In this document: positions 1 through 64,000 of the stretch, piece after piece | Layout: the number at the start of each line of letters is the position of its first letter | Position numbering within the stretch: position 1 is the stretch's first letter | Source of the DNA: an uncultured bacterium | GTDB taxonomy: Bacteria > Hydrogenedentota > Hydrogenedentia > Hydrogenedentales > CAILVY01 | DNA length: 64,000 nt | Assembly: GCA_937951485.1 (NCBI GenBank) | Contig: CALEDJ010000013.1 | Location: 4,386 to 68,385 of the forward strand | Direction: 5' to 3' | Made by a program: the position numbers and the translations under genes | The notes under the pieces: generated by a model | The model's input: only the letters and a program-made list of their open reading frames with translations | Databases searched by the model: none | What the model was told of the DNA's origin: nothing

Positions 1-321
1 AGCCGAGTTCCGCAACTCAACAGACCGGGCGGTGCTGTGCGCCTGGAGGGTCGGGGTTTGCCGCATCGCCTGGTGGTGTGCCGTGGAATGGATAACGCTA
101 TTCATGTGTTTGTAAACCGGTGCGGGCATGCAGGGCGGCGGGTGGACCCGACGTCCGACGGCGCGACCATGCAATGTTGCAGCGTGGGCAAATCCACCTA
201 TGCGCTGAATGGCGAAGTCATCGCCGGACCGGCGCGAAACGGTCTGAGGAAATGCCCGGTGCGCGAGGATAAGGGAAAATTGTATATCGGATTTCCGAAA
301 AAGAAAGGGGAACAACCATGA
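1..321 (+). CDS. Rieske-like [2Fe-2S] domain protein, 5' end possibly outside window
   Basis: The frame is open from base 1, so the true start may lie outside; the first internal start is GTG at 37 with no convincing ribosome site. The visible protein (about 94 residues from the GTG) has a Rieske-like layout: CGH in the first half, 15 residues, then CCSVG where CPxHG is expected. The second histidine ligand is replaced by valine, so a normal cluster is doubtful. It overlaps the next gene by ATGA, which implies translational coupling. It could be a ferredoxin-like subunit partner of the membrane protein that follows, or a degenerate Rieske fold. Family assignment is tentative. Confidence 0.5.
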   Translation, partial: SRVPQLNRPGGAVRLEGRGLPHRLVVCRGMDNAIHVFVNRCGHAGRRVDPTSDGATMQCCSVGKSTYALNGEVIAGPARNGLRKCPVREDKGKLYIGFPKKKGEQP

Positions 322-995
322 GATCATACAGGCTTGTACTGGTGCTTCTGGGGGTTCTTGTGTTTGCTGCGGTCGAAGCGCAGGCGCACAAGCCCATCGT
401 TATCAATGGCGGGCCGACCAACGCCGAGACGGCCTATCCCATCACCGACCCGGACGTCTCTCAAGTAGCCTATCACCACGTCAAACCGGGTCAGGAACAG
501 ATCTGGCTCTCTTTTCAGGCCGACGCGGGAAAAACGCTCTTTCTGCAGGCGGGCGTGCCGGTGATTGAACGCTACCGGCACATCCGGCCTGCCATCGCAT
601 TACTTGGACCTGGCCTGCCTGAAATATCGCTGCCCTTCGATTTCCCGGAGGGATTGGGCGGAATACTCTTTACTACGGACGCCGAAACGCCGACCTTTTT
701 CCATGAGGAATTCACCGGCACGGATTCATGGCAGTTTGAGGCGAATACGCCGCAAACCGTCGAAGAAGGGACGCATTACGTGGTTGCCTTCATTCCTGCG
801 GGCGAAGAAGGAAAAATCTGGGTGGCGATTGGCGAGCGCGAAGCCTTCACCATCGCTGACATCCTGCAACTGCCCATCACCCTGTTCAAAGTGCGCGCCT
901 TTCACGAGATTGGCTTTGCCGGCGGCCTCTTGTTCTGGGCGGTCGTCGGTCTCTTCATGGCCTTGATATTGCTTGTCCTCGCGCTGGTCACATAA
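318..995 (+). CDS. Exported protein with C-terminal membrane anchor, unknown function
   Basis: A 225-residue protein. Residues 1-23 form a signal peptide ending AEAQA, and residues about 200-224 are a hydrophobic anchor with almost no tail, so most of the chain should sit outside the cytoplasm facing the periplasm. No catalytic motif is recognised; the middle is beta-rich in character. The ATG overlaps the stop of the Rieske-like gene (ATGA), so the two are probably co-translated and may act together at the membrane. About 200 bases without a gene follow. I do not recognise a named family. Confidence 0.7.
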   Translation: MRSYRLVLVLLGVLVFAAVEAQAHKPIVINGGPTNAETAYPITDPDVSQVAYHHVKPGQEQIWLSFQADAGKTLFLQAGVPVIERYRHIRPAIALLGPGLPEISLPFDFPEGLGGILFTTDAETPTFFHEEFTGTDSWQFEANTPQTVEEGTHYVVAFIPAGEEGKIWVAIGEREAFTIADILQLPITLFKVRAFHEIGFAGGLLFWAVVGLFMALILLVLALVT

Positions 996-1197
996 TTTTT
1001 TCGCGCCATCGCATCCTCATTTGGTGAAATCGAGTCGGTTCACCATCGCACCCATGTGCGACCACACGGCTGCAATTACTCCAGCATTTGTTGTTGTCCC
1101 CATGCCTGCATGTTTTTTTGACAAGCCGCGCCCCAAGGCTTAGGATAACTCCGAGCGGCGGGATGAATTCTGACAAACAATCACCGGAGCGCAGATT

Positions 1198-2223
1198 GTG
1201 AAAAAGATTCTTTTAGTCCTGGTTGGGGTAATCGCGGTGTTGCTGCTGGTTGCGGGTGCGGCTTTGGCCGTGATGTATCAACGCGCGAACCAGCGTTTCG
1301 GCCTGTCGGAGGCGGAGCCGGTATCACATGAGACCGTGGCCGACATGAGCACGCGGCTGCGCGTGGTGGCGCGGCCTGAGCAGGTGACGCCGCTGTTGCA
1401 GGCATATATCCCAAAGGACCGAATGCCGACATTGCCTTTTGTCTCGGCGCTGGGGCTGGATTTCAGCAAGGCGCTGGAGATGCTGATGCCGCGCGAAGTG
1501 GCGCTCTTGAGCGGGTCGGATTTCGGCCAAGGGCAGTTGCGGCTGACACTGTTTGTCAATGAGCGCCGGGGCGGTCCGGCAATTGCGGAGAACCTCGACT
1601 TGTCCGACTTGCTCGGCCGAATACCCGTGGTCGCGTGGACGGCTACACGCTTTCGGATGCCCCGGCGGGGCGTGCTGTTGTTGGATGGGCAGATTCCCAT
1701 TCCCGAAGAGGTGGAGTCAGTGGTGCTGGAAAGTTGGTCGCACCGGATGGAGGGCGCGCCATTGTCGCTCAGCGGCGGGCATCTGCTGGAGGCGGTGTTG
1801 GATAACCGCAACGGAGAGTTGATGACGCTGGGAGCGTCCATCGCGCAGGGTTTGGGCGTGGATTGGCGGCAAGCGATGAAGCAGCCCCCGTTATCCATGG
1901 CCGGCCCGGTGGTGGAAAAGGTGCGGGAAATCCGTCTGCACGTGGACCCGGAGGGCCTGGACGCACTGACAGGAGAACTGCGCATCAGTGGACCGCCGGA
2001 AGTGGGAGGGCTGTCGTTTCTGATCAACATCGCCGTAGCCGAATACGTGGCCAAGCCGCTTAAGGAGGAGCACGGCATGGACCTGAGCGGGGAATGCGTG
2101 TGGGACCAGGCGCAGGAAGCGGTTATCGGGCGCTATCGCCTCGCCGGTCTGGACACCTATCTGCGGCGTCAAATCAATGCCATGTTCCCGGACGCGCCCA
2201 AACCTCCCCAAGTCGGCGGCTGA
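1198..2223 (+). CDS. Membrane-anchored protein of unknown function
   Basis: A 341-residue protein beginning at GTG 1198 with GGAG about 9 bases upstream. Residues 4-26 form one hydrophobic helix (signal anchor), then a soluble domain with no motif I recognise. The rest is likely periplasmic. It ends 5 bases before the end of the convergent recR gene, so it is not in that operon. Codon use and GC resemble the neighbours. A DUF of exported Planctomycete-like proteins is possible but cannot be named from sequence alone. Confidence 0.7.
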   Translation: MKKILLVLVGVIAVLLLVAGAALAVMYQRANQRFGLSEAEPVSHETVADMSTRLRVVARPEQVTPLLQAYIPKDRMPTLPFVSALGLDFSKALEMLMPREVALLSGSDFGQGQLRLTLFVNERRGGPAIAENLDLSDLLGRIPVVAWTATRFRMPRRGVLLLDGQIPIPEEVESVVLESWSHRMEGAPLSLSGGHLLEAVLDNRNGELMTLGASIAQGLGVDWRQAMKQPPLSMAGPVVEKVREIRLHVDPEGLDALTGELRISGPPEVGGLSFLINIAVAEYVAKPLKEEHGMDLSGECVWDQAQEAVIGRYRLAGLDTYLRRQINAMFPDAPKPPQVGG

Positions 2224-2228
2224 TAACC

Positions 2229-2831
2229 TCATCGCACAGGCGTGCGGCCCTCGATGGCATGGGCCAGGGTGGCATCGTCGGCGAATTCGAGGCCGCCGCC
2301 CATGGGTACGCCATGGGCGATGCGCGTGACGGCGATGCCGAGCGCGGCGATTTTCTGTGAGAGGTACGTCGCGGTCACTTCGCCCTCGGCGGTGGCGTTG
2401 GTCGCGAGAATCACTTCCCGAACCGCATCTTCTTCCAGGCGGCGCATGAGCCGGTCAATACGCAATTCGCTGGGGCCAATGCCTTCGATGGGGCTGAGGG
2501 CGCCGTGCAGCACGTGGTAGCGCCCGCGATACGCGCCGCCCTTCTCGATTGCCATCGCGCCGGCGGGGCGTTCCACCACGCAGATGGTCGCCGCATCGCG
2601 CCGATCATCGGCGCACACGGGACACGGGTCGGTTTCAGTGAGGTTGCAGCACACAGAACACTGCCGCACACGCGCACGCGCTTCCAACACAGCCTCGCTC
2701 AGCAGTTGCGCCTCCTCCTCCGGCGCGCTGAGCAGGTGCAGCGCGAGCCGTTCCGCGGTCCGCTTGCCGATGCCGGGAAGCCGTCTGAAGGCTTCGACCA
2801 GCCGTTCTACAGAGGGTGCGCTGAAGAGCAT
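2229..2831 (-). CDS. recR: Recombination protein RecR
   Basis: A 200-residue protein of normal RecR length. It has the N-terminal helix-hairpin-helix (LPGIGKRTAERLALHLL), a four-cysteine zinc finger (CSVC...CPVC), and a Toprim domain (EVILATNATAEGEVTA). RecR works with RecF and RecO to load RecA at gaps. The start codon lies inside the end of def (25-base overlap), so it is probably translated as the second gene of a def-recR unit. Nothing is missing. Confidence 0.97.
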   Translation of the reverse strand: MLFSAPSVERLVEAFRRLPGIGKRTAERLALHLLSAPEEEAQLLSEAVLEARARVRQCSVCCNLTETDPCPVCADDRRDAATICVVERPAGAMAIEKGGAYRGRYHVLHGALSPIEGIGPSELRIDRLMRRLEEDAVREVILATNATAEGEVTATYLSQKIAALGIAVTRIAHGVPMGGGLEFADDATLAHAIEGRTPVR

Positions 2832-3355
2832 GCGACACCCAGGCGCGATTGCGCCTCCTCCCGCATCCGCCGCCGCACTTCTTCAAACTCGTGCAGCACC
2901 TCTTCCCGCGAGAGAATGTCCAGACGGTCTGGAAACACGATGCCGTCGAGGTGGTCGCATTCGTGCTGAATGATGCGCGCAAGAAAGTCTTCGGCCTCAA
3001 AGTCCAGCGGCGCGCCCCGCTCATCCAGCGCGCGCACATGAATCCGCACCGCGCGCGGCACCTTTGCGTACACATTCGGCAGACTCAGGCAGCCCTCTTC
3101 GCCCTCTACCCGGCCCTGCATATCCGTGATCTCCGGATTGACCAGGCATATCGGTTCCCCCTCCGGCGGATGCGCAACCAGAATGCGCCTGGATACTCCG
3201 ACCTGGGGTCCTGCAAGCCCCACGCCGTCATAGGCCGCCATCGTTTCGTACATATCCGCCGCCAATTGGACCACTTCCGGGCCGACGGCGTCATACGGCG
3301 CAGCCTTTTTCGTCAACGGATCGTCCGGATAAAGCACTATGTCCAACACAGCCAT
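2807..3355 (-). CDS. def: Peptide deformylase
   Basis: A 182-residue enzyme that removes the formyl group from nascent proteins. The three deformylase motifs are present: GVGLAGPQ (motif 1), EGCLS (motif 2, cysteine metal ligand) and QHECDHLDG (motif 3, HExxH). The start is the ATG at 3355, with AGGAG 11 bases upstream; an in-frame GTG four codons earlier would sit on top of the ribosome site and is unlikely. It overlaps recR by 25 bases. dnaA lies 193 bases upstream and reads in the same direction. Confidence 0.97.
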   Translation of the reverse strand: MAVLDIVLYPDDPLTKKAAPYDAVGPEVVQLAADMYETMAAYDGVGLAGPQVGVSRRILVAHPPEGEPICLVNPEITDMQGRVEGEEGCLSLPNVYAKVPRAVRIHVRALDERGAPLDFEAEDFLARIIQHECDHLDGIVFPDRLDILSREEVLHEFEEVRRRMREEAQSRLGVACSSAHPL

Positions 3356-3504
3356 CGTCAAATACACTCCTCTCGCGGGTTATCCCTGATGCTAACACAT
3401 TGGGCCGCTTTTCTCCAAAAAACAGCGCCTCAGTGCGACACTATTCCCCTTCCGTGAATGTATTTTCAGTGAGGATGCATCGCCCATTTAAGCAACAAAG
3501 GGAA

Positions 3505-3524
3505 GGCATCGCAAGTGCGATGCC
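3505..3524 (-). terminator. Hairpin downstream of dnaA
   Basis: A perfect 8-bp stem (GGCATCGC/GCGATGCC) with a 4-base loop starts 25 bases beyond the dnaA stop. On the minus strand it is followed by a pyrimidine-rich run (TTCCCTTTG) and not a long T tract, so termination may be only moderate. It separates dnaA from def. Confidence 0.5.
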
Positions 3525-3548
3525 TGTGGGCGTGCCGGCGTGGATCGG

Positions 3549-4931
3549 TCAGGACTGGATACGTTTGGTGAGGGTTTCGATGGTCTTGCGCAGATCGCTG
3601 TTCTTTTGGGTCTCTTTGGCGACCTTTTCACAGGAATAGAGCACGGTGGTATGGTCTTTGCCGCCGAAGGCTTCTCCGATGTCACTCAATGAAAGACTAG
3701 GGATGAAATACTTGCACAGGTACATGGCAATTTGCCGGGGATAGACTACTTGACGCTGGCGACTGCGCCCGCGCAAATCAGCGATGCGGACGTCAAAATA
3801 CTCCGCAACAACACGCAACACTTGTTCGATCGTGATCGGTTTGATCTTCTCGCTGTCCACCAAATCCCGCAACACCTCTTCTGCGGTGGCCAGGGTAATC
3901 TTCTCATTGGTGAGTTTTGAATAAGCCAGCACCGTGATCAGCGCGCCTTCCAGTTCCCGGATATTGGTGGTAATGCATGTGGCGATGTAGCGCAGAATTT
4001 CCGGCGACACGCTCAGGTTCTCCTCGTGCGCTTTTTTATGCAGGATGGCGATGCGGGTTTCAAGATCCGGTGGTTGAATGTCGGTGACCAATCCCATTTC
4101 AAAGCGCGAGACAAGGCGCGCTTCGATCCCTTCGATTTCCTTCGGGCTGCGGTCGCTCGACAGCACAATCTGCTTGTGCATGTCGAACAGGACATTGAAA
4201 GTGTGGAAAAATTCCTCCTGAGTGCTTTCTTTTCCCGCGATGAAATGAATGTCGTCTATCAGCAACACATCCACTTTCCGGTATTTCGCGCGGAAACGGT
4301 CAGTGGATTTGTTCATGATGCTTTGGATCAATTGATTGGTAAACTGCTCCGAAGAAATGTAAACCACCGCACAGTCCGGACTTTGCGTCAAGAGATCTTG
4401 GCCGATAGCCTGCATCAGATGCGTCTTGCCCAATCCCGTGCCGCCATAAAGAAACAGCGGATTATACGCGCGCCCGGGCGATTCGGCCACCGCTTTGGCG
4501 GCCGCATGGGCGAAACGGTTGCCTGAACCAATCACAAAACGGTCAAAGGTATAGCGATGGTTGAAACCGTTGAAACCGCCGACGGTCTTTGCCCACCGCG
4601 TTTTCGTGGTGGCCTCATGCCAGGAGGTCGCAACTGGACTGGATGATGCCGCAGCATTCTTCAGCGCCGTTGCGTCCTGCGAAGGAACAAACATCACCTC
4701 GCGGACCGCAGGCGCCACGTGGCGCGCCGCCTCGTAAATTTCATCTAAATAGTGTTCGCGCAGCCATTGGGCGAAAAACTCGCTGGGAACACCGACTGAC
4801 AGCACATCTTCGCGCAAGGAAATGAAAACCGTCTGTGAAAACCAATTCTTGTAACTGTAATCGTCGAGTGTTTTCTGCAAGCGTTCCAGCACTTGCTTCC
4901 AAGGATCGGTCGGTATTTGAACTCCCATCAT
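3549..4931 (-). CDS. dnaA: Chromosomal replication initiator DnaA
   Basis: About 460 residues from the ATG-ATG pair at 4931/4928. The N-terminal domain I is present (PWKQVLERL...YKNWF), then the AAA+ domain with Walker A GGTGLGKTH and Walker B LLIDDIHF, and C-terminal domain IV with the DnaA signature ending GGKDHTTVLYSC, the box-binding helix-turn-helix. An in-frame ATG at 4946 and a much longer open frame (to 5045) also exist, but the extra residues do not look like DnaA. Matches to the DnaA box lie upstream (5092-5154), consistent with autoregulation. The mazG-like gene is upstream in the same direction. Confidence 0.97.
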   Translation of the reverse strand: MMGVQIPTDPWKQVLERLQKTLDDYSYKNWFSQTVFISLREDVLSVGVPSEFFAQWLREHYLDEIYEAARHVAPAVREVMFVPSQDATALKNAAASSSPVATSWHEATTKTRWAKTVGGFNGFNHRYTFDRFVIGSGNRFAHAAAKAVAESPGRAYNPLFLYGGTGLGKTHLMQAIGQDLLTQSPDCAVVYISSEQFTNQLIQSIMNKSTDRFRAKYRKVDVLLIDDIHFIAGKESTQEEFFHTFNVLFDMHKQIVLSSDRSPKEIEGIEARLVSRFEMGLVTDIQPPDLETRIAILHKKAHEENLSVSPEILRYIATCITTNIRELEGALITVLAYSKLTNEKITLATAEEVLRDLVDSEKIKPITIEQVLRVVAEYFDVRIADLRGRSRQRQVVYPRQIAMYLCKYFIPSLSLSDIGEAFGGKDHTTVLYSCEKVAKETQKNSDLRKTIETLTKRIQS

Positions 4932-5091
4932 TATCAGCAGCCCCATCGGTTTTATAAATGCCTTGCACAATTGAGCGCCGGGGCATCTCCTCCCAGCCCT
5001 GCACTCCCTGCGCGCCAAACAGGCATTCCCGTGGCGCGACGTCATCCCTTAATCCCCTTCCAACATCCTCCCGCGCTAAGGCTGTTTCAGT

Positions 5092-5154
5092 TTTTCCACC
5101 GCGTATCCACCGGAGAAACGAAGTCATGAACAATTTTTCCACACCTTATCCACA
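5092..5154. promoter_or_regulatory. DnaA-box cluster upstream of dnaA
   Basis: TTATCCACA at 5146-5154 is a perfect consensus box; TTTTCCACA at 5135-5143 fits the relaxed TTWTNCACA form; TTTTCCACC at 5092-5100 has one mismatch and GTATCCACC at 5103-5111 two. All are in the same orientation within 63 bases. They could be the dnaA autoregulatory site, part of an origin, or both. Confidence 0.6.
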
Positions 5155-5229
5155 CCTTCATTTCACCCTGTAAAAATGCGCCTTTTCGACGACCACGCCG
5201 CCGAGTCTGCAACATCTCACTCGCCGTTG

Positions 5230-5637
5230 TCAAGGGGTGTTTTCAAGTGTATGGCGCTCACGCACTTTCGCCTCTCGCCAAAGCGCGTCAAGTTGATCAA
5301 GCGTGCACGTTTGCATCGGAAGCCTCGCCTCCGCAGCCAACTTTTTCACCACCTCGAAACGCTGCGAGAAGCGCGCGTTTGCCGCGCGCAACGCTTGCGC
5401 CGGATCAATTTCAAGAAAACGGGCCGTGTTCACGGCCGCCAGGAGCAAATCGCCCAGTTCATGTCGCGCCTCTGCAACATCCCCGCGGCGAACTGCGTTG
5501 CGCAGTTCCGTCAATTCCTCGGCAACCTTGTCCAGAACGCCCCCGACGTCCGGCCAGTCAAAGCCCAGCGCCGACGCCTCCGCCTGGATGGTCCAGGATT
5601 CATGCAATGCGTCGCGATCCAAGGCTTCCCGCTCCAT
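5230..5637 (-). CDS. MazG-like nucleotide pyrophosphohydrolase, single domain
   Basis: A 135-residue protein matching the C-terminal catalytic half of MazG: EELTE and, 16 residues on, HELGD give the EExxE...ExxD metal-binding pattern, followed by NTARFLEIDPAQALRAANARF, typical of the family. Full-length two-domain MazG is about 260 residues, so this is a one-domain form. It hydrolyses NTPs to NMP and pyrophosphate (house-cleaning role, by family). The start is ATG 5637 with GGAGG 8 bases upstream; a TTG directly before it is less likely. It reads in the direction of dnaA, with about 300 bases between them. Confidence 0.88.
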   Translation of the reverse strand: MEREALDRDALHESWTIQAEASALGFDWPDVGGVLDKVAEELTELRNAVRRGDVAEARHELGDLLLAAVNTARFLEIDPAQALRAANARFSQRFEVVKKLAAEARLPMQTCTLDQLDALWREAKVRERHTLENTP

Positions 5638-5640
5638 CAA

Positions 5641-6054
5641 AACCCTCCGTCCGCACGTCGCGCGGACACACTTCTCCCGCGTGACTCACTGCATGCTTTG
5701 TCAGCCCTCGCCCCATGACGGCGCCCAGCATCCGCGCACTGATGACACCAAGGGATTCAATCGCTACCATTGCTCAGACATTCGTAAAGTATAGCAAAGA
5801 TTCCCTGAATTAGCAAGCAAAAAATTCAGGTACATGCACCGAGCTTTCAATCACTGACAGGGAATGGGCATGAAAATTGCTCAAAAATCCCAATAAAATG
5901 GCAGATTTTTGGTGAACAAACTTTACTAAAAATAAAGTTATTTCCAACAATATTAAAATATAAAACATATAAACTAAAAATATTATAATACTATCCTTTC
6001 CCCCGCCTTATTTTCTGAATAAGGATACAATACTGAAGCGCAGGCGCTGCTCTT
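5641..6054. other. Intergenic region with strongly AT-rich tract
   Basis: No gene. The first half is ordinary; from about 5800 to 6025 the sequence becomes strikingly AT-rich (for example 5920-5990 is almost only A/T), in a genome otherwise near 60% GC. A 7-bp stem (CCTTATT/AATAAGG, 6006-6024) lies at the end. It could hold the mazG promoter, a terminator for the DUF1080 gene, or a DNA-unwinding element if the origin is here. No perfect DnaA box was seen in this stretch. Confidence 0.6.
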
Positions 6055-6735
6055 TCATTCCGCCGCGCCGCATGTGACCTTTTCTGCCGAGACCTCCGGA
6101 ATCTCTCGGATCATGATGTTGCGGTACCAGACTTTTCCGTGATCGCCCTGAAGCAGGATTGGACCTGGGTCACACAGTTTGCCGGGCAGCGCACCGCCGG
6201 TCACTTCGGTGAGTTTCTGCTTGTCATGAATGAGGACGCCGTTGAGCCGCACAGTGACCTCATCGCCGACAATGGTCGCTTCCAGTTGATTCCACTCGCC
6301 CGCCGGACGCGAAGCATTGACCAACGGAGCGAATTGGCCATAGATCGCGCCGTTGTCCTGGTTCGTGATCTTCTCCTTGCCATAACTGTCGAGCACCTGG
6401 ATTTCAATGCGGCCCCGCAGATACACACCGCTGTTTCCACCGGGCACCGTCTTGAATTCGAGTTTGAGATCAAAATCCCTGAAGCGCTTCACCGTCGCAA
6501 TGTCGTTTCCGTGATCAACATTGGTCATGGCGTTGTCTTCAATAAACCATTTGTTTTCCGCCCTGGGCGCGCGCGCATTGCGCCAGCCCTCAAGCGTGCT
6601 TCCGTCAAAAAGGCTTACCCATACCTCGTCTTCAGCGACGGCAGACGTTCCGGCAAGCAACGCGGGCGCGAGAAGACAGACAATAAGGGGGACGATGCGC
6701 AAGGCGCGACGGATTGTGGCAAATGCATTGAACAC
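6055..6735 (-). CDS. Exported DUF1080 (3-keto-disaccharide hydrolase-like) protein
   Basis: 226 residues from GTG 6735 (AAAGGG 7 bases upstream). An N-terminal signal peptide (to about residue 34, ...TSAVAED) precedes a single LamG-like DUF1080 domain: SLFDGSTLEGWR at the start, NSGVYLRGRIEIQVLD in the middle, and GPILLQGDHGKVWYRNI at the end, all signature stretches. Members are exported carbohydrate-active proteins; some cleave 3-keto-disaccharides. It stands alone, with a divergent DUF4434-like gene 98 bases away; both are exported and may respond to the same substrate. Confidence 0.92.
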   Translation of the reverse strand: MFNAFATIRRALRIVPLIVCLLAPALLAGTSAVAEDEVWVSLFDGSTLEGWRNARAPRAENKWFIEDNAMTNVDHGNDIATVKRFRDFDLKLEFKTVPGGNSGVYLRGRIEIQVLDSYGKEKITNQDNGAIYGQFAPLVNASRPAGEWNQLEATIVGDEVTVRLNGVLIHDKQKLTEVTGGALPGKLCDPGPILLQGDHGKVWYRNIMIREIPEVSAEKVTCGAAE

Positions 6736-6833
6736 GGCATGACCCTTTCTGTTTCTGGTTGTGGGGCGGCATTGTAGCGTAGTATGCCGGCAAATGCATC
6801 TTATTCTCCGGCGGCATCCAAGGAGTCGAAGAA

Positions 6834-7955
6834 TTGCATTGTGATCCGAAACGACAGGGACAAAAGAAATCGGCCGTGGTCAGATGGGGGATCTGCGCAT
6901 TGTCGGCGGCTCTGGCGCTGGTCTGGATGATGCCCCCTGTTCAGGCCAATGAAATCACACAATCACCATCGGAATTCCGCGTCGCACCGCTGATGCGCGG
7001 TACGTTATGGTGGGTGACGCCCGCCGACCCGAAGGTTTGGACGGAGGAGCGCATACGGGAAAGCATTGACGCGCAGTGCGCGGTGGGATTCGACATTCTC
7101 TGGCTGCTGAATACACCCCGGTTATTGCGAACGGCACGCGACGATGCCGACATCCTGCGGCGCATTTTTGTCCTCGCAGACGCCAGGAACATGAAGGTCA
7201 TTGTGGATTTGCCGGTGGGCGGGTGGTACGGCAAGACCTCACTTGCGGAGATGACTGCCGCGATTGCGGCGCACGCCGCCGCCATGGTCGAACGGTACGG
7301 GCGGCATGCGTCGCTCTGGGGTTGGTATATCAATCACGAAATCAATCCCATCGCCCCAGGAGACATTGAGGAAGGCGCTTTCTGGCGCGCCGTGTGGAAG
7401 CAGGCGGTTCAAGACTGTCACGCGGCAAGGCCCGGCAGCGTGGTCACCATCTCCCCCTTTTTTCTGCTGGATAAGGCGCGGCGCAGGGGTTTTGTCTATC
7501 TCACGCCGGAACAGTACGCCGCATGGTGGGGGGAAACATTGCGCGAAACAGGTATAGACATCCTGATGTTGCAGGATTCCGGCGAGCATCTCTCCTTTTT
7601 CACGCTGGAGCAGCGGGAACCGTTTTTTGTCGCCGTCGCGCGGGCATGCCGCGAAGCAGGCGCGCAATTCTGGGTCAACGTGGAAACCGGCGAGGCGCAC
7701 GTCCGCGATTGGGATGAATACCTGCTGCATTACGGCGAAAAAAACGCGCCGTGGCGCTTCACGCCGATGGATTGGCTGGAGCAGAAACTACAACTTGCCG
7801 CCCGTTATGCGGACGGAATCATCAATTGGGGATACTTTCCTTTCATGAATCCCCATCCGATCCCGGGGGAGGAAAGGCCGGGCCTGCGCGAAGCATATGA
7901 AGCCTATCGCGACTACTACCTACGCGTGAAGGAAACGCAACAAAAGGAAGAGTGA
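6834..7955 (+). CDS. Exported TIM-barrel glycosidase-like protein (DUF4434-like)
   Basis: 373 residues from TTG 6834 with AAGGAG 9 bases upstream. Residues 16-39 are a signal peptide (...PPVQANE). The body looks like a beta/alpha-barrel: RGTLWWVTPADP near the start, LWGWYINHEIN and GIDILMLQDSGEH in the centre, FWVNVETGE late. This order fits DUF4434 and related glycoside-hydrolase-like proteins; acidic residues in NHEIN, MLQDS and NVETGE are candidate catalytic groups. Substrate unknown. It is divergent from the DUF1080 gene. Confidence 0.75.
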   Translation: MHCDPKRQGQKKSAVVRWGICALSAALALVWMMPPVQANEITQSPSEFRVAPLMRGTLWWVTPADPKVWTEERIRESIDAQCAVGFDILWLLNTPRLLRTARDDADILRRIFVLADARNMKVIVDLPVGGWYGKTSLAEMTAAIAAHAAAMVERYGRHASLWGWYINHEINPIAPGDIEEGAFWRAVWKQAVQDCHAARPGSVVTISPFFLLDKARRRGFVYLTPEQYAAWWGETLRETGIDILMLQDSGEHLSFFTLEQREPFFVAVARACREAGAQFWVNVETGEAHVRDWDEYLLHYGEKNAPWRFTPMDWLEQKLQLAARYADGIINWGYFPFMNPHPIPGEERPGLREAYEAYRDYYLRVKETQQKEE

Positions 7956-8106
7956 CCGGGGCGTGCGTTTGGACGCCACGAACGAAATGGACGACGTCCG
8001 ATTTCTTCATTCAATCCACGCCATCCACCTCGCCCCAAACGTCCACATCATCCCCGCTTTTCAAGGCTTCCGTCCCGGCATCTCTCCGGCATAACCGCCC
8101 TCACTA

Positions 8107-9669
8107 TCAGGCTTCTTCGGTCACCTTCCATCCCAAGGCGTCGGCCAAAGCAAAAACCGGCTCCTTAAGGTCGCCGTAGAACGTGACGCGGTGCCATCCC
8201 CATCGGTCCCATTCGGTGAAAAGTTTCTCAAAGTCACCTACAGGCTCTGCGCAAATCTTGGTGCGGCAGGCGCGGTCGTCGGAATCATTGCCGACCACCT
8301 TGGCCTGGTGGAAGAGGATTTCCTTGTTCTCCTGAGACACCTCAAGCGAGGTACTCATGTAACCTGCGGGCACGATGGAGCGCACGGCGGCACCCTGGCG
8401 GTCTTCGGAATGCGTCAGGATTTCATAGGGATTGGTCGGGCCGTCCGGCCCGAAAACCTTGTTGGACGCGACACAATGCGCATAGATGATCTGTCGCTTT
8501 GCGGTGTCCATAACCGGATCGGAGATGTATCCTGGGCGGCCCTTGGTGAGCGTCGTGAACGCGACCATGGTCGCGGCGGACCTGATGTCGCATTCACAGC
8601 CGCCGACAAGCCCCTGATTATTCAGTTCATGGAAACCAAGGCATGGGTAGGCGTGGATGTGGCCGCCATAGAAACCACCGAGACAATTGATCGTGATTGC
8701 ATTGGCGTTGTGTTTTTGCAAGACAGCCTTTTCCGCCAGGTACATCGCCGCCGATTGATCGAGAACCTCGCGGGGAACATTCTCAAGCCTGGCGGCGTTC
8801 TGTTGCCAACGGTCTGCGATAGCGCGCGCCTCATCCATGTCCGCTGCCTTCCAGGCCTCGTTCAGTTCCTTGAACGGAACATATTCGACCGCGATACCCA
8901 TGACGGGGTCCCCAGAACGGGCGTTCTCGTCGAGCACCGCCAGAATTCTGCATTCGGCAATGCGCGCTTTCCATTCCTCAATCGAGAGCACTTCGACCGG
9001 GTCGGGAAGACAGCCCAAATCGCCGGGCATTGGCGTACCGGCGATGCGCGTGCGCGCGACCGCTGCCGCAAATTCCGACGCCGCGCCGCTTTGAATCACC
9101 GGCGCAAAACACTTTGCCGCGGCGATCAGGTCTTGAAGATTCGAGGAGGCGACAAAGCCCAGGTTGGGCGTGTTCTGCCGCAAGAACCCGGCGGCATAGA
9201 CGAGAAAACCGCCGCTGCCGCCGTACTGGAAATCGGCGTAAAGCACCGGCTTGCCCGTTGCCGCGATGGGGTGCACCACGCGGTTCCAGCAATTCAACTG
9301 ATAGACAATATAGCCCGCAATATTGGCGGACGCGTCTTCATGCAGAATCTGTTGCGCCTGTTCTTCGCCATTCGCCTTCGCTGTCAGGAATTCGTATTCC
9401 GGACACGCCTGGAGCAACGCGTTCGTAATCCGCTCCATGACCGGACGAAAATCAAACCCCACATTCGGCCAATCCGGTCCCGGTTGCACATCGGCATGAA
9501 GCGAATACACAATGCGAATGCGCGGCTTGCCGGAAGCCTGCGCCCACGTCCGCCTCGGCGCAGCCATCAGTCCTACCGCCCCCGCGCACGCGGCGCAACC
9601 CGATGCCAGAAAACGCCGACGACTCATCCCGCAGCATCCACACCCCGTCAATCTCGTTTCATGATTCAT
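8107..9669 (-). CDS. Tat-exported FucI/AraA-fold sugar isomerase-like protein
   Basis: 520 residues from ATG 9669 (GGAG 8 bases upstream; a longer frame to 9765 lacks a ribosome site). The N-terminus has a twin-arginine signal SRRRFLASG (residues 16-24), preceded by a CGCC cluster. The mature part resembles the L-fucose/L-arabinose isomerase fold; GGCECD, SDPVMDTAKRQIIYAHC carry the E, D and H that bind metal in FucI/AraA. Export of such a fold is unusual, and the role may be non-isomerase. A shorter paralogue is at 37586-39019. It ends before the convergent DUF4434-like gene. Confidence 0.8.
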   Translation of the reverse strand: MNHETRLTGCGCCGMSRRRFLASGCAACAGAVGLMAAPRRTWAQASGKPRIRIVYSLHADVQPGPDWPNVGFDFRPVMERITNALLQACPEYEFLTAKANGEEQAQQILHEDASANIAGYIVYQLNCWNRVVHPIAATGKPVLYADFQYGGSGGFLVYAAGFLRQNTPNLGFVASSNLQDLIAAAKCFAPVIQSGAASEFAAAVARTRIAGTPMPGDLGCLPDPVEVLSIEEWKARIAECRILAVLDENARSGDPVMGIAVEYVPFKELNEAWKAADMDEARAIADRWQQNAARLENVPREVLDQSAAMYLAEKAVLQKHNANAITINCLGGFYGGHIHAYPCLGFHELNNQGLVGGCECDIRSAATMVAFTTLTKGRPGYISDPVMDTAKRQIIYAHCVASNKVFGPDGPTNPYEILTHSEDRQGAAVRSIVPAGYMSTSLEVSQENKEILFHQAKVVGNDSDDRACRTKICAEPVGDFEKLFTEWDRWGWHRVTFYGDLKEPVFALADALGWKVTEEA

Positions 9670-9794
9670 TGTTTTTTCTCCATTTTTGATGAACACCCCC
9701 TCTGTCCCCGTTAATACAATTATAGGCATTTGCGCGGATAGAGACAAGATATTTTTTCGAAACAATCAATGCAACGGCACAAATTCGGAAATAC

Positions 9795-11066
9795 TCAGGG
9801 GATGACTTCCTTCAGTGCGGCCATCATGGCGGGGCCGGCCTGTTCGCCGGGGGACATGCTGATCTGGTATTCGGCGAAGGGGATGCCCTTGGGATTCTCG
9901 AAGAAACTGGGCGGGCAGATGTACCCGAGATGGTCCAGGCCGAGACCGAGGATAAACTTCGGTCCGGTTTTCATGAGTTCCCGCGTCTGGAAACTGAAGA
10001 TCGGGGCGGTTTCCCCGGGGTGTGTGGCGAATTGCGCAGTGCCGATGGCGAACCAGGCCACTTCGGTCGGGATGCCGTCATCGCGCATGTCACGGACCAG
10101 AAGGCCGGCGTCGCGCAATTGCCGAAAGCCTTCGTTCTCCATTGGCATGATGAAGCGTTTGCTTGCGGCGCGAATGGCGTGTTCATGCATCGGCACGGCG
10201 CTCTGGAGTGCGGCAAGGGTCTTTTCGGCAAGGTCGTTGCCGTATTTCTCCGCCAATGAGAAGGTCCGTTCCGGCGTCCTGGGCTGAATCCACGCACCGA
10301 TAGCCCCCTGCAGGAACAGGTGTTCGCCGGGAAGCGCCCCGGCCATGATCTTGTAGAACGCGCCGACCCAGTCCGCGCTGACCAGTGTGTTATTGCCGTC
10401 GAGCACCGTGGGATGGCAGGCGAAATTGGTCAGGGTGGCGATGCTTTTTCCCGATTCATCGAGGCATTGCAGGATGACGACGGAATTGTCCAGCACATCC
10501 GCTTCGCTGTCGTTGACGGCCCACCCGGCGCACACGGTTTCCGCATAACGCAGCGTGGCGGGCCGCCGTGCGGCGGCGGCGCGCGCCACTTGCGCAGTGG
10601 CCATGCTGACAAGGCGCTTCATATACTGCGGATTCACACCGTTGGTGGCGGCATCGGGGCCGTAGATGCCGATGGTGTCGGGCGCGGCATGGGTGTGGGT
10701 CGCCTGAACGATGATCCGTTCCGGGGTCAGGTTCAATTCCTGCACACTTTTCGAGGCCGCCTCGCGGATTTCCTGCACTGTAGGATATTGCAGGCTGACG
10801 GCGTCCACCACGACCAACGCCACCGGCGTCTTGCCGTCATCGAAAACCACGGCCTTGACGAACAAGTCATCATGCACGCCCGTGGAAGCCCGGCCGTGGC
10901 CGTATCCGGCAAGGCAGGTTCCATCTTCCGGATTGATGGCGGCAGATGCCGCGCCCACCAGCAACGGACGGGTTTCAATGGCCGACGAAGGGGAGAGGCC
11001 GGAACAACCCAGCGCCAGCAGAACCATCAGACACGATACGAGGACCCGCTTGGACAGCATTCTCAT
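9795..11066 (-). CDS. Neutral/alkaline ceramidase-like lipoprotein hydrolase
   Basis: 423 residues from ATG 11066, which has AAGGA 8 bases upstream; an ATG six codons earlier (11084) overlaps the prs stop as ATGA and is an alternative, coupled start. A lipobox LALGC places lipidation near residue 21. The N-terminal ceramidase pattern is present: VGAASAAINPEDG, then THTHAAPD and FACHPTVL, whose histidines bind zinc in the family. Ceramidase-like proteins of this clade are often of unknown substrate and sit in glycan operons. It is the last gene of a GH2-prs-ceramidase unit. Confidence 0.88.
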   Translation of the reverse strand: MRMLSKRVLVSCLMVLLALGCSGLSPSSAIETRPLLVGAASAAINPEDGTCLAGYGHGRASTGVHDDLFVKAVVFDDGKTPVALVVVDAVSLQYPTVQEIREAASKSVQELNLTPERIIVQATHTHAAPDTIGIYGPDAATNGVNPQYMKRLVSMATAQVARAAAARRPATLRYAETVCAGWAVNDSEADVLDNSVVILQCLDESGKSIATLTNFACHPTVLDGNNTLVSADWVGAFYKIMAGALPGEHLFLQGAIGAWIQPRTPERTFSLAEKYGNDLAEKTLAALQSAVPMHEHAIRAASKRFIMPMENEGFRQLRDAGLLVRDMRDDGIPTEVAWFAIGTAQFATHPGETAPIFSFQTRELMKTGPKFILGLGLDHLGYICPPSFFENPKGIPFAEYQISMSPGEQAGPAMMAALKEVIP

Positions 11067-11080
11067 TGCACGTTTCCTTT

Positions 11081-12046
11081 TCATGCCGGGAACAGGACGC
11101 TGATACTTTCTCTGTTATGAATACGGCGAATCGCCTCGCCGAACAAGGGGGCCACGGACACGATCTGCACCTTAGCCGAAAAGGGTTCAGGCTGCGTTTC
11201 CACGGTATCGGTGATCAGCATGGTGCGGATGGGGCTGTCGTCAATCCTGTTCATGGCGCCCGGGGAAAAGACGCCGTGGGTCACGGCGGCGATGATATCG
11301 TGCGCGCCGCGTTCCACGAGTTTGTGCGCCACTTCGATCAGGGTGCCGCCGGAAATTGTGAAATCATCCACTACAAGCGCGGTCTTGCCCCGCACACGCC
11401 CGATGATTTCCATGACTTCCGCCTTTTCATCATGCGCGACGCGCTCCTTGTCGCCGATGGCGAGAGATACGCCGAGATAGGAGGCGTATTTGCGCGCCTT
11501 CTTGGCAAAACCCGTATCCGGAGATACCACCACAAGGTCAGACAGGCGCATGGCTTTCACCGCTTCGCACATGACGGGCAGCGCATACAGATCATCCACC
11601 GGTATGCGGAAAAATCCCTGAATCTGCGCGGCGTGCAGGTCGAGGGTAACCACGCGGTCGGCCCCGGCCGCCTCGATGGCGTCCGCGCAGACCCGCGCCC
11701 GGATGGACACCCTCGGCTCGTCCTTTTTGTCGCCCTTTGCGTAAGAAAAATAGGGCATCAGGACCGTTACCGATGCTGCGCTTGCGCGCTTCAGCGCGTC
11801 CACAAAGAAAAGCAATTCCATGAAATTGTCGTTTGCGGGGTACGCGGTGGACTGCACAAAATACACGTGCCGCCCGCGCACGTTTTCCAGGATACGCACA
11901 AAAAGGTTGCCTTCGGAAAAGCGCAGTGTTTCACTCCTGGCCACGGGGATGCCCAGGTAATCGGCGATCTTTTTCGCAAGTTTCGGGCTGCCTGAACCAC
12001 CGAAAATCAACACTTCGTCCGCAGACATCTTTGGTTTCTTGTTCAC
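11081..12046 (-). CDS. prs: Divergent ribose-phosphate pyrophosphokinase (PRPP synthetase)
   Basis: 321 residues from GTG 12046, which overlaps the GH2 stop as GTGA; ATG at 12028 (MSADEVLIF) would give the usual N-terminus. It makes PRPP from ribose-5-phosphate and ATP. Seen: GGSGSPKLA, the catalytic VTLDLHAAQIQGFF, the ribose-5-phosphate loop VVDDFTISGGTLIE, and a terminal FGEAIRRIH. The classic bacterial SPDVGGVxRAR and DDIIDTAGT are replaced by SPDTGFAKKAR and DDFTISGGT, closer (from memory) to plant class II enzymes. Its place between two exported hydrolases is odd; a second housekeeping prs may exist elsewhere. Confidence 0.9.
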   Translation of the reverse strand: MNKKPKMSADEVLIFGGSGSPKLAKKIADYLGIPVARSETLRFSEGNLFVRILENVRGRHVYFVQSTAYPANDNFMELLFFVDALKRASAASVTVLMPYFSYAKGDKKDEPRVSIRARVCADAIEAAGADRVVTLDLHAAQIQGFFRIPVDDLYALPVMCEAVKAMRLSDLVVVSPDTGFAKKARKYASYLGVSLAIGDKERVAHDEKAEVMEIIGRVRGKTALVVDDFTISGGTLIEVAHKLVERGAHDIIAAVTHGVFSPGAMNRIDDSPIRTMLITDTVETQPEPFSAKVQIVSVAPLFGEAIRRIHNRESISVLFPA

Positions 12047-14331
12047 CGCGCCACCGCCTTTCCAATCAGGAACGCCATGTCGAAATACTGCCCACCCTTG
12101 TCTTGATGCACATGGACAGTCAAGGTGTTCTTGCCGGGAAGCAAGGCGTCACGAACCGCTTCCGTCACATCAAAGGCTTCATATCCGTCGTTCCACCGCG
12201 GGCGTTGCCAGATGCGCTTGCCATTGAGATGGACTACGGTGTCATCATCATGATGCAGCACGATGACTGCGGCGTCGAATGCCGTCTCATCACAAGTGAA
12301 TTCCTGTCGCAACCAGATGTCGCTCGTGCGCCATCGGGTTCGGATTTTGTCGTTCCATTCACCCCCCTTGAACCCGAACGGGGCATGGCCCTGCGCCCAG
12401 TCGCCGTCATTATATCCGGGCTGTTCCCATCCCTCCGGCGGCGCGGTTTCCTTATAGCGCCAGGTTCCCGTATTGGGTCCGTCGTGCAGGGACCCCACCA
12501 GCACGCGCCAGTCCATCGCCCCGCGCTTGGCGACTTGCACCGGCGGCTTGTCCTCATAGGCCGCGCGTCGGGTCATGGCTGCGCGCAGGGGGGCCACGTC
12601 AAACTTGGGTGTCCGGTCATAGGCATAGAGGCCGTTCTGTTCCTGTTCGATGTCGGTCAACTGGGTGTAACACAGACCGAAAATGAAGCGGTTGTCGAGC
12701 AGGGCGTCGCTAAGTCCTTTGAACCGGTCATAGAATTCCTGGAGGTCTTCCGGGGTTTTGCCATAACCCCAGCCGCCTTCGCCGACAGCCCAGCCAATGC
12801 CGCCGTACTCGCTGATGAAAAACGGGACGGATGAATTCTGGCGAACGCCGTAGCGCGCAGGCAGCGCGAACGCACCGAGCGGCGAATAACCGTCGGTCCA
12901 CCGCGCGCGGAAGGACGGCGGGTCCTGGTTGTAGTCATGCGCGTCGAGCACTTCGGGGTCGGCGAGGTGGTGGGTCCAGCCGCTGGTTTCAATCACGGGG
13001 CGCGACGGATCGAGCGCGCGCGTCATCCGCACGACGGCCGCCTGCAGCGCGCCCGCCTCCGGCGGCGTTTCGTTGAACGGACACCACCCGATGATGGACG
13101 GATGATTGCGGTCCCGCTGCACAATGGCCACCCACTCGTTCATGATCGGCACATTCACGGCGGGATTGCCGTAGTCCGCGCCGAAACTGGGAAATTCGCC
13201 CCATACCAGATAGCCCAGCCGGTCGGCCCAGTGCAGAAAGCGCGGCTCGAAGACCTTTTGGTGCAGCCGCGCGCCGTTGAAACCGCAGGACTGCGACAAC
13301 TCTATGTCGCGCCGCAGGTCAGCATCCGTTGGGGCGGTCCATACCCCGTCGGGATAGAATCCCTGGTCCAGCACCAGCCGCTGGAAAACAGACTTGTCGT
13401 TCAGGAGGATGGCGGCGCCTTCTATGGTGATGCGGCGCATGCCAAAGTAACTCCGCATCGAATCCACCACCGCGTCGCCCCGATGCAATTCCAAGTCAAG
13501 GTCATAAAGGAACGGATCTTCCACCGACCACAGGCGCGGATTGGGCACGGGCAAAACCAGCGTATTGTTGCGCCATTCTGCTGTGCTTTGAGTTTCGCCG
13601 ATCACGCCGGCGTCGGTATGCGCGCGCAGCACAATGCTCAATCCGTCCACCGGGCCGTCCACTTCAACCTTCACCACGGCGCACTCGCGTTTGGGGTCGG
13701 GGTCAATTTGAAAAGCCCTGATGAACGAAGCCCCCACGCCTTCCAGCCAGACCGTCTGCCAGATGCCCGTGGTGCGGGTGTAAAAGATTCCGGTACTCGG
13801 GCCTTTCCGGGTCTGCTTGCCCAACGCCTGCAAGCCGCTCGCGCCGTCATCGAACGCATGAATCACCAGGCGGTTCTCGCCCGGGTGCAGGGCGTCAGTG
13901 ATATCGAACGCAAAGGCCACATTGCCACCAACGTGTTCGCCGACAGGCTGGCCGTTGACCCAGGCGCGCGTGCGCCAGTCGCATGCGCCGATATGCAGCC
14001 GGACGCGCGGGCTTTTCCAGTCCGCCGGCACGGTGAAGGAACGCCGATACCAGACGTTCTTCACCAGTTCCGTCCGCTCCAGTCCCGACAGGCGGCTTTC
14101 ACGGCAGAACGGCACCACGATGCGGTCAGGATAAGGGACATCGCCCAGGAAGGACACATCCCCATCGTCATCAGTCTCTGCAAACTCCCAGACCCCGTTC
14201 AGGTTCAGCCACTCCGCCCGTACATTCTGCGGCAGCGGATGCTCCGGTCGCGGTAGCGGTTCCGCTGCGCCGCCACCGGAGACGCCCGCCGTTGTCGCCA
14301 ATACGAGCGCAATCCGCAATGCATTGTGCAT
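12043..14331 (-). CDS. Exported glycoside hydrolase family 2 (beta-galactosidase/glucuronidase-like)
   Basis: 762 residues with a signal peptide (to about 23, ...SGGGAAE). Order: sugar-binding jelly roll (about 35-200), immunoglobulin-like domain (205-300), TIM barrel (305-590), and an extra C-terminal galactose-binding-like region (about 620-760). The acid/base is E421 in GWCPFNETP and the nucleophile E508 in FFISEYGG, both intact. It should cleave beta-linked sugars in the periplasm or at the surface. It is the first gene of a three-gene unit with prs and the ceramidase-like gene (4-base overlap with prs). The start region faces the divergent sialidase. Confidence 0.93.
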   Translation of the reverse strand: MHNALRIALVLATTAGVSGGGAAEPLPRPEHPLPQNVRAEWLNLNGVWEFAETDDDGDVSFLGDVPYPDRIVVPFCRESRLSGLERTELVKNVWYRRSFTVPADWKSPRVRLHIGACDWRTRAWVNGQPVGEHVGGNVAFAFDITDALHPGENRLVIHAFDDGASGLQALGKQTRKGPSTGIFYTRTTGIWQTVWLEGVGASFIRAFQIDPDPKRECAVVKVEVDGPVDGLSIVLRAHTDAGVIGETQSTAEWRNNTLVLPVPNPRLWSVEDPFLYDLDLELHRGDAVVDSMRSYFGMRRITIEGAAILLNDKSVFQRLVLDQGFYPDGVWTAPTDADLRRDIELSQSCGFNGARLHQKVFEPRFLHWADRLGYLVWGEFPSFGADYGNPAVNVPIMNEWVAIVQRDRNHPSIIGWCPFNETPPEAGALQAAVVRMTRALDPSRPVIETSGWTHHLADPEVLDAHDYNQDPPSFRARWTDGYSPLGAFALPARYGVRQNSSVPFFISEYGGIGWAVGEGGWGYGKTPEDLQEFYDRFKGLSDALLDNRFIFGLCYTQLTDIEQEQNGLYAYDRTPKFDVAPLRAAMTRRAAYEDKPPVQVAKRGAMDWRVLVGSLHDGPNTGTWRYKETAPPEGWEQPGYNDGDWAQGHAPFGFKGGEWNDKIRTRWRTSDIWLRQEFTCDETAFDAAVIVLHHDDDTVVHLNGKRIWQRPRWNDGYEAFDVTEAVRDALLPGKNTLTVHVHQDKGGQYFDMAFLIGKAVAR

Positions 14332-14622
14332 GGTCTATTTCTCCTTCCTTGAAACAGTTTCTGAACCCGAAAAAACCATGGATAAAATCAAGTATGCTAT
14401 GCAAAAGAGTCGGAATCAAGCGCGGGCCGCAAGACAGTTTTTGTTCCGTTTCAGCGAAGTGGCATATCGCCGAAAATATCACGATTTCTCTTTATACCTC
14501 CGGCGCCTTGCGCCGACAGTCCCTGACATTCCGCAAATGTATTGCCTGTTTTGCATCGCGTTGCTCCTGTCCTTTCGGTATCTGATAAGATAGCCGGGTA
14601 AAAACCCCATGGAGGACATTTC

Positions 14623-15753
14623 ATGAATGTTATGACGGGAGTGTTGTTGCTGGCCGGGGCGACTTCGGCGGACGGAGCCGTTCCGATGGACGTTCACCAT
14701 GTGAAGGTGTACTACGAGCCCGGGCGTTTCGGCGGCTGGCCGGCCAATCACGGCGTCTGGCAATGGGGCGATGAAATCCTGGTGGGGTTCAGCCGGGGAT
14801 ACTACAAAGACCTCGGCGACCGCCATCACATTGACCGGGAAAAACCGGAAGAGCACTGGCTCGCCCGGAGTCTTGACGGCGGGGAAACATGGACCCTGGA
14901 GCACCCCGCAGAGAAGGGATTCCTCATCCCGCAAGGCGAAGCCCTGCATGGAATTGAAACTCCCGGGCTGCCCATTCCCGAATCCAGGCCATGTCCCGGC
15001 GGTATCCGCTTCGACCACCCGGATTTCGCCATGACCGTCCGCATGTCGTCGAAAGATGCCGGATTCTCCCGTTTCTACTACTCCTGCGACCGTGGCCACA
15101 CATGGGAAGGCCCGTTTCTCCTTCCACAATTCGACACCGCCGGTATCGCCGCACGGACCGACTATATCGTGGACGGCCCGGACACCTGCACCCTGTTTCT
15201 GACCGCAGCCAAACCGGATGGCAATGAAGGACGTCCACTGTGCGTGCGCACGGAAGACGGCGGCGCCACCTGGAAATTCCTGTCGTGGATCGGTCCGGAG
15301 CCGAAACAATATGCCATCATGCCCGCCACAGTCCGTCTGTCGGAGAACGTGCTGATCACCGTGATTCGCAAGCGCGAGGGGCCGATTGGCTGGCTGGACG
15401 CCTACCGTTCAGAGGACAACGGGCTTTCGTGGGAATTGTGCAGCACACCGGCGGACAATCTCGGCCCCGGCAATCCCGGCGCGATGATTCGTCTCAAGGA
15501 TGGCCGCGTATGCCTCACCTACGGCAACCGCGCCGCGCCGTACACCATCCGCGCCCGGCTCTCCGATGACGGCGGACGATCCTGGGGTCCCGAAATCATC
15601 CTCCGCGACAACGGTCTCAGCCAGGACATCGGATATCCGCGCACGGTCCAGCGTCCCGACGGACGCATCGTGACAGTCTATTATTTCTGCGACCCGGAAA
15701 CCGGTCCGGAACGCTATATCGCCGCGACCATCTGGACCCCGCCCACACCCTAG
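14623..15753 (+). CDS. Exported sialidase-like protein (BNR/Asp-box)
   Basis: 376 residues from ATG 14623 with GGAGG 8 bases upstream. Residues 1-19 are a short signal peptide. Five Asp-boxes (SxDxGxxW) mark a beta-propeller: SLDGGETW, SCDRGHTW, TEDGGATW, SEDNGLSW and SDDGGRSW. By family it is an exo-alpha-sialidase or a related exported propeller hydrolase; an arginine triad cannot be proved from the sequence alone. The promoter region of about 290 bases is shared with the divergent GH2-prs-ceramidase operon, so they may be induced together. A second sialidase-like gene converges on it. Confidence 0.88.
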   Translation: MNVMTGVLLLAGATSADGAVPMDVHHVKVYYEPGRFGGWPANHGVWQWGDEILVGFSRGYYKDLGDRHHIDREKPEEHWLARSLDGGETWTLEHPAEKGFLIPQGEALHGIETPGLPIPESRPCPGGIRFDHPDFAMTVRMSSKDAGFSRFYYSCDRGHTWEGPFLLPQFDTAGIAARTDYIVDGPDTCTLFLTAAKPDGNEGRPLCVRTEDGGATWKFLSWIGPEPKQYAIMPATVRLSENVLITVIRKREGPIGWLDAYRSEDNGLSWELCSTPADNLGPGNPGAMIRLKDGRVCLTYGNRAAPYTIRARLSDDGGRSWGPEIILRDNGLSQDIGYPRTVQRPDGRIVTVYYFCDPETGPERYIAATIWTPPTP

Positions 15754-15838
15754 AAACCCCTTTGGCGGGGGTGCCATTGCACAAAGCGCATCTGCGTTGC
15801 GCAATGCACAACCGCGCCCACCAATTCCCAATCCGTCC

Positions 15839-15874
15839 GTCTGACCCGTCTGACTCGTCCGACCCATCCGACAA
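15839..15874 (+). repeat. Four tandem 9-bp units between sialidase genes
   Basis: GTCTGACCC, GTCTGACTC, GTCCGACCC and ATCCGACAA follow each other in the gap between the two convergent sialidase-like genes. Short variable tandem arrays can expand or contract. No terminator is evident in the gap otherwise. Confidence 0.6.
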
Positions 15875-15890
15875 ACGAAAGACCCCAAAT

Positions 15891-16958
15891 TCAATCTTTC
15901 AAAATGGCCTCCTCATCGAACACGGCAAGATTGATGACAGTCCGGGAATCAGACGTAAAAATGAGATATACCTTGTCATCTTTGCCCTGAAATGCATAGG
16001 GGTAGGCGTACACACCCGGCCCGGTAAAGAGGTCTTTCTTGACCGGCCATGTCTGGCCGCCGTCCATGGATATCGCCACCGAAAGGGGACAGCGCCGGGT
16101 CATGCTGTTGTTGTAGATCAACATAAGATGGCCATTGCGCAGACGCACCAGGTCCACTGCAGCATTGGGATTGGGGAATTCCGAGTCCACGCCCTCGCTC
16201 CAAGTATGGCCCCCGTCATGGGATTCCGCGCGTACCAGCCAGCCATCGGTGACGGGGCCATAACCGCCGCCCCGCCGACAAAAGCAGATGAGGTAATCAT
16301 CCGTAATTTGCGCGGGCGCCGGCTGCAGGTTGCCCTGACGCGATCGGATGCGGCTGCTTTCGGTCCATTCACGCGTCTTCGGATTGTGTCGCAGGAAAAG
16401 AGAAGTGGTGTCGGCGCCCACCATTTCGCGGTCATGTCCGGTTTCATGATAAACCGGCAGCAGGTAGTCGCCGTTGCGCAACACGATGGGTTTGTTGCGA
16501 ACCATCATACCCAGTTCCGCGGCCAGCAGCATGGAATCCGACCAGGTCTGTGCGCCGTCCCTGGAGATTTTCGCGTGGATGCGCGATTCGGACCAGGTTT
16601 CACCGTAGCGTACCACGTAAAACAGCCAGACCAATCCATCGGGCGCCTGCCAGACCACCGGGTTCCCGGCGGAACGGAAGGGTTGTTCCGCAATGACTTC
16701 AGGTGTACTGAATTTTTCCTCGCCCGGACGCCGGCGCGCCCCGAAGACCTTGGTATCCACCCCGTATTCGCCGGACCCGCCGTAATACGCCACGTACAGG
16801 TCGCCATTGTCCAGTTCCGTGATGGCTGCCGGATGTTTGTAATCGCCCGGGGCTTCCGGCCCGAAAATGCGCATCGCTTCCACACCGGGAATGGCCGGCG
16901 TTATCGGGTCCGCGCCGGCACACGTCGCCAACACACAGACGATCAGATTCGACACCAT
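15891..16958 (-). CDS. Exported sialidase-like protein (BNR/Asp-box)
   Basis: 355 residues from ATG 16958, which has GGAGG 8 bases upstream; the ATG at 16973 five codons earlier overlaps that ribosome site and is unlikely. Signal peptide to about residue 16 (VLATCAGA). Asp-boxes SRDGAQTW, SHDGGHTW and SMDGGQTW show a beta-propeller of the sialidase/neuraminidase superfamily. It differs substantially from the 14623-15753 protein. It converges on that gene, and the two may act on related substrates. Confidence 0.88.
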   Translation of the reverse strand: MVSNLIVCVLATCAGADPITPAIPGVEAMRIFGPEAPGDYKHPAAITELDNGDLYVAYYGGSGEYGVDTKVFGARRRPGEEKFSTPEVIAEQPFRSAGNPVVWQAPDGLVWLFYVVRYGETWSESRIHAKISRDGAQTWSDSMLLAAELGMMVRNKPIVLRNGDYLLPVYHETGHDREMVGADTTSLFLRHNPKTREWTESSRIRSRQGNLQPAPAQITDDYLICFCRRGGGYGPVTDGWLVRAESHDGGHTWSEGVDSEFPNPNAAVDLVRLRNGHLMLIYNNSMTRRCPLSVAISMDGGQTWPVKKDLFTGPGVYAYPYAFQGKDDKVYLIFTSDSRTVINLAVFDEEAILKD

Positions 16959-17074
16959 TGTTTTTTCCTCCATATCCTTCGGCGTTTCCCAAGCCCCCTA
17001 CACTATAGCATGATGCGATGGAGGAATCGCCTTGTTTTTAACGATTTTCGTAATCCAGTGATTCCGGATTGGGC

Positions 17075-17103
17075 TTTACAACCAGGCGCAAACATGCTAC
17101 CAT
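17075..17103 (+). promoter_or_regulatory. Sigma-70-type promoter for the 47-residue gene
   Basis: TTTACA (17075-17080), a 17-base spacer and TACCAT (17098-17103). The leader of about 85 bases contains a 6-bp hairpin (GCGGGC/GCCCGC, 17119-17138) before the ribosome site. Confidence 0.5.
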
Positions 17104-17188
17104 CACGATAAATTTCCTGCGGGCGACGGGTTGCCCGCCGTGAAAAGAAAACTGGAACTCGGTAGGATGTCCAGGAGGAGGAGGGACA

Positions 17189-17332
17189 ATGCAAACATCG
17201 TTGATCATCGAATCGAATGGTTCCGGCAAGGAAAAATTGGACAAGTTGCTGAACGAAGGGTGGACCGTTGTTTCGATTACGGCCAACCACGGCAAGAGTT
17301 ACAACGATTTTCTGATCATCCTTGAGAAATGA
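17189..17332 (+). CDS. Small 47-residue protein, DUF4177/DUF1737-like
   Basis: ATG 17189 is preceded by an exceptionally purine-rich ribosome site (AGGAGGAGGAGGG). The 47-codon product has the pattern KLDKLLNEGWTVVSIT...YNDFLIILEK, which resembles the small beta-alpha-beta DUF4177/DUF1737 proteins (LNxxGWExVSV). It has its own promoter and, 16 bases after the stop, a strong intrinsic terminator, so it is an independent, probably highly expressed, single-gene unit. It is too short to be found by usual length cut-offs. Function unknown. Confidence 0.75.
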   Translation: MQTSLIIESNGSGKEKLDKLLNEGWTVVSITANHGKSYNDFLIILEK

Positions 17333-17348
17333 CCTGCGCGTAAGCGCA

Positions 17349-17384
17349 GGAACCCGGCCGGGTACGCCCGGCCGGTTCCTTTTT
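17349..17384 (+). terminator. Rho-independent terminator after the small gene
   Basis: A 13-bp GC-rich stem with one bulged base (GGAACC(C)GGCCGGG / CCCGGCCGGTTCC), loop TACG, then TTTTT. A smaller stem (17333-17350, CCTGCGC/GCGCAGG) sits between the stop codon and it, and the two overlap by 2 bases. Confidence 0.88.
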
Positions 17385-17558
17385 ATCCACGTTTCACAAC
17401 AAGAGGACCGTCGCGCCAAGATACGGACGATGCTGGAGGTCGCACGCCGGATTTCACATTTCACATGAACATAGCGCCTGTGTTGCGCCTCTCGCAAACA
17501 TCCGAGTTTTTCCCTTCATCCATTTTCGCCGATGGGATTGTATCGAAAGGAAAATGCC

Positions 17559-18788
17559 ATGACACCCAGAGAACGCGTACTGACTGCGCTCAATCATCAG
17601 GAACCCGACCGCGTTCCGATTGACTTCTCCGGACACCGGTCCTCGGGCATTGCCGCCATGGCCTATGTAAGATTGCGTGAGTTTCTGGGATTGCCACCCA
17701 AGCCGATCCGCGTCTACGACATTATCCAACAGTTGGCCATTGTTGATGACGACGTGCTGGATCGGTTCGGCGTGGACGCCATTGAACTGGGACGGGGCAC
17801 CGCCCTCGGCAATTCGCACTGGGCGGACTGGACATTGCCGGACGGCACGCCGTGCCAGGTGCCGGTCTGGGCATTGCCCGAATGGGAAGAAGACAAATGG
17901 GTCATCCGCTCCGACAGCGGACGTATCCTGGCCGTGATGCCGCCAGGTGCGCTGTATTTCGAGCAGGTCTATTGGCCGTTTTATGAGGAAGACGACAACC
18001 CAGAACGCATCCGGCAGGCGATGGGGGAATCCATGTGGACGGCGATCCCCACGCCGCCGGGACCGCTTGCCGCCGGACCCACAGGGCGCAAGGTGCTGGC
18101 GACGGACGCGCATCTGCTGCGCCAGCATACCGACCGCGCCATTCTCGGCCTTTTCGGCGGCAATCTGCTGGAAGTGGGCCAGTTCTTCTACCGCAACGAC
18201 CGGTTCCTGCAACTACTGGCCGAAGACGGCGCGCGCATTCATCGCTTCCTGGACAAACTTGTCGAATTCCACCTGCATAACCTTGAAAAATTTCTGGAAA
18301 CGGTTGGCAAGCACATTGATATTATCGTCTTCGGCGACGATCTCGGCATGCAGAACGGCCCACAAATCTCTCCGGCCATGTACCGGGAGTTTTTCAAGCC
18401 GCGCCACGCCGCCATGTGGCGACGCGCCAAGGAACTGGCCAATGTCAAGGTCATGCTCCACTGCTGCGGCGGGGTGCGCGAACTCCTGCCCGACCTTATA
18501 GACGCCGGGCTGGACGCCATCAACCCCGTGCAGATTTCCTGCCGGGGCATGGACGCCGAGGAACTGAAGCGCGATTTCGGCGCGGACATCACCTTCTGGG
18601 GCGGCGGTTGCGACACGCAGCACATCCTGCCCGATGCCACGCCGGAACAAGTGGCGGCACACGTGCGTCGTCAGGTGGAAATCCTCAAGCCTGGCGGCGG
18701 TTTTGTCTTCCAGCAGGTCCACAACATCCTGGCCAACGTGCCCCCGGAGAACATCGTCGCCATGTTCGACGCGGTGTTGGCGGGGTAG
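17559..18788 (+). CDS. Uroporphyrinogen decarboxylase-family (UroD/MtaA-like) protein
   Basis: 409 residues from ATG 17559 (MTPRERVLTALNHQEPDRVP, AAAGGA upstream). The N-terminal RERVLTALNHQEPDRVPIDF and the C-terminal barrel pattern fit the UroD superfamily. LHCCGG matches the HxCG zinc-site region of MtaA-type methyltransferases, so a corrinoid or C1 methyl-transfer role is more likely than haem synthesis, as no other haem genes are near. GGGCDTQHILPDATPEQV and GGGFVFQQVHN complete the fold. It is not coupled to the neighbours; the next gene is convergent. Confidence 0.88.
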   Translation: MTPRERVLTALNHQEPDRVPIDFSGHRSSGIAAMAYVRLREFLGLPPKPIRVYDIIQQLAIVDDDVLDRFGVDAIELGRGTALGNSHWADWTLPDGTPCQVPVWALPEWEEDKWVIRSDSGRILAVMPPGALYFEQVYWPFYEEDDNPERIRQAMGESMWTAIPTPPGPLAAGPTGRKVLATDAHLLRQHTDRAILGLFGGNLLEVGQFFYRNDRFLQLLAEDGARIHRFLDKLVEFHLHNLEKFLETVGKHIDIIVFGDDLGMQNGPQISPAMYREFFKPRHAAMWRRAKELANVKVMLHCCGGVRELLPDLIDAGLDAINPVQISCRGMDAEELKRDFGADITFWGGGCDTQHILPDATPEQVAAHVRRQVEILKPGGGFVFQQVHNILANVPPENIVAMFDAVLAG

Positions 18789-18796
18789 GGGAGGGC

Positions 18797-20761
18797 TCAG
18801 AGAACGGGCTTGTCCTGCGCGCCGAATTGGGTTTCGTAGAGGCGGGTATAGATGCCGCCGCGCTGGAGCAGTTCCTGATGCGTGCCGACTTCGGCGACGC
18901 GGCCATCGTCGAGCACGACGATGCGGTCGGCGCGGCGGACGGTGGAAAGCCGGTGGGCGATCACGATGGCGGTGCGGCCCGCGACGAATTCGTCGAGCGC
19001 CTGCTGAATGAGCCGCTCGCTTTCGGAATCGAGACTGGATGTCGCTTCGTCAAGGATCAGTATCGCCGGGTCTTTGATGATGGCGCGGGCGATGGCGAGA
19101 CGTTGGCGTTCGCCGCCGGAAAGCGAAGATCCCGACTCCCCAATGACGGTGTCGTATTGGTGTTCCAATTTGGCAATGAACTCTTCGGCATGGGCCGCGC
19201 GCGCGGCGGCGCGGATACGATCCTCGGTGTAATCTTCGCACCCATAGGCGATGTTGTCGCGAATGCTTACGGCAAAAAGGACGGTGTTCTGGGTGACGAT
19301 GCTCATCTGGCGGCGCAGGCTGGCGAAGGTGGCGCGGCGGATGTCCACGCCGTCAATGGTGATCGCGCCCCCGCTTACATCATAAAAGCGGGGGACAAGT
19401 TTTGCGAGCGTGCTCTTGCCCGCGCCGCTGAACCCCACAATCGCCACCATTTCCCCTTTACGGATGACCAGGTCAATCCCCTTGAGCACCTCCGTCCGGC
19501 CGTCGTAGGAAAAGTGGATCTTCTCGAAACGCAATTCCTCGCGCAAGGGGGGGATGTCCACGGCGTCGGGGGCTTCCACAATATCCGGCTTCATGTCAAT
19601 GAACTCGAAAACGCGTTCGGCGCTGGCGACGCTGGTCTGGATCAGGTTGTTGACGGACGAGAGTTTGCGCACCGGGTCGAGCAGCATGCCCAACGCCACG
19701 AAAAGTTGCACCAGATCGCCTGGGGCGAGACGGCCGGAAATGACCCGCTGACCGCTCATAATGACGAACGCGGCCACGCCCAACACGAGCAGGAACTCCG
19801 TAATCGGGCCGGTGGCGGCATCGAGGCTGACCATTCTACGCAGGAATCGCCGGAGTTTCCTGATTTCCTGGCGCACCCGGCCGATTTCGTAGTCCTCCAT
19901 CGTGTAACCCTTCACGATGGCGATGCCCACCACGGTCTCATTGATGACCGAGGTCATGGAAGCGATTTTCTGTAATGAACGTCGCACGCTGCGCCGCATT
20001 TTTCGACCAATCACCATCAGGATATAGGCAACGGGCGGCAGCACGCACAGCCCCACCAACGTCAACCACAAATCCACCGAAAACGCCACGGCGAGAAATG
20101 TGATTGCTTTGATCGGTTCGCGCATGAGTTTGACGAAAACGCCGGCCAGGCCGCGGTTGACGGTGAAAATGTCATTGGCGAAGCGGGCCAGAATCTCGCC
20201 GGACGGCCGCGCCTCGAAAAAGCCCACAGATTGCCGCATCAGGTTCTCGAACATCTCCTGGCCGAGGTCCGTGCTGATGTTCGCGCCGATGGTGCCGGCA
20301 TAGTATTCCTGCAGATAGCGCGTCACATTGATGAAAAAGGCCATGAGGACCACCAGCGCACAGAGAATGATCAGGGCGCGCATTTTTTCCGCGCGCATGC
20401 GCGCCACCAGGTCCAGAAATACGTCGCGCAATCCGTCCGGCGCCCAGCCCACAATGGACCGCATCTGGCGGTTGAAGTGGTCAATTCTATCGGCCAGTTT
20501 AATGGCCGGGTCGGGTTTGGCGGGCGCGGCACTCCCCGCTTCGGGTGGCTGATAGAAAGTAAGATCAACAACCGTACCCATTCCCACCAGCATCGTGCCG
20601 AAAGACGCCGCAATCAGCAGCGCAAACACGAGCGACAGCGACAAACGCACTTTGTAGCGCCAGGCGTAGCCGACCAGGCGCAGATACACCTGCGCAGCGG
20701 AACCCTTGGGTTTGGCACTGCGCCCCGCAATGAAACTGGAATTGGGAGTCAGGTCTGCCAT
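18797..20761 (-). CDS. ABC exporter, MsbA-like half transporter
   Basis: 654 residues, ATG 20761 with GGAAGG upstream. The transmembrane domain has about six helices (residues 35-380) with a long periplasmic loop after helix 1, then the nucleotide-binding domain: Walker A GFSGAGKST, signature LSGGERQ, Walker B ILILDEATSSLDSE and the switch histidine AHRLST. The arrangement fits MsbA-type exporters of lipid A or other lipids; the long loop is unlike the E. coli protein, so the substrate is uncertain. lpxK is about 19 kb away, not adjacent. Confidence 0.93.
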   Translation of the reverse strand: MADLTPNSSFIAGRSAKPKGSAAQVYLRLVGYAWRYKVRLSLSLVFALLIAASFGTMLVGMGTVVDLTFYQPPEAGSAAPAKPDPAIKLADRIDHFNRQMRSIVGWAPDGLRDVFLDLVARMRAEKMRALIILCALVVLMAFFINVTRYLQEYYAGTIGANISTDLGQEMFENLMRQSVGFFEARPSGEILARFANDIFTVNRGLAGVFVKLMREPIKAITFLAVAFSVDLWLTLVGLCVLPPVAYILMVIGRKMRRSVRRSLQKIASMTSVINETVVGIAIVKGYTMEDYEIGRVRQEIRKLRRFLRRMVSLDAATGPITEFLLVLGVAAFVIMSGQRVISGRLAPGDLVQLFVALGMLLDPVRKLSSVNNLIQTSVASAERVFEFIDMKPDIVEAPDAVDIPPLREELRFEKIHFSYDGRTEVLKGIDLVIRKGEMVAIVGFSGAGKSTLAKLVPRFYDVSGGAITIDGVDIRRATFASLRRQMSIVTQNTVLFAVSIRDNIAYGCEDYTEDRIRAAARAAHAEEFIAKLEHQYDTVIGESGSSLSGGERQRLAIARAIIKDPAILILDEATSSLDSESERLIQQALDEFVAGRTAIVIAHRLSTVRRADRIVVLDDGRVAEVGTHQELLQRGGIYTRLYETQFGAQDKPVL

Positions 20762-20841
20762 GGAAGCCTTCCGCCGATCTCAGGGGAATACAAGCATGCT
20801 ATCACACGGTGTTTGCGGGGCGCAAAGGGTGGTGTCAGGCA

Positions 20842-22227
20842 TCAGGGACGCAGCAAACCCCGAATCGCCCCCATCAACACCTCCTCCACCTCCGGGGCGA
20901 CCTTGCTGGCCCGCTCGCTGGTTTCGTAGCCGCCCTCGGCGTAGGCGGCAGCAGTGCCGATGTACCCGGTGCCGTAATCGCCATATGCGGCCATGGCGAC
21001 AAACAGATCCGGGCGTTCCGTTTTTGCAGCCAATTGATATTCCACGAAAAGTTCACCGGGCATGTGCAGCACGCGGGCCCTTCCCAAAGCAAGGCAGGCA
21101 ATATCCATCTTGTGGCCTTCCTTGCATCGGCGCAGCCATGCCAGGCTGGACGCGGCGGCGGTGCGCTCGGCAACGGGCGCTTCGGGATTTCGGATGACGG
21201 CTTCCAGTTTCTCGATGTCCAGGTGTTTGGCAGTGGGCAGGGCCACCGGCGTGACGCTCCAACTGACATCTGCGGGACTGACCGCGACCTTCTCCATGCT
21301 TTCCCAGGCGCGGCGCATGCCGTCGGCGAGGCGTTCGGCGAGGAACAGACGGTTCTCCTTCGCCCCGTCGTTGTACTTACCCGCCCCGATGTTCCCGCCC
21401 GCGCCGGTGAAATGAATGTGCAGCGCGTCCGGCACGGCGAGTTCGCGGAAAAAGCGCGCCACCCCAGGAAAGTCCGGGTTGGCAATGCCGGTGCGGTAGT
21501 AACTCTGCGGATGCGTGGCGTAATAACTGAGCACCGCGGCAGGCCGCTCCCCGTTGAACAAACCGATCACCGAGACCACGGGATCGATCAGGCCCTCCGG
21601 TTCGGCGCGCAGGGCCGGGTCCGGGCAGGACGTGAAGCGCATCGCCCGCACCTTGCCGTCCGATCCCAGGATGCGGCGGTTGGAGGCCACTTCGCGCACC
21701 TCGGCTTCGCCCAGGCCGATATGCGTCAGCGGTTGTGCGCTTTCCAGCACGCCTGCCACGGTCTTTTCCAGTTCCACAAGCACTTCGCGCGCAAACGCCC
21801 CGTCGTAGCGCGTCATCTCGATGGCATGCTCCCGAAGAATGGCTTCCGTGGTGAAATCATACCCCGGCGCGTCGTGCTGGTGCAGCGCATGCACGGCCAC
21901 CCGTTCGCGGGAAGTGCCCGCCGCGCGGGCGAGCGCGTCGCGAAAGGCGTCATGCGCCTCATTTGCCAGGCCAATCCAGTCTATGGCGCAGATCACGATC
22001 GGCGCATCCGCGCCCAGCAGCACGACGCCCCGCGCGCGCAGCCCCAGTTCCCACTGCTTCACCACGGGGTCGTAGGCCATATGCACGCCCACGGGCGGCG
22101 TTACATCCATATCGAAGACGGCCACGCGCAGCGAAGCGGGCGGTTCCTGCGCCGATTCGCCGGTTTCGGCAAAGGATACGGCACAGACACAAAGGATTGC
22201 CGATGAAAGAAGGCACCAATACTTCAC
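20842..22227 (-). CDS. Exported neutral/alkaline ceramidase-like hydrolase
   Basis: 461 residues from GTG 22227, with AGGAG 9 bases upstream; a longer frame to 22263 lacks a ribosome site. The signal peptide (about residues 1-21, ...CAVSFAE) is followed by VFDMDVTPPVG, HALHQHDAPG and SYYATHPQSYY, which parallel the ceramidase motifs TPPxG, HTHxxPG and NFAxHP seen in the 9795-11066 paralogue. GAGGNIGAGKYNDG supports the family. It is the last gene of the MocA-DegT-MocA cluster, 53 bases after the preceding gene. Confidence 0.85.
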   Translation of the reverse strand: MKYWCLLSSAILCVCAVSFAETGESAQEPPASLRVAVFDMDVTPPVGVHMAYDPVVKQWELGLRARGVVLLGADAPIVICAIDWIGLANEAHDAFRDALARAAGTSRERVAVHALHQHDAPGYDFTTEAILREHAIEMTRYDGAFAREVLVELEKTVAGVLESAQPLTHIGLGEAEVREVASNRRILGSDGKVRAMRFTSCPDPALRAEPEGLIDPVVSVIGLFNGERPAAVLSYYATHPQSYYRTGIANPDFPGVARFFRELAVPDALHIHFTGAGGNIGAGKYNDGAKENRLFLAERLADGMRRAWESMEKVAVSPADVSWSVTPVALPTAKHLDIEKLEAVIRNPEAPVAERTAAASSLAWLRRCKEGHKMDIACLALGRARVLHMPGELFVEYQLAAKTERPDLFVAMAAYGDYGTGYIGTAAAYAEGGYETSERASKVAPEVEEVLMGAIRGLLRP

Positions 22228-22280
22228 TAGACAGGTCTCCTGTTGACGGAAGCGGTGTTGCACCGCTTCTGTGTTTTCGA

Positions 22281-23318
22281 TCAGTCCAGCATCACCTTTT
22301 TGCCGGTCTTGGCGCTTTCATAGCAGGCGGCAAGGACTTTCTGACTCCACAGCCCCGCAGCGCCGTTGACCGGCGGCTCGGTGTTTTCAACAACCGCCCC
22401 GGCGAAGGCTTCGACCTCTGCGCGGTACATGTTCACGGGGGGCGGATTGATCGTCATGCCCTCGCCGGTGTCACGATTTTGTTGCGCCACATATCCGCCC
22501 GGGTCCGATTCGAGGCGCGCCGTCATGGTTCCGGCCTCGCCCTGTCCAATGGTGCCTTCGGCGAGGATGCTGCCCCGCGTGCCGTAGAGTTCCAGGCGGT
22601 TCAGCGAACTGGCATCCGGCACGTTGAACAGGCAGTCCACCGCGCCCTTCGCGCCGGAGTCGAACTCCAGCAGCGCCACCGCCGTGTCTTCGCTCGCATA
22701 GTCATGCACCAGCCGGTCGGTAACGCATTGCACGGTTTTCGCGCGGCCCAGGAACAGTTCAAGCAGGTCTATGCAGTGGCCGCCAAGGTCCATCAGGCTG
22801 CCGCCGCCGCCCTGCTCCGGCGTCTGCCGCCACGCGCCCGGAATGGGGGGGTACCAGCAGGAGAGTTGTGCGCGGCCAAAGACCATTTTGCCCAGTCGGC
22901 CTTCGCGCACGAGGCGCAATGCCGCCTGATGCTGCGCGTGAAAGCGCATCATAAACCCGACGCCCAGTTTCACTCCGGCGTTGGCGCACGCTTCAATCAT
23001 GCGCACGCCTTCCTCGACAGTCATGCCCAGTGGCTTTTCGCAGATCACGTGCTTCCCGGCGGCGGCGACGCGCAGGACCTGATCGCAATGCAGCCACGCG
23101 GGCGTGGCGATATAGACAATGTCCACATCCGATGCAAGCAATTCCTCTTCACTCGCGCAGGCCTTGGCGCCGAATTCGGCCGCGACATCGGCATTGGCCT
23201 GTGCATCCACATCATAGACCGCGGTCAGGATGCAGTTTTCGGCACGCGCAATGCCCTCGGGAATAGTTCTCCGCCGCGCAATCCCGCCCGCGCCCAAAAC
23301 GCCCCACTTGGTTTTCAT
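22281..23318 (-). CDS. Gfo/Idh/MocA-family NAD(P)-dependent oxidoreductase
   Basis: 345 residues from ATG 23318 (GGGAGG upstream; the longer frame to 23399 runs into the neighbouring gene). Rossmann dinucleotide fingerprint GVLGAGGIARR, then EKPLGM, where the lysine is catalytic in the family, and GGHCIDLLE with the family histidine. It oxidises or reduces sugars or cyclitols; the substrate is unknown. It follows the DegT gene by 13 bases and precedes the ceramidase-like gene. Confidence 0.92.
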   Translation of the reverse strand: MKTKWGVLGAGGIARRRTIPEGIARAENCILTAVYDVDAQANADVAAEFGAKACASEEELLASDVDIVYIATPAWLHCDQVLRVAAAGKHVICEKPLGMTVEEGVRMIEACANAGVKLGVGFMMRFHAQHQAALRLVREGRLGKMVFGRAQLSCWYPPIPGAWRQTPEQGGGGSLMDLGGHCIDLLELFLGRAKTVQCVTDRLVHDYASEDTAVALLEFDSGAKGAVDCLFNVPDASSLNRLELYGTRGSILAEGTIGQGEAGTMTARLESDPGGYVAQQNRDTGEGMTINPPPVNMYRAEVEAFAGAVVENTEPPVNGAAGLWSQKVLAACYESAKTGKKVMLD

Positions 23319-23331
23319 GGCCCGGCCTCCC

Positions 23332-24606
23332 TCATGCGGCAAAAGCCGCAATGACTTTCCTGATGCCCGCGGCGATGCCGCGCATGTGCTCTTCTTCATA
23401 GGTGGGAAAGATGAATGTGATGAATGTGCGCGTCTGATGCCACAGCGCGTTGGGCACTTCCACCTTCGTGTAATCCACCGATTCGGGGTCGGCGTACTCC
23501 CTCGACTTGAACGGGAACCCGGAATTGCCGAAGGCCCGGTGTTTCTGGAACGCTTCTTCCGTGTGGCACTGCGGCCAGAAAACCTTCCAGCAGGGGACGC
23601 CTTCCGCGCCGAGGGCCTCCAGAAATGTCGTCATGTCGCAGTTCATATTGTCAATATCGAGCGTAATCGGGAACACATACCAGCCGTTCCGCCGTTCCGG
23701 CGCGTCCACGGGCAGATGCAGAATTTGCGGCAGGCCGGACAATTCCTCCAGCAGAATGCCGGCATTGCGGCGGCGACGCGGCATGTTCCATGTGTCCATC
23801 CGGTCCAGTTCCGCCAGGCCGATGGCCGACTGCATCTCGGTCATCCGGTAATTGAAGCCGACCATGGTGTGGATATATGGGAGTCTCTGCTCCATTTCGA
23901 GCAGGCGCAGCCGTTCGCGCACGTCGTAGCCGTGATCGCGGAAACTGCGGCAGCGCCAGGCAACCTCCTCGTCGTCGGTGGTGACCATGCCGCCCTCGCC
24001 GCCCGTGGTGAAGGTCTTGTTCTGGCAGAAACTGCACGCGCCCACATGGCCGATGCTTCCAGTCTTCCGGCCTTTATAAGAACCGCCGAAAGCCTCCGCG
24101 TTATCCTCGATGACATAGAGGTGATGCGCCCGCGCCAGTTCCAGCAAAGGGTCCATGTCAACCACATTCCCATAGAGGTGGACCGGCATGATTGCTTTGG
24201 TCCGCTTTGTGATCAGGTTCGCCGCGCTCTCCACGCTGATGCAGTGATCCTCGCGGTTAACGTCGGCGAAGCGCGGCACGGCCCCCGCCTGCACGATGGA
24301 GAAGGAACTGGCGATGAAGGTGTAACTCGGCACGATGACCTCATCGCCCGGGCCGATGCCGAGACCCGCAAGCGCGGTGTGCAGCGCGCTCGTGCCGTTG
24401 GTGGTGCTGATGGCGAAACGCGACCCCTGCCACTCGGCAAAGCGCTTCTCAAATTCCATGCCCCGGTTGCCGGTCCAGTAATTCACCTTCCCGCTGCGCA
24501 GTGTTTCCGTGACCGCTTCAATCGCCGCCTCATCCAGACATGGCCATGGCGGCAGCGGCCCCTCCAGCGACTTTCTCCCCCCGTGAATGGCCAGTTTTTC
24601 TGTCAT
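23332..24606 (-). CDS. DegT/DnrJ/EryC1-family PLP aminotransferase
   Basis: 424 residues from ATG 24606 (MTEKLAIHGG; AGAAGGA 9 bases upstream). A much longer open frame to 24780 overlaps the previous gene and is not coding. PLP lysine in CQNKTFTTGGEGG; PSYTFIASS and VIEDNAEAFGG (aspartate near PLP ring nitrogen) are characteristic. Such enzymes aminate keto-sugars, which fits the pair of MocA dehydrogenases on both sides: dehydrogenation to a keto-sugar, then amination. Not known whether the product is an amino sugar or a catabolic intermediate. Confidence 0.93.
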   Translation of the reverse strand: MTEKLAIHGGRKSLEGPLPPWPCLDEAAIEAVTETLRSGKVNYWTGNRGMEFEKRFAEWQGSRFAISTTNGTSALHTALAGLGIGPGDEVIVPSYTFIASSFSIVQAGAVPRFADVNREDHCISVESAANLITKRTKAIMPVHLYGNVVDMDPLLELARAHHLYVIEDNAEAFGGSYKGRKTGSIGHVGACSFCQNKTFTTGGEGGMVTTDDEEVAWRCRSFRDHGYDVRERLRLLEMEQRLPYIHTMVGFNYRMTEMQSAIGLAELDRMDTWNMPRRRRNAGILLEELSGLPQILHLPVDAPERRNGWYVFPITLDIDNMNCDMTTFLEALGAEGVPCWKVFWPQCHTEEAFQKHRAFGNSGFPFKSREYADPESVDYTKVEVPNALWHQTRTFITFIFPTYEEEHMRGIAAGIRKVIAAFAA

Positions 24607-24628
24607 GGTACAAATCCTTCTCCCGGGG

Positions 24629-25741
24629 TCATTCGTTCCATTCCACCAGTTCGGGAAGCGGCAGCCGCACGGGCCGGCCCGTTTCATAACAGCGCAAGGC
24701 GGCAAAGGCGACGGCGTGCGTGTGAACGGCATCGGCGAGGTTGCAGTGCGATTCCCTGTCGTTAAGGATGCAGTCCACAAAATGATTCATCTGCCCCTGG
24801 AAGGGGTGATGAGACACATCGGCGCTGTCGGGCAAAATGGTGGGGATGGTGACCCAGTTCTTCTGCCCGGGGAATTTGTGCGACCAGACGCGGTTGTCCC
24901 GGATGCTGCCGCGCGTGCCGAAGACTTCAATGGGGAATGTATAGGGCATGACGCAGCCGAAATTGACGGAAACCTTGCTCATGGCCCCGTTGCTGTACCG
25001 CACAAGCACCACTTCGAGGTCGTCATACTCCAGCGGCGGCGCTTGCTGCCAGGTGTTTGCAAAATAGTTGTATTCAATCTCCAGGCCCTTGCGGTAGCCG
25101 CCGGAATAACCGAAGACCTCCACGGGAATCGCGGCCTTGCCAGGGTCCTTTTCGGCGAACCACCTTGCTGCATCCAGGGCGTGGCAGCCCCCCACCAGCA
25201 TCGCGCTGACCCCCAGCGATTTCTTGCGTGCATCCTCGTAGCCCGTCCACCAACTGGAAATGTCGTGCTGGTAATCCGTCTCGGTGAAATAGATGTCGCC
25301 GAGCGCGTCATCCGCGATCATCGCCTTGACCGTTTCAAAGAGCGGATTCCAGCGCAGCACAAAACTGACGACCGTCTTGACCCTTGCCTTGTTCACCGCC
25401 GCGAGCATCGCCCGCATCTCCTCCGGGCTGTTGGCAATGGGTTTCTCGATGACAATGTGTTTGCCCGCTTCCGCCGCGGCGATGGTGTTCTCCGCGTGAT
25501 GCTGTTGCGGCGTGCAGACCGATACGATATCCACCCCTTCATGCGCCAGCGCCTTCTCGTAGTCGGTATAGAAGGCAATGCCTTCCAGACCCGCCTCCTC
25601 CGCGCGCCGCCGACAACTCTCCACTTTACGGCTGGATATCGCCACCACACGCGTATGGGGATTGTTCTTGAAGGCCTTGATGTGCTCCCCGGCCACCCAG
25701 CCCGCACCATGCACCAGAACCCCAAGTGTCCTATCGCTCAT
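24629..25741 (-). CDS. Gfo/Idh/MocA-family NAD(P)-dependent oxidoreductase
   Basis: 370 residues from ATG 25741 with a near-perfect AAGGAGG 8 bases upstream. Rossmann motif VHGAGWVAGEH, EKPIAN (catalytic lysine) and GGCHALDAARW (family histidine). It begins the four-gene leftward unit; the DegT gene starts 22 bases after its stop. It is only a distant paralogue of the 22281-23318 enzyme, so the two probably act on different steps. Confidence 0.92.
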   Translation of the reverse strand: MSDRTLGVLVHGAGWVAGEHIKAFKNNPHTRVVAISSRKVESCRRRAEEAGLEGIAFYTDYEKALAHEGVDIVSVCTPQQHHAENTIAAAEAGKHIVIEKPIANSPEEMRAMLAAVNKARVKTVVSFVLRWNPLFETVKAMIADDALGDIYFTETDYQHDISSWWTGYEDARKKSLGVSAMLVGGCHALDAARWFAEKDPGKAAIPVEVFGYSGGYRKGLEIEYNYFANTWQQAPPLEYDDLEVVLVRYSNGAMSKVSVNFGCVMPYTFPIEVFGTRGSIRDNRVWSHKFPGQKNWVTIPTILPDSADVSHHPFQGQMNHFVDCILNDRESHCNLADAVHTHAVAFAALRCYETGRPVRLPLPELVEWNE

Positions 25742-26028
25742 GTCGCAGTCCTCCTTCAGGCCACTCCCGATGATTCCCGTATCGCCCGATGCTGAACCAT
25801 GTCAGGTCGCGAAAACAACCGACACACCCACGGGCATTTGCACAATGGACCGTTCCTTACCCGGTGAACGGGCAAGAGAGAGGGACCGACGACCCAGGCA
25901 TCCAATGCGCCCGTTTCCCCACGGCCTCACTCCTGAAATCGTTATATCTGAAGCACAGCGGCAATCGATTCTTTCACTGCTGTCCACGCCGTTTTCCTCG
26001 TCGTCTTTCCCCGGGGCTTGCATCCAAA

Positions 26029-27234
26029 CTACGATAAAATGCCTTTTTGCCTCTTGTATGCAAAAATTTCATCCACCGCCCGCCGGTATCCCCCTGCATC
26101 CCGCAACGATTGCCCCAGTTTTCGACTGTTTTGACGGTATCTTTCATCGTGTAGCAGCAACAACACCGCTTCGCGCAGCCGCCCGGGCATCATCCTGTTC
26201 CTGGGGAGCACCACCCCCGCCCCCAGCGCCGCCACATGATTGGCATTCAACACTTGCTCGGCGGTTTGCGGCACAACCACCAGCGGAACGCCGAAACAAA
26301 GCCCCTCGTTCACGCTGTTCATCCCGCCGTGGGTGACAAACACCGACGCCCGTTCCAGTACGCGCAACTGGGGCACGTACCGTTCGGCAATGCAGTGCAC
26401 CGACAAGGCGGCGATTTCCTCATCAGTGATTTTGTCGCCGACCGATATCGCGACCTGTACCCTCTCGCGCGAGAATGCTTCGATACAGGCGCGGTAGAAA
26501 TCCATCCGTGCGTTCAGCACTGTACCGAAGGAAACATATACCAAGGGGCGCCCGTCCAGTTTTTCCCACGGAAAATACGTGTCCTCCAAGCGTTCATCAA
26601 GCGATGACCCGACAAAGCGGTAACGATCGTCAAAAAAGGCCGCATGGGGTTGAAAAGCACGCGAGGTATAGACCAGATTCATCTCTTCATCGGCAAAAAA
26701 ACAATCAAAAAGAGTAAAACGCGGTAAACCGTAGCGTTGCGCAATTTTTCCCGAATCCCGCCAATATCGCCAGAGATCAGGCATAGCGGTAGGAATCATG
26801 CTCAGGCATTCGACCAGAAAGCCACTGTCTGCCCATACGCTTTTTTTTCGGAAGGCAAACGTGGTGATGCTTGAAACCGCCGGGATGCCGAGCACGCAGG
26901 CGAATAGTTTTCCCCAGGCCGCCAGAGAATCATGGATGATATAATCCGGCTGCGAGGCACGAACGGTTTCCAGATGCACCTCCGCAACGGCCAGACAATC
27001 CGCCATGATCCACGCCGGCAGCGTCAGCAGGTTGGGTGGCGCCTCCGTCGGAAGGCGTTCCAACGCGTTCCCATAACTGTGAAATGTCGCTCCCGTCTTT
27101 TCGATCAGTGACTTGAACGCATCCACGGAAAAATACTCCACACGCTCGCCGCGCGCGACCAACTCGCGCACTACAGGCAGCGTAGGATAGGTGTGTCCCC
27201 TCGCAGGCACATTGAAAAAAAGTACTTTTGACAT
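26029..27234 (-). CDS. MGT-type UDP-glycosyltransferase (GT1 fold)
   Basis: 401 residues, ATG 27234. The N-terminal FFNVPARGHTYPTLPVVREL and C-terminal VTHGGMNSVNEGLCFGVPLVV (acceptor and sugar-nucleotide halves) match the macrolide-glycosyltransferase branch of GT1. VYVSFGTV links the halves. HGGMNS and PQTAEQ bind the donor. It would transfer a sugar to a small hydrophobic acceptor or lipid; nothing nearby identifies the acceptor. The ribosome site is weak (AAGG). A 376-base gap separates it from the divergent PmoA gene. Confidence 0.9.
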   Translation of the reverse strand: MSKVLFFNVPARGHTYPTLPVVRELVARGERVEYFSVDAFKSLIEKTGATFHSYGNALERLPTEAPPNLLTLPAWIMADCLAVAEVHLETVRASQPDYIIHDSLAAWGKLFACVLGIPAVSSITTFAFRKKSVWADSGFLVECLSMIPTAMPDLWRYWRDSGKIAQRYGLPRFTLFDCFFADEEMNLVYTSRAFQPHAAFFDDRYRFVGSSLDERLEDTYFPWEKLDGRPLVYVSFGTVLNARMDFYRACIEAFSRERVQVAISVGDKITDEEIAALSVHCIAERYVPQLRVLERASVFVTHGGMNSVNEGLCFGVPLVVVPQTAEQVLNANHVAALGAGVVLPRNRMMPGRLREAVLLLLHDERYRQNSRKLGQSLRDAGGYRRAVDEIFAYKRQKGILS

Positions 27235-27610
27235 GGCCTTTTTCCCAAAGCGCTACGTGACTGCTCGGTGTTTCTCCTCCGCCTCTTTTTCGACAGCGCC
27301 GCTCCCATGCCCTGTCACTCACACGCAGGAACTGCCCCGGAAGCCCTGCCAGGAACACTGCGTACAGTATAACCGGCCTGATCTTTCATTTCACATCAGA
27401 TATCGGCAAGGCTTTCTGGTGCGTCTCGATGCCTAAACTCGACGATATTTCCGAATACGACCTTGTCCCGGACAAGATAAAAAGACGCATTTTGCAAACG
27501 CTTCTCCCATTGTCCAGTTGCGACCATGATCCGCATGTGCTACCATGAACGCGCAAATCACAACCTTTGACAGCCCCAGCATCGGAGGCGCACAAACCGG
27601 AGGGAATTCC
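27235..27610. other. Divergent intergenic region
   Basis: No gene is supported. It should hold the promoters of the GT1 gene (leftward) and the PmoA-like gene (rightward). The only clear signals are a 6-bp stem (CTTGTC/GACAAG, 27462-27476) and the promoter listed next. Confidence 0.6.
27518..27546 (+). promoter_or_regulatory. Candidate promoter of the PmoA-like gene
   Basis: TTGCGA (27518-27523), 17-base spacer and TACCAT (27541-27546), the same -10 and spacer as at 17075-17103. The last spacer bases are alike in both (ATGC and GTGC). Confidence 0.4.
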
Positions 27611-28852
27611 ATGAAAACAATGCCATATGTTCTTGTTTTCGCCATAATCACCACCTTGGCTTCGGGCGTCGTGGCCCAGTCGCTGGACGGCAGGAAGATT
27701 GTGATGAAGGCAGGAGAAATCAAAAGCCTCCATCCGATTGTTGAGATTCCCTGCGATGTCCCGCAAACAGACGCCGTGATCCGTGTCTTTCATGAGGCGA
27801 CCGCAAAGACCTTTCCCGCGACGTTGCGCAACGGGGAATTGGTGTTTATCCCCGAAGGCGCAATGCCCGGCGCAGAACTGACATTTACGGTCCGGGTGGA
27901 GGAGAAAACCGCCGACTATGCGCCACGGGTGCAGGTGCGCAAGGTGGACGGTGCAAAGATTCTTGAGGTGCTGCTTGATGACGTGCACTTCACGTCTTAC
28001 CACTACTCCGAGGATTACAAGAAGCCGTTTTTATGGCCGGTGAAGGCCGAGGGCGGCGTCCATATTACCCGTGATTTTCCCATGGATGTGGAAAGCACGC
28101 CGCGTTCTGCGCGGGACCATCCACATCACAAATCCCTCTGGACAGCCTATGGCGAAGTGAACGGCGTGGACCTCTGGGGTGAAGGCGGCAATTCGGGTGT
28201 GCAGAAAAGCGGAGAACCCACGTGGGGTTCCGGCGACGCCTATGGCTGGATTGCCGTCGCCAACATCTGGCAGGACAAGGACGGCAACCCGATCATCACC
28301 GAAGCGCGCGAGTATCGCTTTTACGCCACGCCGGAAAAGGCACGGATGCTCGACGCCCGGATTACATTCACCGCGGATTACGGCGAGGTAATCTTCACCG
28401 ACACCAAGGAGGGCGGCATCATGGCCGTGCGCATGGCCCCGGAAATTTCCGGCGCGCGCGCCGTGATCACCAACGCGCACGGCGACCAGGGCGAGGCCCG
28501 GTGCTGGGGCAAGCCGTCCCCGTGGTGCGATTACTCCGGCGAGATTGCGGAGGTGGGCTGGCGCGGTCTGGCGATTTTCGACCATCCAGCGAATCTGCGG
28601 CACCCGACCTCCTGGCATGTACGCGGCTATGGACTGATGGGCGCCAACTGCTTCGGATGGTCCTATTTCTCGGAAAAGGACTACAACAAGGGGCTGTTCC
28701 CGGCGGAACGCGGCGACTACACTTTCGCCGCGGGCGACAGCCTCACGTTCAATTACCGTGTCTATGTGCATTCCGGCGATGTAGAGGCGGCCGCCGTAGC
28801 GGACCGCTATGCGGATTACGCCACGGCGCCTGCGGTGCGTTGGGCGGAATGA
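27611..28852 (+). CDS. Exported PmoA/DUF6807-family protein
   Basis: 413 residues from ATG 27611 (GGAGGG 7 bases upstream; the longer frame from 27545 lacks a ribosome site). Signal peptide ends near residue 23 (...VVAQ). The body carries the family's marks: YKKPFLWPVKAEGG, DHPHHKSLW and VNGVDLWGE, with RDHPHHKS the most characteristic. Despite the family name it is not a methane monooxygenase subunit; such proteins occur beside Gfo/Idh/MocA and glycan genes, and the molecular role is unknown. An XRE-cupin gene follows 64 bases later. Confidence 0.9.
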   Translation: MKTMPYVLVFAIITTLASGVVAQSLDGRKIVMKAGEIKSLHPIVEIPCDVPQTDAVIRVFHEATAKTFPATLRNGELVFIPEGAMPGAELTFTVRVEEKTADYAPRVQVRKVDGAKILEVLLDDVHFTSYHYSEDYKKPFLWPVKAEGGVHITRDFPMDVESTPRSARDHPHHKSLWTAYGEVNGVDLWGEGGNSGVQKSGEPTWGSGDAYGWIAVANIWQDKDGNPIITEAREYRFYATPEKARMLDARITFTADYGEVIFTDTKEGGIMAVRMAPEISGARAVITNAHGDQGEARCWGKPSPWCDYSGEIAEVGWRGLAIFDHPANLRHPTSWHVRGYGLMGANCFGWSYFSEKDYNKGLFPAERGDYTFAAGDSLTFNYRVYVHSGDVEAAAVADRYADYATAPAVRWAE

Positions 28853-28916
28853 GAGCCGATGTTTGGGTGTGAAAATGCCGATGCGGACGCGTCAAAGCGT
28901 CCGGGAGAATCGAATC

Positions 28917-29492
28917 ATGCATGACAAGACGCGGGTGGGGGAGAGGATTCGTGAAATCCGGGAGAACCAGGACTTCTCGGTGGCGGAATTAGCCGAACGC
29001 AGCCAGTGCAGCCCGGAAGTGATTGAGCAGCTGGAGGCCGGACAAATGACGCCTTCCCTGGCCCCATTGCTGAAAATTGCGCGCGGACTGGGCGTGCGCC
29101 TCGGCGCATTGCTTGATGATGATCCCCATCCCGGCGCAATCGTGGTGCGCGCGGGGCAATCCGAAAATGTGGTGCGCTTTTCCGGCATCCGCACGGCCAG
29201 TATGAGTACGCTGGATTTTCACCCCCTCGCCCAGAACAAACAGGACCGCCACATGGAGCCGTTTGTGATTGACGTGCATCCCACCGTGGACGAGGACTGC
29301 CTCTTGTCCGCCCACGAAGGCGAGGAATTCATTTATGTGCTGTCCGGCCAGATTGAGGTGACCTATGGCAAGGACATGCACCGGCTCTCCTCCGGCGACA
29401 GCATCTACTACGATTCCGTCGTGCCCCATGAGGTGCGCGCCGCCGGCGATGCGCCGGCCAAGATTGTAGCCGTGGTCTACACCCCCGTATAG
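28917..29492 (+). CDS. XRE helix-turn-helix regulator with C-terminal cupin
   Basis: 191 residues from ATG 28917 (GGGAG 9 bases upstream). N-terminal HTH_3 (residues about 8-62: ERIREIRENQDFSVAELAERS...IEQLEAG), C-terminal cupin (about 120-188: EGEEFIYVLSGQIEV...LSSGDSIYYDSVVPHEV). Such proteins (PuuR-, SutR-like) bind DNA and sense a small ligand via the cupin. It probably controls neighbours; the PmoA-like gene just upstream and the convergent transporter are candidates. Confidence 0.93.
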   Translation: MHDKTRVGERIREIRENQDFSVAELAERSQCSPEVIEQLEAGQMTPSLAPLLKIARGLGVRLGALLDDDPHPGAIVVRAGQSENVVRFSGIRTASMSTLDFHPLAQNKQDRHMEPFVIDVHPTVDEDCLLSAHEGEEFIYVLSGQIEVTYGKDMHRLSSGDSIYYDSVVPHEVRAAGDAPAKIVAVVYTPV

Positions 29493-29602
29493 GGCGTGCG
29501 GGGGCCGCTCTGCTGCATCGGCGCTGCAAGACTGTCATGCGTGGTGCGCGATGCGGCGTCGTCCATGCGGTGAGAATGTCGCCCACGATACCACAGCGGT
29601 AT

Positions 29603-31402
29603 TCAGAACGGCCAAACCAAGGGGATCAGCACCATAGCGGCCAGGAACAAGACCAGGTGCAACGGCATGCCGACGCGAAGAAAGTCGCTGAACTTGTAGC
29701 CGCCGGGGCCGAACACCATGAGATTAGTCTGGTATCCGATGGGGGTGACAAAACTTGCCGACGCGGCGAACGTGATGGCCATGACCAGTGGTCGCGGGGA
29801 AACCGCGCTGCGCTCAGCGATGGCCAGCGCAAAAGGAAACACAAGGGCGGCGGCCGCATTGTTCGTGATCAACTCCGTGAAAACCCCGGTCATGAGGTAG
29901 ACGCCCGCGAGCACGGCATACGGTCCCCAATGCCCCATGGATGCCACCGTGTATTCCGCGATCACCTCGACGAATCCGGACGCCATTAACGCCTTGCCCA
30001 CACCGAAGGCCGCCCCGATGGTCACCAGAGTCCGCCAATCCACACTCTGGCGGGCGTCGGCCACCGAAATACACCGTGTCAGCAGCATCAATCCGGCCAC
30101 CACAAACGCCGCCATCACGATGTCCACAACCCCCGATGCCATCAGTACAAGAAGCAACACGAGCAGGCCCAGCGATATGGCCGCCTTGTCATAACGGAAC
30201 GGACGCGCATCCTCGATGCCGCCTACCAACAGAAAGTCGCGATTGTTGCGGTTGGCGCGCACGAAGTGCGCCCCCGCCTGGAGCAATAACGTGTCGCCGG
30301 GACGCAACACGATGTCGCCCACCCGTCCATGGAGCCGCTCGCCCCCGCGATGCACCGCCACAATCGCCGCATTGTAGCGCGCCCGGAAATCAGCATCGCG
30401 CACCGTCTTGCCCAACACAGGCGATACGCCCGACACCACCGCCTCACACAGCACCTGGTCCCGCTGTTGCATGGAAACCGATGCGTAACTCGCATCCGCC
30501 ACCGGCGACAAACCCTTGATTCGCTCCAAATCAACAATTGTGCTCACCACCCCTGTAAAGGTAAGAATGTCGCCGACGCGCAGTTTCTGGTCCGGCGTGA
30601 CAGGCGCGATAATGTCGCCTTGCCGCTGAATTTCAATTAGAAACAGTCCTGGCAGATGACGCAGCCCCGCTTCTTCCACACCCTTGCCAGCGAGGCTGCA
30701 CCCTTCCTCCACCCGCAGATTCACCAGATATTCCCGCGACCGTTGCGACAACTGCTCCAGAAACCCCTCGCGGTCGGGCAGGAGCCTGCGGCCCAGCCAC
30801 AGCATATACGCCACGCCGATAATGGCATACGGCACCCCCACATAACTCAACTCAAAAAGCCGCATCGGGCGAAGCGTCTCCGATAAACCCGGATCACGCG
30901 CCGCCGCATCAATCATCAGGCCGTTCACCACAAGGTTCGTGCTCGTTCCGATCAGGGTGCACGTGCCGCCCAGAATGCAGAAGTACGACAGCGGCAACAG
31001 CAAGCGCGACGGCGATACCTGCCGCCGCTTGCACCACTCCTGCACAATCGGAATGAACATGCTCACAATCGGCGTGTTGTTCAAAAACGCCGACATGCCC
31101 GTCACACTCAACGCCATCCGCACCATCGCGCCCCGTTCCGTCTGCGCGCGGCCCAACACCCATGAACCAATCCTGCTCAACGTGCCCGTCTCACGAAGCC
31201 CCGCCGCCACCACATACAGCGCCCCCACCGTCAACATACCCGTATTCGAAAACCCGTGAAACGCATCCTCCGGCGTAATCACTCCTGCCAGCGCAAACGC
31301 CACCACCGCCCCCACAAGCAGCGCATCCGGCGCAAGGTTCGCCGCCAGACCGGCAAAAACAGCCACCAGCACCCCAACACTGAACCACGCTTCCCAGCCC
31401 AT
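29603..31402 (-). CDS. SLC13/DASS-family transporter with two RCK_C (TrkA-C) domains
   Basis: 599 residues, ATG 31402 (GGAAGGA upstream). Hydrophobic segments on both sides of a soluble middle that holds two TrkA-C-like domains (about residues 215-300 and 310-395). The paired substrate loops are clear: AFLNNTPIV and GTSTNLVVNG in the first half, TELITNNAAAALVFP and GYQTNLMVF in the second. It should be a sodium-coupled anion (dicarboxylate or sulfate) transporter; the substrate is unknown. It ends 110 bases from the convergent XRE-cupin gene. Confidence 0.92.
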   Translation of the reverse strand: MGWEAWFSVGVLVAVFAGLAANLAPDALLVGAVVAFALAGVITPEDAFHGFSNTGMLTVGALYVVAAGLRETGTLSRIGSWVLGRAQTERGAMVRMALSVTGMSAFLNNTPIVSMFIPIVQEWCKRRQVSPSRLLLPLSYFCILGGTCTLIGTSTNLVVNGLMIDAAARDPGLSETLRPMRLFELSYVGVPYAIIGVAYMLWLGRRLLPDREGFLEQLSQRSREYLVNLRVEEGCSLAGKGVEEAGLRHLPGLFLIEIQRQGDIIAPVTPDQKLRVGDILTFTGVVSTIVDLERIKGLSPVADASYASVSMQQRDQVLCEAVVSGVSPVLGKTVRDADFRARYNAAIVAVHRGGERLHGRVGDIVLRPGDTLLLQAGAHFVRANRNNRDFLLVGGIEDARPFRYDKAAISLGLLVLLLVLMASGVVDIVMAAFVVAGLMLLTRCISVADARQSVDWRTLVTIGAAFGVGKALMASGFVEVIAEYTVASMGHWGPYAVLAGVYLMTGVFTELITNNAAAALVFPFALAIAERSAVSPRPLVMAITFAASASFVTPIGYQTNLMVFGPGGYKFSDFLRVGMPLHLVLFLAAMVLIPLVWPF

Positions 31403-31604
31403 GCAGGCATCCTTCCCATCGTCTTGAAATAATGGACGTAATCCTAGTCATTCCAATGCGCCACCGTCAATTTGCATTCAATCCGACGAGACTGATAAGG
31501 TTCCAGATTATGCGCGCCGCGACGGCGGTAATCCGGACAACAAGAGCACTTTCTCGCGCCGCAGCGCCACATTTCCATTGAACTGTCCCGGAAAGCACCG
31601 CGCC

Positions 31605-31681
31605 GGGCGGTTAGCTCAGTCGGCTAGAGCACCTGCCTTACACGCAGGGTGTCGCAGGTTCGAATCCTGCACCGCCCACCA
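31605..31681 (+). tRNA. tRNA-Val (anticodon TAC)
   Basis: A 77-base cloverleaf with the acceptor stem GGGCGGT/ACCGCCC, anticodon TAC at 31639-31641 (loop CTTACAC), T loop TTCGAAT and a genome-encoded CCA at the 3' end. It reads valine GUA codons. No other tRNA is adjacent. Confidence 0.97.
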
Positions 31682-32315
31682 TTTTGCTTTCACTCGAAAT
31701 TCTCTATCCGTAAAACCTCGGCGGTGTGCGCGTCCATCCCAATGGATCGCACACCGCCCTTTATTTACGGGATTTTTTCGATGTGCCCTCCCTGACACCG
31801 CACCGGTTTCAACTCGCCCCCCGATCACACATCTGTCCCTATATGGACATGCCCTCGGCGACTTCCGGCGCTCACCCTGGAAGATATGGCCATCTTTCCC
31901 TGTATGGACAGGCCCGCGACTGTGTTGAAGCGACGCGGCTTGCTCTCCCGTTCCAACTCGCCGGACATAGTGAAAACATACGGTTCCTGAATTGCCGAAT
32001 CTGCGCTGATCATTGCAGGCACTTGTTCCAAACCCAAGTCTGGGAGATGCCGTACCAGAGAGCATGGATAAAGGCAAGTGGAATCCACAGTCATCCCATA
32101 GGTTCTGATTTTCCGTTGTAAGCCCTTTGTTTTCATTGCCTGAATGGTGTTTTGAGCACATAGGGTGTTCATAATTTTCTCTAATCTGCGTGTGGGCTTT
32201 GTCAAGAACGGTCATGTGCTGTCCCACAGCATTGTTGGTGAGAAAGGTCATCTCCACCCCGCGCTGTCCAAAATATTCTTAGCATTGAGAATAGCCTTCG
32301 ATCATGTTGGATTTC
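31682..32315. other. Intergenic region without a supported gene
   Basis: No gene holds up: the longest frames either are antisense to the tRNA or have no ribosome site or domain. One weak feature is a duplicated stretch of about 30 bases 60 apart (near 31828 and 31888), each with a TGTCC/GGACA-like centre. It could be old repeat debris. Confidence 0.6.
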
Positions 32316-32524
32316 CCCCTCACCCCACCCCTCTCCCGGAGGGAGAGGGAGCGACAGCATTACGCAGGTTGCGCGGTAAACACCCTCTCCCGGAGGGAGA
32401 GGGAGCGACAGCATTCCTCAGGTTGCGCGGTAAACACCCTCTCCCGCTGGTAGAGGGCGCAACAGCATTCCTCAGGTGGCGCGGTAAACACCCTCTCCCA
32501 TTGGGAGAGGGGTGGGGTGAGGGG
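32316..32524. repeat. Palindromic intergenic element with 54-bp tandem units
   Basis: The 209-base element has perfect 22-bp terminal inverted repeats (32316-32337 and 32503-32524). Between them about 3.6 copies of a 54-bp unit start near 32327, 32381, 32435 and 32489; most carry a palindrome CCCTCTCCC/GGGAGAGGG with a 3-base loop. Because 54 is divisible by 3, frames stay open through it on both strands, but no gene is likely. This resembles the small non-autonomous palindromic elements seen in many bacterial genomes. Confidence 0.88.
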
Positions 32525-32736
32525 AAAAAAAACAGAACACCTTGGTACACGGGTCAATGACGTCTCAGGAATCCCACGGAGAGGTTTGCGTATAAGATAA
32601 GCCCGCCACATTATTTTGATTCAACAGGATTTTCCAAGGGTTTCGGGCATGGTCTTTCATCTTCTTAATAATATATTTAGCACAAAAATAATAAAATATA
32701 TATATGCAAAATTGTACTTTTCGTGCTGAGGTTTCC
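32525..32736. other. AT-rich stretch downstream of the kinase pair
   Basis: No gene. Positions about 32668-32712 are almost entirely A/T. It follows the end of the kinase operon (minus strand), so it may help terminate that transcript, but no clear hairpin with a T run was found. Confidence 0.5.
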
Positions 32737-34908
32737 TCAGAAACGAATTGCTTCCAGTCGCACCATGACCACGCTTGGCGACCGGGGCGCGGGAACGAGG
32801 GCATAATGTCCGTCTTCGGAGAGGATAAGCCCCTGCCTTACCCCGCTGTCGAGGAAAGTCAACTGCTTTCTGGCGTGCGGCGGAACCGCATCCATCGCCC
32901 AAACCTGGAGGCGATTAGCGTGGTCCAGGGCCGGCGCCACGCAATAGTCCCCCTGCGGCCGCCAGACCGCTTCTTCTCCGGGACCCAACGCGGCGAGGGT
33001 CGCCCCGTCAGCAAGGTTGATTTGGCGAATCATGCGCGGTCCATCCACAGATTGCACGGCGCAAAGCAGGCTTTGTCCATCGGGATGGAAAGGCGATTGG
33101 GCCATTTGAATATCCCCATCCAGTAGAATCCTGCTTTCCATGCGCCTCCCATGGATTTCACCCAGCCGGAGTTCCTTGCGGCCATGCGACTCCCCGCAGA
33201 GATAGACAACGGCGCTTCCGTCCGCGCGCAGCGCGACCTGGCGAATGGAAGATGTATGCGCAACCAATTCCGTATTCTTCGATATGCCTTCGAGGGCAGT
33301 GGTCTCGATGACCCAATGATGCGCCTCAAGTCGGCGCACCAACATCATTTCGTCGCCCTTCGGCGACGCCGCCAGCGCTGCTGCCGGATAATCTGCAACG
33401 GTCCGCATCGTGCCGCCGGTCAATCCCAAGAATAGCGTCCTGCTCCCTGTGGCGAGATATGCGCCCGGCTCCCCATTGCCCGCGGCGCCGCCTGCAAGCA
33501 AGCGAAACGACGCGACGTGCCCATCCGGAAGGGGTGCTAACATGACGGCGGCATCCTGGACGGATGGATTCGTTACGGCGATCATCCGCTGTCCCTGTCG
33601 GGGCGTATTGGGCAGGCCCGTAAACTCGATCACGGCATCCGCAAAGCCGCCCGCCCAGTACATGCCGGCGACCTCAAAATCGGGCAGGGAAAAATGGGCC
33701 ACCGAGACAGCGGCAGTTTCTTCCTTGAATCGCGCCACGGGCGGCGCGTGAAACCAGCGGCTTGCATCCTGAGCCGCCTTCAAATCCGGAATGAGGCCGC
33801 TGCGCGCGGCGATCATGTGTTCCGCCACTGGTTTCAGCAGCATCGTGGCGGATACCACGATCAGCAGCAATGTGACACCAGCAACAGCCAAGCGCACTGC
33901 TTTGCTCAATTCAAACCAGCGTCGCCGCAATCGGTTGAGGATTTTCGTCCTGGGACGCATCTCGGTGGTCGTTTCGCGACGCAACGCATGCGCGGGCGTA
34001 TGCGGCAAAGAACTACGGAAAGCCGCGATGGCATTGCTCATCTGGTCGGCCTGTTCATCCAGCGGCAGTCCTTGCAGGACGCGTTCAATCGCATGCTGCA
34101 ATGCCCGCGCGTTTTTCGGGCGATCCAGGGGGTTCTTCTCGATCATGTGGGCGATGAGGCGTTCGACCGAATCGGGCACGTCCGGAGCATAGGTCCGCAG
34201 TCTGGCCGGCGGCATATGCGCGATCTTCTGGACCAGTTCCACCGGGTTGGCGGCTTCAAAAGGCAATCTTCCGGAGATGCATTGAAACAACAATACACCC
34301 AGCGAGTAGATGTCGCTGGCGGGGGAGACCTCTTTGTTCCGGCAGCGTTCCGGGCACATGTATTGTGGCGTGCCCAGTCGCATTCCGTCCTGGGTGAGTT
34401 GCGAGGACGCATTGAGGATTTTCGCGATCCCGAAATCCGTCACATGCGCCTTGCCGGTCCTGTCAATAATGATGTTCGCGGGCTTGATGTCGCGGTGAAT
34501 GATCATGGCGTCATGCGCGCAGGCCAGGGCGGCGGCCACCTGCGCGCCAATTTCCAGGGCTTCGCGCCAGGGCATGGGGCCGTTGGCCGTCAGCATGTCG
34601 CTGAGGGAAACGCCCTCGATGAATTCCATGGCGATATAAGGAATCCTGCCCACCGTTCCCACGGAATACACGCGGACGATATTGGGATGGTCCAATTGCG
34701 CAAATGCCTTTGCCTCTTGCTTGAACCGCGCGATGATCTGGGGCTGCGCACGGAATTCGTCTCGCAGAATTTTCAGCGCAACCGTCCGGCCGAGGGTCAG
34801 GTCAACGGCGCGATAGACCACGCCCATCCCCCCCGATCCCGTGGTCTCCAGAATTTCATAGCCCCCGAAGACGTAGCGTTCCGGCGCGTGGCTGATGCCT
34901 CTGCTCAT
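32737..34908 (-). CDS. Membrane Ser/Thr protein kinase with C-terminal beta-propeller-like region
   Basis: 723 residues, ATG 34908. Kinase domain (about 16-280): GSGGMGVVY, catalytic lysine K46, HRDIKPAN with D140, DFG 158-160, and APE-like CPE. One membrane helix (about 338-360) and an extracytoplasmic region of about 350 residues with repeated WRPQGDY/FHPDGQS-type turns like PD40/TolB propellers. It would sense through the outer domain and phosphorylate proteins inside. It follows the next upstream kinase by 27 bases, so both are one operon. Confidence 0.93.
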   Translation of the reverse strand: MSRGISHAPERYVFGGYEILETTGSGGMGVVYRAVDLTLGRTVALKILRDEFRAQPQIIARFKQEAKAFAQLDHPNIVRVYSVGTVGRIPYIAMEFIEGVSLSDMLTANGPMPWREALEIGAQVAAALACAHDAMIIHRDIKPANIIIDRTGKAHVTDFGIAKILNASSQLTQDGMRLGTPQYMCPERCRNKEVSPASDIYSLGVLLFQCISGRLPFEAANPVELVQKIAHMPPARLRTYAPDVPDSVERLIAHMIEKNPLDRPKNARALQHAIERVLQGLPLDEQADQMSNAIAAFRSSLPHTPAHALRRETTTEMRPRTKILNRLRRRWFELSKAVRLAVAGVTLLLIVVSATMLLKPVAEHMIAARSGLIPDLKAAQDASRWFHAPPVARFKEETAAVSVAHFSLPDFEVAGMYWAGGFADAVIEFTGLPNTPRQGQRMIAVTNPSVQDAAVMLAPLPDGHVASFRLLAGGAAGNGEPGAYLATGSRTLFLGLTGGTMRTVADYPAAALAASPKGDEMMLVRRLEAHHWVIETTALEGISKNTELVAHTSSIRQVALRADGSAVVYLCGESHGRKELRLGEIHGRRMESRILLDGDIQMAQSPFHPDGQSLLCAVQSVDGPRMIRQINLADGATLAALGPGEEAVWRPQGDYCVAPALDHANRLQVWAMDAVPPHARKQLTFLDSGVRQGLILSEDGHYALVPAPRSPSVVMVRLEAIRF

Positions 34909-34935
34909 ATCGTCGGTGCTCCCGGCGGCGATGAT

Positions 34936-37227
34936 TTACGCCGCAAACAAAACCATGCTCAAGTCCACGAATACAATGTGCTGTGATCCCGGTACGCCGG
35001 TTACTGTGGCCGCCCAGCGTCCATCGCGGGATACGGCCCCGCCTCCCTGCACGCCTTCCGTCAATCGGGTGATTCGGCGGCGCGGATGCGGTGCAGTGCA
35101 TGCAACCGCCCAGAGTTGGTCGCGGTCCGTCTCCGCATCATATGCAGTGAGAATGAGATAGCGCCCCGTGGGATGCCAGCATTCAGGGAAAATCCTGCCT
35201 TCGCCGAGCCGGGCTTCGGTTTCGCCGGTGTCGGTGCGAATCAATAAGACATGGTCCGCGCCGCCGGCTGTCGTGTGATGCACTGCGAGAAGCGGCGAAG
35301 AAGGATGGAACACGGCGGTCTCGCCAAGCCGGCCGGACGCGATCAATCGCGTATTCCGCGTCGTCACGCCGGAGGCCGCCACCCAAAGTTCCCTGTTGCC
35401 ATCATCTTTGCGGCGCATGTAGGCGATTTCGGCGCCATCCGGCGCATAATGCGCGGTGCCGGGGATGATGGGAAGTCCCGGCGCAGCGATGCGCACGCCG
35501 CCTTCATGGGGCGATTCCCCGGCGATCTCGGATTCCACGAGATAATTGGCGCGGGCCGCCGCATCCCACAAAAGCAGGCAAACAGTGCGCCCGTCAGGAT
35601 GCACAGCGGCCCCGCCTAATACGGCGTTTTGCCAAGGGGCTTCCAGCAACGGCGCGGCCTCCTCGATGACTGCCCGATGCAATGCCTTGCGACGCGGCGC
35701 GGCTTCGTTCAGTCGCTGGGCCGCCGTGTACAACACGCCCCCGGTGCGGTCTTCCGATGTGGCCAAGTATTGTACGGGCAACGCGCCATGGAACGGCGCA
35801 GACTCCGGGCAATCGGGAATCTCGCCGGAAATCAGGACGGGAATGCGTCCCCGCCAGTATGCGTCGTCCATGATGGCGCTTGTCGGGGCGCGCAGGCTCC
35901 AGGCGCTTTCCGTGATGGGATTGACCGCGAGCAATCCGCGCGCGCCATGGGCCATGGACCCCGGCAAACCTTCCAATTCCGCGACGACAACGTGGTCTTT
36001 GCCGGCCCAATGCAACCCTGTCACCGTCCATGGCGCAGGCGGCAACACCGCCGCAATACCATCATCCAGCGTCCGAAATGCAATACCCAGCGCCGGCGCG
36101 GCCCGAACGACTTCCGTCGCGCCCACATAGCGCCAATAGCCCGCCCCGGCAAACGCCGTGATCAGCATCAGCGCCACGACAATTTTGGAATACACGCTGA
36201 TGGGCATCCAATAACGCCGCCGCTGATAGGTGAGTCTGGGGCGGGTCCGCATTCGCGACAGGGGCGTCGGCGTGTCCGCCCGCAATGTTCGGGGGCGTGT
36301 TTCTTCACGAATAAACGCATTCAAAGCCTCCGGCAAGGCCGATGCACCGCCGTTTTCCTTCTGTAGCCTGCGAATCTGTTCGCTGACATGCTTCGCGGAC
36401 GCTGGTCTTTTGGCGGGGTCTTTTTCCAGCAGATGCGCCACCAGCCGGGCCACATCATCGGGAATCGCCGGGTCCAACTGCGACAAACGCGGCGGATCTT
36501 CCGTCATGATGCTGTTCATGAGCGCAACGGTGGAGCGCCCTGTGAAAGGCATGCGCCCGGAAAGCATCTGATAGAGTGTGACCCCCAGCGAAAACAAATC
36601 GCAGGCGGGGCCGATATCCACGGCGCCCATGCATTGTTCCGGCGCCATGTAATCCGGCGTGCCTGTAATGTGCGCAACACCACCCCGCTCCGCAGGGCGG
36701 TCTCCCGCGATGGCGTCTTCCTCGCAGGCGTTGGCGATCCCAAAATCAGTCAGCCGCACCCGGCCCTGATGGTCCAAGAGTATATTCGCCGGTTTCACGT
36801 CTCTGTGCACAATCCCATGCGCATGCGCGCAGGCCAGCGCCTCAGCCACCTGGTGCGCAATATGCAGGGCGTTCTGCCATTTCAGCGTCGCGCCGCGACG
36901 CCGCAAAAATCGGTCCAGCGGTTCGCCTTCCACATATTCCATGGCAATATAAGGCGTCCCCCCGCGAATGCCCGCTTCGTACATCGCCACGATGTTTGGA
37001 TGACGCAACGGCGCCGCTGCCTGCGCCTCCCGCTGAAAGCGACGCACCTGGTCAGGGTTGCGCGCAAGACTTCCGAGCAGCACTTTCAACGCCACGGGAC
37101 GCCCAAGCGCCTCGTCCCGCGCCAGGTACACCGCGCCCATCGCGCCACGCCCGATCAACGCTTTGACCGCATAATTCCCCAGCGACTTCCCAATGAGGGA
37201 TGCCTGCCCACTCCCAGACGCCACCAT
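34936..37227 (-). CDS. Membrane Ser/Thr protein kinase with C-terminal beta-propeller-like region
   Basis: 763 residues from ATG 37227 with GGAG 8 bases upstream; a frame 20 codons longer (to 37287) starts without a site. Kinase domain near the N-terminus: GRGAMGAVY, lysine K48, HRDVKPAN (D143), DFG 160-162, PDYMAPEQ. One membrane helix follows after a linker rich in arginine and proline, then a large outer domain with propeller-like repeats (HPDGRTVCLLLW, YAPDGAEIAYM). It has the same architecture as its downstream neighbour, so the pair probably arose by duplication. Confidence 0.93.
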   Translation of the reverse strand: MVASGSGQASLIGKSLGNYAVKALIGRGAMGAVYLARDEALGRPVALKVLLGSLARNPDQVRRFQREAQAAAPLRHPNIVAMYEAGIRGGTPYIAMEYVEGEPLDRFLRRRGATLKWQNALHIAHQVAEALACAHAHGIVHRDVKPANILLDHQGRVRLTDFGIANACEEDAIAGDRPAERGGVAHITGTPDYMAPEQCMGAVDIGPACDLFSLGVTLYQMLSGRMPFTGRSTVALMNSIMTEDPPRLSQLDPAIPDDVARLVAHLLEKDPAKRPASAKHVSEQIRRLQKENGGASALPEALNAFIREETRPRTLRADTPTPLSRMRTRPRLTYQRRRYWMPISVYSKIVVALMLITAFAGAGYWRYVGATEVVRAAPALGIAFRTLDDGIAAVLPPAPWTVTGLHWAGKDHVVVAELEGLPGSMAHGARGLLAVNPITESAWSLRAPTSAIMDDAYWRGRIPVLISGEIPDCPESAPFHGALPVQYLATSEDRTGGVLYTAAQRLNEAAPRRKALHRAVIEEAAPLLEAPWQNAVLGGAAVHPDGRTVCLLLWDAAARANYLVESEIAGESPHEGGVRIAAPGLPIIPGTAHYAPDGAEIAYMRRKDDGNRELWVAASGVTTRNTRLIASGRLGETAVFHPSSPLLAVHHTTAGGADHVLLIRTDTGETEARLGEGRIFPECWHPTGRYLILTAYDAETDRDQLWAVACTAPHPRRRITRLTEGVQGGGAVSRDGRWAATVTGVPGSQHIVFVDLSMVLFAA

Positions 37228-37585
37228 GGATTGTGCTCCGAGTACGAAATTATTCCCATATATGGTATTATGAGAACAAGATAGCATGAAATATTATTTT
37301 TGTCAAGAATTTATTTACGGGTAACGCTTGTAAAGTATCCCTTTGCGCGCATACGCGGTGGATTATGGAAACAGGGCCGATTTGGGACATCGCAGCAGGC
37401 AAGTACACGCGGCATCCTGCCGCGTTCCTCACGTGTGGATTTGGGAGGGAGGCTGGCTGTTCTTTCCTGTGCGGAGGGGATATACTATGGGGCATTCGGA
37501 AGTGGTTGCCTCGGGGAGACGCATCACACCTGCGGGGACTGCAAGCGTTACGTAAGGGTCATCTCTGACCAAGGAGGATACAGCG

Positions 37586-39019
37586 ATGTGTGAGCACTGT
37601 ACGCGGAGGGAGTTTTTTGGAATGGGCGCGGCAGGCGGGCTGTTGCTGGCCGGAGCGGCGTGGTCATATGCCTGGGCTTCCGAGTCGCCGCCGGTCCGTG
37701 CGCGCGGCAAGTCGCGCATCGGCGTCCTCTTCACGGGGAATCCCCAACCTGCGGACCGCAATTGGGGAGCGGATGCCGGACAGATCAACGCGATACGCGC
37801 GCGGCTTGCGGAAGCGGAAAAGCGTCTGGGCAATATCGAACTGATGATTGGTGAATCGCGCAGCCCGGCGGATACCGAGGCATTTCTGGATCAGACCGGA
37901 CAGAATGCGCCCATTCTGGCGATCAACGTGGAGAACTTCGCGCTGACGCGCGTGGTCGGCCCGATTCTGAAAGCGGGCCGTCCCATGGCCGTGTTTTCCT
38001 TGCCTGCGAGCGGCCACGATTGGATGTACGCGCCAAGGTGGCTCCGGTCGGGGCACCGTGTGGCGTTGTTGGCCAGCAGCGATTACGACGAGTTGGAACG
38101 CGCGCTGCGTGTGCTGCGCGTGATTCCCATGATGCAAGAGACCCGGATTCTGCTCTTTCCGCCCGCACGGGGCACCAAGGCGGCGTGTTCGCCCGATGAA
38201 GTCAAGAAGCGCCTGGGCGCGGATGTGGTGGCGGTGGAGGAAAAAGTTTTCGACGACCTCATCACCGCTGCGGACGAAGCGGCCGTCCGTGCAGAGATCG
38301 AAGCGTGGACCAAGGGCGCAAAGGAAATTCTCGAACCGACCGCGGAAGACATCGAGAAAGCGGCGCGGGTCAGCGTTGCCCTTGACCGGCTCATGGACCA
38401 GCAGCAGGCCGACGCCCTGGCCATCGGCACGTGCATGGGCTGGCTGCCGCGCGGGTTCCCCTGCCTGGGGTTCGCGCGACTGCGCGATCGCGGCCTGCCG
38501 GCGGCCTGTGAGGGTGACATGGATTCCCTGCTGACCATGCTGCTCTTCCAGTATGCGACAGACAAGCCGGGATTCCAAGGGAACGCCACCTTTGACACCG
38601 CACGAAATGCCCTGTGGACCGCCCACTGCACCGCGCCGTTGAAGATGGACGGCCCGGACGGCGAAGCGGCGCCATATTTACTGCGCGGCCATTCCGAGGT
38701 CGGCGGCAGCGGCTGCGTGCCCGAAGTGCAGTACCGCGTCGGCGAAGTGATCACCCGAACCAAACTGGTAAATCTCGACACCATCCTGGCATCCACGGGC
38801 AAGATCATCGAGGTGCCCGAGCGGGCCGTGCACGGCTGCCGCACGCAAATCGTCACCGAGGTGCGCGACGCTGCCACGATGGCCGCGAACTGGAGCAGCG
38901 CGCTGGAAACAGAGGACGCCATGACGCTGCTGCACCGCGTGGTGTTTTATGGCGACCACATGCAAAGTCTGCGCCACCTCGCCAACCTGATGGGCCTTCA
39001 GGTCATCGAGGAAGGCTGA
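37586..39019 (+). CDS. Tat-exported FucI/AraA-fold sugar isomerase-like protein (shorter paralogue)
   Basis: 477 residues, ATG 37586 with AAGGAGG 8 bases upstream. Twin-arginine signal TRREFFGMG (residues 6-14) after CEHC. The mature domain resembles the C-terminal FucI/AraA fold: CEGDMDSLLTMLL, TFDTARNALWTAHCTAP carry E, D and H in the order of the isomerase metal ligands. It is about 40 residues shorter than the 8107-9669 paralogue, differing mainly in the N-terminal part. It stands alone, between a kinase operon (divergent) and lpxK (convergent). Confidence 0.8.
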   Translation: MCEHCTRREFFGMGAAGGLLLAGAAWSYAWASESPPVRARGKSRIGVLFTGNPQPADRNWGADAGQINAIRARLAEAEKRLGNIELMIGESRSPADTEAFLDQTGQNAPILAINVENFALTRVVGPILKAGRPMAVFSLPASGHDWMYAPRWLRSGHRVALLASSDYDELERALRVLRVIPMMQETRILLFPPARGTKAACSPDEVKKRLGADVVAVEEKVFDDLITAADEAAVRAEIEAWTKGAKEILEPTAEDIEKAARVSVALDRLMDQQQADALAIGTCMGWLPRGFPCLGFARLRDRGLPAACEGDMDSLLTMLLFQYATDKPGFQGNATFDTARNALWTAHCTAPLKMDGPDGEAAPYLLRGHSEVGGSGCVPEVQYRVGEVITRTKLVNLDTILASTGKIIEVPERAVHGCRTQIVTEVRDAATMAANWSSALETEDAMTLLHRVVFYGDHMQSLRHLANLMGLQVIEEG

Positions 39020-39063
39020 CCGCACCGGCGGTTCTTGAGCGATACTGCCGGCGCGGCCACATG

Positions 39064-39083
39064 CTGTTGTGGCCGGTCTCCTG
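39064..39083 (-). repeat. Copy of an interspersed 20-bp repeat
   Basis: CTGTTGTGGCCGGTCTCCTG is the exact reverse complement of 40514-40533. It lies in the 170-base gap between the FucI-like gene and lpxK. The core also forms a small stem (GGCCACA/TTGTGGCC). Confidence 0.7.
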
Positions 39084-39189
39084 CGTGTCCGCCGTAGCCT
39101 TCACGCGAAGGCGGGGGCACGTCAATATGCACAACCGAAGGTCTCCAAAGATGATCGTGGGATACCCGGCGTGTTGAGGCGCGAACACG

Positions 39190-40212
39190 TCACAAATCAC
39201 GAAGAGTCACCGCCAGCGCGACGATATTATCGCGCGTGGCGCGCAAGCGCACGGCGTCTTTTTCGGTAATGATTACCCATCCGCTTGTTGGAAGGGTATC
39301 GGCGGGAATGTCGGCATGGTCTGGGAAGATTCTGCGGGAAGCGATCGTGATTCCCAGGGATTCCAAAGTTCTGAAGAAAGACTCCGGATTCCCTATGGCG
39401 CACACGGCATGCACCGGCTCCCGGCACAGCGTGTCCAGCGGCACCGCCGCGCCGTCCGCCACGCGGTGGAATCCCTCCGGCGCGTGGCGTGTGAGCCGGA
39501 TGGGCGCGTCGGGATGCAGCGCGCGCACGCGCTGCACGAGCGCATCGAGGTCCGCACACTGATCGCAGCGCGTCAATATGATGGCGGTGGCGCGCCGGAC
39601 GGCGTGGAGCGGTTCCCGCAGGATGCCACGCGGGATCAGGTGTCCGTTTCCGAACGGATTAACGGCATCAATGATCAGGATGTTCTCATCGCGTTCAAGG
39701 GCGACATGCTGGAAGCCATCGTCCATGATCAGCGTGTCGCACCCAAACTGCGCGACAGCCAGACGCGCCCCGGCAACGCGTTTGGCGGCCTTGACCACAA
39801 TGACGCCCGGCACGCGGCGCAGAATGAGCGCCGCTTCATCGCCGATCCGATCCGCAATGTCATCGGCAAGGTCTTGCGAAGATACCGCCAGCGGTTCGGG
39901 CGTTCTTTGCGCGCGATAGCCCCGGGTAATCACCGCCACCTTTCGCCCGGCGGCCAGTTCCAGTCCGGCCCGCTCGATGACCGCAGGCGTCTTGCCGGCG
40001 CCGCCCGCCGTGATGTTGCCGAAACTGACGACCCGTGCATCCACACGGGTACGGGGACCGTGCAGGCGAAGCCACATTCCCACGCGAGGGAAAACGGTTG
40101 CGGCCTGAAGCGCGGCGGCGAGGACAGGGGGGAGGGGATCACCCCGGCGAACGCGCTCCGCCCAGTCCTGCATGAAAGAACAAGAACTTATTGAAAGGCT
40201 GGAATTATTCAT
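39190..40212 (-). CDS. lpxK: Tetraacyldisaccharide 4'-kinase LpxK
   Basis: 340 residues, ATG 40212 (AGGA 7 bases upstream). The kinase adds the 4'-phosphate to the lipid A precursor at the inner membrane. Walker A SFGNITAGGAGKTP, MDDGFQH (the catalytic DDGFQ motif) and ITEKDAVR near the C-terminus are all characteristic. A membrane-associated N-terminal stretch fits the family. It sits apart from other lipid A genes; an MsbA-like exporter is 19 kb away. It shows that the organism makes lipid A. Confidence 0.95.
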   Translation of the reverse strand: MNNSSLSISSCSFMQDWAERVRRGDPLPPVLAAALQAATVFPRVGMWLRLHGPRTRVDARVVSFGNITAGGAGKTPAVIERAGLELAAGRKVAVITRGYRAQRTPEPLAVSSQDLADDIADRIGDEAALILRRVPGVIVVKAAKRVAGARLAVAQFGCDTLIMDDGFQHVALERDENILIIDAVNPFGNGHLIPRGILREPLHAVRRATAIILTRCDQCADLDALVQRVRALHPDAPIRLTRHAPEGFHRVADGAAVPLDTLCREPVHAVCAIGNPESFFRTLESLGITIASRRIFPDHADIPADTLPTSGWVIITEKDAVRLRATRDNIVALAVTLRDL

Positions 40213-40301
40213 AAAATTCCTGCCCTCGCCGCGGGGAGCGGTGCATTCCGTTCTCGTTCAAAAAACTCGTTTAGATGAAGACAAGAAATGACTGTCCATA
40301 T

Positions 40302-40678
40302 TACATCCCCCAACCGGCTGTCACCGGTCACCCTCTTCGAAGGGGGATTTGCCTGGGCATTCCTGGATGATAAACGACGCGTTGGCTGTTTTCTTTTTCT
40401 GGATGTTGCCGTCGTGACCGGTCTCCCGACCGCGCCACAGCGCCGAGCGAAGGTCTCCATCACAGAATAATGTACAGTGGGGGAAAGCCCCGGGGTCTCA
40501 TGCCCGGTTCGGTCAGGAGACCGGCCACAACAGAAGCAGTGTTCGACAAAGTACGGAGCGTCGCAAAAGGCGACCGTAAGCGGGTCAGGAGACCGGCCAC
40601 ACCGGAAGTATTGTTCGACACCACAAAACGCGCATGAATCCCCCTTTGAAGGGGGTGGCGCGAAGCGCCGGGGGATGT
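40302..40678. repeat. MITE-like element bounded by short terminal inverted repeats, in the 494-base gap between lpxK and dprA
   Basis: ACATCCCCC at 40302-40310 mirrors GGGGGATGT at 40670-40678, with further C5/G5 stems next to each end. Inside are two 38-base direct copies (40511-40548 and 40583-40620, 4 mismatches) containing CAGGAGACCGGCCAC, and a degenerate third copy near 40417. One 20-bp core recurs at 39064-39083 in opposite orientation. No transposase or gene is present; the element is non-autonomous at best. Confidence 0.75.
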
Positions 40679-40706
40679 GAAAATTGGAAGTCATTTCAAG
40701 GGATTC

Positions 40707-41912
40707 TCATCGCGGGGCGAATCGCTTACCGCTGAACTGCCGGACCAGCCCCTTCAATTCCAGCATGGTCAGGGAACTCAGCGCCTCGGACACGGAAATG
40801 CGGCAGGCCATGGCAATTTCATCCACAAAGGATCCATCAGGCGACAACACGGACAGCACGTCTTGTTCCGTGGGGGAAACCGACGGCACGGGAGCAGGCG
40901 GCTTTGAGTGAGTGGCAGGGATCGCCCCGGCTTGCATGGCCGCTGCAGGCGCAGGGGGCGCGGCGGACAGTTTCGGCGCGGATTCCGGCATCGGCGATTG
41001 TTCGGATTGGGCGGGGCGGATGGGCTGACGCGCCGATGCGGGCACGTCCAATTCCACAAGGATATCTTCGACCGTTTCGACCAGTTTTGCGCCTTCGCGG
41101 ATGAGCGAATGCGGCCCCATGCTGTTGCGCTGTCCCACCTGACCGGGCACGGCATAAACCTCGCGGCCCTGTTCCGCCGCATGCCGAGCGGTAAGCAGCG
41201 ATCCGCTGCCGGGCGGCGCTTCCACCACGACGGTCCCCAGCGAAATCCCGCTGATGATCCGGTTGCGCTGCGGGAAATTGCCCTTGAGCGGTTTCATGCC
41301 CATCGGAAAGGGCGACAACACGCAGCCCTGTCTGATGATTCGCTGCATCAGGTCAGCATGCTCGGCGGGAAACACGATGTCCACGCCGCTGCCCAGCACG
41401 GCGATGGTGCGGCCGCCGGCCTCCAGCGCGCCGCGATGCGCCGCCGCGTCAATGCCCTGCGCCATGCCGCTGACCACCGTAATGCTGCGTGCGGCCAGTT
41501 CGCCGCCCAGGCGCTCCGCCATGCGCAGGCCATAGGCCGTGGCTTTGCGCGTGCCGACAATCGCGACGCAATGCTGATCGGATTCGTACAATTCTCCGCG
41601 AACAAAGAGTGCCAGTGGGGGATCATAGATTTCCGCGAGGCGGGTCGGATACAGGGAGTCATCCAGTGATACGAAGCGCGCCTGGTATTTTGCCAACGCC
41701 TGCTCCTGCGCCTCCACATTCACCACCTGTTTGTAACCCCGGATGCGTTGCGCCAGCCGGTCGCCGACCACCTCGGCCAGCGCCGCCTCGGATGCGCGCA
41801 ATACCGATCCCGGCGTGCCGAACCGCGCCAGCAGCCGCACAAACAACGTCGTTCCGACTCCGGGCGTCAGCGTCAGCGCAAGCCATTCGCGTTGTTCGTC
41901 TGTGAGTGGCAT
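40707..41912 (-). CDS. dprA: DNA-processing protein DprA (Smf)
   Basis: 401 residues from ATG 41912. It carries single-stranded DNA to RecA in natural transformation. N-terminal SAM-like helices (LALTLTPGVG), then the Rossmann domain: VGTRKATAYG, SGMAQGIDAAAHRGAL, GSGVDIVFPAEHADL, FPQRNRIISGIS. The C-terminal winged helix (DEIAMACRISVSEALSSLTMLELKGLV) is joined by a proline/alanine-rich linker of about 50 residues. The ribosome site is poorly placed (AGGAG 17 bases away), and a longer TTG start at 41966 is possible. The pilT gene nearby is compatible with competence. Confidence 0.95.
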   Translation of the reverse strand: MPLTDEQREWLALTLTPGVGTTLFVRLLARFGTPGSVLRASEAALAEVVGDRLAQRIRGYKQVVNVEAQEQALAKYQARFVSLDDSLYPTRLAEIYDPPLALFVRGELYESDQHCVAIVGTRKATAYGLRMAERLGGELAARSITVVSGMAQGIDAAAHRGALEAGGRTIAVLGSGVDIVFPAEHADLMQRIIRQGCVLSPFPMGMKPLKGNFPQRNRIISGISLGTVVVEAPPGSGSLLTARHAAEQGREVYAVPGQVGQRNSMGPHSLIREGAKLVETVEDILVELDVPASARQPIRPAQSEQSPMPESAPKLSAAPPAPAAAMQAGAIPATHSKPPAPVPSVSPTEQDVLSVLSPDGSFVDEIAMACRISVSEALSSLTMLELKGLVRQFSGKRFAPR

Positions 41913-42084
41913 GCGGATACTATAGCATTCTCCTGCATCGCCAATGCAATTGCGGAAGACCGGCAAGAAAAAGAAAAGCAGTCGGAGAGGCCCATGTAAA
42001 ACTCTCTGTTATAAATATAGAAAAGCAATACTGCCGGTATTTCAAGGGCGAGACGTTCATGCCATGGAAGGTTTTGCAGGAGCC

Positions 42085-42579
42085 TCAGGAATCCGGATGA
42101 TAGGTTTCCACAATGACGCGGTTGGAGGAAACGCGCCATTTCGCCGCATAGGACCGCTCATAGTATTTGTCGTTCAGTTGATGGATGAGGTCTGCCGATG
42201 CAGCCAAATCATGCTCCATCACATCCCGCATCGAAAGCAGCCCCATGATTTCGCCTTCCTTGCCAACGACCAGCAGATGCCGCACCTTGTTCATGTGCAT
42301 CAGGGCTTTGGCAAGATTGATGTCGTCGTTGATGTGGACGGTGATGGGATTGCGGCTCATCACGTCTTCCACAAGAACCTCATCGGGATTCAGCCTCTTA
42401 TGGATGACGCGGTGCATCAGGTCGCGTTCCGAAAAGACCCCCACGACTTCATCCTCCACTTTGACCACGACTGCGCCCACCCTGTTCTTGCAGAGACAAT
42501 CAACGGCCTCCCGAACGGTGTTTTTCGGTGTGACCCAAAACATCTCGCGCCCTTCCAGGAAATCCTTCAAGCGTTCCAT
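42085..42579 (-). CDS. Tandem CBS-domain protein
   Basis: 164 residues from ATG 42579 (AGGAGG 9 bases upstream; a longer frame to 42621 overlaps that site). Two CBS motifs fill the chain: VREAVDCLCKNRVGAVVV...VGVFSERDLMHRVI and NLAKALMHMNKVRHLLVV...MGLLSMRDVM, typical of adenosine-nucleotide sensing pairs. It has no attached enzyme domain, so its partner is unknown. It is divergent from the DegT gene, with 203 bases between. Confidence 0.93.
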   Translation of the reverse strand: MERLKDFLEGREMFWVTPKNTVREAVDCLCKNRVGAVVVKVEDEVVGVFSERDLMHRVIHKRLNPDEVLVEDVMSRNPITVHINDDINLAKALMHMNKVRHLLVVGKEGEIMGLLSMRDVMEHDLAASADLIHQLNDKYYERSYAAKWRVSSNRVIVETYHPDS

Positions 42580-42782
42580 GGCCTTGTCCTCCTGGCGTTG
42601 TTTTGTTGCCCGTCTTAACATCCCGGAACAGCATCATATTCCATCCTGTTTCAAATCTCGCACACTTTATTGTAACAGAATCAAGACGGAATGGCGGCTT
42701 GTTTGTGAAGGGGTGCAGCGGTCATAATTCCACAGCCGACAGCAACTTGGAACAAAGACGTGGAAAATAAGGAGAATTTGTT

Positions 42783-43997
42783 TTGACCATCGGAAAACCA
42801 AAGCAACTGGCGTTGTTCGGGGGCGACCCCGTGCGCGGCCCGGAAAAGACATGGCCGTCCTGGCCCATTCACGATGATCTGGAACGGACCGCGGTCCTGG
42901 AGGTCTTGGAAAGCGGCAAATGGTTCTTCGGGGAGCGCGTGAGGCGATTCGAGCGGGAATACGCCGCCTTCCAGGATGCGCAACATTGCGTTTCCTGCAC
43001 CAGCGGCACCACGGCAGCGGAGGTGATTCTGCAGGCACTGGGGATTGGACCGGGCGATGAGGTGATTGTGCCGCCCTATACGTTCATCGCCACGGCGTCG
43101 GCGGTCATGCGGCGGGGGGCCACGCCGGTCTTTGTGGATGTGGACAAGTCCTGGTGTCTGGACCCCAACCTGATCGAGCAGGCCATCACGCCGCGCACGC
43201 GGGCGATTATGCCGGTGCACTTCGGGGGGCGCATATGCGACATTGACCGCATCCGGGCACTTGCGCAGCGACACAAACTCACATTCATCGAGGATGCGTG
43301 CCATTCCTGGGGCGGCAAATGGGAAGGAAAGGGGACGGGGGCATTGGGACATTGCGGTTTTTTCAGTTTCCAGTACTCCAAGAACATCACAGCGGGCGAG
43401 GGCGGAGCGATCCTGACGGATGATCCGGACCTGGCCGCCTTGTGTCGGTCCATTGTAAATTGCGGGCGGGTGGAAGGCGCCCCTTGGTATCACCACGAGA
43501 ATCTGGGAACCAATGCCCGCATGACGGAAATGGCCGCCGCCATTCTCAGCATGCAACTCACACGCCTCGAAGAACAGACTCTCCGCAGGGAATGCAATGC
43601 CGCGTACCTGAACGCGGAACTTGGTGAAATTGAGGGTTTGACACCGCAACCCGCCAGCAATCGCATTACCCGGCGCGCATATCACCTTTACTGCCTGCGA
43701 ATTGACGAAGAAAGATTTGGCTGTTCCCGCAAACGTTTCATTGAAGCCGCAAATGCAGAAGGACTCCCGATTGGCGCAGGCTATCCGATCCCCCTGTACC
43801 GGCAGCCTGTCTTTGCGAAGTTTTCCCATCACGATTACAGCGCCTGCGAATGCCCGGTAGCGGAAGACCTCTGCGCCAGGAGCGGCATGTGGTTCGCCCA
43901 TCAATTGCTGCTGGCGGAAGAGGAAGACATGCGGGACATTGTACGTATCATAATCAAGATTAAAGAAAATGTATCGGCGTTGCGGGAAGAACAATGA
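42783..43997 (+). CDS. DegT/DnrJ/EryC1-family PLP aminotransferase
   Basis: 404 residues from TTG 42783 with AAGGAG 8 bases upstream. PLP-binding YSKNITAGEGG (lysine), PPYTFIATASA and FIEDACHSWGG are as in the family. It would aminate a keto-sugar, as with the 23332-24606 enzyme, but it lacks adjacent MocA genes. It is followed by a non-coding gap with a palindromic repeat. Confidence 0.92.
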   Translation: MTIGKPKQLALFGGDPVRGPEKTWPSWPIHDDLERTAVLEVLESGKWFFGERVRRFEREYAAFQDAQHCVSCTSGTTAAEVILQALGIGPGDEVIVPPYTFIATASAVMRRGATPVFVDVDKSWCLDPNLIEQAITPRTRAIMPVHFGGRICDIDRIRALAQRHKLTFIEDACHSWGGKWEGKGTGALGHCGFFSFQYSKNITAGEGGAILTDDPDLAALCRSIVNCGRVEGAPWYHHENLGTNARMTEMAAAILSMQLTRLEEQTLRRECNAAYLNAELGEIEGLTPQPASNRITRRAYHLYCLRIDEERFGCSRKRFIEAANAEGLPIGAGYPIPLYRQPVFAKFSHHDYSACECPVAEDLCARSGMWFAHQLLLAEEEDMRDIVRIIIKIKENVSALREEQ

Positions 43998-44134
43998 TAT
44001 CGTCCGCGCTTGGCATTCAAGAACAATCACGGCGATCCGGATTCGATCTCTTTTCTCGACTTCTGTGCGGCAAACGCATATGTTTGATGAATGTTGTCAT
44101 CTGCCATGTCGTGAGTAACTTTTTTTACCTCAAG

Positions 44135-44226
44135 ACCCGTCACCCCCGCGAAAGCGGGGACCCGGATAAAACCGAAGGTCTCGTAAATTTGATTATTGGG
44201 TTTCCGCCTGCGCGGGAATGACGGGT
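44135..44226. repeat. Palindromic repeat element in intergenic gap
   Basis: ACCCGTCA at 44135-44142 mirrors TGACGGGT at 44219-44226, and each end carries a CCCGCG-type stem, giving a 92-base element with imperfect inverted halves. It occupies the otherwise empty 291-base gap after the DegT gene. The ends resemble the small hairpin at 50529-50556. Confidence 0.65.
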
Positions 44227-44288
44227 GCAGTGGCCTTGGGTGCGATATCCAATGCACGTGGTTTCATCTGCGCCGCATCAGGCATACA

Positions 44289-44489
44289 ATGCGAGAGGAG
44301 TACGTGTCGCTGTTGACCAGTTCAGGGGAAAAAGCCAACCGAAAAACGAAAAAAGCACAGGTCGCATCCAAAAGGGAAGCAGCATCCGCCTCAACGGTGA
44401 CCTGTCCGCATTGTCGCTACGAGCGTCCCGCCGCCGATTCCTGCTGCCGCATCTGCGGCTATCCGTGGCGATGGGGCGGAAAATCTTGA
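44289..44489 (+). CDS. Small zinc-ribbon protein
   Basis: 66 residues from ATG 44289; GAGGAG lies just after this ATG, so a downstream GTG (44304) or TTG (44313) could be the real start. The C-terminal half has two CxxC pairs, CPHC and CRIC 15 residues apart, in the pattern of a zinc ribbon (CPHCRYERP...CCRICGYPW); the first half is basic and low complexity. It ends 69 bases before pilT, in the same direction, and may be co-transcribed. Function unknown. Confidence 0.6.
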   Translation: MREEYVSLLTSSGEKANRKTKKAQVASKREAASASTVTCPHCRYERPAADSCCRICGYPWRWGGKS

Positions 44490-44558
44490 ATCCACGGGGA
44501 TGATGCGATTCTGCTGTTGTGGTACGATAATGGCCGGGAATGAAGGAGGAAATGGGTC

Positions 44559-45656
44559 ATGTCGCTGCTGCGGAAAATACTGGAACACGCGGTGAGGCAC
44601 GGCGCTTCCGATGTGCACCTGGCGGTGGGTAGTCCGCCCGCAGTGCGCATTGACGGTGAAATCCGCTTCGTTCAGGCGGAGAATCTCACCCCTGCCGACA
44701 CAATGGCATTTCTGGATGAAATCATGAATGATCGCCAGAAAGAGGCGTTCCTGAATTCCGGAGACGCCGACCTCGCGCACAGTGTGCCGGGGCTGGGGCG
44801 TTTCCGCGTGAACGTACTGCGCCAGCGGGGTTCCGTGGGCATTATCATGCGGCATGTGCGCGGGAAAATTCTGGACTTTGCGACCTTGAACCTCCCTCCC
44901 GCGATGAATCGCATAGCAGACCTCCCGCGCGGACTGGTCCTGATCACCGGCACGACCGGCAGCGGCAAATCAACGACATTAGCGTCCATGATTGACTGGA
45001 TCAATCAGCGTAAACGCATGCACATCATCACCCTGGAAGACCCGATTGAATTCCTGCATACAAACAAAAAAAGCCTGATCAATCAGCGGGAAATCCTGAT
45101 TGACACCAAAGATTTCTATGTGGCGCTGCGCGCCGCCATGCGCGAAGACCCCGATGTTATTCTCATCGGCGAAATGCGCGACGCCGAAACGTTCCAGGCC
45201 GCCATCTCCGCCTCGGAGACGGGCCATATCGTTTTCTCCACCCTGCACACCACCAACGCCATGCTGACCCTCGACCGTATCCTCGACATGTTTCCCTCGA
45301 CCATGCACCAGCAGGTGCGGTCCCAGATTTCCCTGCAACTGAAGGCGTGCGTGTCGCAGCGCCTGCTCCCGTCCGCCGACGGCACGGGACGGGTGCCCGC
45401 CGTCGAGGTCATGTTCAACAATCCCGGCATCGCCATGCTGATCAAGGAGAACAACCTGAAGCAGATTCCCACCGCGATCGCCAATGGCCAGGAGGAAGGC
45501 ATGCAAACCTTCAACATGAGCCTGACCCGGCTGATCAAAAGCGGACTGGTCAAGGAAAGCGATGCCATGGTGGCATCCGACAACCCGGACGAGTTAAAGA
45601 TGATGCTTCAGGGCATCCACCTCAGCACCGGACGCGGCGGCATTCTGAAACGCTGA
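44559..45656 (+). CDS. pilT: Type IV pilus retraction ATPase PilT
   Basis: 365 residues, ATG 44559 with AAGGAGG 9 bases upstream. It powers pilus retraction at the inner membrane. N-terminal SDVHLAVGSPP, Walker A ITGTTGSGKSTT, the Asp box LEDPIEFLH, Walker B VILIGEMRD and His box TGHIVFSTLHT are all present. The C-terminal AIANGQEEGMQTFNMSL fits PilT better than PilB. Other pilus genes are not in the window. Together with dprA it suggests possible natural competence. Confidence 0.93.
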   Translation: MSLLRKILEHAVRHGASDVHLAVGSPPAVRIDGEIRFVQAENLTPADTMAFLDEIMNDRQKEAFLNSGDADLAHSVPGLGRFRVNVLRQRGSVGIIMRHVRGKILDFATLNLPPAMNRIADLPRGLVLITGTTGSGKSTTLASMIDWINQRKRMHIITLEDPIEFLHTNKKSLINQREILIDTKDFYVALRAAMREDPDVILIGEMRDAETFQAAISASETGHIVFSTLHTTNAMLTLDRILDMFPSTMHQQVRSQISLQLKACVSQRLLPSADGTGRVPAVEVMFNNPGIAMLIKENNLKQIPTAIANGQEEGMQTFNMSLTRLIKSGLVKESDAMVASDNPDELKMMLQGIHLSTGRGGILKR

Positions 45657-45679
45657 AATGTCTTGTTCTTGATAACTGC

Positions 45680-47041
45680 TCAGGAGCCGCTGGCTTGGGC
45701 GGTATCCGCGTCCTTTTGCGCCACGGGATCATAGGCGCGGCCCTCCGTCGGAAACGTCTTGGGGATGACGGTCATTTCTGTGCAGGACCCGAAATTCATG
45801 CCGATATCGCCGGGAAATTGCACTTCAATGTAGAACGCTTTCCAGCCGGTTTCAGGCGGTTCCATGCGTACGGAAGCCTTTTTCACGCCCTCCAGGGCGG
45901 TACTGGTCCAAGTGGAGGAACGAAAGTCACGGTTGGGGGAATGCGCCTGCCACAGGATCGCCTTCCCATCTTCCCGATCCCACATCACCTCCAGGGCGCC
46001 TTGTCCGTCTGAATTCCAGGAGATCTTCGGGAACGGCTTTCCGGTCAGAAATGACACATAGAAATGAATCAGCGTTGAGACACCATCCAGGTTGACATCG
46101 TGGCCGACATTCGCCTGATAGTAGAGGTGCTTCTCACCCTTCAGTCCGGGGAAATAGAAATTGGCGGCGTCCACTGTCCAATAGGGGTCATTGGTCCCCA
46201 GTAAGATAAGTTTCGGGATGGTGATCTTTTCCCGATAGGCGTAGGGGTCAACAATACTCAAAAGTCTCTGTCCCTCCGGGGTGTCCATGTGACTCTGAAC
46301 GCTGAGATCGGTGTATTCATCAATCTGTTCACTGTAGCCGCCGTAACACGCCAGTTGATGCTCCATCTGCGGCTTCATGTTGAGCACATCAATGACGCCT
46401 GGGGCGATGGCCTGAACACGCGGATCGCCTGAGGCCGCCGCCAGCCAGGTGGTCCAGCCGCGCTTGGAACCGCCCGTCAATAGAAATCCCGTTACCGCCT
46501 GGTCATGTTTCTCCTTCAGGATGGACTGGACAGCATCCATTGCGCGGACGGCGCTCTTGACCATGGGCAACAGCAGCGGCCAGTCATCGCCCTGCCCGCG
46601 AAGAAACCTGTCATAGGTCAAAGCGATGATTTCATCCTCTTTCAATCCATCAAAGAGCGGTTGATTGGGCACTTGAAACAGGGCGCAGACGACGGATTTG
46701 GTCTGGGCGGCGACCATGCCGATGATTTCCGCCTCCCGGTTCTGAAAAGCCGGCGGCACATCACGGTTATCCCCGCCACCGATGAGCATCAGGGCCTTGT
46801 CGGGGTGAACGATCTCTGGTGGCCGCACCATGACAAGCCAGTGCTTCCAGACAATGCCCTGCCACGTCTGCGAGGTCAATCGTATCACATCAATGGTGTT
46901 TTCCCCCTGCGCGCGGGTTTCCACAATTTCATATGCATAGACGTCATCCGCTCGCTGAACATATTCGGAGAGTACAGCCGTCGCACTGCCGGAAATCAAC
47001 ATCACCGCAATGAACAACATTGTCATCCGCTTCACAAGCAT
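45680..47041 (-). CDS. Exported PhoPQ-activated pathogenicity-related (PqaA-like) alpha/beta hydrolase
   Basis: 453 residues from ATG 47041 with AAAGGAG 7 bases upstream; a 10-residue longer frame exists. Signal peptide to about residue 25 (...SATAVLSE). The PhoPQ_related pattern is clear: WKHWLVMVRP, MLIGGGDNRD, LTGGSKRGWTTWL with the nucleophile serine in GGSKRG, and LGTNDPYWT with VGHDVN for the acid and histidine. Substrate unknown; a peptidase or esterase is likely. It is convergent with pilT. Confidence 0.88.
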   Translation of the reverse strand: MLVKRMTMLFIAVMLISGSATAVLSEYVQRADDVYAYEIVETRAQGENTIDVIRLTSQTWQGIVWKHWLVMVRPPEIVHPDKALMLIGGGDNRDVPPAFQNREAEIIGMVAAQTKSVVCALFQVPNQPLFDGLKEDEIIALTYDRFLRGQGDDWPLLLPMVKSAVRAMDAVQSILKEKHDQAVTGFLLTGGSKRGWTTWLAAASGDPRVQAIAPGVIDVLNMKPQMEHQLACYGGYSEQIDEYTDLSVQSHMDTPEGQRLLSIVDPYAYREKITIPKLILLGTNDPYWTVDAANFYFPGLKGEKHLYYQANVGHDVNLDGVSTLIHFYVSFLTGKPFPKISWNSDGQGALEVMWDREDGKAILWQAHSPNRDFRSSTWTSTALEGVKKASVRMEPPETGWKAFYIEVQFPGDIGMNFGSCTEMTVIPKTFPTEGRAYDPVAQKDADTAQASGS

Positions 47042-47148
47042 CTCAAAACTCCTTTCTCGTTGGTTTTTCATCTATGACTGTTCTTATGCCTTTCGCGTAC
47101 AAAGAGCAACGATGTTTCAGCCTGTCACATGCTCTGGAGTCCAGGCTT

Positions 47149-47181
47149 CCGCCTGCCGAATGCAGGCGTGACGCCTGCGCG
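47149..47181. repeat. Short double-hairpin repeat between two genes
   Basis: GCCTGCCGAATGCAGGC and CAGGCGTGACGCCTG overlap as two alternate stems in the 190-base gap between the PqaA-like gene and rsgA. It may be a REP-like sequence or terminator for rsgA; no T run follows. Confidence 0.45.
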
Positions 47182-47231
47182 CAAGTTCTTGTGCATCAGC
47201 AAATCCAGACCATGTTTCCCTATACGAAGTT

Positions 47232-48356
47232 TCACGATTCATCGGGTGTTGGCGCGTCGGGAGTTTTTGCGCGAAACCCGATTCGTCCCGGTGTGATCCC
47301 CATATCGGATTCCAGACTGGCGCGCACGCGGAGATAGGAATCATAGCGCAATCTCGGGAGGCGCCCGTCATCAAGCGCGGCGCGCACCGCACATTGGGGT
47401 TCATGGGTATGGGTGCAATCCCGGAAACGACACCCCTCCGCCACTTCGGCGATTTCGGGAAAATAGTACGCAATCTCCTCCGGGGAAACGCCCCACAGTC
47501 CCAAAGCGCGTATACCGGGCGTATCAATGATCCGAATGCCATCAGACAGTTCATACAACCGCGCTGTGGAGGTGGTATGGCGGCCCTTCTGAGTGGCCTG
47601 GCTGACCTCGCTGACCGGCGCACGCAGACTGGGTTCCAGCGCATTCAACAAAGAGGTTTTTCCCACGCCGCTGTGGCCGCTCAAAACACTGATTCTGTCC
47701 CTGAGCAGTTCGCGCAGCGCTGGGATGCCCTCGCCGGTAACGCAACTCGTGGGAATGACCTGGACCCCCAACGCGCGATACAACGCCGCTTCTTCCGGCA
47801 ACGCTTCACAGAGGTCAATCTTGTTGATACACAGGATGGGCTCAACGCCGCCAATCTGCGCAGCGATCAGAAACCGGTCCACCAGGCCCGGTCGGAAACG
47901 CGGCTGGGCCACGGAAGCCACAACAATCAAAGCGTCAATATTCGCGGCGAAAACCTGTTCGGCCACCTGCTTATGGATGTTGGCGGGACGACACAGTTTT
48001 GTGCGCCGTGGAGCAATTCCCCTGATGACTGCGTCATCGCCTTCGCTTTCCACAAGCACATGGTCGCCCGGAGCCAGCAAAGTGGCATTCGGGGCCTTCA
48101 GGCGTTCGTCAATTCGACACATCCTGTCCTCCCCGCCGATGCGCACAAAAGCCCATTTCTTTGCATGTGAAACGACAACGGCATTGGGCGTGAATTCGGT
48201 TGGCAACGGCGATTCGGCAGCGGGAGATTGCGGCAATTTCGCCAAGGCGCGCCGGTGCTTGATGCGATCATGCGTAAACGCATATTCATGTTTGCGTTCC
48301 CAATCGCGCTCGCGCACATCCTTGCGCTTTTTTTTTTCGAGTTTTTTCTTCTTCAT
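47232..48356 (-). CDS. rsgA: Ribosome small-subunit GTPase RsgA (YjeQ)
   Basis: About 374 residues from ATG 48356 (MKKKKLEKKKRK), but ATG 48380 and ATG 48407 are also in frame and none has a clear ribosome site. A strongly basic N-terminal extension precedes the OB domain. The circularly permuted GTPase motifs follow: NKID (G4), SGHSGVGKTSLLN (G1), DTPG (G3), then the zinc-binding finger CRFRDCTHTHEPQC. It helps mature the 30S subunit. The upstream methyltransferase gene overlaps its possible longest start. Confidence 0.93.
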   Translation of the reverse strand: MKKKKLEKKKRKDVRERDWERKHEYAFTHDRIKHRRALAKLPQSPAAESPLPTEFTPNAVVVSHAKKWAFVRIGGEDRMCRIDERLKAPNATLLAPGDHVLVESEGDDAVIRGIAPRRTKLCRPANIHKQVAEQVFAANIDALIVVASVAQPRFRPGLVDRFLIAAQIGGVEPILCINKIDLCEALPEEAALYRALGVQVIPTSCVTGEGIPALRELLRDRISVLSGHSGVGKTSLLNALEPSLRAPVSEVSQATQKGRHTTSTARLYELSDGIRIIDTPGIRALGLWGVSPEEIAYYFPEIAEVAEGCRFRDCTHTHEPQCAVRAALDDGRLPRLRYDSYLRVRASLESDMGITPGRIGFRAKTPDAPTPDES

Positions 48357-48393
48357 GGCACCATTTAATTCATATTTCATCCGCGTTGATTCA

Positions 48394-49128
48394 TCAACGG
48401 CGACCATGAATTATGACGGATTCCAATGTGATTGTGAAATCCAGGACGCCGTCTTTTTCGACGTCCCGCCGCAGTCGGGCAAGTCCTTCCGAAAATTCCC
48501 GCCGGGGAATCAGTTCGTAGGTGGAAATGAATTTCGCCGCCACCTGTTCCGCATAGGCCGCATCCACCGGGCGTGGTTGCCCATGGACGATTGTGCACGC
48601 AACATCCATGAAACCGGCGCGCCGCATCGCCTCGGCCACGGCGTCCTCATGCGGAAAGCGGGCGCAGTCCACCGCTGAAAAACTCGGAAAGTACCTGTTC
48701 ATGGGATGATGGACAATAAAGGAATGCGACGCAGTGACAAAGACGGCGCAACCGCGCTCCAGCACGCGATATGACTCCGACATGAGTCTGTCGAGGGCCG
48801 GAACATGATGGATAACATAGACCGCCAGAAGAAAATCAAAAACGCCGCTCTTAAAAGGCAGTGCGGTTGCGTCGCCCTGCGTCAAGCGTATGTGCAATCG
48901 TTTTTCTCGGGCTTGCCTGAGCATGCCTGCGGACCGGTCCAGGGCGGTCACGCGAGCAGGATGGGCAGCCAGCAAAGCCGCCGTGCAATTTCCTGTTCCG
49001 GCGCCCACTTCCAGGATACTCTGCGCGGCGCATCGCCGCGCCAATTCGATGATGGGCGCCATATAGGGATTCACACTTCTGCGATGCGCATCATAGCCAA
49101 CGGCAATGCGATCGTAGTCCACGTCCAT
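48394..49128 (-). CDS. Class I SAM-dependent methyltransferase
   Basis: 244 residues, ATG 49128. The N-terminal YDRIAVGYDAHR and motif I ILEVGAGTGNCT bind SAM; LPFKSGVFDFLLAVYVIHHV is motif IV/post-IV of the UbiE/Methyltransf_11 group. Small-molecule methylation is likely but the substrate is unknown. It ends close to the rsgA start (possible 14-base overlap) and begins 41 bases after glyS, so glyS, this gene and rsgA may be one transcript. Confidence 0.88.
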   Translation of the reverse strand: MDVDYDRIAVGYDAHRRSVNPYMAPIIELARRCAAQSILEVGAGTGNCTAALLAAHPARVTALDRSAGMLRQAREKRLHIRLTQGDATALPFKSGVFDFLLAVYVIHHVPALDRLMSESYRVLERGCAVFVTASHSFIVHHPMNRYFPSFSAVDCARFPHEDAVAEAMRRAGFMDVACTIVHGQPRPVDAAYAEQVAAKFISTYELIPRREFSEGLARLRRDVEKDGVLDFTITLESVIIHGRR

Positions 49129-49168
49129 GGCTGTGGTCCGTCCGGAAAGGCGCGCCCCCGGCGCCTGC

Positions 49169-50464
49169 TCAGTCCTGATCGAAGGAAATCCTCTTGCCGA
49201 TGTACTCCGCCACTTCCTCCATGGGCACGCGGACTTGCTCCATGCTGTCGCGCTCGCGGATGGTCACCGTGCCGTTTTCCCTGGTCTCAAAATCAACACA
49301 GATGCCGAACGGCGTCCCGATTTCATCCATGCGACGGTAGCGGCGGCCAATGGCGCCTGAATGATCATAGACAGTGGGAAATTTCCTGCGCAGTTTTCTC
49401 TCCAGTTCCTCAGCGATTTCCGCCAATCCTTCCTTTTTCACCAAGGGAAACACGCCGGCCTTGATCGGGGCAAGTTTGGGATGGAAACGCATGACGACCC
49501 GTTTTTCGCCATTGACCTCATCCTCGTCATAAGCGTCGCACAGCACCGCCAGCGCAGTTCGATCGACGCCGGCAGACGGCTCAATCACCGTGGGGATGAA
49601 CCGCTCGTTTTTCTCCTGATCAAAGAATGAGAGGTCCTTCCCGGAATGCCTGGAATGCTGGGTGAGATCATAGGTCCCGCGATTGGCCAATCCCTGGAGT
49701 TCACCCCATCCGAAGGGGAACTCATATTCCACATCCACCGTGCGTTTGGAATAATGCGCCAGCGATTCCTTGGGGTGCTCGTACCAGCGCAGTCTGGATT
49801 CGCGGATTCCCAGGTTGACATACCATTTCCAAATATCTTCCTGCCAGCGTTCAAACCAGAATTCTTCATCTTCCTCCCGGCAGAAAAACTCGATTTCCAT
49901 CTGCTCAAATTCGCGGCTGCGGAAAATGAAATTGCGCGGATTGACTTCATTGCGAAAACTCTTCCCGATCTGCGCGATGCCGAACGGAATTTTCACGCGC
50001 GAGGAGGAGTATATCTCTTTGAAATCCACAAAAATGGACTGGCAGGTCTCCGGGCGCAGATAGGTGTCCACGGCGGTGTCGTCGCTGACGCCCAGGCGTG
50101 TGCGCAACATGCTGTTAAAAGCGCGCGGCTCGGTGAGTTCGCCGCCACAGTCCGGGCACCTGTCGCCTTCCAGGTGGTCTTCCCGGAAGCGCTTCTTGCA
50201 TTCCTTGCAGTCCACCAGCATGTCGTGGAAAGCCTCGACATGGCCGCTGGCAACCCATACCTGCGGGTGCATGATGATGCTGGCGTCCAGCCCCACCATG
50301 TCGTCGCGAACCTGCACGAAGTGGTACCACCAGTCATCCTTCAGATTGCGCTTCAACTCAACGCCCAGCGGGCCGAAATCCCAGCATCCGTTGATGCCGC
50401 CGTAGATGCCGCTGGATTGAAAGATAAAACCCTTCCGCTTGCACAGGCTGACCAGTTTGTCCAC
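49169..50464 (-). CDS. glyS: Glycyl-tRNA synthetase (single-chain, class II)
   Basis: 431 residues from GTG 50464, which has GGGAG 6 bases upstream and gives the normal N-terminus MDKLVSLCKRKGFIFQSS; a frame 15 codons longer (GTG 50509) has no such site. It charges tRNA-Gly. Class II motifs: GPLGVELKRN, FRNEVNPRNFIFRSREFEQ (motif 2), and the C-terminal IEPSAGVDRTALAVL (motif 3). A cysteine cluster CKECKKRF...CPDCGG forms a zinc-like insertion. It is the short homodimeric (GlyQS) type, not the alpha2beta2 type. Confidence 0.95.
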   Translation of the reverse strand: MDKLVSLCKRKGFIFQSSGIYGGINGCWDFGPLGVELKRNLKDDWWYHFVQVRDDMVGLDASIIMHPQVWVASGHVEAFHDMLVDCKECKKRFREDHLEGDRCPDCGGELTEPRAFNSMLRTRLGVSDDTAVDTYLRPETCQSIFVDFKEIYSSSRVKIPFGIAQIGKSFRNEVNPRNFIFRSREFEQMEIEFFCREEDEEFWFERWQEDIWKWYVNLGIRESRLRWYEHPKESLAHYSKRTVDVEYEFPFGWGELQGLANRGTYDLTQHSRHSGKDLSFFDQEKNERFIPTVIEPSAGVDRTALAVLCDAYDEDEVNGEKRVVMRFHPKLAPIKAGVFPLVKKEGLAEIAEELERKLRRKFPTVYDHSGAIGRRYRRMDEIGTPFGICVDFETRENGTVTIRERDSMEQVRVPMEEVAEYIGKRISFDQD

Positions 50465-50528
50465 GTTGTTCTCCCGGAAATCAACAAAACCACAGATTAC
50501 ATTTGACACACAGACGCATCTGCATCAA

Positions 50529-50556
50529 TGTCACTCCCGCTATCGCGGGCATGACA
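50529..50556. repeat. REP-like hairpin
   Basis: TGTCA and TGACA flank a CCCGC/GCGGG stem with loop TATC, giving a 28-base hairpin in the gap before glyS. It resembles the ends of the element at 44135-44226. Confidence 0.65.
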
Positions 50557-50694
50557 AATTAGAGCACAGTGAAGACTCACCTTCCGAGTATTCACTGGAA
50601 TGCAATGGAGGAGTCAGCGACAGATTCTAGCCGCTGAAGCGCCGGAAAGTCAAAGGACCATAAAATTTCCGGTAGTCTAAACGGCAATAAAGCC

Positions 50695-50883
50695 TTACCA
50701 GCGCCAGACAAAATGCGCTGAAAAACCGCCATCATCCCCGGCGCCGGGGTTGCCATCAAAACGGATGGCAATGGCATAGCCGCTTGAGTCTTCATCAAAG
50801 CCCAGCGAGGGGCACCCGGAAAACAGAACCGCGCATGCAAGGGCCAGCATAGCCACGGCGACAATATGCTTGATGCGTTTCAT
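50695..50883 (-). CDS. Small lipoprotein of unknown function
   Basis: 62 residues, ATG 50883 with AGGAG 8 bases upstream. A classical lipoprotein signal is followed by the lipobox LFSGC (cysteine about residue 24). The mature part is only about 38 residues and acidic (FDEDSSG, GAGDDGG) with aromatic residues at the end (FVWRW). The strong start and lipobox argue that it is a real gene in spite of its size. No family recognised. Confidence 0.7.
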   Translation of the reverse strand: MKRIKHIVAVAMLALACAVLFSGCPSLGFDEDSSGYAIAIRFDGNPGAGDDGGFSAHFVWRW

Positions 50884-50950
50884 GACAGTGACTCCTGAAT
50901 CTATTGCGACCGCATGTATATTATACGCCGCAATTTTTAATAAACATACC

Positions 50951-51739
50951 CTATAGTCGTTTCACACTGAAGCCACCACCAACTTCGATGACTGCGCCGG
51001 TGGCGTAATCGAAATAGCCTTCTGCAAGCGCGGCGACGACTTTCCCGACATCTTCCGGCGTTCCCCAGCGTTTCTGGAGCAACAGACCGGACTGAATCAG
51101 CGCGTCATATTTTTCGCGCACGGCGGCGGTCATGTCGGTGGCAATGATGCCGGGGCGCACGTCATAGACATTGATGCCGCATTCCGCAAGACGCACGGCG
51201 AAACTGGCGGCGGCCATGCTCAGTCCCGCTTTGCTTATGCAGTATTCGGTGCGGTTCGGGCTGGCCGTGTCGGAAGAAATACTTGTAATAAACACAATCG
51301 CGGGCTTCGGGCGGCCGCCTTCGCGCACCTGCAGGATCATCTGTCTGGCCACCGCCTGCGTGAAAAACAGGGGGCCACGCAGGTTGATGCCCATGACCCG
51401 ATCGTAACTTTCCGGCGCGCAATCGAGTATATCCATCCGCTGGAGTGGTGCAACACCCGCGTTGTTCACCAGCAGGTCAATTCCGCCGAAGCGGTCCAGG
51501 GCCTCCTGAATCATGCGGTGATGCTGTTCCAAATCGGCGATGTCGCCGGCCACAGGAAGACATTCCCGGCCCAGTTCCTCCACGCGCGCCTTGACCTCAT
51601 AATTGCCTTTGCACGTGTTGGCGGGATCGCTTTTCGTGGCCGCCGCGACAATGTCATAGCCATGCTTCGCGAGTTCCAAGGCAATACCCCTGCCGATGCC
51701 GCGTCCTGCGCCGGTAATGAATGCCACACCTTTGCTCAT
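50951..51739 (-). CDS. Short-chain dehydrogenase/reductase (FabG-like)
   Basis: 262 residues, ATG 51739. Dinucleotide motif TGAGRGIGRG, then LVNNAGVA, catalytic serine in ITSISSD, and YCISK (tyrosine and lysine of the YxxxK pair). The C-terminus ATGAVIEVGGG is typical. It could be a 3-ketoacyl reductase or a sugar dehydrogenase; the context gives no further clue. An insertion (TKSDPANTCKG) after the first helices is unlike housekeeping FabG and favours a sugar or polyol substrate. Confidence 0.93.
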   Translation of the reverse strand: MSKGVAFITGAGRGIGRGIALELAKHGYDIVAAATKSDPANTCKGNYEVKARVEELGRECLPVAGDIADLEQHHRMIQEALDRFGGIDLLVNNAGVAPLQRMDILDCAPESYDRVMGINLRGPLFFTQAVARQMILQVREGGRPKPAIVFITSISSDTASPNRTEYCISKAGLSMAAASFAVRLAECGINVYDVRPGIIATDMTAAVREKYDALIQSGLLLQKRWGTPEDVGKVVAALAEGYFDYATGAVIEVGGGFSVKRL

Positions 51740-51876
51740 GTTTTTCCGTTATCCTCTGTGCATATCTTCGAATAGTCCGAGTTTTGCCATTATACCGAAG
51801 TTGAATCCGGTTTGACATGAAAGCCCGTGGAATGCCACGCTTTCCGCGTCATCTGCGGGAAAACCAAGGGTGTTCT

Positions 51877-52626
51877 ATGCTGCGTGCCGAGGCGCTCAAG
51901 AAGATCTTTCATGCGACGGGGGGGAAGACCGTCGAGGCGGTGCGCAACGCCACATTTTCCGTGTCGGGGGGGGAAGTCTTCGGGCTGCTTGGTCCCAATG
52001 GCGCGGGAAAAACGACGTTGCTCCGCATGCTCGGCACCATCATCACCCCCACCTCCGGGCATTGCTGGGTGGACGGGGTGCGGACGGATGAAGCGCCCGA
52101 CGCCATCCGAGCGAATATCGGGTTTCTTTCCGGCAACACCCGGCTTTACGGACGCCTGACCGGGCGGGAGGTCCTCCGGTATTTTGGACGACTCTATTCG
52201 ATGCCGGAACAGACGATTCAATCGAGAATTGACACGCTTTCAGAAATGCTGGACATGGATGACTTTCTCGACCGCCGATGCGAAACCCTGTCCACAGGCC
52301 AGACGCAGAAGGTGTCCATCGCACGCGTGATGCTTCACGATCCCAAGGTGTTGATCCTCGACGAGCCGACATTGGGCTTGGACATTTTGACCAGCAGGAC
52401 CATTCTCGAATTCATTCTTGATGCGCGCCGCCGGGAGCGCTGCATCATTTTCTCGACGCATTACATGACGGAGGCGCAGTTGCTGTGTAATCGGCTCGCG
52501 CTGATGCACCAGGGCGAAATCATGGCCATCGGCACTCAACAGGCGTTGTGCGCCGCGACCGGTACGGAGAATCTGCATGACGCCTTTATTCACATGATAG
52601 ACGCCCCGGAGCGCGCAATCCCATGA
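51877..52626 (+). CDS. ABC transporter ATP-binding protein (NatA-like)
   Basis: 249 residues from ATG 51877 (AAGGG 6 bases upstream); a 20-codon longer frame from 51817 is less likely. Walker A GPNGAGKTT, signature LSTGQTQKVSIAR (canonical LSGGQ changed to LSTGQ), Walker B VLILDEPTLGLD, switch histidine FSTHYM. The form fits NatA-type drug or sodium exporters. The stop overlaps the ATG of the next gene (ATGA), its permease. Confidence 0.92.
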   Translation: MLRAEALKKIFHATGGKTVEAVRNATFSVSGGEVFGLLGPNGAGKTTLLRMLGTIITPTSGHCWVDGVRTDEAPDAIRANIGFLSGNTRLYGRLTGREVLRYFGRLYSMPEQTIQSRIDTLSEMLDMDDFLDRRCETLSTGQTQKVSIARVMLHDPKVLILDEPTLGLDILTSRTILEFILDARRRERCIIFSTHYMTEAQLLCNRLALMHQGEIMAIGTQQALCAATGTENLHDAFIHMIDAPERAIP

Positions 52627-54683
52627 AATTGCGCACCGTCAACACCATCTTCCGCAAGGAAATCCTGGATACGATTCGAGACAAGCGCACCGTGATCATG
52701 ATGATCGGTCTGCCCATCGTGTTGTATCCGGCGATGTTGCTGATCGGCCTGCAGGCGGCAATCGTCCAGCATCAGCGTCTCGAAGCATCCATCTCCCGGA
52801 TTGCAATCAAGGCGGATGCGCCACGGACAATTGAACCCTGGTTTGACGGCATCTCCAAGATGGAGGTGGTGCCGTCAAACGACCCCGAAGGCGATTTGGC
52901 GCGAAACGAGGTGGACGCGGTGCTGGTGGTGCGGGGGGACGTCGAAAAAATCCTGGCTGAAGGGCGCTCCCTGATCGTTGAGGTGTTATATGACATTACC
53001 GAATTTTCTTCACGTGAGGCTGTAGGGCGTCTCGAAGACATGTTGGACACAATGCGCAAGACGCTGCTTGCCGAACGGCTGAGCCGATCCGGAATCGAGG
53101 AACACTATATCCGCCCGATTGAAATACGCCGGCGCGATGTGGCCAGTCCCGCGAAAACCACGGGAACGATGCTCGGCTTGATTCTTCCCCTGCTGATGGT
53201 CTTCATGATCGCATTGGGCGCATTCTATCCCGCCATTGATCTGACCGCAGGGGAAAAAGAACGCGGCACTTTTGAAACGCTGCTTTCCACGCCGGCATCC
53301 AAGATAGAGATCGTTGCAGGAAAATTTCTCACGGTGTTTTGTCTGGCCATGTTGACGGGAATTCTCAATCTGGCGAGCATGGCCGCCACTTTTGTCTTCA
53401 TGCTGTCCCAAATATCCGTGCTCCTGAATGACACAGTCCTGCTGCAGATGCGTCTTCCCTTCGAGGCATTCCTGATCGTGCTCGTGGTGATCATTCCGCT
53501 GGCGTTTTTTATTTCCGCCATGATGATGTCGGTGGCTGTATTCGCGCGGAGTTTCAAGGAAGCGCAGAACTACATCACGCCATTCCTTTTGGTCATCACG
53601 ATCCCGGCCGTGATCGCCGGTTTTCCCGGATCACGGCTCACCGCGGCCGCGCAGTTCGTCCCCATTGCCAATGTCGTGCTGCTCTTCAAAGACTTGATGA
53701 AGGGACATGCCGGCATCGAGCCTGTGTTCTCGGTATTTCTCAGCAACGCCGTGTACGCCGGGCTTGCGCTGCTTTTCGCCTCATGGCTGTTCCAAAGAGA
53801 GGAAGTGGTGCTTTCCGAAGAGCGAGGCATCCCCTTGTCGTTGCGGCGATTCTCTTTCGCACCTCGTTCCACGCTTACGCCCGCATCGGCGTTCGGACTG
53901 TACGCGACCATTCTTGTTGCCATTTTCTATCTGGGAAGCCTTGCCCAGCAATGGCACATCGTTTCCGGGCTGCTGATTACGGAATGGGGGCTGATTCTGC
54001 TGCCCACCCTGCTGCTGCTCTGGTTCTTACGCATCGACTTCAAGGAATCATGCTATTTGCACCGGCTTTCCAGCGGAGATGTCGCCGGAAGCGCGTTGAC
54101 GGCCCTGTCCTGTCTGGTGCTGGCGCTTCATTTTGGGTTCTTGCATAACAAGGTGCTGCCGATCCCAGAAGATTATCAGCAGTTTTTCAAAGACTTCTTC
54201 GCGCGCGGTGAAACGCCCGGCGGCCTCGTTACGCTCTTGCTGGCAGCGGCGCTTTCCCCCGCCATCTGCGAAGAAATGCTCTTTCGCGGGGCGATGTTGT
54301 CGGGAGTGCGCCAACGCTTGCGGCCCTGGGCGAGCGTATTGCTGATTGCCATATTATTCGGGCTGTTTCACATCAGCATCTATCGCATCGTGCCGACAGC
54401 ACTCCTCGGCATCATGCTTGGATATCTGGTGCTGCGTACAGGTTCCATCTTTTCCGGCATGCTGGCGCATGGGCTGGTCAATGCTGCGGCCATCCTCTTG
54501 GCCGCCGATCGCATGCCTTCGCATCTGGTGCGATGGCTGGCGCTGGAACACGTCGAGCGGGAAGGGCTGCCCTGGGAAATACTGGCCATTGCCGGTATCG
54601 GCGCTTTCGCCGGCATCGCGCTTGTCGAGATTTCCCACGCGCACAGAACGCATGCAAACAAGGTGAATCCCGGTGCGGGATAA
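52623..54683 (+). CDS. ABC-2 permease (NatB-like) fused to a CPBP/CAAX intramembrane protease
   Basis: 686 residues. The first about 400 residues are an ABC-2 exporter permease (RKEILDTIRDKRTV, ERGTFETLLSTPASKIEI, several helices). The C-terminal about 240 residues are a CPBP domain with EExxxR at E550-E551 to R555, FxxxH ending H583 and HxxxN H616 to N620, all intact. One chain therefore joins export and proteolysis or membrane-peptide handling, as in some bacteriocin and lantibiotic systems. ATGA overlap couples it to the ATPase. The gene is 15 bases from the convergent LysA-like gene. Confidence 0.88.
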   Translation: MKLRTVNTIFRKEILDTIRDKRTVIMMIGLPIVLYPAMLLIGLQAAIVQHQRLEASISRIAIKADAPRTIEPWFDGISKMEVVPSNDPEGDLARNEVDAVLVVRGDVEKILAEGRSLIVEVLYDITEFSSREAVGRLEDMLDTMRKTLLAERLSRSGIEEHYIRPIEIRRRDVASPAKTTGTMLGLILPLLMVFMIALGAFYPAIDLTAGEKERGTFETLLSTPASKIEIVAGKFLTVFCLAMLTGILNLASMAATFVFMLSQISVLLNDTVLLQMRLPFEAFLIVLVVIIPLAFFISAMMMSVAVFARSFKEAQNYITPFLLVITIPAVIAGFPGSRLTAAAQFVPIANVVLLFKDLMKGHAGIEPVFSVFLSNAVYAGLALLFASWLFQREEVVLSEERGIPLSLRRFSFAPRSTLTPASAFGLYATILVAIFYLGSLAQQWHIVSGLLITEWGLILLPTLLLLWFLRIDFKESCYLHRLSSGDVAGSALTALSCLVLALHFGFLHNKVLPIPEDYQQFFKDFFARGETPGGLVTLLLAAALSPAICEEMLFRGAMLSGVRQRLRPWASVLLIAILFGLFHISIYRIVPTALLGIMLGYLVLRTGSIFSGMLAHGLVNAAAILLAADRMPSHLVRWLALEHVEREGLPWEILAIAGIGAFAGIALVEISHAHRTHANKVNPGAG

Positions 54684-54698
54684 TGAGCCGCTGTTGCC

Positions 54699-55952
54699 TT
54701 ACATGATTTCGTTCTGGACGATCTGCTGCAGGGTCTGCCGTCTCCGAATCAACGCAAGTGTCCCGTCGGGTTCCAGCAATACTTCTGCGCATTCGGGGAA
54801 GGAATTGTAATTTTTCGACGCCATGGAAGCGCAGTAAGCGCCCGCCCCTTCGATAACTACAATGTCGCCAATCCGGGCTTCCGTGAGCAGGCGCTGCAGA
54901 AGCCCTTCCGGGTTGCCGGGTTCCGGGGTCAGGATGTCGCCGCTCTCGCAGCAATGCCCCACAACAAGGTAATGCCCTTGTCCTCGCGGTTCCGGCCGGT
55001 CGGGAACAACGATGATGGGATGCTGCGCGCCGTACATGCTGGGCCGTGCAATCTCCGTCATGCCGGAATTGACTTTGATGAATGTGTAGCCGTCTTTACC
55101 GGTATCCACGACATCAATGACAGAACACACCAAAGCCCCGGCATTCGCGGTCAGATAGGTTCCCGGTTCGATTTCAAGATGCAATGCGCGCCCCGTTTTC
55201 TGCGCAAATGCCTCAAATTCCGGGCGGATGCGCCGCCCGATTTCCTGCAAGTCCGCGCTGCGCTCCACGGCCATCCGGGCCACTTTGAAGCCGCCTCCCA
55301 GACTGAGACGCCGCACTTCGGGAAGCCGCTCCGCAATCCCCAGCGACAACTGCGCGCAATGCAGCCAGATTTCCGGGTCGGTCCCTGACCCGATATGTGA
55401 GTGCATACCGGAAAGGCGCAGCGCATGTTTGGCGGCAAGCGACAGGATTTCTTCCCTATGCTCATGCCATATTCCAAAACTGGCGGAGGGACCGCCCACA
55501 TTTGTGCGATTGCTGTGGCCGGACCCCAGACCCGGATTGATGCGAACGGAAATTTCGGTTCCGGGAAAAAGACGGCCATAGACTTCCAGTTGATGCAGGG
55601 AGCATGCGTTGAATCGAACACCTCTGGCAATCAATGCTTCCAGGTTTTCCGGCAATTCCTGCGCCGTAACCTGGATATGATCGGGAGCAATTCCCGCCAG
55701 CATGGCGCGATCCGCTTCGAAGCCGCTGCTGGCGTCAATGTGCAGCCCCATCCCGGAAAAAATGCGCAACACCGCGGCGGTTGGCAGCGCCTTCATTGCA
55801 TAACGCACGGTCAATCCGAAAGCATTGGGAAAGGCCAGCGCTTCCCGTGCGCGCCGTTCCAACGTCCGGCGGTCATACACAAAAACCGGCGTGCCGAATT
55901 CACGCCGTACAGCCCGCGCCTGATCCTCCGTCATAAATGACAACTGTTCCAT
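54699..55952 (-). CDS. Group IV PLP decarboxylase, LysA-like (diaminopimelate decarboxylase family)
   Basis: 417 residues, ATG 55952. Two-domain alanine-racemase-type fold: PLP lysine K54 in RYAMKALP, HIGSG and GGGF for phosphate binding, EPGTYL, CESGD and the terminal GAYCASMASKNYNSFP. These are the marks of LysA/ODC-type decarboxylases. It probably makes lysine from meso-diaminopimelate, though CANSDC and related polyamine enzymes share the fold; no other lysine genes are near. It is divergent from the GlpA-like operon, which begins 185 bases away. Confidence 0.8.
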   Translation of the reverse strand: MEQLSFMTEDQARAVRREFGTPVFVYDRRTLERRAREALAFPNAFGLTVRYAMKALPTAAVLRIFSGMGLHIDASSGFEADRAMLAGIAPDHIQVTAQELPENLEALIARGVRFNACSLHQLEVYGRLFPGTEISVRINPGLGSGHSNRTNVGGPSASFGIWHEHREEILSLAAKHALRLSGMHSHIGSGTDPEIWLHCAQLSLGIAERLPEVRRLSLGGGFKVARMAVERSADLQEIGRRIRPEFEAFAQKTGRALHLEIEPGTYLTANAGALVCSVIDVVDTGKDGYTFIKVNSGMTEIARPSMYGAQHPIIVVPDRPEPRGQGHYLVVGHCCESGDILTPEPGNPEGLLQRLLTEARIGDIVVIEGAGAYCASMASKNYNSFPECAEVLLEPDGTLALIRRRQTLQQIVQNEIM

Positions 55953-56137
55953 AAATCCTGTCCTTATAGGAATGGGTGCGCGCAGAGGGTATCACGTTGC
56001 CGTATGGCGTGTCATCCCGGCGCAATGAGAGCAATCATCAAGTGGCGCTGCCGGCCTTACATGCACTAAGATGTCGCTATTCCATCGGCGGGCAGGTTGC
56101 CTTGCGTGAAACAGTAACCCAAAAGGTTGATTGCAGT

Positions 56138-57610
56138 ATGTCGGATGAATGTTATGACGTCGCCATTATCGGGGCGGGAGCGACCGGGGCGGCGGTGGCG
56201 CGACGGCTTGCGGCGTATGAACTGCGGGTGGTCTTGCTGGAAAAATGCGTGGACGTCTGTTTTGGCGTATCCAAGGCCAATTCGGGAATCATCCACGCAG
56301 GTTTCCACCATCCCGTGACATCGCTGAAGGCCCGGCTTGAAATCCGCGGCAACCTGATGTTCGAACAGTTGCACCATGAATTGGGTTTTCCTTTCAAGCG
56401 GGTCGGCATCCTGGTCGCGGCCTTTTCCGAAGAGGAAATGAAGACGGTGCAACGCCTCTATCAACAGGGCATGGCCAACGGCGTGCCCCGACTGGAAATC
56501 TGCAGCAGTGAGCGCATGCGCCTGCTGGAGCCGAAACTGAACCCCGATGTGGTCGGGGGCCTCTATGCGCCGACCGGCGGTATTATCGAACCCTATCGTT
56601 ACGTCTTTGCGCTGGTGGAGAATGCGCAACGCAACGGCGTGACGCTCAAGACGGAATTCGAGGTCGCGGAAGCGCGCCATGACGGCGACGCATATACGAT
56701 ACTATCGCGGCGGGGCGACCGGATTCGTGCGGTGCGGGTCGTGAACGCGGCGGGATTGTACGCGGACGAGGTGTCGCGCATTTTCGGCGGCGAGGAATTC
56801 AAAATCATTCCGCGTAAAGGCGAAGAGTTTCTGCTGGAGCGTAACGCCGCCGGCCTGCCACGGCAGGTAATCTTCCCCGTGCCGGGCCGCCACACCAAGG
56901 GCATTCTCGTGATCCCGACCGTAGAGGGGACCATGATGGTCGGGCCGACCGCCACCGAGGTCGAGGACAAGGAAGACCGGGCAACCACCGCAGAGCATCT
57001 CGAAATGGTATTCGCACAGGCCGTGCAAATGGTGCCGGTCATTTCAAGGCGCGAGATCATTACCTCATTTTCCGGGTCGCGGCCGGTGCTGGAAGGAAAT
57101 GATTTTTTCATTGATATCTCCAAAAAGGCGCCGCATTTCATCCAGGCGGCGGGCATCCAGTCTCCCGGCCTGACCGCTTCGCCCGCCGTCGCGGAATACA
57201 TCAAGGATTTGCTGAAGCAGGACGGCCTGGCGCTGGTCGAGAAGAGCGCCTTTGACCCCACGCTGCCGCCCGTGCCCCGGGTGCGCGAGATGTCCACGGC
57301 GCAACTGGCGGCAATGGCCGCGCAGGACCCGCGTTACGGCCACATCGCGTGTCGCTGCGAGACGGTCTCCGAAGCGGAAATCGTGGAGGCCATCCGGCGC
57401 GGCCACGCCACGCTCGACGGTATCAAGTTCTACACGCGGGCGGGAATGGGACGCTGTCAGGGAGGTTTCTGCACCTATAAAGTGCTGAAGATCATCGCAC
57501 GGGAGACTGGTCTCCCGATGGAAGCGATCACCAAGCGCGGCGATGGCAGTTACGTGCTCTCGCACCGTATCGCGCCGGACATGCTGGCAGGGGAGGTGGG
57601 CCATGCGTGA
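56138..57610 (+). CDS. GlpA-like FAD-dependent oxidoreductase with BFD-type [2Fe-2S] domain
   Basis: 490 residues from ATG 56138 (MSDECYDVAIIGAG); an upstream frame to 55976 is not convincing. FAD motif IIGAGATGAAVAR, GlpD/DAO-like substrate domain, and at the C-terminus a four-cysteine pattern CRC...GRCQGGFC as in bacterioferritin-associated ferredoxin domains. It is like the A subunit of anaerobic glycerol-3-phosphate dehydrogenase. It overlaps the next gene by 8 bases, so electrons may pass to that flavoprotein. The true substrate is not certain. Confidence 0.88.
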   Translation: MSDECYDVAIIGAGATGAAVARRLAAYELRVVLLEKCVDVCFGVSKANSGIIHAGFHHPVTSLKARLEIRGNLMFEQLHHELGFPFKRVGILVAAFSEEEMKTVQRLYQQGMANGVPRLEICSSERMRLLEPKLNPDVVGGLYAPTGGIIEPYRYVFALVENAQRNGVTLKTEFEVAEARHDGDAYTILSRRGDRIRAVRVVNAAGLYADEVSRIFGGEEFKIIPRKGEEFLLERNAAGLPRQVIFPVPGRHTKGILVIPTVEGTMMVGPTATEVEDKEDRATTAEHLEMVFAQAVQMVPVISRREIITSFSGSRPVLEGNDFFIDISKKAPHFIQAAGIQSPGLTASPAVAEYIKDLLKQDGLALVEKSAFDPTLPPVPRVREMSTAQLAAMAAQDPRYGHIACRCETVSEAEIVEAIRRGHATLDGIKFYTRAGMGRCQGGFCTYKVLKIIARETGLPMEAITKRGDGSYVLSHRIAPDMLAGEVGHA

Positions 57611-58865
57611 ACGCCAATACGATGCTGTGGTGATTGGCGGCGGGGCCGCGGGCATGGCTGCCGCATTGCGTATCACGGGCGCGGGATATGCCACAGCCAT
57701 CGTGGAGCGTGAGGAGGGGTTGGGCGGTATCCTGATGCAGTGCATCCACAATGGTTTCGGGTTGCATCGTTTCAAGGAAGAATTGACCGGCCCGGAGTTC
57801 GCCGAGCGTCTCATCGAACAGGTCAACACCTCCAAAATAGACGTTTTCCTCAAGACCACCGTCATGGAAATCACGCCGGACAAGGATTCCCGGAAACTGG
57901 TGGTCTGTGGGCCGGACACGGGCGTCATGCAACTGAACGCGCGCGCGGTGGTGTTGGCCATGGGCTGTCGCGAACGCAACCGGGGCAACCTTGGCATCCC
58001 GGGTACGCGCCCATCGGGCATCTTCACCGCCGGACTGGCGCAGCGCCTGATCAACATCGAGGGCTACGTGCCGGGTCGGCGGGTGGTGATCATCGGCTCC
58101 GGCGACATCGGCTTGATCATGGCGCGGCGGCTGCACTGGGTCGGCGCGGAGGTCTTGGGCGTGGTGGAGATTCTGCCCTATCCTTCCGGGATCACGCGCA
58201 ATATCGTGCAGTGCCTCCAGGATTTCCACATACCGCTGTACCTGAGCCATGTCGTCACCCGGATTGACGGACGCGACCGCGTGGAAGGCGTGGAAGTGGC
58301 GCCACTCGAGAACGGCGCCCCCGACAAATCCCGCGCCTTCCCAATCGCCTGCGACACCGTGCTGCTTTCCGTGGGGCTGATTCCTGAAAACGAACTTTCA
58401 CAACATGCCGGCGTGCGCATCGGCCACGACACCGGCGGCCCGGTGGTGGACGCGCGGCTGATGACCAACCTTGAAGGCGTCTTCGCGTGTGGCAATGTGC
58501 TGCATGTGCATGACCTCGTGGATTGGGTCGCAGAGGAGGCGGAACGCTGTGGCGACGGCGTCGTGGCGTATCTGGAGGCTGGGGCGGTCCCCATGAAACA
58601 GGGCGCTGTGACACCCGGCGCGAATGTGAAATATGTGGTGCCGCATCACTATCTGCCAGGGCAGGATGCACATTTCTCGCTGCGGGCGCTGATTGTAAAA
58701 GACCGCGCGGAACTGCTGGTGCGGCGTGCTGGGTCGGTGATCAAACGGCGCGTGTTGCGGCATGTCAAACCGGCGGAAATGATCTATTTCAAGATCAGCG
58801 GGGAGGAGTTGCCGCCGTCGCCTGCGCGGGAAGCCCCGGCCTCGCTGGAAATCGCGGTGGAATAG
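57603..58865 (+). CDS. FAD/NAD-dependent pyridine nucleotide oxidoreductase
   Basis: 420 residues, ATG 57603 inside the end of the GlpA-like gene. Two Rossmann fingerprints: VIGGGAAGMAAAL at the N-terminus (FAD) and VVIIGSGDIGLIMARRL in the middle (NAD(P)). AMGCRERNRG and VFACGNVLHVHDLVDWV are as in the family of NADH-dependent partners of GlpA-type proteins. It probably transfers electrons between the first subunit and NAD or a quinone. A DUF1667 gene follows 13 bases later. Confidence 0.9.
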   Translation: MRERQYDAVVIGGGAAGMAAALRITGAGYATAIVEREEGLGGILMQCIHNGFGLHRFKEELTGPEFAERLIEQVNTSKIDVFLKTTVMEITPDKDSRKLVVCGPDTGVMQLNARAVVLAMGCRERNRGNLGIPGTRPSGIFTAGLAQRLINIEGYVPGRRVVIIGSGDIGLIMARRLHWVGAEVLGVVEILPYPSGITRNIVQCLQDFHIPLYLSHVVTRIDGRDRVEGVEVAPLENGAPDKSRAFPIACDTVLLSVGLIPENELSQHAGVRIGHDTGGPVVDARLMTNLEGVFACGNVLHVHDLVDWVAEEAERCGDGVVAYLEAGAVPMKQGAVTPGANVKYVVPHHYLPGQDAHFSLRALIVKDRAELLVRRAGSVIKRRVLRHVKPAEMIYFKISGEELPPSPAREAPASLEIAVE

Positions 58866-58878
58866 CAAAGGAGTCCGA

Positions 58879-59277
58879 ATGACCGTGCCAAAGGAGATCA
58901 TCTGCCTGGGATGTCCCAACGGCTGCCACATGACCTGCGAGCAGCACGCAGACGGCAGCGTGACAGTGACCGGCCACCAGTGCGAACGCGGCGAGGACTA
59001 TGCCAGCGAGGAGTTGCTGGACCCCAAGCGGGTAGTGACCGCGGTCGTCGCGCTGGATGACGGGCCGATCCCCTTCGCGCCGGTCAAAACAGACAAACCG
59101 ATTCCCGTGACCAAAATCCATTCCTTGCTTAAAACCCTGTATCGGGCGCGCGCGACGCCTCCCATCCGATGCGGTGATATGTTGATTCGCGATTTTTCCG
59201 GCACCGGCGTCAATGTCACCTTCACACGAACCATCCCCGCCGACACGACAAAAAATAACAACCCCGGTTCCGGCTGA
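58879..59277 (+). CDS. DUF1667 cysteine-rich protein
   Basis: 132 residues, ATG 58879 (AAAGGAG 8 bases upstream). The N-terminal CLGCPNGCHMTC plus GHQCERG is the DUF1667 cysteine pattern, expected to bind an iron-sulfur cluster or zinc. Known family members lie beside GlpA-like and NAD/FAD oxidoreductase genes, exactly as here, so it is the third subunit of this redox operon. The C-terminus ends with a low-complexity TKNNNPGSG stretch. Confidence 0.9.
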   Translation: MTVPKEIICLGCPNGCHMTCEQHADGSVTVTGHQCERGEDYASEELLDPKRVVTAVVALDDGPIPFAPVKTDKPIPVTKIHSLLKTLYRARATPPIRCGDMLIRDFSGTGVNVTFTRTIPADTTKNNNPGSG

Positions 59278-59495
59278 TCTCCGCCGCGCCCTGCTCCCTT
59301 GGCGTCGTTTCCCTTTTCAAAAAAGCGGCTGTGCACGGAAAATGAGCGTCTCCAGATTTTTGTTGACGATGCGATGATTGTTGAAATGGAATGTGGCATC
59401 GCCCCGCGCTGATGTACTATCATCCCGCAACCCCCCTGAAATGCGTTGTTTCGTGCGGGTGCATTATGGTCACTGCTGTCGAAGGAGTACGGATG

Positions 59496-60563
59496 ATGGC
59501 AAAAGCCAAAGAAAAATTGCGGGTCGGGCTGGTGGGTTCCGGGGCGATTGCCCAGGAACAGCATCTGCCATACTGGCGGGAACTGGAGGCGGAGGGCCGC
59601 GTCGAGGTGGCCGGCGTGTGCGATTTGATTCCGGATCGCTGCGAATCGGAGGCGGCCTTGTGCGCCAACGCCAGGCCATATCTTGATTACCGCAAAATGC
59701 TGCGCGAACAGGAATTCGACGTCATTGACGTATGCACCCAGAATCGTGGCCATGCGCCCATCACCATCGCCGCGCTGCAGGCCGGCGCACACGTGATCGT
59801 GGAAAAGCCGATGGCGATGAACGCGCGCGAATGCGCGGCCATGATCGCCGCCGCGAAGAAGGCCCGGCGCAAACTGATGGTCGCCCAGCACATGCGCTTC
59901 GAGGCGGGCGCGGAAAAACTCAAAGAGACGATTGATCGCGGCGAACTCGGCCAAATCTACGCAGCCGAGGCAAAGTGGCTCCGCCGCCGGGGCATTCCCG
60001 GATGGGGCAAGTTCCACATCGCAAAGGAATCCCTGGGCGGCCCGCTCATTGACATCGGCGTGCATATGATGGACCTTTGCGTGTGGCTGATGGGCTGCCC
60101 GAAGCCCATCGCCGCATCGGGCAAGGTGTACCGCATGTTCGGCGATCGTCCGGACCTCTTCAACGCCGAATGGGGCGTGCCCTATCCGCACAAGGAATTC
60201 GATGTGGAGGACTACGCCACGGCGTTCGTGCGCTTCGAGAAGGGCATCACGATGCAGATGTCCGTCTCCTGGGCCGCAAACATCCCCGAAGAAACCGGCG
60301 GCGTCACCATCCTCGGCGACAAGGCGGGCGTCTGCACCAATCCGCTGGGCGTTTACGGCGCGGACCATTCCTCGCTCACGAGCAAAAAATTCGACTGGCT
60401 CTCACCCGAAGACGGACACCGCCGTGAAATCCGACATTTCACCGAATGCGTCGAGAAGGACCTGCCCGTCCGAGTCCAACCCGAAGAATCGCTCCGCATC
60501 CAGAAGATCATAGACGCCATCTACGAGTCCTCGAAAAAGAACCGCGAGGTGACGATCAAATAG
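59496..60563 (+). CDS. Gfo/Idh/MocA-family NAD(P)-dependent oxidoreductase
   Basis: 355 residues from ATG 59496 (AGGAG 8 bases upstream; ATG 59493 directly before is also possible, the much longer frame to 59391 is not). GLVGSGAIAQEQH, EKPMAM (lysine) and GGPLIDIGVHMMDL (family histidine) show the fold. It acts on a sugar or cyclitol; specificity is unknown. It stands alone between a redox operon and a gap filled with inverted repeats. Confidence 0.92.
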   Translation: MAKAKEKLRVGLVGSGAIAQEQHLPYWRELEAEGRVEVAGVCDLIPDRCESEAALCANARPYLDYRKMLREQEFDVIDVCTQNRGHAPITIAALQAGAHVIVEKPMAMNARECAAMIAAAKKARRKLMVAQHMRFEAGAEKLKETIDRGELGQIYAAEAKWLRRRGIPGWGKFHIAKESLGGPLIDIGVHMMDLCVWLMGCPKPIAASGKVYRMFGDRPDLFNAEWGVPYPHKEFDVEDYATAFVRFEKGITMQMSVSWAANIPEETGGVTILGDKAGVCTNPLGVYGADHSSLTSKKFDWLSPEDGHRREIRHFTECVEKDLPVRVQPEESLRIQKIIDAIYESSKKNREVTIK

Positions 60564-60567
60564 ATCT

Positions 60568-60771
60568 GTAACATTTTAGCCGACTGGCGCAACCTTTGGA
60601 ATCAACACACATGACACTTTCTTTTCGTCATTGCGAGCGAAGCGGCGCACTGCGTCGCTGAGCGAAGCAATCTGAGGCACGCGGTATATCCAGATTGCCG
60701 CGCTACGCTACGCTTCGCTCGCAATGACGGAGTTATCCGCAGTGATTGCTTCAGTCGGCTAAAATGTTACA
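60568..60771. repeat. Nested inverted-repeat (MITE-like) element
   Basis: Outer arms TGTAACATTTTAGCCGACTG (60568-60587) and its exact complement (60752-60771) are 20 bp and perfect. Inside, a second perfect 19-bp pair (60626-60644 and 60711-60729, CGTCATTGCGAGCGAAGCG) encloses a third short pair (GCAATCT/AGATTGC, 60667-60698). No transposase is present. It lies 4 bases beyond the end of the MocA gene. Confidence 0.88.
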
Positions 60772-60954
60772 TAGGTCCGTTATGACACGATTTTCTCCGT
60801 TTTGCAGACCTCAACAGATCATGCTGCTTCAGCAAGGCATGTGAGCATTTCAGCGGCCCACGCCGGTAAGAGGGCCGGAGCGCTTGAAATTTGACTGCCG
60901 CATTTGTACTTGGTGCAGAACATTCATTTGGCGTGCCGCGATTTGAGTGACAAT

Positions 60955-61551
60955 ATGAAAAAGCACCAATTGATTTTTTGGCGAGCAATGCCAATCGTAG
61001 TTGGGGGAATAGTTACAGTCATTGTTGCATGGTTTTTGCTGGATGCTTTTTTGCATTTCAGAAAAGAGCCAATAATGCTCGCGATTCCCGTGTCCTGTGA
61101 CAATCTTGATGATTCCCACATATCCTTTTCTGTTCCTCAAGGTCGGTATTACATGCAGATTGCGTTTGAAGAAGAGAGTCTTTCGTTATTTCACGATTCC
61201 AGGATTTCCGGGCTCATCATACTTGAAACAGGAAAAGACCAATATCATTACGATGTTAATCTGGACTTTTCCATGGAATTCATTCAGAATTTGATTGATA
61301 CGAGTCGCCGGGATGCTGAGATAGCACTGCTTTCAAGGCGGAAAAACAAGGTGCTTCCTTGGCCATGGACTACAATTGTCCCACAGATGGCATCTATTCC
61401 GCTGTTCCCCCCATTCACTGTCAGCAGTAGCGGTGAAATACTGCGTCTTCATCTGCATTTGGAACTTCAACAACCGGGCGCGGACAGGGTTATCTCCGCG
61501 TTATCTTGTATGTTTTTTATCCGTGTGGACACGTTTATTGATGCCATCTGA
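60955..61551 (+). CDS. Membrane-anchored protein of unknown function, AT-richer than neighbours
   Basis: 198 residues from ATG 60955 with a weak site; an earlier TTG at 60904 is possible. Residues about 13-35 are one hydrophobic helix (VVGGIVTVIVAWFLLDAFL), so the chain is anchored with most of it outside. No domain is recognised. Base and codon use is clearly more AT-rich than the neighbouring genes, and a MITE-like element lies just upstream, consistent with recent arrival. Confidence 0.6.
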   Translation: MKKHQLIFWRAMPIVVGGIVTVIVAWFLLDAFLHFRKEPIMLAIPVSCDNLDDSHISFSVPQGRYYMQIAFEEESLSLFHDSRISGLIILETGKDQYHYDVNLDFSMEFIQNLIDTSRRDAEIALLSRRKNKVLPWPWTTIVPQMASIPLFPPFTVSSSGEILRLHLHLELQQPGADRVISALSCMFFIRVDTFIDAI

Positions 61552-61874
61552 CATTCTTGGGTGAATTCCCCTCGTTCACAAGTTGCATCTGGCAACGGCG
61601 CTGCCCACGAAATTCCATGTCGTCTTACCAAAACCGCAGCGGTTCCCTGCTTACCCCTGTCAACACACTTCCAATCATACGGAAGGCGGTGTTGGTTGCA
61701 CCTCCTGCGGGATCGGATGGGATAATAGGATTCTTGCGCGTTGGGCCTGCGTCATAAAAGGGGGTTTTGGGGGGCATTTACCCCCTTGACAAATACGGGG
61801 GGGGGGTAAAATATGGTTAGTAGTGCGACATTGGCGTTAAAAAATCAGGCGCGCAAGCGCCGGGGGATAGCCCG
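61552..61874. other. Intergenic region with G-rich runs
   Basis: No gene. Between 61759 and 61806 there are runs G5, TTTT, G6, C5 and G10; the last lies between the two boxes of a promoter (next entry). A small hairpin (GGCGC/GCGCC, 61849-61861) lies before the ATG of the next gene. Confidence 0.6.
61786..61812 (+). promoter_or_regulatory. Promoter with G10 tract in the spacer
   Basis: TTGACA (61786-61791) is a perfect -35 box and TAAAAT (61807-61812) a good -10 box. The spacer is AATAC plus ten G, 15 bases, two short of the optimum 17. Gain of one or two G by slippage would give 16-17. The gene that follows starts at 61875. Confidence 0.6.
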
Positions 61875-63248
61875 ATGAAACACACAATACCCGCCCCCAT
61901 TCTCAGTATCCTGTGGGTCGTGGCATCCCTTCCGGGCGCCGCGCAGTTTCAGGCGCTCATCGTCGCCGAGGAAGCCGAAGCCTACCGTGAACTCACCAAC
62001 GGCGCGATCCACGAAGGCGCAGTCCGGCTTATCGAATTGATGCGCGAGACGCCGGGCGATGATCCTGCCGTGGCCGAGGAATTGGTGGGGCCATCGCAGT
62101 TGTTGTGCTTTGCCATCTACGCGTTGATGACGTGGCCCGACCGCTCCTGGCTTCTGCAGGAAGTCTTTCGGACGGATGAATACCCCTCCGATAAACTGCT
62201 GCTCGCCTTTGCGCAGGCCGGTTCCGGGGTGGATGGCCTGTGGATGTCCGCCTACAATGCGCTTATGCAACTGGCGAAAACGGAACATGAGGCCTTTCGC
62301 GTGGGAGCGATGTATATACTTGGGGACCCGTATTTCTATCGCGGCCTTCCCGAACAGAATCCTGCGGTGGCCGAATTGGTGCTGCGCTATCCGGACCGTG
62401 AATTCTCCCGCCACCTCATCGAGATGCCGGTGTATTACACCTTGGACAAGGCCGCCAAAGCGCAGGATACGGAAAAATATTTGCTGGAGGATGTGCTCTA
62501 TTGGGGCGGACTCAAGGAAGCCGTCTTGAATGCGTCGCCGGGGCTGGCAAAAGCGGCCGAAGCCCTCCCATCCATGAATTATCGCGATCTCAATGACAAC
62601 GTGGTCCGCCAGTGGGCGGAAGGCCTGACATCCGACCCAAATCCGCGCAGCCGATACACCATCATATCCATGTTGGCGAAAACGTGCAATACGCCGGAAC
62701 GCCGCGCGCAGGCGCGCGGAGGGCTCGCGGCGATAGCGGACCTGCCGCCCCGCACCCCCGACGTGCTGCGCGCGCGCATGCTCCTGGCGGAATTCGCCCG
62801 TGCGGACCACGATCCACAGGCCCTGCTGACGCTTGTGACGGGCTTGTTGAGACTGAATGTCTTACCCTGCACGCCCGAACGCAATATGTACGAGGCCGTC
62901 ATGCAGACTGCGCAACACGCAGGCCGCTATTTCACGCGCCACGGCTGGCACGCCATGGCCATACAAGTGCATGAAACCCTGGCGGGGAAGTTTCCGCGTT
63001 CGGTGCTGGCCGAAGTCGAATTTCAGCAGGCCAGAGCGATCCGCGTGGACGGATTGAAGGCCAGCCTGGACCTCATCGCCCAGGAAATGGCAGAACCGAT
63101 GAAAAACCAGGACATGGCAACGCTGCGTGCGCGATACCACGACATCATCGCCCATACGGCAAACGATGAACTTAAGGCCGCCCTGATGGAGCAACTGGCC
63201 GGAATCGAGAAAGAAGCCGGTAGCGACGATGCGGCGTTGGACCGCTGA
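61875..63248 (+). CDS. Exported helical-repeat protein of unknown function
   Basis: 457 residues, ATG 61875 (weak site, GGGGG 8 bases upstream). Signal peptide to about residue 22 (...LPGAAQ). The body is a long series of amphipathic helices without cysteines or catalytic motif, in the style of HEAT or TPR-like scaffolds (for example ALMQLAKTEHEAFRVGAMYIL; ARMLLAEFARADHDPQALL). No named family recognised. It is the gene controlled by the G10 promoter and lies beside another exported protein. Confidence 0.65.
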   Translation: MKHTIPAPILSILWVVASLPGAAQFQALIVAEEAEAYRELTNGAIHEGAVRLIELMRETPGDDPAVAEELVGPSQLLCFAIYALMTWPDRSWLLQEVFRTDEYPSDKLLLAFAQAGSGVDGLWMSAYNALMQLAKTEHEAFRVGAMYILGDPYFYRGLPEQNPAVAELVLRYPDREFSRHLIEMPVYYTLDKAAKAQDTEKYLLEDVLYWGGLKEAVLNASPGLAKAAEALPSMNYRDLNDNVVRQWAEGLTSDPNPRSRYTIISMLAKTCNTPERRAQARGGLAAIADLPPRTPDVLRARMLLAEFARADHDPQALLTLVTGLLRLNVLPCTPERNMYEAVMQTAQHAGRYFTRHGWHAMAIQVHETLAGKFPRSVLAEVEFQQARAIRVDGLKASLDLIAQEMAEPMKNQDMATLRARYHDIIAHTANDELKAALMEQLAGIEKEAGSDDAALDR

Positions 63249-63360
63249 GCGCACGAACCCAGTGGGGCGCAATCACCATGCCATCCGGGATTAGTCGCAA
63301 CACGGACCTTCAGATGGGATCGCGGGGGGGGCCCGCCCGCCAACTGACGGCGCAGATGGG

Positions 63361-64000
63361 GTGCCTGCACGGCGAGCAAAGAAGAAACAGCATAATTGGG
63401 CGCCTTGTATCGCCGCAGTCCTTGCGCTAGCGATCGTTGCGCCCTTTGCCCACGGGAATGTGCCACCCAGTTGGACGCCGTGCGATTGTGATGCAAATAC
63501 GTATACACTTACCGTAGGCACGGGCGGGCACGGGATGGCCGCCAAGTATCCGGACAAGGCCGCTTATACGATGGGCGAGAAGGTAGTGGTGTCGTTTTCA
63601 CCCAATGCGGACAGGGTGTTTCGGTGGTGGGCCTGTACCCCGGCGTCGCACTTAGCCACCGGTGAACAAGACCCGGCAGTGGCAGTTTACATTACTGGGA
63701 ATACAGTGCTTGCACCGCTGACATCGCCAAAGGTTTACACACTTTATGTGAATTGGAATCCATCCTTGGGTTCGGTGGCCGTCGTTCCCGGCGGCGAAAG
63801 CGGCTATGGTTGGTTCTCGGCCCCTGTCAATTACGGCGAAACAATCACGTTAACCGCGACTCCAAATAGCGGCCACTTCACACGCTGGCGGGGCAACAAC
63901 CCGAGTGACTTGAGCGGGTACCGGTATGCAAATAGTATAAACATAAAACCATCTTCCACGTGCAGGCTTGTTGCAGATTTCCTTCCCACGAGCCAGTATC
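63361..64000 (+). CDS. Exported protein with InlB-type bacterial repeats, 3' end outside window
   Basis: Open from GTG 63361 to the window end (about 213 residues); the frame is closed by a stop at 63292, so the GTG is the only plausible start, though its ribosome site is weak. After a signal peptide (AAVLALAIVAPFAHG) come at least two divergent InlB B-repeat-like domains: YTLTVGTGGHG...GEKVVVSFSPNADRVFRWW and YTLYVNWNPSLGS...GETITLTATPNSGHFTRWRG. Such repeats form beta-rich rods in secreted or surface proteins. The remainder is not in view. Confidence 0.75.
   Translation, partial: MPARRAKKKQHNWAPCIAAVLALAIVAPFAHGNVPPSWTPCDCDANTYTLTVGTGGHGMAAKYPDKAAYTMGEKVVVSFSPNADRVFRWWACTPASHLATGEQDPAVAVYITGNTVLAPLTSPKVYTLYVNWNPSLGSVAVVPGGESGYGWFSAPVNYGETITLTATPNSGHFTRWRGNNPSDLSGYRYANSINIKPSSTCRLVADFLPTSQY

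Follow-up and report, generated by a model that had tools for sequence, protein, structure and literature searches.

In an uncultured Hydrogenedentota bacterium, ten consecutive guanines separate the -35 and -10 elements of a putative promoter that precedes two genes for exported proteins. It is quite likely that this is a phase-variable promoter of the porA/TP0126 kind, in which slipped-strand mispairing would change the length of the spacer. An earlier note on this DNA had called such a promoter possible, and its reading gains support from the promoter position in an orthologue (L034), the recurrence of the layout above controls, the variable tracts at homologous genes, the association with export, and published precedents. 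The mechanism itself is already known; what seems to be new is that it occurs in Hydrogenedentota and is abundant among uncultured bacteria. The sequences themselves show the promoter elements, their conserved position, the recurrence of the layout, a constraint on spacing across bacteria and the link to export; we infer that the tract slips often here, which way expression would shift, and that the products act at the cell surface.

Promoter Anatomy and Proposed Switching Mechanism

The window, i.e., the whole stretch of 64,000 nucleotides that was analyzed (C13:4386-68385), is part of a 4.55-Mb genome of 77 contigs, and its end is the end of the contig. It contains the following features:

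61786..61791, + strand: -35 element TTGACA, perfect consensus (read directly; matched at the same place in the orthologue L034)
61792..61796, + strand: AATAC, invariant portion of the spacer (read directly)
61797..61806, + strand: G10 tract, proposed slippage site, which sets the spacer to 15 nt (read directly; layout recurs elsewhere)
61807..61812, + strand: -10 element TAAAAT (read directly; 62 nt to the ATG, equal to L034)
61875..63248, + strand: exported protein of 457 aa, without a Pfam family, with weak TPR/helical-repeat similarity (open reading frame, domain and profile comparison)
63361..63999, + strand: exported protein, second in the putative operon, with an InlB-type B-repeat, PF18998 (GTG start uncertain; leaves the contig)

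The elements, coordinates and counts given earlier (TTGACA, AATAC, G10, TAAAAT, spacer of 15) proved exact on direct reading, and the ATG of the 457-aa frame (61875) lies 62 nt past the -10 element. Recognizable -35 and -10 boxes thus enclose a homopolymer of at least eight bases, as in the porA/TP0126 class, and slippage by a few bases crosses the 17-nt optimum, the spacer being 15 nt at G10 and 17 nt at G12. With one, two or three extra G it measures 16, 17 or 18 nt. A generic promoter scan, which allows spacers of 16-18 nt, does not list the TTGACA/TAAAAT pair, because a spacer of 15 nt falls outside this range. G10 is the longest G run of the 64-kb window, in which two other runs reach eight or more (both G8). 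Since eight-G runs occur at chance frequency in this GC-rich window (5 matches, 4.85 expected), it was the position of the G10 tract, rather than its existence, that needed testing.

According to the proposed mechanism, a sigma-70-type promoter would drive a putative operon of two genes for exported proteins, with the poly-G tract setting the spacing between the -35 and -10 boxes. Slipped-strand mispairing at replication would add or remove G: at G10, the spacer of 15 nt, two bases below the 17-nt optimum, would leave the promoter weak or OFF; G11-G13 (16-18 nt) would turn it ON, with the best spacing of 17 nt at G12; and any further G would reduce its strength again. The outcome would be a mixed population of cells with differing amounts of the two exported proteins. 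By the logic of TP0126, where 17 nt is best, the window allele is two G short and would represent a low or OFF state. Homopolymers of about this length are known slippage sites. The idea that slippage is raised by absent mismatch repair was rejected, as MutS is present in the genome.

The Downstream Genes

A simple hydrophobicity rule finds a signal-peptide-like start in the products of both genes, which indicates export and not surface exposure. No Pfam family was found for the 457-aa product. Its family profile weakly matches chains of TPR and designed helical-repeat type, which makes an exported protein built of helical repeats likely. The second open reading frame carries a divergent InlB B-repeat domain (PF18998) and is incomplete, because the window ends with the contig. 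Both genes agree with the earlier description of an exported protein of unknown function behind the promoter and an exported repeat protein next to it.

Homologues of the 457-aa gene are present in 19 of 60 relatives, where they are often followed by another exported protein; at the homologous loci L034-L037, the downstream neighbor shares a Cys-containing opening (WEPCECxxxxYTLTV-like) with the second gene of the window. Neither the 457-aa gene nor the poly-G promoter pattern was found in the two genomes of the same family (G001, G002). A separate tract of eight G (63324-63331) follows an ATG at 63314 and precedes the GTG at 63361 that opens the second gene. This ATG is out of frame with the second gene and would come into frame with one extra G in the tract, which is possibly a second, translational slippage site of the same operon, or a product of chance.

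Conservation at Homologous Genes

The best orthologue, L034 (65% identity), is preceded by TTGACA-17-TAGTAT, and its -10 element ends 62 nt before the ATG, as in the window; the flanks are otherwise loosely alike. Because of this match at equal distance, the window promoter is probably real, and 17 nt is taken as the ordinary spacing. The L034 promoter has no G tract, so the tract appears dispensable for the gene.

Among the upstream regions of 17 homologues, window included, six contain G6 or longer and four contain G8 or longer, where the background predicts 0.039 and 0.006 for each 260 nt (binomial p of roughly 3e-5 and 3e-6; about 2e-4 and 1e-4 by hand without the window); these p values are rough, as relatedness is ignored and the background mixes coding and intergenic DNA. 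The tract lengths are G10 (window), G17, G9, G8, G6 and G6, and not every one of these G runs has a clear TTGACA ahead of it. The earlier note had proposed to compare the locus in related genomes, and the comparison shows a promoter position kept in L034 and G-tract lengths that differ between homologues.

Recurrence Within Hydrogenedentota

Across 68 Hydrogenedentota genomes, a pattern anchored on TTGACA, followed by 2-7 nt, at least eight G and TANAAT within reach, was found at seven sites, compared with none for the reversed pattern and one for a poly-C version, the G11 matches of G053 and G057 among the seven being identical DNA and not independent. The layout recurs beyond chance in the phylum. 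The match in G013 may be due to chance: the gene is 238 nt away and its product has no signal peptide. A short pattern of TTGACA and G6 had been discarded as too loose, with counts near the control level in many genomes, and was replaced by the anchored G8 and TANAAT version. The motif GGGGGGGTANAAT by itself is about two-fold enriched only (19 versus 9), with many matches inside long open frames, so that adjacency of the G tract to the -10 element is weak evidence on its own.

The genome of the window has a second full match (C41:34664-34695; L121) with G9AG5, TAAAAT and a spacer of 20, which is followed by a prepilin-like protein (MRKKGYSLVELLVSL...). A third, looser match (C50:30597) has G10 and TGAAAT and lies ahead of a membrane-anchored protein. 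Three similar promoters with G10, G11 and G15 behind TTGACAARAGTC are found in G053: two precede proteins with similar signal-peptide-like starts, and the third leaves the contig before any gene. G053 and G057 are listed as different species of one genus, and the identity around their poly-G promoter (L245 and L246) extends over about 2.7 kb, for which recent transfer and shared binning are alternative explanations.

Poly-G-Spacer Promoters in Other Bacteria

A scan of 84,980 species returned at least 119 stretches with the poly-G-spacer promoter layout, distributed over many phyla. Among the matches listed, 80 distinct sites have spacers concentrated between 15 and 20 nt, most often 16 nt, and the variance of spacer length is 3.9, compared with a mean of 9.6 and a minimum of 5.1 when flank and tract lengths were permuted (0 of 5000 permutations as low). 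A longer G tract therefore tends to go with a shorter flank and vice versa, which is what functional promoters would show. Also among the matches listed, exported-like products, called by a simple hydrophobicity rule and no trained predictor, lie behind 47 of 70 poly-G-spacer promoters and behind 9 of 52 ordinary promoter-like sites at the same loci (p = 5e-8).

Ten genomes, picked because they already carried matches, were searched whole and contain between 1 and 31 poly-G-spacer promoters each, with no hit for the reversed pattern. The counts include 31 and 23 for two gut Bacilli, 24 for Ancillula, 19 for a gut Clostridia genome and 11 for another. Near-identical copies, 19-31 per genome, were observed in the small gut or termite-symbiont genomes G068, G069, G071 and G077 (L291-L330). 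Within one genome, the promoter cores are nearly identical and the number of G varies (e.g., G8-G10 or G9-G14). Of the many-copy sets that were read, one stands ahead of pilin-like proteins and one ahead of a lipoprotein-like or membrane-anchored family; the others mostly precede exported proteins.

Alternative Explanations

A real promoter could also carry a G-rich spacer of effectively fixed length, be it structural, activator-corrected or neutral, that does not switch on useful time scales. The conserved promoter position and the presence of MutS are consistent with such a spacer, and the locus is known at one length, G10, from one genome. However, tract lengths differ widely both among homologous genes and among near-identical promoters of one genome, while a structural role would favor a single length, and homopolymers this long are known to slip; a fixed spacer is thus unlikely. 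Less probable still is that a chance or decaying tract lies next to sequences that merely resemble promoter boxes, while the gene uses another promoter. Runs of G8 are no rarity in the GC-rich window, and the spacer of 15 lies outside the usual range, leaving the standard scan silent, but the 65%-identical orthologue has the same -35 element and the same -10-to-ATG distance, and the seven sites in the phylum stand against zero in the reversed-pattern control.

The promoter also overlaps an inverted repeat: the letters at 61777-61785 (TTTACCCCC) and at 61802-61810 (GGGGGTAAA) are exact reverse complements of each other, so that a hairpin or operator, through a regulator or DNA structure, might act here instead. 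The perfect 9-bp arms flank or overlap the promoter boxes and are paired in the computed fold, but the sequence folds no more stably than its shuffled versions (z -0.76), and the C-rich arm is as a rule absent upstream of other poly-G promoters. The hairpin reading was rejected on the folding result, and we give this explanation as a whole hardly any weight.

Comparison With Known Systems

Promoter switching by spacer slippage, the preferred reading, has published precedents. In Neisseria meningitidis porA, fetA and opc, a homopolymer between -10 and -35 is thought to alter sigma-factor binding (PMC2791445), with poly-C as the tract in opc (PMC3960869). The likeness to porA drawn in the earlier note holds in this respect: in all three genes an unstable homopolymer lies between the boxes ahead of a surface-protein gene, as G10 lies ahead of an exported-protein gene in the window. 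However, switching has been shown experimentally in Neisseria and is proposed for the window; moreover, the window has a perfect-consensus -35 element, an unrelated gene family and an uncultured Hydrogenedentota host.

The closest match in layout and logic is TP0126 of Treponema pallidum, an OmpW homologue with poly-G between -35 and -10, for which transcription is reported to be best at 17 nt (PMC7864442). It belongs to another phylum and another gene, and both its tract lengths and the activity of its promoter have been measured, where the window offers a predicted switch. The T. pallidum genes tprE/G/J and tprL, which encode putative outer-membrane proteins, likewise have promoter poly-G tracts whose length alters activity; the passages cited place the tract within the promoter, with its position relative to -35 and -10 unstated, and report that 8 G performs better than 10, unlike the window model (PMC7864442).

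Wider Occurrence and Significance

No report of poly-G-spacer promoters in Hydrogenedentota was found in the literature searched, with most subscription journals outside its reach, and no description of genome-scale repertoires of this kind in gut or symbiont genomes was found there either. A 2025 review raises the question of whether pathogens alone truly have genomes rich in phase-variable loci, or whether this reflects database bias (PMC11868660). The window locus and its relatives point to database bias, as spacer-slippage promoters occur both in a phylum of environmental bacteria and among many uncultured bacteria from guts and symbioses. We lean towards the view that poly-G-spacer promoters serve as a contingency device of general use, well beyond the known pathogens, comprising the Hydrogenedentota exported-protein operon as well as genome-scale phase-variable surface repertoires in several small gut or termite-symbiont genomes, in which sets of 11-31 near-identical copies, distinguished mostly by their number of G, would drive pilin-like, lipoprotein-like and other exported families. 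Of the side results, the most interesting is how abundant these promoters are in uncultured bacteria that are not known as pathogens. Spacer-slippage promoters can be counted by a simple, well-controlled pattern, and if reads bear out the tract-length variation, random switching of exported proteins would be directly testable in bacteria that do not cause disease.

In the small gut and termite-symbiont genomes with many copies, a contig end is often found no more than about 50 nt from a poly-G promoter (L297, L299, L301, L322, L324, L327, L329), and assemblies thus tend to break at these sites, via shared repeats or mixed tract lengths among the reads.
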